A DNA stretch of 18,277 nt, from positions 1 through 18,277 of the forward strand of contig JANXYI010000345.1 in assembly GCA_025350085.1 (NCBI GenBank), read 5' to 3'. Source of the DNA: Deltaproteobacteria bacterium (GTDB lineage: Bacteria; Desulfobacterota; Desulfovibrionia; Desulfovibrionales; Desulfovibrionaceae). The notes under the pieces were generated by a model, which saw nothing but the letters and a program-made list of their open reading frames with translations, was not told the origin of the DNA and did not search any database. The position numbers and the translations under genes are program-made. Every line of letters starts with the position of its first letter. The stretch's first letter is position 1. Positions 1 through 18,277 of this stretch are shown here, piece by piece.

Positions 1-225
1 CTGGTACCGCCACAATCGGGCGGCCCTAAATGCCTCATCGCGAAGGTCTTCACCCAACACCTTAAAAAGCCCACGATCTAAACACAGAATGCGTGGTGAG
101 CCCCAGCGGAGAGGAACGATCGCTGAGCGTTGGTATTCCGGTGTGTCATGCCCGGTAACCAGCACCTCGGCGTTCATCACGCCCTGCTCGGTCAGAGTCT
201 CAATCAGCTCCAAGTCGGCGGGCAT
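1..225 (-). CDS. Unrecognised protein fragment, 3' part, runs off the left edge
   Basis: On the minus strand one frame is open from about position 289 to the window edge, with an ATG at 225. Its product from that ATG (about 75 residues to the edge) has a normal amino-acid mix, for example MPADLELIETL near the start and ILCLDRGLFKVLGED further on. The plus-strand reading of the same bases is rich in Ser, Arg and Pro and looks non-coding. I do not recognise the family. The stretch is lower in GC (about 54% over the first 120 bases) than the genes that follow. No good ribosome binding site precedes the ATG, so the true start may be lost at the junction with the kinase fragment. It could be the rest of a gene cut by rearrangement, or foreign sequence joined during assembly. 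Confidence 0.3.
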   Translation of the reverse strand, partial: MPADLELIETLTEQGVMNAEVLVTGHDTPEYQRSAIVPLRWGSPRILCLDRGLFKVLGEDLRDEAFRAARLWRYQ

Positions 226-814
226 CGAGTTGCGCGAGTCGTCAAAATTCGAGTTTACGCGCAACCTGAGCGATGCCCTGGCGCTCATGGTGGACCTGGG
301 CGAGCGGCACGGCTTCACCCGCGAGGACCTGTCCTACCTGAACAGCGACGTGTTCTATGACCTGTACCGCTCCTCCGCGGACATCACCGCGGTTTTCGAG
401 CGAGCCATCGCCACGGGCCGAGAGCTGCACCGCCGCTCCTGCGGCATCAACCTGCCGCCGCTCATCACCAGCGTCGCGGACGTCTGGGGCTTTGAGCTGC
501 CTGAGTCGGAGCCGAACTACGTGACCCTGCAGCGCGTGCGGGCCGAGGTGGGCGACCTGGCCGAGCCGGCCAGCCTGGCGGGCAGGATCGCCTGCGTCTC
601 CAGCGCTGACCCCGGCTACGACTGGCTGTTCTCCCGGGGCATCGCCGGGCTGGTGACGGCTTATGGCGGGGCCAACAGCCACATGGCCATCCGGGCCAAC
701 GAGCTGGGCATCCCCGCCGTTGTCGGCGCCGGCGAGACCCGCTATCAACTCTGGTCCAGGGCGCGGACCCTGGACATGGACTGCGCCAACTGCAAGGTGG
801 AAGTGCTGGCATGA
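226..814 (+). pseudogene. C-terminal fragment of PEP-synthase-like kinase, probable L-glutamine kinase (Cj1418-like)
   Basis: Only the last 195 or so residues are present. They start near IELRESSKFEFTRNLSDAL, a conserved stretch in PEP/pyruvate-binding-type kinases. They end in a swivelling phosphohistidine domain with GGANSHMAIRANELGIPAVVG; the carrier His is encoded at 680-682. Full-length relatives have roughly 750-800 residues with an N-terminal ATP-grasp domain, which is missing. The frame stays open to the left edge, but the upstream residues do not look like this family. Its stop overlaps the next start (ATGA at 811-814), and the next two genes match Cj1417 and Cj1416. I therefore infer the Cj1418 role: ATP-dependent phosphorylation of the amide nitrogen of L-glutamine. 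The family call is firm; the substrate rests on gene order. It is either a truncated gene or an intact gene broken by an assembly join. Confidence 0.6.
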
Positions 815-1407
815 GGCCCATACTCGTCTCCCAGCGCGTGGACGTGTGCCGCGACCGCCAGGAGCGCAGGGACGTCCTGGACCAGCGGCTGTGTCGTTTT
901 CTGGGCGCCTGCGGCTGTCTGCCCGTGCCCGTGCCCAATGCCGCGGCCCTTGTGCCCGGGCTCTGGGAAGCGGTGCAGCCGCAGGGGGTGCTGCTCTCCG
1001 GCGGCAACGACCTGCTCGCGCTGGGAGGAGACGTGCCCGAGCGCGAGGCGGCGGAGACGCTGCTCATCGAGCTGGCCGCGCGCCACGGAAAGCCGGTGTT
1101 CGGCATCTGCCACGGGCTGCAGCTCTTGGCGCACCTGGGCGGGGCGACGCTGTCCGCCATGGGGGGTCATGTGGCCAGCCGGCATGAGTTGACCGGGGCG
1201 GTCTGCCGCGAAGTGAACAGCTATCACCAGTGGGGCATCCAGGCCCTTGGCGCGGATTGGGAGGCGCTGGCGCGTGCGCGGGACGAAAGCGTGGAATATG
1301 CCTGTTGTCGCAGTATGCTGCAGGGGGGTATCATGTGGCATCCGGAGCGCGAGGAGCCCTTCGTCCCGGAAGACATGGCGCTTGTGCGCGAGGCCCTGGG
1401 CGGCTGA
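811..1407 (+). CDS. Class I glutamine-amidotransferase-fold hydrolase, probable gamma-glutamyl-CDP-amidate hydrolase (Cj1417-like)
   Basis: This 198-residue protein belongs to the gamma-glutamyl hydrolase branch (peptidase C26) of class I amidotransferases. The nucleophile is Cys100 in GICHGLQ. The other triad members are His177 and Glu179 in MWHPERE. SGGND (63-67) fits the oxyanion-hole loop and NSYHQWGI (136-143) is typical of the branch. There is no synthase domain, so it should hydrolyse a gamma-glutamyl amide by itself. The start overlaps the kinase stop by ATGA, so the two are probably translationally coupled. By gene order with Cj1418-Cj1417-Cj1416, I infer that it cleaves cytidine diphospho-L-glutamine to L-glutamate and cytidine diphosphoramidate. 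The alternative is a PuuD-like gamma-glutamyl-GABA hydrolase, which the neighbours make less likely. Confidence 0.75.
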   Translation: MRPILVSQRVDVCRDRQERRDVLDQRLCRFLGACGCLPVPVPNAAALVPGLWEAVQPQGVLLSGGNDLLALGGDVPEREAAETLLIELAARHGKPVFGICHGLQLLAHLGGATLSAMGGHVASRHELTGAVCREVNSYHQWGIQALGADWEALARARDESVEYACCRSMLQGGIMWHPEREEPFVPEDMALVREALGG

Positions 1408-1458
1408 ACCGGCAACGGCGTTTGCGTGGCGGCCTGCGCGGCCGCAGAGCAGGGAGTG

Positions 1459-2184
1459 ATGACCAAGGCGATTATTTTGGCCGCAGGGCGCGGCAGCCGC
1501 ATGAAGGCCCTCACGGACGACAGGCCGAAATGCCTGGTGGAGTTCCGCGGCAAGCCCCTGCTGCACTGGCAGCTGGAGGCCCTGCGTTCGGCCGGTGTGC
1601 GCGACATCGCCCTGGTGACCGGCTACCGGCGCGAGATGCTGGCCGGGCACGGGCTGCACGAGTTCCACAACGAGCGCTGGGCGGAGACGAACATGGTCGC
1701 TTCCCTAGCCTGCGCCCGGGAATGGCTGGAGAGCAGCCCCTGCCTCGTGAGCTATTCGGACATTGTGTATGAGCGCGCCGCCGTTGACGCAGTGCTGGGG
1801 AGCGAGGCGGACCTTGCGGTGGCCTATGACCTGGACTGGCTGCGGCTGTGGGAGGCGCGCTTCGGAAACCCGCTTGAGGATGCCGAAACCTTCCGCATCG
1901 ACGAAGCCTCACGCATTCTGGAAATCGGGCAAAAGCCTGAGTCCGTGGCCGAGATTCAAGGACAGTACATGGGGCTGTTGCGCTTTTGCCCGGCGGCCTG
2001 GGCGGCCATGCAGCGCGTGCGCGTGGCTTTGGAGCCCGCTAAGCGTGACAGGCTGGACATGACAGGCGCGCTGCAGCTCATGATCCTCTCCGGGTACGCG
2101 GTCACCGGCGTCCCGGTCCATTCGCATTGGGCGGAGTTCGACAGCGAGGAAGATTTGCGCCGCGTGGGCGGCCTGGGCCTGTGA
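1459..2184 (+). CDS. Small-molecule nucleotidyltransferase, probable CTP:phosphoglutamine cytidylyltransferase (Cj1416-like)
   Basis: This 241-residue protein has the NTP-transferase fold. The nucleotide loop is ILAAGRGSRM (6-15) with Lys24 in DDRPKC. A metal-binding Asp101 lies in SYSDIVYE and a second acidic site at 227-232 (FDSEED). The segments NERWAETNMVASL and DLDWLRLWEARFGNPLEDAE resemble phosphocholine and related cytidylyltransferases (LicC-like) more than glucose-1-phosphate enzymes. Placed directly after the hydrolase, it is inferred to transfer CMP from CTP to L-glutamine phosphate, giving cytidine diphospho-L-glutamine. An ATG at 1459 begins at the conserved MTKAIILAAG. The AGGGAG in front is very close to it, and GTG at 1456 is also possible. 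The gap to the hydrolase is 51 bases. Family confidence is high; substrate is by context. Confidence 0.75.
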   Translation: MTKAIILAAGRGSRMKALTDDRPKCLVEFRGKPLLHWQLEALRSAGVRDIALVTGYRREMLAGHGLHEFHNERWAETNMVASLACAREWLESSPCLVSYSDIVYERAAVDAVLGSEADLAVAYDLDWLRLWEARFGNPLEDAETFRIDEASRILEIGQKPESVAEIQGQYMGLLRFCPAAWAAMQRVRVALEPAKRDRLDMTGALQLMILSGYAVTGVPVHSHWAEFDSEEDLRRVGGLGL

Positions 2185-2228
2185 CCCTTGGAGCCGGGCC
2201 TGTTGACGGCGTTTTGTGCGGAGGTCGC

Positions 2229-2867
2229 ATGATTGCGGTACTGGACAGTGGCATCGCCAACATCGGTTCGGTCCTGGCCGCGTGCCAGCGGGTGGGCGTT
2301 GCTGCGGTGGTCACCAGCGACCCGGCCGCCATCCCCGGGGCCTCGGCGCTCATCCTCCCCGGCGTAGGGGCCTTTGCTGACGGCATGGAGAGCCTGCGGC
2401 GCCACGGCCTGATCCAGCCCATTCTGGACGCCGCCCGGGCCGGCACGCCCATCCTGGGCATCTGCCTGGGCATGCAGTTGCTGGCCGAGTCCAGCGAGGA
2501 ATTCGGAACCCACCAGGGCCTCGGCCTGGTCCCGGGGAGCGTGCGGCGCCTGCAGGCCGTCCACCCTGGGGAGCGCATCCCGAACATCGGCTGGTGCGAC
2601 GTCTGGCGCTCCAGGCAGACCCGGATGTTCGCCGGGATCGAGGACGGCACCCCGTTCTATTTCGTGCACAGCTACCACCTCGACTGCTCCGACCCGATGG
2701 ACTGCGCCGGGACCATCGGTTTCGGAACAGGGGAAGTGTGCGCCGCCGTGGAGCGCGGCAACATCTGGGGGGCGCAGTTCCACCCGGAGAAGAGCCAGGA
2801 CGCGGGCCTGGAAGTGCTCGGCAATTTCGCCCGCCACATGCAACAGACAGGTTCCCGGGGGTCGTGA
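2229..2867 (+). CDS. HisH-type glutamine amidotransferase subunit (HisH2, for sugar amidination)
   Basis: This 212-residue glutaminase has the HisH layout. It begins IAVLDSGIANIGSV, has the oxyanion region LPGVGAF (43-49), nucleophile Cys79 in GICLGMQLL, and His185 and Glu187 in AQFHPEKSQ. It should release ammonia from glutamine and pass it to a HisF-like partner. The next gene encodes that partner fused to an amidotransferase, and no other histidine gene is nearby. A role in amidination of an N-acetyl sugar, as for HisH2 in WbpG/PseA loci, is therefore more likely than histidine synthesis. ATG 2229 is chosen because GGAGG (2220-2224) precedes it and the protein then starts where HisH proteins do. 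Its stop overlaps the next start in TGATG at 2865-2869. Confidence 0.88.
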   Translation: MIAVLDSGIANIGSVLAACQRVGVAAVVTSDPAAIPGASALILPGVGAFADGMESLRRHGLIQPILDAARAGTPILGICLGMQLLAESSEEFGTHQGLGLVPGSVRRLQAVHPGERIPNIGWCDVWRSRQTRMFAGIEDGTPFYFVHSYHLDCSDPMDCAGTIGFGTGEVCAAVERGNIWGAQFHPEKSQDAGLEVLGNFARHMQQTGSRGS

Positions 2868-4960
2868 TGCGCGCAACCGCTGAGCCTACGGCCGCCAAGA
2901 GGACCACAGGAGCGCGTCCGCGCCTGATCCCGGTGCTGTTGCTGAAGAACGGCCTCATTGTCCGCAGCCAGCTCTTCACCGTGCACCAGGTTATCGGCAA
3001 CCCCATGAGCACGGTGCAGCGGTTGTCGAGCTGGAACGTCGACGAGCTTGTCATTCTGGACATCAGCCGCGCGGACTCCGGGCACGACCTGCGCCGGGAC
3101 GACCTGCAGCAGCAGTACGCGGGCGAAACGGTGCTGGACGTGCTGCGCGAGATCTCCAAGGTCTGCTTCATGCCCCTGACCTTCGGCGGCCGCATCCGGA
3201 CGCTGAAGGACATTGAGGAGCGTCTGGCCAACGGCGCGGACAAGGTCACCTTGAACACGGCGGCGCTGCTGGACGCCGAGCTGGTGCAGAAGGCCGCGCT
3301 GCGGTTCGGCACCCAGTGCATCGTCGTGTCCATGGACGCCCGCAAAAGGCCCGAGGGCGGCTGGGAGGTCTTTTCCGGCGGCGGGCAGAACCCCACCGGG
3401 CTCGACCCGGCGGACTGGGCCGCAGAGGCGGAGCGCCTCGGCGCGGGCGAGATTCTGCTGAACTCCATCGACCGGGACGGCTCCGGCCTGGGCTATGACG
3501 TCGAGCTGATCCGGCATGTCTCCGGCCGGGTGGGCATCCCGGTGGTGGCCTGCGGCGGCGTCGGCGCGTACCAGCATTTTTCGGCGGGCATCGCCCAGGG
3601 CGGGGCCAGCGCCGTGGCGGCTGCCAACATCTTCCATTTCTTCGAGCTGAGCTACCCCCTGGCCAAGCAGGCCTGCCTGGAGGCGGGCATCCCCATGCGG
3701 CCCTTGGGCCTGGGAGCGCGCTACTTCCGCCGGGAGCCGAGTTACGACCGCGCGCGTGAGGATGCGCGCATCGAGACGCGGCTCAGGCAGGCCAGGGAGC
3801 AGGACTATCCCGCAGCCAGGCCCCGCGCGAAGCAGTCGAGCTTGAGCTGGTGCAAGCGCTGCGTGTATCCGTCCCTTTCCGCCACGCCTATGGACTACGA
3901 CCGGAACGGGGTCTGCACGGGCTGCCAGATGGCGGACATGAAGGCGAAGATCCCGGCCGCCGAGTGGAGCCGCCGCCGCGAGCTGCTGCGCGCCATCATC
4001 GAGCGCGGCTGCTGCCGCGACGGGAGCCGCCACGACGTGGTGATTGCCGTGTCCGGCGGCAAGGACTCCTACTTCCAGGTGCATGTGCTCAAGGAGGAGT
4101 TCGGCCTCAACCCGCTGCTGGTGACCTATGACGGCAACAACTACACCGAGGTCGGCTGGCGCAACCTGCTGCGCATGCGCGAGGTCTTCAACGTCGACCA
4201 CATCATCGTGCGCCCCGCAGTGGAGACGTTGCGGAAGCTGAACCGCCTGGCGTTCATCGTCATGGGCGACATGAACTGGCACGGCCATTGCGGCATCATG
4301 ACCGTGCCCATGATGACGGCGGTGCGGCACCGCATTCCCCTGGTGTTCTACGGGGAGCACGGCTACGCTGACCTCTGCGGCCAGTTCTCCATGGATGACT
4401 TTCCCGAGGTGAGCTACCGCTACCGGCTGGAGCACTTTGCCCGTGGGTATGAGTGGAACTACTTCATTGGCCGCGAGGGCCTGACGGAACAGGAGCTGGC
4501 CCTGTGGCGCTATCCCGGGGATAAGGAGATGCTTGAGCTGGGCCTGCGCGGCATCTTCCTGGGGAACTACACCCACTGGGAGGCCAACGAGCACATCAAG
4601 CTGGTGACGCAACGCTATGGGTTCGAGGTGCCGACCGAGCCCTTTGACCGCACCTACCGCACCATGTCCAACCTCGACGACATGCACGAGAACGGCGTCC
4701 ACGATTACCTGAAGTACGTGAAGTTCGGGTATGGCCGCGCCACGGACCACACCTGCAAGGACATCCGCGCCGGCTTGATGACTCGGGAGCGGGCCATGGA
4801 GCTCGTCCGGCAGTACGATCCGGTGCGGCCGCGGGACCTGCAGCGCTGGCTGGCCTACGTGGGGATGAGCGAAGAGGAGTTCGACCGCATCGCCGACACC
4901 TTCCGCGATCCGCGGGTGTGGCGCAGGGAGCAGGGCCGCTGGGTGCGGGACCTGCTGTAG
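2867..4960 (+). CDS. HisF-like domain fused to N-acetyl-sugar amidotransferase (WbpG/PseA type)
   Basis: A 697-residue two-domain protein. Residues about 18-280 form a HisF-like barrel. The usual first catalytic Asp (CLDV in HisF) is replaced by Leu in IPVLLLKNG, as in HisF2 proteins of sugar loci, while MDARK (156-160) keeps the Asp of the second site. A linker follows at about 285-322. Residues about 325-697 are the amidotransferase: two Cys pairs (C329/C332 and C350/C353), a PP-loop AVSGGKDS (394-401), and conserved stretches such as FYGEHGY and FLGNYTHWEANEH. The PP-loop domain should activate the acetamido group with ATP, and ammonia from HisH would travel through the barrel, giving an acetamidino sugar. 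These parts are normally two proteins. The frame is open across the join with no sign of frameshift. The start at 2867 shares bases with the HisH stop, implying coupling. The sugar substrate cannot be told from the sequence. Confidence 0.85.
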   Translation: MRATAEPTAAKRTTGARPRLIPVLLLKNGLIVRSQLFTVHQVIGNPMSTVQRLSSWNVDELVILDISRADSGHDLRRDDLQQQYAGETVLDVLREISKVCFMPLTFGGRIRTLKDIEERLANGADKVTLNTAALLDAELVQKAALRFGTQCIVVSMDARKRPEGGWEVFSGGGQNPTGLDPADWAAEAERLGAGEILLNSIDRDGSGLGYDVELIRHVSGRVGIPVVACGGVGAYQHFSAGIAQGGASAVAAANIFHFFELSYPLAKQACLEAGIPMRPLGLGARYFRREPSYDRAREDARIETRLRQAREQDYPAARPRAKQSSLSWCKRCVYPSLSATPMDYDRNGVCTGCQMADMKAKIPAAEWSRRRELLRAIIERGCCRDGSRHDVVIAVSGGKDSYFQVHVLKEEFGLNPLLVTYDGNNYTEVGWRNLLRMREVFNVDHIIVRPAVETLRKLNRLAFIVMGDMNWHGHCGIMTVPMMTAVRHRIPLVFYGEHGYADLCGQFSMDDFPEVSYRYRLEHFARGYEWNYFIGREGLTEQELALWRYPGDKEMLELGLRGIFLGNYTHWEANEHIKLVTQRYGFEVPTEPFDRTYRTMSNLDDMHENGVHDYLKYVKFGYGRATDHTCKDIRAGLMTRERAMELVRQYDPVRPRDLQRWLAYVGMSEEEFDRIADTFRDPRVWRREQGRWVRDLL

Positions 4961-4969
4961 CCCAGGAGC

Positions 4970-5398
4970 CTAGCCCTCCCGGGGCTCCGGAGCGAAGCGC
5001 TCCTTGTCTTCCTTCTCGGCGTAGGGCCCCTGCTTGACCTCGACCATCTCCGTTTCTTCGAGCATCTCGAAGTCGTGCCCGCCGCAAACCAGCAGGATCA
5101 CGTCCCCGGTCTTCAGGATGCGGGTGTCCAGGTACTTCTTCTGCTCGCTGTAAAAGTTGACCTTCACCAGCCCGCGTTTCACGAACAGGGTTTCTTGGGT
5201 GTAGAGCACCTGGCGCGGCAGCGGCTTGTGCAGGTGGGCCTGGATCTTGTGCCCCTTGGGGTGGCACATGGCGGCCAATTGCTGGGAGAAGCTGTTGGGC
5301 GTGAAGAAGGCAATGCCGGGCTGGCAGTACTCCGCATGGACGATGATGGCGATAACCCGGGAGTCGTCAAAGATCTGTTCGACCTGGGCTGTGTTCAT
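4970..5398 (-). CDS. Small cupin-fold protein
   Basis: A 142-residue protein with a beta-rich, double-psi-barrel look. HKIQAHLHKPLPRQVLY (50-66) gives histidines at 50, 55 and 57, then come FVKRGLVKVNFYSE and LKTGDVILLVCGGHDFEML with His108. The pattern resembles the WxcM/FdtA-like and capsule-locus cupins, but a metal site cannot be proved by eye. It could be a sugar-nucleotide isomerase or epimerase, or a binding protein; no definite role is assigned. GGAGAAAGC just before ATG 5398 is a good ribosome binding site. It is the last gene of the minus-strand series, 43 bases after the giant gene, and its stop is 9 bases from the stop of the opposing HisF-PseA gene. Confidence 0.75.
   Translation of the reverse strand: MNTAQVEQIFDDSRVIAIIVHAEYCQPGIAFFTPNSFSQQLAAMCHPKGHKIQAHLHKPLPRQVLYTQETLFVKRGLVKVNFYSEQKKYLDTRILKTGDVILLVCGGHDFEMLEETEMVEVKQGPYAEKEDKERFAPEPREG
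4989..5016 (+). terminator. Probable intrinsic terminator of the left plus-strand operon
   Basis: A perfect 6-bp stem GGAGCG/CGCTCC with a 3-base AAG loop (4989-5003) is followed by a T-rich run, TTGTCTTCCTTCT, on the plus strand. It lies 29 bases after the HisF-PseA stop and inside the 3' end of the opposing cupin gene. A second, looser hairpin, AGCCC/GGGCT, occupies 4972-4986. There is no pure T tract, so strength is uncertain. Confidence 0.5.
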
Positions 5399-5441
5399 GC
5401 TTTCTCCGGCATTGGTGGCGTCTTGCGCAGCGGACACGGGC

Positions 5442-8400
5442 TTACGGCCTCGGCTTGCTGTACAGGGAATCGCGCAAAACCTCCAGGTAGCGGCACCCCC
5501 AGCGGATGTCCGGCTCCAGGTGGTTGCCCTCGGCCCATTCGTTCCAGGACTTGAGGAAAAGGATGCGTGAGGCCTTGGGGCGGCTCGCAATCTTCTGCAG
5601 CAGGTCCTCCAGGTGCTCCGCGAAGAGCTCCGGGGTGGAGCCGTGCAACGCATGGCCCTTGCCTCCGCTGCGCGGCGTGTTGTCCCAGGCGTTGACCCCC
5701 AGCGGGTGCTCCCTGGGCCCAAGCTTCTGCCGCGCCATGTGGCACACGTAATCCGCATACTCGCGCACGGTGGGTGCCTGCCCGGGGTCGTGGAAGTGCA
5801 CGTCGGCCATCTGGCCGTTGAAATTGATGAAGGGCGCGTTGGCCACGCAGGTGTCGAAGCCGCGCCCCACCCAGTCGGAGCCACCGTGTTCCACGAAGTG
5901 GAAGTCGGGCAGGCCATGGGCGCGGGCCAGCCCGCGCCAGCACTCGGCGAAGGCCGTGGCGTCGGGCAGGCCGGAGGGGTTGTACACCAGGAACAGGTTG
6001 CGGCCCTCGATCTTGAGATAGCGCGGGTCGGCAAAGGCCGGAAGCAGGGCCTCAAAGTGCGCGCGGTAGTCGTCCAGGCCGGGGTAGTGCTGCTCCATCA
6101 GCACCCGCTGCGGGGCCCCGTGCCAGATGCCGGACCAGGTTTGGTTGGCCCAGCCCAGGCAGAAGGGGAAGTCCGGCTGGCCTGAGCGCACGATCTCGTC
6201 CACTGGGCGCTCCAGGAGCCGCCTGCCGTTGCCGAACCAATAGTGCCAGTACAGGAAGGCGTCCACGCCGTATTCGGCGGCCATCCTGGCCTGGGCGGCG
6301 CGGGCCTCGGGCAGGCGCAGGTCGTAGAAACCCAAGTCCGCCGGGACGTGGGGCTGGTAATGGCCCTCGAACAGCGGCAGCGCCTTGGCCGTGTTGGTCC
6401 ACTCCGTGAAGCCCTTGCCCCACCACGCGTCGTTCTCCGGGATGGGGTGGAACTGCGGCAGGTGGAAGGCGATGGCCAGGGCCCGCTTTTCCGGGAGGCC
6501 CTGCGCGCAGGGCTCCGGCCCGGAGGCGGTCTCTTTTGCGACGGAATGGGCGTGGGGCAGCAGCGCTGTCAGGTTGCCCAGGTCGACGTCCTCGGCGTGC
6601 AGTGCGGGTTCGCGCAGCAGGCGGAGCAGCTCTCCGAAATGCGGGTTTTCCGGCCGGTGCACGGCCATGGCCTCCCAGTCCTCGGCGATGAGGCTACCCC
6701 AGTTCTCCAGGGCGGAGAACACGGCGCGGTCGGCGTGGACCCTGCGGGCCAGATCCACGAAGGCCGGCATCTGCCGGAAGTTGTCCTTCTGGACGATCAT
6801 GCGCAGGATGAGGCGCAGGCCCGGATGCTCCAGGCGTTTGCCTCCGAGGAAGGCCAGGTTGCGCTCCAGCCGCTCCCAGTCGCCGCCGCGGCGCAGGCGG
6901 GCGTAGGTCGCGCTGTCTGCGGCGTCGACGGAGACGGCGAGCAGGGAGATGCGCTCCGGATAGCGGCCCAGGGTCTTGTCCCACATCCCGGGCGTCAGCA
7001 GCTGCCCGTTGGTGTCGATGCGGAATCTGACGTCGGGATGGGTGGCGGGGTCGAATTCAAGAAGCAGCTTCAGGTAGGCCCGGCTGGCAAAGGGGTCGCC
7101 TGCGCCGCAGATCCAGAGCTCGCCGCCCTTTTCGTCGAGCAGGCGCACGATCCCGGCGTGCATGGGTTCAAGGCGGGCGCTGTCCTCGCTCGGCAGGGCT
7201 CTGGGCGCGGTGCGGCAGGACGGGCAGCTCAGGTTGCAGCTGGGGTCGTCCTCCAGGGAGATGATGCCCGGCAGGGGCGCACTGGTTTCCGGCATCCAGG
7301 CCTCGATCCAGGAGTATTGCGTGCCGCGCAGCTCCTCGCGGCGGTGCAGCTCGTACGGGAGCTGATAGCGCGCCGGGGGGGTGCCCCCCCGAGCCTCCAG
7401 CAGGGCCTTTTGCATGCCTGCGCAGCGGCTCGCGTCGCAGTGCCGGTACGACCCGTCCAGGATGGAGGCGCGCAGGGACTGGGCGCGGGGCGAGTTCCAG
7501 ATTTCGTCGAGGGCCGTGTCGTGGATGTTACCGAAGCTCAGGTCCAGGTAGCAGCACGGGGCCACATCGCCGCCAGGGCGCAGTTCGGCGTAGAGGAACG
7601 GGTTGGGGCAGAGGAATTCCCCGAGCGGCGCCTTGGGGGGGGGCGGCAATTCTTGCCCCTTAGCCAGGTCCAGCAGCAGCTCCAGCAGACGCTCCGGACG
7701 ACCCATGAACACATCGAGCACGAGCTGGCGCGCCATGCGCAACTCCTCGGAGTCCCACCAGGCCAAGGGATCGTCCCAGATGCGTTCCAGGAAGGCCGCC
7801 GCCGCGTCCGGATCGCTCTGGACCATGCCGCAGCGCAGGAGCTGCTCCATGACAGGAACATAGCGGGCCGCGAAGATGTCCGTGCTGTGCAGCAGGAGCA
7901 CGGTCGGGCGCTCAAGCGCCACGGCCTCGACAAAGGTGGTGCTCAGCTGGTCCGTGAGCACGATTTCCGAGGCCTGGATGGCTTCGCGGGCAGCGTAGGA
8001 GTGGTCGTCCAGCAGACAGCCGTCCAGGAGCCCGTCCATCATGGCCTCATCGTCCCAGGCCAGGTTCGCCAGCTTGAAGAAGTCGTCGTAGGGGTAGCGG
8101 CGGTACACCAGACCGTTTTTCACCACGGCGGGCAGGCGGGAGAAGAGGCGCTGCTTCCATTCGTAGTACGGCAGCGCCCAGGGTCCACGGGCAACGGCGC
8201 ACTCCACACCACCGTGGGCCGTGCTGCGGGCGAAGGGCTTGGCGCTGAAATAGGTGCACCGGCGCGGCGGCTTGGCCTCCGGCCGGGTGGCGGCGAAATC
8301 GAACAGGCTGCCTGCGGCCAGGTACCTGGGGAGGTCCGGCTGCTCCAGGGTGCTGCAGCCGGCATAGATGTCACACACCGCCAACTGCTCGTGCAGGGGT

Positions 8401-11237
8401 GCCGCAAGGAATGGGGCGCAGCTCATGACGTGCTCATTGTAGATGTGCTGGACCCCGCGCCGGGAGAGCACGGCCAGGGCAAGGCACTCGTACGACTCGC
8501 CGACCCAGAACTCGCTGAGCACGTGGGCCAGGCGGGTGTGGGGGGCGAGATCCCGCTCAATGCTGCGCTCCAGGGCCAGGAAGTTCTCAAGCATGCTCTT
8601 GGGCAGTAGCCAGGGCAAGCAGGCCTGGAGGTACTGCGTGAAGCGGTCGGCCGAGCCGCCGCCAGCGCACAAGTCGAGGCGCCGGGGCAGGTCGGCCGGA
8701 GTGGCGTAGAGGTCGAGTTCGCGCCGGAATCCGATTTGCTCGATGTCGCCTCCGGAGTCTGAAATCAGGGCCTCCCTGTAGGGCGGGGCCGGGAAGGAGC
8801 CGAGGATGCCGACAACGGGGTTGTGGAGGGTGGGCGCGCCCACGCTACGCACGCGGTACTGGTTGTCGTGGCGCAGCAGATGGAAGCGGCAGGGCGCGTC
8901 CGGTTGCAGGGCGCGCACATACAGCGAAAAGGCCTGCTCCATGCCAAAATCCGAGTGCTGCAGGAGCCAGCGCAGGTCGTCGAAGTCCAGGGGGACGTGG
9001 TAGCCCGCAGGATCGAGCAGGATCGCGTCGTGCCTCTCCGGAGAAAATTCCCTTTCGAACAGGTCGAAAAAATCCCAGAGCAGATGCGTCAGATCCACGA
9101 TCCCCATGCCCAGGGCTTTGACCCAGAACCGTGTGCCGCGGGGACCTCCCGGGTGCAGGGCCTCGAGCCCGGCGGTGAGCTCGGCGGTGATCTTCTCTGC
9201 GGCGCGGCGCAGCGTGTCGTTCAGGGCCGACAGGGCTTCCGGCGCCGCGAGGCGCCAGGGGGCGGCGGGCGCAGCGGCCAGGCGTTTGTCCCAGCGCGCG
9301 CGCTGGGACAGGAACGGGTCGGCAAGATAGACAGGGTCGGCATCCGGCCCCTGGGGATCGTCAAGCATGAGGGGACTGACGAGAAAGCGTTTCCTGGCCT
9401 GGGACGGGGAGAGCTCCCGCAGCAGCTGTTTTGCTCTTTGGAGCTCCTCCCGTGAGTGGTCCTGCCGGCGTCCGTCCAGACGCGCGGTCTCCTCCATCCA
9501 TTGCGGGATGCCCTCGGTGTCGAAGAATTTGAGAGGCAAAGTGTGGAAGGCCTGGGCCAGCCTTTCCCGCTGCTGCGCGTCGTGGTGGTGCACGCTCCAG
9601 CCCATGAGCCCGATAAGCCGCGCCGGCAGGAACCGGGACATCCAATCGCGGATGGCAGGCTCAAGCTCTTTGGGGACGTCGCTTTTAGGCTGCAGACGGT
9701 GGTACTCGGCGAGGTGCTCGGCTGCGGTGAGCCAGGTGTCCCCGTCCAGGGAGGGGTCGGGATAGATGTGGGTGATGATGGCCTTGGCGGCGTAAAAATG
9801 GGCCAGGGCCGAATCCGGCAGCAGGACCGCGGCCCGCTCGGCCAGGATGGGGATGAGGATGTCGCGCTTCAGGGCCTTGGCCAGCGCTGTCCGGACAAAG
9901 TCCTGGTCGGTCACGCCCGCCGGGGTCTCGGCCAGGGGCAGGGTCCGCCACTCTGGGGCGGCCCGCCTGGCGAGCATCCTGGGGATGCTGTCCAGCACGA
10001 GGCGCAGACCCTGGCCAAGGGCAGGGTACTTGCCGGCGCGAAAGGCGAGTATTTCAAGGTGTTTGTACGTATCAGGCAGGGCGAAGTCCGCCAGGGCCGT
10101 CCAGAGCTGGTCCCTGTCGTGGACCATGCGGCCCACGGGCGTTTCCACGGGCTGGGCCGAGTACGGCGCGAAATAATCCAGCTTGATGGACGGCCGGCCC
10201 GAGGCCACGCTGAAAATCTCCGCCGAACTCCCGCGGTGGTGGATCAGAACGGCGCCGTCGGCGTAGTCGTCAAGGTAGGTCGGCGCAGTGCTCCAGAAAA
10301 AGCGCGGGTGATACAGAAGCGGGGCGAGGTGCGGGCGCACCGTGTCCTCATCGCCCGGGAAGCAGCGGAACACCAGACGCCTGTCCGGGTGGCGCCTGAG
10401 GATCTCCTCCAGGGTCGTCGTGAGTCCGTGTTTGACTTCGGCGTGCTCCAGATCCCAGGACGAAAGATTGTAGATGATGTCCGACGGCGTACCCCGCTGG
10501 CAGCGGCGGGCAAATTGATCCAGCTTGAAGGAGCCGACGTTGATGGCGTGGAGGCTCGGGTTGTCGTGGTCGGCCAGGCAGTGCGGCAGCACGCCGTCAT
10601 AGTGCTCCAGGTAGTCTTCGCGGAACATCTCCGGGCTGAAGGAGGGGCTGAGGAGGTAGTCGAAGAGCAGTCCGGCGCCGTAGAAATCCACGGAGTACTG
10701 GAACAGGATGTCCGTACCGTGTGGCTGGAGCAAGCGCACGGAGCCCGGCGGTAGCTCGGTATTATACAAACAGTCGATGGCCCAGAACACCGAGGCGAAG
10801 TCGATGCGGCTAAGCAGGTTGCGGTCAGGGATGTACAGGGGCTGGTGCCCGCAAAAGACATCCTCCACGTGGAATTCGTCTAGGGAGCGCCAGCGGTTGG
10901 TGATGAGAAAAACCACGGGGTAGCGGCCGTCGTCCAAGATGTCGCGGGCCACTTCGGTCTGCTGCGTGTTGGACAGGAAGTCCTCGAAGACCCAGAAGAC
11001 GATGGCCGTCTGCCCGGCTAGGGCCTTCCGGTAGTGGCTCAGCTGGAGATCCACGGCCTTGCGGAGGCGGGTTTCGACCGGCTCCTGCGAGGGGGCGAGG
11101 AGGCTCTGCGCGGGGTCGAATCCCAGCGCTTCCAGGACCGCAGCCATGACGGCCACGGCTGTGGCTTCGCGACCAGGACGGGGGGCGAGGGTTCGGTTCG
11201 CCTCTTTGAACCAGAAGGGGAGTCGCTGTCTCAACAC
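5442..11237 (-). CDS. Giant multidomain protein: two glycosyltransferase-like regions, SPASM, radical SAM and GH99-like (WbsX) domain
   Basis: About 1930 residues in one uninterrupted frame. Numbering here is from a TTG at 11285. Residues 90-400 look like a GT-B enzyme of the CDP-glycerol-transferase kind, with LLQPHGTDI near 185 and [16 protein letters not shown] near 350. Residues 430-720 are mostly helical and unassigned. Residues 750-1200 hold a second transferase-like region, with EFWVGESYE near 925 and [17 protein letters not shown] near 1111. A SPASM-type segment (C1226, C1244, C1245, C1283, C1288) is followed by a radical SAM domain with CNLSCPSC (C1350/C1354/C1357). Residues 1601-1940 form a GH99-like/WbsX domain ([33 protein letters not shown]). 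No signal peptide is visible, so it is probably cytoplasmic and acts on a surface glycan or glycoprotein. The GTG at 11237 is preferred because AGGA lies 10 bases upstream, while the TTG at 11285 has no such site. Confidence 0.8.
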   Translation of the reverse strand: [1931 protein letters not shown]

Positions 11238-11378
11238 GCTGCCATTATCCTGACGGTTTGTTGTTCCTGCCAAACTGGGGCGCAACGCCGCGCGAGTAGG
11301 CCGGAGCGCTCGTGCCTGCGCCGCCGCTACGGTGCCTGTTCTGTCCGGGCCGGATCAGGCTCAGGACCCAGCGACTAC

Positions 11379-11394
11379 AGCAAGATTTGCACCA
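11379..11394 (-). promoter_or_regulatory. Candidate sigma-54 (-24/-12) promoter of the giant gene
   Basis: The minus strand reads TGGTGCAAATCTTGCT. Against the sigma-54 consensus TGGCACG-N4-TTGCW it keeps TGG, the sixth-position C and the complete TTGCT, with exact GG-N10-GC spacing (9 of 12 fixed positions). The predicted start of transcription is near 11369, about 130 bases before the GTG start. Confidence 0.4.
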
Positions 11395-11399
11395 AAGCT

Positions 11400-11419
11400 C
11401 AAGCCTCAAGTGCGGCTTG
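11400..11419. repeat. Inverted repeat CAAGCC-N8-GGCTTG
   Basis: A perfect 6-bp inverted repeat with an 8-base spacer, immediately upstream of the candidate sigma-54 element of the giant gene. It shares the half-site CAAGC/GCTTG with the palindrome at 11430-11441. It may be an activator or repressor site. Confidence 0.45.
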
Positions 11420-11429
11420 TCCAGAGAAT

Positions 11430-11441
11430 CAAGCATGCTTG
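11430..11441. repeat. Perfect 12-bp palindrome CAAGCATGCTTG
   Basis: The 12 bases equal their own reverse complement. The centre is about 67 bases upstream of the predicted transcription start of the giant gene. The arms repeat the CAAGC half-site of the inverted repeat at 11400-11419, so the two may be paired operator sites. Confidence 0.45.
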
Positions 11442-11464
11442 CGGGGCGTATGCAGCTGGGCGTT

Positions 11465-12286
11465 TTAGCGGGCAAAAGCGAACAGGGTGTGCTTGCCCGA
11501 GGGCTCACGCAGGGCACCGCTTTCCAGCAGGGACAGGCCGGCGGCTGTGGCGAGGTGTTGCAGCGCGGGCATGCTCCAGGCGGTCACATGATCGATAAAG
11601 AACTCCTGGCTCTCCGGCCCTGCGGCCCGTAGCGCGGCGTCGCCGTCTGGCAGTTCGATGTAGATGGCGCCGCCGGGCTTGAGCCGCCGCCCGCTTTCGG
11701 CAAGCAGGGCCACCGGGTCGGCCACGTGCTCCAGCACCTTGTTCCAGGTGATGAGGTCCACGGGGTGCTCCAGGCTCCAGTCGCCTATGGACCCGGTGAT
11801 GGCGGACAAGGCCCCGGCGTGTTCCAGGGCGTGGGCCACGGAAAGGGGCGAGGGGTCGATGCAGTGGCAGCGCAGGCCGCGCCGGGACAGCTGGGCGGCG
11901 AACACGGCCAGCCCGGAGCCGACGTCGAGGATCTCCGCAGTCAGGGGCGCCATTCCCGTCCGCGACAGCCAGGCCAGGATCCGCTCCACGCGGCCGTGGT
12001 TGTCCGAAGCCTGGGGGGGCAGGGCCATGATCTTCTGGAAGCTATGGAGGAGCTTGTCCGCATATTTCGCGTGGTTGTAGTCCTGCTCGTAGAGCTGCGA
12101 AAGGTCCAGCGTGTGGACGTTGAAGTACACGCCGCAGGCGCGGCAGCGGCGCAGCTCCCTCAGGTATGGGGAGAAGCCGAAGTCCGTCTCGCCGGCCGGG
12201 GGCGCGTCAAAGACGCGCAGCAATTCGGTGTCATCTGCCGAGCAGAGTGTGCAGGCGCCTGCCATGTCCCCTGGCACCGGGTTCAT
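11465..12286 (-). CDS. Class I SAM-dependent methyltransferase with N-terminal Cys pairs
   Basis: A 273-residue protein. The N-terminal 60 residues carry two CxxC pairs (C12/C15 and C48/C51), as in a zinc-ribbon cap. The SAM-binding motif I is ILDVGSGLAVF (119-129), the acidic residue of motif II is in CIDPSP (142-147), and NKVLEHVADP (182-191) with LKPGGAIYIELP (202-213) completes the fold. Methyltransferases of this build often act on sugars or sugar nucleotides, but the acceptor is unknown. The start overlaps the radical SAM stop by ATGA (12283-12286), so the two are probably coupled. It shares only the general layout with the other Cys-pair methyltransferase upstream. Confidence 0.85.
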   Translation of the reverse strand: MNPVPGDMAGACTLCSADDTELLRVFDAPPAGETDFGFSPYLRELRRCRACGVYFNVHTLDLSQLYEQDYNHAKYADKLLHSFQKIMALPPQASDNHGRVERILAWLSRTGMAPLTAEILDVGSGLAVFAAQLSRRGLRCHCIDPSPLSVAHALEHAGALSAITGSIGDWSLEHPVDLITWNKVLEHVADPVALLAESGRRLKPGGAIYIELPDGDAALRAAGPESQEFFIDHVTAWSMPALQHLATAAGLSLLESGALREPSGKHTLFAFAR

Positions 12287-13329
12287 TTGAGCCCAGTCAT
12301 GGGCTTGTCGCTGCCCAGGCTCACGACGCAGTTCACGCAGGTTTTCGGGAATTCGCCCGGGGTGATCATCCTGCGCCGCAGCTCGGCCAGGGCAGGCCCA
12401 CGCCAGATCTCAGCCAGGGGCTGCACGTGGATGTTACCCACAGGGATATGCTTGCAGAATTCGCTACAGCATGGAAAGGCCTCTCCGTCCCAGCGGATGA
12501 AGAGCATGTTCCAGGGGTAGGCGCAATCGAGCTTCTTGAGCCCGAAGTCCTGCAGGTCGTTGATGCGCTGGACGTCCATGAACTTTTGGATGTCCACCAT
12601 GTCCGCCTGGTCCACCCAGAAGCGCCAGAAGTCCTCCCGTTCGTGGTGGTTCAGGTTGTAGTCCACAAAGGTGACGCGCAGAACGGGAAGCCTCTGGCCA
12701 AGCTCGCTGCGGCGGCGCAGCAGATACTGCAGGTTGTGCACGAGCCGGGCGTAGTTTCCGCCGCGCACCGCGGCATATGTCTCCGGAGTGGTGGCGTCGA
12801 TGCTGACGGTGATGCGCGTGAGCCGCATGGCCAGCAGGGCCTCGATCTTCTCCTCATCCAGCAGTTGGGCGTTGGTGGCCAGGAAGATGTCCAGCAGCTC
12901 GGGCCTGGAGCAGGCGTCCTGCAGGATCTCCATGGCCTCGGGATGGGTGAAGTGCTCCGACGCGGTGCCGAAGAGCATGGCCGGGGTTCCCAGGGCAACG
13001 CACTGGTCGATGAGCGCGGTGGCGGCAGACCGGCTCAGCTGGGCCTCGGCGTACTTGTCCGGATCGTACTGGCGGTAGCAGTGCGGGCAGCGCTGGTTGC
13101 AGGCGTCGCGCAGGCCCACGTTCACTGTGAGCGGGTAGGGCAGCACGGTCCGGTCCCGGTTCACCGCCTCGAAGGCCCTGCGGTAGGCCAGGAAACGGTC
13201 GGCCATCTCCGGCCCATAAAGCCGCAGGTACTCCTCGTGGATGACCTTGTTCGGGTCGACCCTGAAGTGCGGGGTCAGGTGGCCGCGGAAGTCGGTGCGC
13301 CCCACGAGGTCTGGTTTCTTGTCCGTCAT
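12283..13329 (-). CDS. Radical SAM/SPASM domain protein
   Basis: A 348-residue enzyme. CNQRCPHC (C77/C81/C84) is the CxxxCxxC that binds the 4Fe-4S cluster and SAM. GTASEHFTHPEA (121-132) sits in the usual second-strand position and ITVSIDATTPETYAAVRGG (173-191) is typical of the barrel. The C-terminal SPASM part has C269, C287, C288, C292, C331 and C334, enough for at least one auxiliary cluster. The substrate is unknown; SPASM enzymes modify peptides, sugars or other small molecules. ATG 13329 is chosen because it overlaps the upstream stop by ATGA, and the next start also overlaps by ATGA, so methyltransferase, radical SAM and methyltransferase form a tightly coupled triplet. In the giant protein the SPASM-type segment comes before, not after, the radical SAM domain. 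Confidence 0.88.
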   Translation of the reverse strand: MTDKKPDLVGRTDFRGHLTPHFRVDPNKVIHEEYLRLYGPEMADRFLAYRRAFEAVNRDRTVLPYPLTVNVGLRDACNQRCPHCYRQYDPDKYAEAQLSRSAATALIDQCVALGTPAMLFGTASEHFTHPEAMEILQDACSRPELLDIFLATNAQLLDEEKIEALLAMRLTRITVSIDATTPETYAAVRGGNYARLVHNLQYLLRRRSELGQRLPVLRVTFVDYNLNHHEREDFWRFWVDQADMVDIQKFMDVQRINDLQDFGLKKLDCAYPWNMLFIRWDGEAFPCCSEFCKHIPVGNIHVQPLAEIWRGPALAELRRRMITPGEFPKTCVNCVVSLGSDKPMTGLK

Positions 13330-14333
13330 GCTGCTGCGCCCTCCTCTGCTGGCTTTGTGGCCACCATGACCAGATGCGAGGACAGGCGGTTGGCCGCGAG
13401 GAACTCCTGGAAGGCCTGCCTGGGGCCGTCGTCCGCCCCCAGCAGCAGCTGCGCCAGGAAGGGGTCGCGGGCGAGTTCCGGGTTTGCCAGCCATTTCTTG
13501 CGCACCAGTTCCACATCGAGCCTGCCGGGGGTGCTGTGGCTCAGGTGGCGGAGCCCTGCGCGCTCCAGAAGCGCCATCAGCGCCTGCGGGTGGAAATAGT
13601 TGAGGTGCTCATGGTCCACGGAATCCGACAGCGCTCCGAGCTCGGCGAGGTCAAAGCCCCGGACGTTGGGGCAGCTGAGGACCATCAGCCCGCCGGGGCG
13701 CAGATGCGCCCGCGCGTGTTGCAGGAAGGCCCGCGGGTCAAAGGCGTGCTCGATGACCTCGAAGCAGGCGATGAGGTCAAAGAGGCCCTGGCCGGGCAGC
13801 GCGCCCATCAGGTCCGGGATGACGGTGTCGGCCCCCCGCTGCAGGCACTGCTGCGCCAGCGGGCCGGTCTGGACCACGGTGATGCTGTCGAGGAAGCCGA
13901 GCTCCCGCACGGCGCGGACAAAGGTGCCGAAGCCCGCGCCGATTTCCAGCATGCGGCCTTTGCGTATGCCGTGGTCTGCGCAAAGCCTGGCGACAAAGGC
14001 CGCCCGCGGCCGGAAGATCTGCTGCAGGCGGGCCTCCTCCGAGGCCGGGAAGATGTGCTCGTTGAAGAAGTCGTAGTTGCGGGAGAGGGCGTAGAACTCT
14101 TTCAGCACGCCCTCTGTGGGCCGCGGGCTGGTGAAGAGCGTACCGCAGTCCGCGCAGCGGCGGTAGGCGAACCCGTTCTTGTCGAATTCCCGGGCATGGC
14201 CGGGGCCTGCGCAAGCCGGGCAGTCCACGTCGGCCCACTGCGTCCTGCGGTCCAGAAGCCAGCGGATATCCCAGTCAAGGGCCTCCTGCTGGGCGACGCG
14301 CAGCAGGTCTGGTCGGATGTCGTCTTCTTTCAC
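13326..14333 (-). CDS. Class I SAM-dependent methyltransferase with Cys pairs
   Basis: 335 residues from GTG 14333. Two CxxC pairs (C38/C41 and C60/C63) form a probable zinc ribbon. Motif I is MLEIGAGFGTFV (128-139). FEVIEHAFDP (191-200), LRPGGLMVLSCPN (211-223) and DHEHLNYFHP (240-249) are typical of the Methyltransf_23-like group found in glycan and natural-product loci. The start is uncertain. TTG 14390 would add 19 residues but has no ribosome binding site; GTG 14333 has AGGGA about 12 bases upstream and begins at the natural-looking KEDDIRPDLL. It is the first gene of the minus-strand series, behind a candidate sigma-54 promoter. The methyl acceptor is unknown. Confidence 0.83.
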   Translation of the reverse strand: MKEDDIRPDLLRVAQQEALDWDIRWLLDRRTQWADVDCPACAGPGHAREFDKNGFAYRRCADCGTLFTSPRPTEGVLKEFYALSRNYDFFNEHIFPASEEARLQQIFRPRAAFVARLCADHGIRKGRMLEIGAGFGTFVRAVRELGFLDSITVVQTGPLAQQCLQRGADTVIPDLMGALPGQGLFDLIACFEVIEHAFDPRAFLQHARAHLRPGGLMVLSCPNVRGFDLAELGALSDSVDHEHLNYFHPQALMALLERAGLRHLSHSTPGRLDVELVRKKWLANPELARDPFLAQLLLGADDGPRQAFQEFLAANRLSSHLVMVATKPAEEGAAA

Positions 14334-14415
14334 GCGGATGTTCCATCCCTGGCAAGTTGGTTCACCGAAAGTGCCGCAGTGCCTCAGCAAAGCACAAGTC
14401 GTAGGCGATGTCCAG

Positions 14416-14434
14416 GCAGGCAGAAATTGCCTGC
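14416..14434. repeat. Inverted repeat GCAGGCA-N5-TGCCTGC, with a third half-site
   Basis: A perfect 7-bp inverted repeat around GAAAT. The same half-site GCAGGCA recurs at 14451-14457, where it also forms part of the small hairpin GGGCA/TGCCC (14449-14463). Its centre is about 150 bases upstream of the predicted plus-strand transcription start, a distance usual for enhancer-binding proteins. It also lies in the predicted leader of the minus-strand series. Confidence 0.5.
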
Positions 14435-14457
14435 ACAGGACTCCGCCTGGGCAGGCA

Positions 14458-14474
14458 ATGCCCGTTTCGTGCCA
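14458..14474 (-). promoter_or_regulatory. Candidate sigma-54 promoter of the minus-strand series
   Basis: The minus strand reads TGGCACGAAACGGGCAT. The -24 element TGGCACG is a perfect consensus match and the GG-N10-GC spacing is exact. The -12 element is GGGCA instead of TTGCA. The predicted transcription start is near 14448, about 115 bases before the first methyltransferase. Confidence 0.38.
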
Positions 14475-14548
14475 GAGCGCGGCCCTGTGTTGCCATCGCA
14501 GTGTGCTCCATTGTAAGCAAATCTGGTCTGGCCTTGTTGTGCGGGCTT

Positions 14549-14564
14549 TGGTCCGTTGTTCGCA
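14549..14564 (+). promoter_or_regulatory. Candidate sigma-54 promoter of the right plus-strand genes
   Basis: The plus strand reads TGGTCCGTTGTTCGCA. It matches TGGCACG-N4-TTGCW at 9 to 10 of 12 fixed positions with exact GG-N10-GC spacing. The predicted start of transcription is near 14575, about 38 bases before the first small ORF, which has a strong ribosome binding site. Confidence 0.38.
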
Positions 14565-14612
14565 TGTCGCTGCGTTGCCCCAGGGGTGCTTGCTTTTTCA
14601 CGCGGAGGATTC

Positions 14613-14765
14613 GTGGACGTCAACTTCGTCATCGGGTGCTGCTGGTTCCTGCAGGATGATATTGGCCTCTTGTTGGCGCTTCTTCAAACGCGGCCGGGGA
14701 TAGCCGCCGACAGCCGGATCGGGAGCATCAATATCCAGCGCTTCAATCCCAACGAATTCCCATGA
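14613..14765 (+). CDS. Small hypothetical protein (50 residues)
   Basis: The ORF opens with GTG 14613 behind GGAGG at 14604-14608. The product runs MDVNFVIGCCWFLQDD at the start, then a short hydrophobic stretch (IGLLLALL), and ends in IQRFNPNEFP. It is not recognised. Its stop overlaps the next start by ATGA (14762-14765), so two small proteins may be made in coupled fashion. It could also be the first half of one gene broken by a frameshift. The good ribosome binding site and its place just after a promoter match argue for translation. Confidence 0.45.
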   Translation: MDVNFVIGCCWFLQDDIGLLLALLQTRPGIAADSRIGSINIQRFNPNEFP

Positions 14766-14953
14766 CCGCCTTTGGCCAGGTGAGGTATGACCATTTTCCC
14801 GTGGCGGCCATGCAGTTCGCCCGGGTCCGGGAGTTGTGCCGGGGTAAGGATATAGAGGTGGAACTGTTCGACGCGGCAGGCCTCTATCTGCTTTCGCTGG
14901 CGGAGATCCTGACGTATTCGATCTGCACGGCGCTGAGCAAGGCCAGGGTCTAG
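14762..14953 (+). CDS. Small hypothetical protein (63 residues)
   Basis: The ORF starts at the ATGA overlap with the preceding 50-residue ORF and ends 22 bases before the glycosyltransferase start. The product, with LCRGKDIEVELFDAAGLYLL in the middle, seems to be a short alpha/beta piece with a hydrophobic C-terminal half. No family is recognised. Coupled translation or a remnant of a larger glycosyltransferase-like gene are both possible. Confidence 0.4.
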   Translation: MTAFGQVRYDHFPVAAMQFARVRELCRGKDIEVELFDAAGLYLLSLAEILTYSICTALSKARV

Positions 14954-14975
14954 GAGCAAAGGCAAGAGCAGGGGC

Positions 14976-16928
14976 ATGGGCAAGAGCATCGCAATTTTTC
15001 ATCCAGAGGGGAATTTCCCCAACAATCCGCACCTCTCCGGACTGATGGAGCTGCTCCTGGAGGGCGGGCATGCGCTGCATGTTTACTGCGCGTCCCACTT
15101 CAGCCAGCAGCTCGGTCTGCACCATCCCCGTCTGCATGTGCATCCCGTGCCGCCTCCGGCAGGCCCCTGGGACGCGCTGCGCGGCGTTTTGTTCGCGCCC
15201 GGCGGCCACAGCAGGTCCATGCCCTGGGTCGCCCTGGAGGGCCTGCCGCGTTTTTCGCTGGTCCTGGGCGTGGACCTGGGCATTGTCGATGCTGCCTGGG
15301 TGGCCCGCGCGCAGGGCATACCCCACGGGCTGCTTTCCTATGAGCTGTTTTTCACCGACGAAGTCGGGACGGAGTTCAAGCAGGACGAGGTCGACGCCTG
15401 TCGTGACGCGGTCTTTGCCCTCTGCCAGGACGTGGAACGGGCCGGGCATCTCTCCAGGGAGAACTCCATCCCGCCTGAGCACATCCTGACCATGCCGGTG
15501 GCTGGCCGGGGCGCCAGCGCGGGGCTTCGGACCACTGCCCTGCACGAGGCCCTGGGCCTTGACCGCAGCATCAAGATCGCCGTGAGCATCGGCAGCGCGG
15601 ACGCGGCCTGGGCAGGCTCCGGGCAGCTCCTCGAGAATCTGCGGCACTGGCCGGAAGACTGGGTCCTCGTGCTGCACCACCGCTATGACCCGCAGGCTCT
15701 GGAGCACCTGCTCGGGGGCCTGGAAGGCCCCGCCCGGAGCAGGCTCCACGTCTCGCCCTTTCCCAGTCTGCCCTCGTCTGAGCTGCACCGTCTGCTGCAC
15801 GCCTGCGATCTGGGGCTGTGCTTTTACACGCCGACCTACGACCACCCGGTGCTGGGCAGGAATCTTGAGCATATCGGCATGGCCTCCGGCAAGTTCACGA
15901 CCTATCTGCAGCACGGGCTGCCGGTGCTGGTGAACGACCAGGGCGAAATGGGCGGGCATGTGCTCCGGCAGGGTCTGGGCTGGCAGGTCGCGGACATCGG
16001 GCAGACGCACCTGGTGCTGACCTCGCTGGACAGGCCGGCCCTGGACTCCTGTCGTGGGCGTTGCCTGGAGTTCTTCTCCGGCTTCTGCGACCTGGATGTG
16101 ACCGCCCGCCCGCTGCTCGCGGCCATCGAATCGGCCTGCGGCGGCCGGGATGGACAGGCTGCGGCCGGCAGCGGCGCGGCTGCCGACACGGCGGCGCTGT
16201 GCGTCGTGGCGCGCCTGCACATGGCCAGGGGCGACGCTGCCGGGGCCGTGGCCCCGCTTCTGGCGGCCCAGAGGCTGGCCAGGGACGAGGGGGATTTCCA
16301 GGCCGTCTACGGGCTGGCGCTGTCCTTGTACAAGCGGGGGCACCTGCCAGAGGCCCGGGAGGTCTGCCAGGGCATCGCCGCCGACGCTCGGGTGGCCGCG
16401 CCCCTGGCCGCGTGGGTCTTGTTCAAAAGCGGCGAGGCCTGGCTTGAGCAGGGGGACGAACCTGCTGCCCGCGCGTTCTTTGCCCGGGCCCTGGAGCGCA
16501 ATCCGGCCCATGCCAAGGCCGCCATCTACCTCGCGCCGCCGGACAAGCCTCTGTGCGTCCGTCTTGGGCCTGCGGGACAGGAAGCCGGCGCAGCGGGCGG
16601 CGAAGAAGCCATCGCTGTGCCCATGGACCCCTGGGATGCCGGCCTGTGGGAGTACTATTTTTCGCGACGCCACCCGGATTATGTGGATCTGCGCCTTGGC
16701 GGCGCAGCGACGCCGGAGCAGGGTGCGCTCCTGGCGGAGATGCTCGGCCGACACCTGTCCCCCGGCGGCGCGGCCGTGCTGCGGCTGCCGGAGGCCGGTG
16801 GCGCGCAGGCCTCTTCCACCCTCGGGCCTGCCCTGGAGGCACAGGGGCTTGGGGTGCGCTTTGAAGCGGGCAAGGGCCCGGCAGGGCCTCTGCTGCATGT
16901 GGCCGGCCGCGTGCGTGCCGGGCGCTGA
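14976..16928 (+). CDS. GT-B-like glycosyltransferase with C-terminal TPR-like region
   Basis: 650 residues. The N-terminal half (1-390) reads as a two-Rossmann glycosyltransferase: IAIFHPEGNFPNNPHLSGLM at the start, IKIAVSIGSADA (199-210) opening the second domain, then DLGLCFYTP (278-286) and KFTTYLQHGLPVLVND (306-321), where the sugar-nucleotide acidic site would lie. Residues about 405-515 form helix pairs with TPR spacing (AVYGLALSLYKRGHLPEAREV, SGEAWLEQGDEPAARAFFARALERNP). The last 100 residues resemble the C-terminal half of a methyltransferase (RHLSPGGAAVLRLP) without a SAM-binding motif I. The donor and acceptor are unknown; a role in glycan assembly fits the neighbours. ATG 14976 follows AGGGG closely, with AGGAG further upstream. 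Confidence 0.72.
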   Translation: MGKSIAIFHPEGNFPNNPHLSGLMELLLEGGHALHVYCASHFSQQLGLHHPRLHVHPVPPPAGPWDALRGVLFAPGGHSRSMPWVALEGLPRFSLVLGVDLGIVDAAWVARAQGIPHGLLSYELFFTDEVGTEFKQDEVDACRDAVFALCQDVERAGHLSRENSIPPEHILTMPVAGRGASAGLRTTALHEALGLDRSIKIAVSIGSADAAWAGSGQLLENLRHWPEDWVLVLHHRYDPQALEHLLGGLEGPARSRLHVSPFPSLPSSELHRLLHACDLGLCFYTPTYDHPVLGRNLEHIGMASGKFTTYLQHGLPVLVNDQGEMGGHVLRQGLGWQVADIGQTHLVLTSLDRPALDSCRGRCLEFFSGFCDLDVTARPLLAAIESACGGRDGQAAAGSGAAADTAALCVVARLHMARGDAAGAVAPLLAAQRLARDEGDFQAVYGLALSLYKRGHLPEAREVCQGIAADARVAAPLAAWVLFKSGEAWLEQGDEPAARAFFARALERNPAHAKAAIYLAPPDKPLCVRLGPAGQEAGAAGGEEAIAVPMDPWDAGLWEYYFSRRHPDYVDLRLGGAATPEQGALLAEMLGRHLSPGGAAVLRLPEAGGAQASSTLGPALEAQGLGVRFEAGKGPAGPLLHVAGRVRAGR

Positions 16929-17168
16929 CAGGCCCTGGACGCAGGCCCGGAACGCGGCGAAAGACCTTGTCTTTTGCATAAAAACCAGACAAGGTCCAAG
17001 GCCGATGGATTTCATGAAACTGTAATGAATCAGGGCAGATGAGGTTGCGGGCGACCGGCCAGGGCGTGAGTCGGCCGAGGGCGCTCCGGCCCCGAGGCCG
17101 GATGGTCTCAATGGCGTCATTCCGGTGAATGCTGTTCTGGTCAATGCGTTACCGCAGGAGGCGAAGTC
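16929..17168 (+). other. Intergenic region with two hairpins, no gene seen
   Basis: 240 bases between the glycosyltransferase and the CmoB-like methyltransferase. It holds a 10-bp inverted repeat (16963-16996) and a GC-rich hairpin CCGGCC/GGCCGG with a 4-base loop (17086-17101). Neither is followed by a T run. No sigma-54-like element was found upstream of the next gene. Confidence 0.4.
16963..16996. repeat. 10-bp perfect inverted repeat GACCTTGTCT/AGACAAGGTC
   Basis: The arms at 16963-16972 and 16987-16996 are perfectly complementary around a 14-base A/T-rich loop. It could act as a transcript-ending or stabilising hairpin after the glycosyltransferase, or as an operator for the next gene. 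There is no T run on either side, so a classical intrinsic terminator is unlikely. Confidence 0.5.
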
Positions 17169-18277
17169 ATGGGCAACGGGACGGTATTCACCGAGGCGGA
17201 GATTCGCGAACTCGTCGCATCGCGGGAATGGTACCACCGGTATGAGGTCGCCCCGGGGATCATGACGCCCGGCAGGATACCGGTGGACGCCCAAAAAACC
17301 CTCGATGGCTTCGGGCTCCCGCAGGACATCACGGGCAAGCGCGTTTTGGAAATCGGCGCCTGGGACGGCGCCTACACCTTTGAGGTGGAGCGGCGTGGCG
17401 GCATCGTCACGGCCATGGACATCCAAGACAAGGAGCGCACCGGCTTTTCCATTGCGCACAAGATCAATAATTCAAAGGCCGCGTACATTACCTGTGACGT
17501 GACAAACCTGAATCCGGAACAGCACGGGAAATATGACATCGTCTTGTTCCTTGGCGTGTACTACCATATCCTCCACCCCCTGCTGGCTTTCCAGAACATT
17601 TACAACGTCTTGAACGACGACGGCGTTGTCTTCTACCAGGGACATATCCTGGAATACAGCTACAAGATCGACCGACGCATGGCGAAGTACGAAAAAGAGT
17701 TGAAGGCCATTGTCGACAAAATCCCCCTTACGCTGTTCGCCCGCGGGTGCCATGCCGGGGTCTGGAGCAACTGGTATATTCCCAACATGCTGTGCCTGAA
17801 CGACTGGCTGTCGACAGCGGGGTTCAAGGTTTTCAAGGAACAGGTCGGCCCGGAAAGTTCTGCCATGTCCGGCGCGGCCAGGAAGATCAACGGATTCGTG
17901 CTTGCCCCGCCCTGGGACGCCAGCCGCTGGGACAATTTGTCCAACCACAGGCAGGATCTGGAAGGATGCAAGAAAATCCTCTTTTTCGGGGCTGGCGGGC
18001 GCTTTGAGAGCCGCCTCGGCGAAATCCGCGACGCGGTGCCGTCAGGGGTCGTCGCCGGGGTGGCGGACAACGACCCGAGCAAATGGGGCAAGGAGCTTGC
18101 CGGTTTCCCCATCGTGAGTCCCAGGGACATACCGGCCATCAGGCCGGACCTGATCATCGTCACCTCGGCCTACGCCCAGGACATTTTCACCGAGCTCGAT
18201 GAGCTGAGGCTTGACGCCAGGCTCTCCTTCGAGATCGTGAACCTTGACGCCTGCGTGGTGCTGGACTCGTCCTGCGG
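17169..18277 (+). CDS. CmoB-like SAM methyltransferase with C-terminal Rossmann-like domain, runs off the right edge
   Basis: At least 369 residues, incomplete at the window end. The N-terminal half resembles the CmoB/DUF1698 methyltransferase group: REWYHRYEVAPGIMTPG (19-35), VLEIGAWDGAYTF (59-71) as SAM motif I, and VLFLGVYYHILHPL (125-138). Full CmoB enzymes act on tRNA, but glycan-locus relatives of this fold are common, so tRNA modification is not assumed. From about 268, KILFFGAGGRFESRLGEI, VVAGVADNDPSKWGKELAGF and DLIIVTSAY form a nucleotide-binding-like Rossmann unit, as in the C-terminal part of sugar C-methyltransferases. ATG 17169 has AGGAGG 7-8 bases upstream. Confidence 0.8.
   Translation, partial: MGNGTVFTEAEIRELVASREWYHRYEVAPGIMTPGRIPVDAQKTLDGFGLPQDITGKRVLEIGAWDGAYTFEVERRGGIVTAMDIQDKERTGFSIAHKINNSKAAYITCDVTNLNPEQHGKYDIVLFLGVYYHILHPLLAFQNIYNVLNDDGVVFYQGHILEYSYKIDRRMAKYEKELKAIVDKIPLTLFARGCHAGVWSNWYIPNMLCLNDWLSTAGFKVFKEQVGPESSAMSGAARKINGFVLAPPWDASRWDNLSNHRQDLEGCKKILFFGAGGRFESRLGEIRDAVPSGVVAGVADNDPSKWGKELAGFPIVSPRDIPAIRPDLIIVTSAYAQDIFTELDELRLDARLSFEIVNLDACVVLDSSC

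Follow-up and report, generated by a model that had tools for sequence, protein, structure and literature searches.

The closest described system is the capsule pathway of Campylobacter jejuni for O-methyl phosphoramidate (MeOPN), a rare surface-sugar decoration with a phosphorus-nitrogen bond. It is encoded by Cj1415-Cj1418, in which the kinase, hydrolase, and cytidylyltransferase genes run in the order Cj1418-Cj1417-Cj1416. Cj1415 is an adenylylsulfate (APS) kinase relative with cytidine diphosphoramidate (CDP-amidate) as its substrate, and a cited title refers to cytidine diphosphoramidate kinase. The cj1415 gene lies downstream of cj1416 (PMC3907429). A 2019 review states that the group had so far been identified in Campylobacter only (PMC6429109), and a 2022 review writes of a 'C. 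jejuni-specific glutamine kinase' (PMC9561416). An O-methyl phosphoramidate-like cluster was proposed in 2025 in the archaeal Cobalt Borg; it resembles the locus described here in that phosphoglutamine cytidylyltransferase-type genes are proposed for a glycoconjugate region outside Campylobacter, and differs in that the Borg is an extrachromosomal element of archaea and the genes were assigned from predicted structures (PMC12660748). The passages cited describe neither a spread among bacteria nor operon partners. Xanthomonas campestris is a further case beyond Campylobacter, with a phosphoramide on its lipooligosaccharide, a bacterial surface glycan; the passage cited does not name the genes (PMC8042644).

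The window, the whole 18,277-nucleotide stretch of DNA that was analysed, from a sulfate-reducing bacterium of the Desulfovibrionaceae, carries a kinase end, a hydrolase gene, and a cytidylyltransferase gene head to tail at 217-2184, followed by hisH and hisF-wbpG. Its features are as follows.

1..216, no strand assigned: stretch without homology to the kinase locus; probably a contig end of chimeric or foreign origin
217..814, + strand: L-glutamine-kinase-like (PEP-synthase-like) protein, C-terminal part with the phospho-histidine swivel domain (NF004508, PF00391, sister kinase)
811..1407, + strand: 198-aa gamma-glutamyl-CDP-amidate hydrolase-like protein with the class I glutamine amidotransferase fold (NF045546, triad, tree)
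1459..2184, + strand: CTP:phosphoglutamine cytidylyltransferase-like protein (LicC/COG1213 type), 241 aa (PF12804, LicC 1jyk)
2229..2867, + strand: HisH-like glutaminase, partner to a sugar amidotransferase (TIGR01855 cut-off passed with 204.8 bits)
2867..4960, + strand: HisF/WbuZ-like and WbuX/WbpG-like N-acetyl-sugar amidotransferase in one frame, 697 aa (WbuX TIGR03573 cut-off passed with 295 bits; WbuZ at 249 bits, below its cut-off of 299.7)
4970..5437, - strand: WbuC-like cupin, weak (TIGR04366, 30 bits, cut-off 42)
5442-11285, - strand: 1947-aa multidomain protein
9936..10757, - strand: TagF/CDP-glycerol-phosphotransferase-like domain of the 1947-aa protein (residues about 177-450)
5442..9368, - strand: rest of the 1947-aa protein, with a LIC12162-type transferase (about 7707-8777; 175 bits, cut-off 225), SPASM, radical SAM (29.2 bits, cut-off 29.5), and a WbsX glycosyltransferase

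Profiles and gene order bear out the three-gene row described in the initial annotation. The families to which the three genes are assigned, and their order, are those of C. jejuni, in another host group. The Cj1418-Cj1417-Cj1416 type is supported by the profiles, by the order in 82 of the 91 loci listed, and less firmly by the hydrolase tree. The label 'Desulfovibrio-like' also fits: of 26 genomes, 22 have dsrA above the cut-off, and the genome of the window, itself incomplete, is not one of these. These data suggest that the trio is real and that its genes are new members of the known CDP-phosphoramidate pathway, whose spread is far wider than the cited papers state.

The hydrolase start overlaps the kinase stop by ATGA. 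The top NCBIfam match of the hydrolase is the gamma-glutamyl-CDP-amidate hydrolase model NF045546 (88.4 bits over nearly the whole model). The score falls below the curated cut-off of 250, and the protein is therefore a relative for which this is the best family and not a certified member. All 91 aligned module hydrolases from the loci listed match NF045546 at E 1e-5, and the Cys-His-Glu triad (C100, H177, and E179) is invariant among them. The cytidylyltransferase matches NTP_transf_3 (PF12804), and its best match of solved structure is LicC (1jyk, 58 bits). It retains G10, G12, R14, K24, D101, and D228, so the catalytic residues claimed earlier for both enzymes are present. It is 85% identical to the copy in a sister species (G005) and 35-62% identical to the other 85 aligned module copies, missing or shortened copies being left out of this alignment. 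The cytidylyltransferase has no dedicated family model, and a quick tree with four long-branched paralogs as outgroup gave no informative separation from LicC.

A Cj1415-type kinase had been reported missing from the window. The window itself has none; contig C321 of this genome carries one (L142:1566-2099; NF004041/PRK05541, 148.7 bits, cut-off 127). Its absence from the window is an effect of the contig end, and the earlier conclusion drawn from it falls. C321 also carries a NeuB-like synthase, at 283.8 bits below its cut-off of 399.65, and an asparagine synthase (367 bits, cut-off 267). The trio region of the sister species is 83.5% identical to the window and includes a full-length kinase gene. 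The sister genome has its own Cj1415-type kinase. On C321 the Cj1415-type kinase gene adjoins a methyltransferase fragment, and the sister copy of this methyltransferase directly precedes the L-glutamine-kinase-like gene. We infer that C321 adjoins the window contig. In C. jejuni cj1415 follows the trio, whereas in the sister species, and by inference in the window's genome, the Cj1415-type kinase and methyltransferase genes precede it. The window's genome also differs from C. jejuni in coupling the trio to NeuB-like and HisH/HisF/WbpG genes.

The spread of the gene set was determined in 91 independent kinase loci chosen on kinase or hydrolase profiles. Relatives were the best 80 of at least 572 confirmed, so the shares describe loci whose kinases are close to the queries. 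L058 and L059, which lack a kinase, L060, which shares its contig with L047, and L145, a copy of the window, were left out of the counts, in which absence from short contigs is uninformative. A trio was scored when the genes were on the same strand, with the hydrolase at most 400 bases from the kinase end and the cytidylyltransferase within 2.6 kb. By this rule the trio is consecutive in 82 of the 91 loci listed, a recurrence which argues that the arrangement is not due to chance. The Cj1415-type kinase is present in 84/91, and the 80 named loci among those listed belong to nine phyla.

Other families recur beside the trio in the loci listed. A SAM methyltransferase (c2) occurs in 72/91 and a CysQ-like 3'-phosphatase in 13/91; in 11 of these 13 loci the phosphatase gene comes immediately after the hydrolase, a position compatible with release of 3'-phospho-CMP. 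TagF/CDP-glycerol-phosphotransferase-like proteins (34/91) and sulfotransferase-like proteins (13/91) are never found together at E 1e-5. Of the 34 loci with a TagF-like gene, 23 have it no more than 100 bases away from a module gene; these distances were taken from stop-to-stop frames and are slightly short. Neither transferase candidate is in the stretch examined in 45 of 93 rows, which include the window and its copy. Formyltransferase-like P239 occurs in 12/91 loci, ten of them with P191, and GDSL-like P397 in 2/91 and in the window's genome; neither P239 nor P397 is found together with c2. The Pfam search gave no match, or one below cut-off, for P397, P191, c9, c12, and c17. These distributions suggest that the recurrent partners are candidates for the rest of the pathway, namely methylation, 3'-phosphate recycling, and transfer.

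The observed homology, catalytic residues, gene order, and wide co-occurrence point to a pathway in which every reaction, the transferase, and the acceptor are predicted. The CTP:phosphoglutamine-type cytidylyltransferase would join the kinase product to CMP from CTP, and the hydrolase would take off glutamate to leave CDP-amidate. The C321 Cj1415-type kinase would add a 3'-phosphate to CDP-amidate, and a transferase, for which we propose the TagF-like domain at the N-terminus of the 1947-aa protein, would pass phosphoramidate to a sugar hydroxyl. Given the NeuB-like gene on C321 and the HisH/HisF/WbpG genes after the trio, a nonulosonic acid and an amidino sugar are probable components of the glycan. 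Judged from sequence, the trio is likely to be the core of a CDP-phosphoramidate pathway feeding a surface glycan. Alternatively, the product could be a compound with a P-N bond, or a CDP-activated group of another kind, that serves as a small molecule or lipid head group. COG1213 enzymes are described as taking several phospho-substrates, including phosphocholine, phosphoglutamine, and, in Caulobacter, phosphoglycerate (PMC12275187), and a distant kinase on a Cupriavidus plasmid adjoins other metabolic genes. However, the window locus is full of glycan genes, the module is flanked by glycosyltransferases in Vibrio and by sugar-nucleotide genes elsewhere, and transfer to a polymer agrees with the presence of CDP-glycerol-phosphotransferase-like partners. 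A role apart from glycan decoration is unlikely, though it is the alternative that best survives.

The surface glycan pathway calls for a phosphoramidate transferase, which the initial annotation did not see in the window. A candidate lies on the opposite strand, at a distance of 3.3 kb from the trio: the TagF-like domain near the N-terminus of the 1947-aa protein. The TagF/CDP-glycerol glycerophosphotransferase profile (PF04464) matches partner families c8 and c13, with c9 joined to them by hhalign, and more distantly matches the large window protein. The window domain matches the joint profile of c8, c9, and c13 at E 3.6e-7, and hhalign gave 97.5% to c8, 77% to c9, and 1% to c13. Its model is GT-B-like (pLDDT 70), and TagF (3l7m) ranks fifth among its structural matches, after 2-epimerases, PimA, and a capsule multienzyme. 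The fold matches of the TagF-like proteins are to GT-B in general (TM mostly 0.4-0.55), and UDP-GlcNAc 2-epimerases share the top ranks; they therefore support the fold and not the substrate. TagF itself moves glycerol phosphate, whereas its relatives here are predicted to move phosphoramidate. In the sister species, just 738 aa of the large protein can be matched to the window. No TagF-like domain was found in the G005 stretches searched, and a sulfotransferase-like gene lies elsewhere on its contig.

The contig begins inside the kinase gene, which accordingly lacks its N-terminus. Comparison with kinase genes places the start of alignable DNA at base 217. NF004508/PRK05849 matches 218-808 over profile positions 588-788 of 789 (201 of 789; 244 bits). 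This model, titled only 'hypothetical protein', corresponds to the Cj1418-type L-glutamine kinase. The fragment matches PF00391 (54.6 bits) and shares 87% identity across 190 aa with the full-length sister kinase (L047:10264-12582, minus strand), which passes the NF004508 cut-off (934 versus 501 bits). The swivel-domain histidine is present (codon 680-682) in a column invariant in eight aligned kinases. Bases 1-216 have no counterpart in the sister locus or elsewhere in the window's genome; their minus-strand protein has no match among 58 related genomes, and 81 aa of that strand have no Pfam match. These bases lie outside the kinase gene and are probably a chimeric or foreign contig end. The unrelated bases, together with a search of the assembly, run without a positive control, in which the N-terminal kinase half was not found, would also suit a decaying remnant with a kinase truly broken at 217. 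That reading is very unlikely, as the break coincides with a contig end in a 73.8% complete assembly of 462 contigs, C321 breaks off within the gene that the sister species has before its kinase, and the hydrolase and cytidylyltransferase frames are open with their catalytic residues kept.

The Cj1415-type kinase scores as an adenylyl-sulfate kinase, cysN and cysD lie beside the kinase gene on a Vibrio plasmid, and sulfotransferase-like partners occur in the 13 loci counted above. It is nevertheless highly improbable that it is an ordinary adenylylsulfate kinase for glycan sulfation with true sulfotransferases as neighbours. No CysN/CysD relative was detected at E 1e-10 in the 91 loci (flanks up to about 10 kb), and 11 loci, the doubtful short L057 frame aside, encode a fusion of this kinase with the glutamine-kinase-like protein. 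Cj1415 itself, though related to APS kinases, has CDP-amidate as its substrate.

The PuuD model is also matched by 86 of the 91 module hydrolases at E 1e-5, more weakly by best E. The window hydrolase scores 27 bits with GMP synthase and 24 bits with PuuD, against 88 with NF045546, and two PuuD-like controls show the reverse preference (107 versus 55 and 69 versus 48 bits). A hydrolase tree built without Cj1417 and L057 places 90 module hydrolases and 23 other amidotransferases on opposite sides of a branch with support 89/92, found in 84% of bootstrap trees in a bootstrap that had not settled; support of 100/100 separates the outgroup from the window and sister hydrolases, those two only. Despite LicC as the best solved match, and public annotation of an Azospirillum plasmid under those very names, a PuuD-like hydrolase and a phosphocholine cytidylyltransferase lying beside a PEP-synthase-like gene by chance are extremely unlikely given the recurring order, the bit scores, and the tree.

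The CDP-phosphoramidate pathway may possibly extend to a common modular trait, a tentative idea. A constant donor core would be joined by a TagF- or sulfotransferase-like transferase and by tailoring through c2, P239, or P397, and loci such as those of the window's genus would lead to a phosphoramidate other than the O-methyl form of Campylobacter.

Phages of Campylobacter use the group as a receptor, and it influences serum resistance there (PMC3907429, PMC9561416). Should the module function as interpreted here, surface sugars would be subject to enzymatic P-N bond chemistry across nine named phyla, with carriers from plant, soil, freshwater, and marine sources by their record names, some of them cultured; Chitinibacter tainanensis DSM 15459 (L063) and Pseudomonas chlororaphis EA105 (L131) are cultured environmental examples. 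Transfer, methylation, and 3'-phosphate recycling would then be open to study outside a pathogen, with candidate genes in hand. The group may matter for phage-host contests elsewhere. Because close versions of the gene set occur in many unrelated bacteria, phosphoramidate decoration chemistry is probably far commoner than thought.

Three genes of the window make up the set considered here.

217–814, plus strand, C-terminal part of an L-glutamine-kinase-like (Cj1418-type) protein, covering the last quarter only of NF004508/PRK05849 (positions 588–788 of 789)
811–1407, plus strand, gamma-glutamyl-CDP-amidate hydrolase-like (Cj1417-type) protein, with NF045546 as best NCBIfam model
1459–2184, plus strand, cytidylyltransferase of the LicC type (Cj1416 type)

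An ATGA overlap joins the kinase end to the hydrolase start. The hydrolase scores 88 bits with NF045546, below the model cut-off of 250, compared to 24 bits with the PuuD model and 27 with that for GMP synthase. The preference is reversed in two PuuD-like proteins from related genomes (PuuD model over NF045546, 107 versus 55 and 69 versus 48 bits). The catalytic residues of all three proteins are present, including those of the hydrolase and cytidylyltransferase reported in the initial annotation. The source genome is metagenome-assembled (462 contigs, 73.8% complete), and the window is the whole of its contig C212. The closest relatives resemble sulfate reducers of the Desulfovibrio type: among 26 genomes searched, dsrA was over cut-off in 22, the window's own incomplete genome not among them.

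Apart from the window, gene order was compared in 91 independent kinase loci (L046–L057 and L061–L139). The rule required one strand, a hydrolase within 400 bases of the kinase end, and a cytidylyltransferase within 2.6 kb. The trio is consecutive in 82 of the 91 loci; L048, L052, L057, L092, L110, L118, L126, L137, and L138 fail the rule. The Cj1418-Cj1417-Cj1416 order proposed in the initial annotation is borne out by profiles and by these loci, and the CDP-amidate interpretation is well supported at the sequence level. The individual Cj1415–Cj1418 enzymes are assigned the functions ascribed to them in Campylobacter, in line with reference titles. PMC12275187 agrees with the Cj1416 function. 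A Cj1415-type kinase, the candidate CDP-amidate 3'-kinase, is present in 84 of the 91 loci. It is fused in frame with the glutamine-kinase-like protein in 12 loci, counting the short and doubtful L057; the other 11 (L110, L113, L114, L117, L120, L121, L122, L124, L133, L135, and L136) include eight Acidobacteria bins. On an Azospirillum lipoferum plasmid, public annotation names the genes, in order, adenylyl-sulfate kinase, SAM methyltransferase, PEP-utilizing enzyme, gamma-glutamyl-GABA hydrolase family, and phosphocholine cytidylyltransferase family, so the pathway goes unrecognised there.

Other kinase frames vary. In L046 (10186–13017, minus strand), from the same genus, the frame has extra N-terminal residues that, judged by eye from the motif, presumably resemble an HxGH-type cytidylyltransferase. 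L053 (8894–11932, minus strand) and L054 (8242–11280) carry an N-terminal nucleotidyltransferase-like part (48 and 41 bits with the cytidylyltransferase profile). On a Cupriavidus taiwanensis plasmid (L149), a distant kinase (35%) adjoins a TPP enzyme and an aminotransferase; its incomplete gene table lists no hydrolase or cytidylyltransferase, and it perhaps has another function. Bases 703–2994 of MT837632.1, listed as 'Bacteriophage sp.' (9.5 kb, human faeces), encode an unannotated, near-full kinase relative (32%, 97% covered).

Every one of the 91 aligned module hydrolases hits NF045546 at E 1e-5, with a best value of 5e-38. The PuuD model is hit by 86 of them (best 1e-15) and a GMP synthase model by 89. 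In a tree of 113 rows, one branch splits 90 module hydrolases from 23 other amidotransferases. The initial annotation had named as a check a tree separating the three proteins from PuuD, LicC and PEP synthase. This hydrolase tree, built without Cj1417, gives its split with support 89/92 and recovers it in 84% of 200 bootstrap trees. The window hydrolase groups with that of its sister species G005, and this pair is joined by Chitinibacter and Andreprevotia (99/89) and by Pseudomonas (96/92). It lies apart from the copies of other relatives, including G009 and G010 of its own genus. This grouping suggests that the hydrolase was acquired by horizontal transfer.

The short kinase is read as a contig end, perhaps chimeric. 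DNA similarity to G005 sets in abruptly with base 217 and extends to base 2174 at 83.5%. The G005 kinase (L047/L060; JAHIUD010000040.1, 'Proteobacteria bacterium isolate MM_PC_MetaG.mb.237') is full length and scores 934 bits against a cut-off of 501. Bases 1–216 do not recur in the rest of the source genome or in the sister locus, and their minus-strand protein had no match in 58 related genomes; they are a probable chimeric contig end. No N-terminal half of the kinase was found in the source genome by a search run without a positive control.

The initial annotation saw no Cj1415-type kinase in the window, and the same genome encodes one on another contig, C321. The G005 kinase of this type matches C321 at 82% identity over 152 residues. 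The match row lists one TGA within the matched stretch, yet a 177-residue frame is open at 1566–2099, and the protein scores 148.7 bits with NF004041, over the cut-off of 127. Nearby genes encode a NeuB-like synthase (over the cut-off of Pfam NeuB but under that of its best model), an asparagine synthase, and P397, a GDSL-like protein of 408 residues (25 bits in Pfam, short of the cut-off). The methyltransferase of C321, cut by the contig end, matches at 78% identity over 102 residues the methyltransferase that directly precedes the kinase in G005, so C321 probably leads on into the window.

Recurrent neighbours are candidates for later steps. A SAM methyltransferase (c2) occurs in 72 of the 91 loci; under stricter clustering, 60 of 66 loci have it no more than 100 bases from a module gene. 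Thirteen of the 91 loci encode a CysQ-like 3',5'-bisphosphate nucleotidase (227.6 bits, cut-off 228.8), in 11 of them directly after the hydrolase. Transfer from a 3'-phosphorylated donor would leave 3'-phospho-CMP, so this partner would suit such a donor. A CDP-glycerol-phosphotransferase-like family (c8, c9, and c13, joined by hhalign at 100%) occurs in 34 of 91 loci, in 23 of them at most 100 bases away from a module gene. The representatives of c8 and c13 exceed the PF04464 cut-off, and c9 has no Pfam match. The corresponding counts for other clusters are 0/17 (c4), 0/14 (c5), 6/20 (c3), and 4/7 (c18). Another 13-locus partner among the 91 is a sulfotransferase-like family (c12), whose Pfam score stays below cut-off. 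At E 1e-5 no locus has it together with c8/c9/c13, and at 1e-3 both are present in L053. We propose that the two families are alternative phosphoramidyl transferases. Neither is in the fetched stretch in 45 of 93 rows, including the window copy L145 and several short contigs. In G005, a sulfotransferase-like gene (L143:15011–16450, contig C97; c12 profile E 1.7e-23, Pfam below cut-off) lies far from the trio. On Vibrio alfacsensis plasmid pVa1 (L147), cysN and cysD adjoin the kinase and hydrolase genes as well as a gene of the CDP-glycerol phosphotransferase family, and the module region adjoins a run of glycosyltransferases.

The initial annotation also saw no phosphoramidate transferase in the window, and one candidate is now the TagF-like domain of a long protein.

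2867–4960, HisF/WbuZ-like and WbuX/WbpG-like domains in one open frame (697 residues)
5442–11285, minus strand, single-frame protein of 1947 residues with TagF-like, LIC12162-like, SPASM, radical SAM-like, and WbsX domains

With the joint TagF-like profile, the 1947-residue protein gives E 3.6e-7. Over its N-terminal 480 residues, hhalign aligns it with c8 (97.5%) and c9 (77%) and not with c13. The predicted structure of residues 1–500 (pLDDT 70) is GT-B-like; TagF ranks fifth, after two UDP-GlcNAc 2-epimerase chains, PimA, and a capsule multienzyme. The model of a Pseudomonas member (L068; pLDDT 87.6) matches a capsule-polymer multienzyme best; rank 6 goes to a same-named entry containing CMP, and 2-epimerases follow closely. 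The models support a GT-B fold for the TagF-like proteins and fit, but do not prove, CDP-dependent transfer. The G005 counterpart is a 784-residue frame (738 residues matched at 78% identity), and the HisF/WbuZ-like and WbuX/WbpG-like parts are two frames there.

Putative tailoring genes vary among loci. The formyltransferase-like P239 (Formyl_trans_N) lies beside the module in 12 of 91 loci (L070, L071, L073, L077, L115, L103, L126, L134, L046, L047, L048, and L050), P191 in 10, all with P239, and P397 in two. The c2 methyltransferase never shares a stretch with P239, P191, or P397 in the 91 loci, also at E 1e-3, an exclusion weakened by kinship among Pseudomonas loci, for which the counts are uncorrected. 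The window's genome has P397 and G005 has P191/P239, and both have a methyltransferase missed by the c2 profile.

PMC3907429 describes the four-gene pathway of Campylobacter together with its transferases, and PMC10919079 touches on it. In the former, among 13 Campylobacter strains that have cj1416-1418 orthologues, 9 gave an NMR signal of the group. PMC9561416 and PMC6429109 treat the group as specific to C. jejuni or Campylobacter. Such a cluster has already been proposed in a Borg (PMC12660748), so the idea of extending the pathway past Campylobacter is not itself new. We found no paper on bacterial spread of the module in the accessible open-licence literature, and primary enzyme papers may mention homologues.

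The kinase was found at E 1e-30 or better in eight of 395 genomes sampled evenly from the phylum, the source genome counted; six are over cut-off, and one other (G313) is a fragment. Among 59 relatives, the source genome counted, six have a hydrolase of at least 87 bits; the remaining matches reach at most 48 bits and resemble ordinary amidotransferases. A named-species scan with the kinase alignment confirmed at least 572 relatives. Among the best 80 of these, 77 have the kinase, hydrolase, and cytidylyltransferase, and 72 the Cj1415-type kinase too. The 78 rows with a phylum name belong to nine phyla: Pseudomonadota (58), Acidobacteriota (8), Verrucomicrobiota (4), Bacteroidota (2), Planctomycetota (2), and Balneolota, Cyanobacteriota, Nitrospinota, and Spirochaetota (1 each), a tally in which single metagenome bins may be misassigned. 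No Cj1415-type kinase was seen in the fetched Cyanobacteriota and Spirochaetota stretches. The larger point of the analysis is that the set is widespread, with regular partners that point to the last steps of the pathway.
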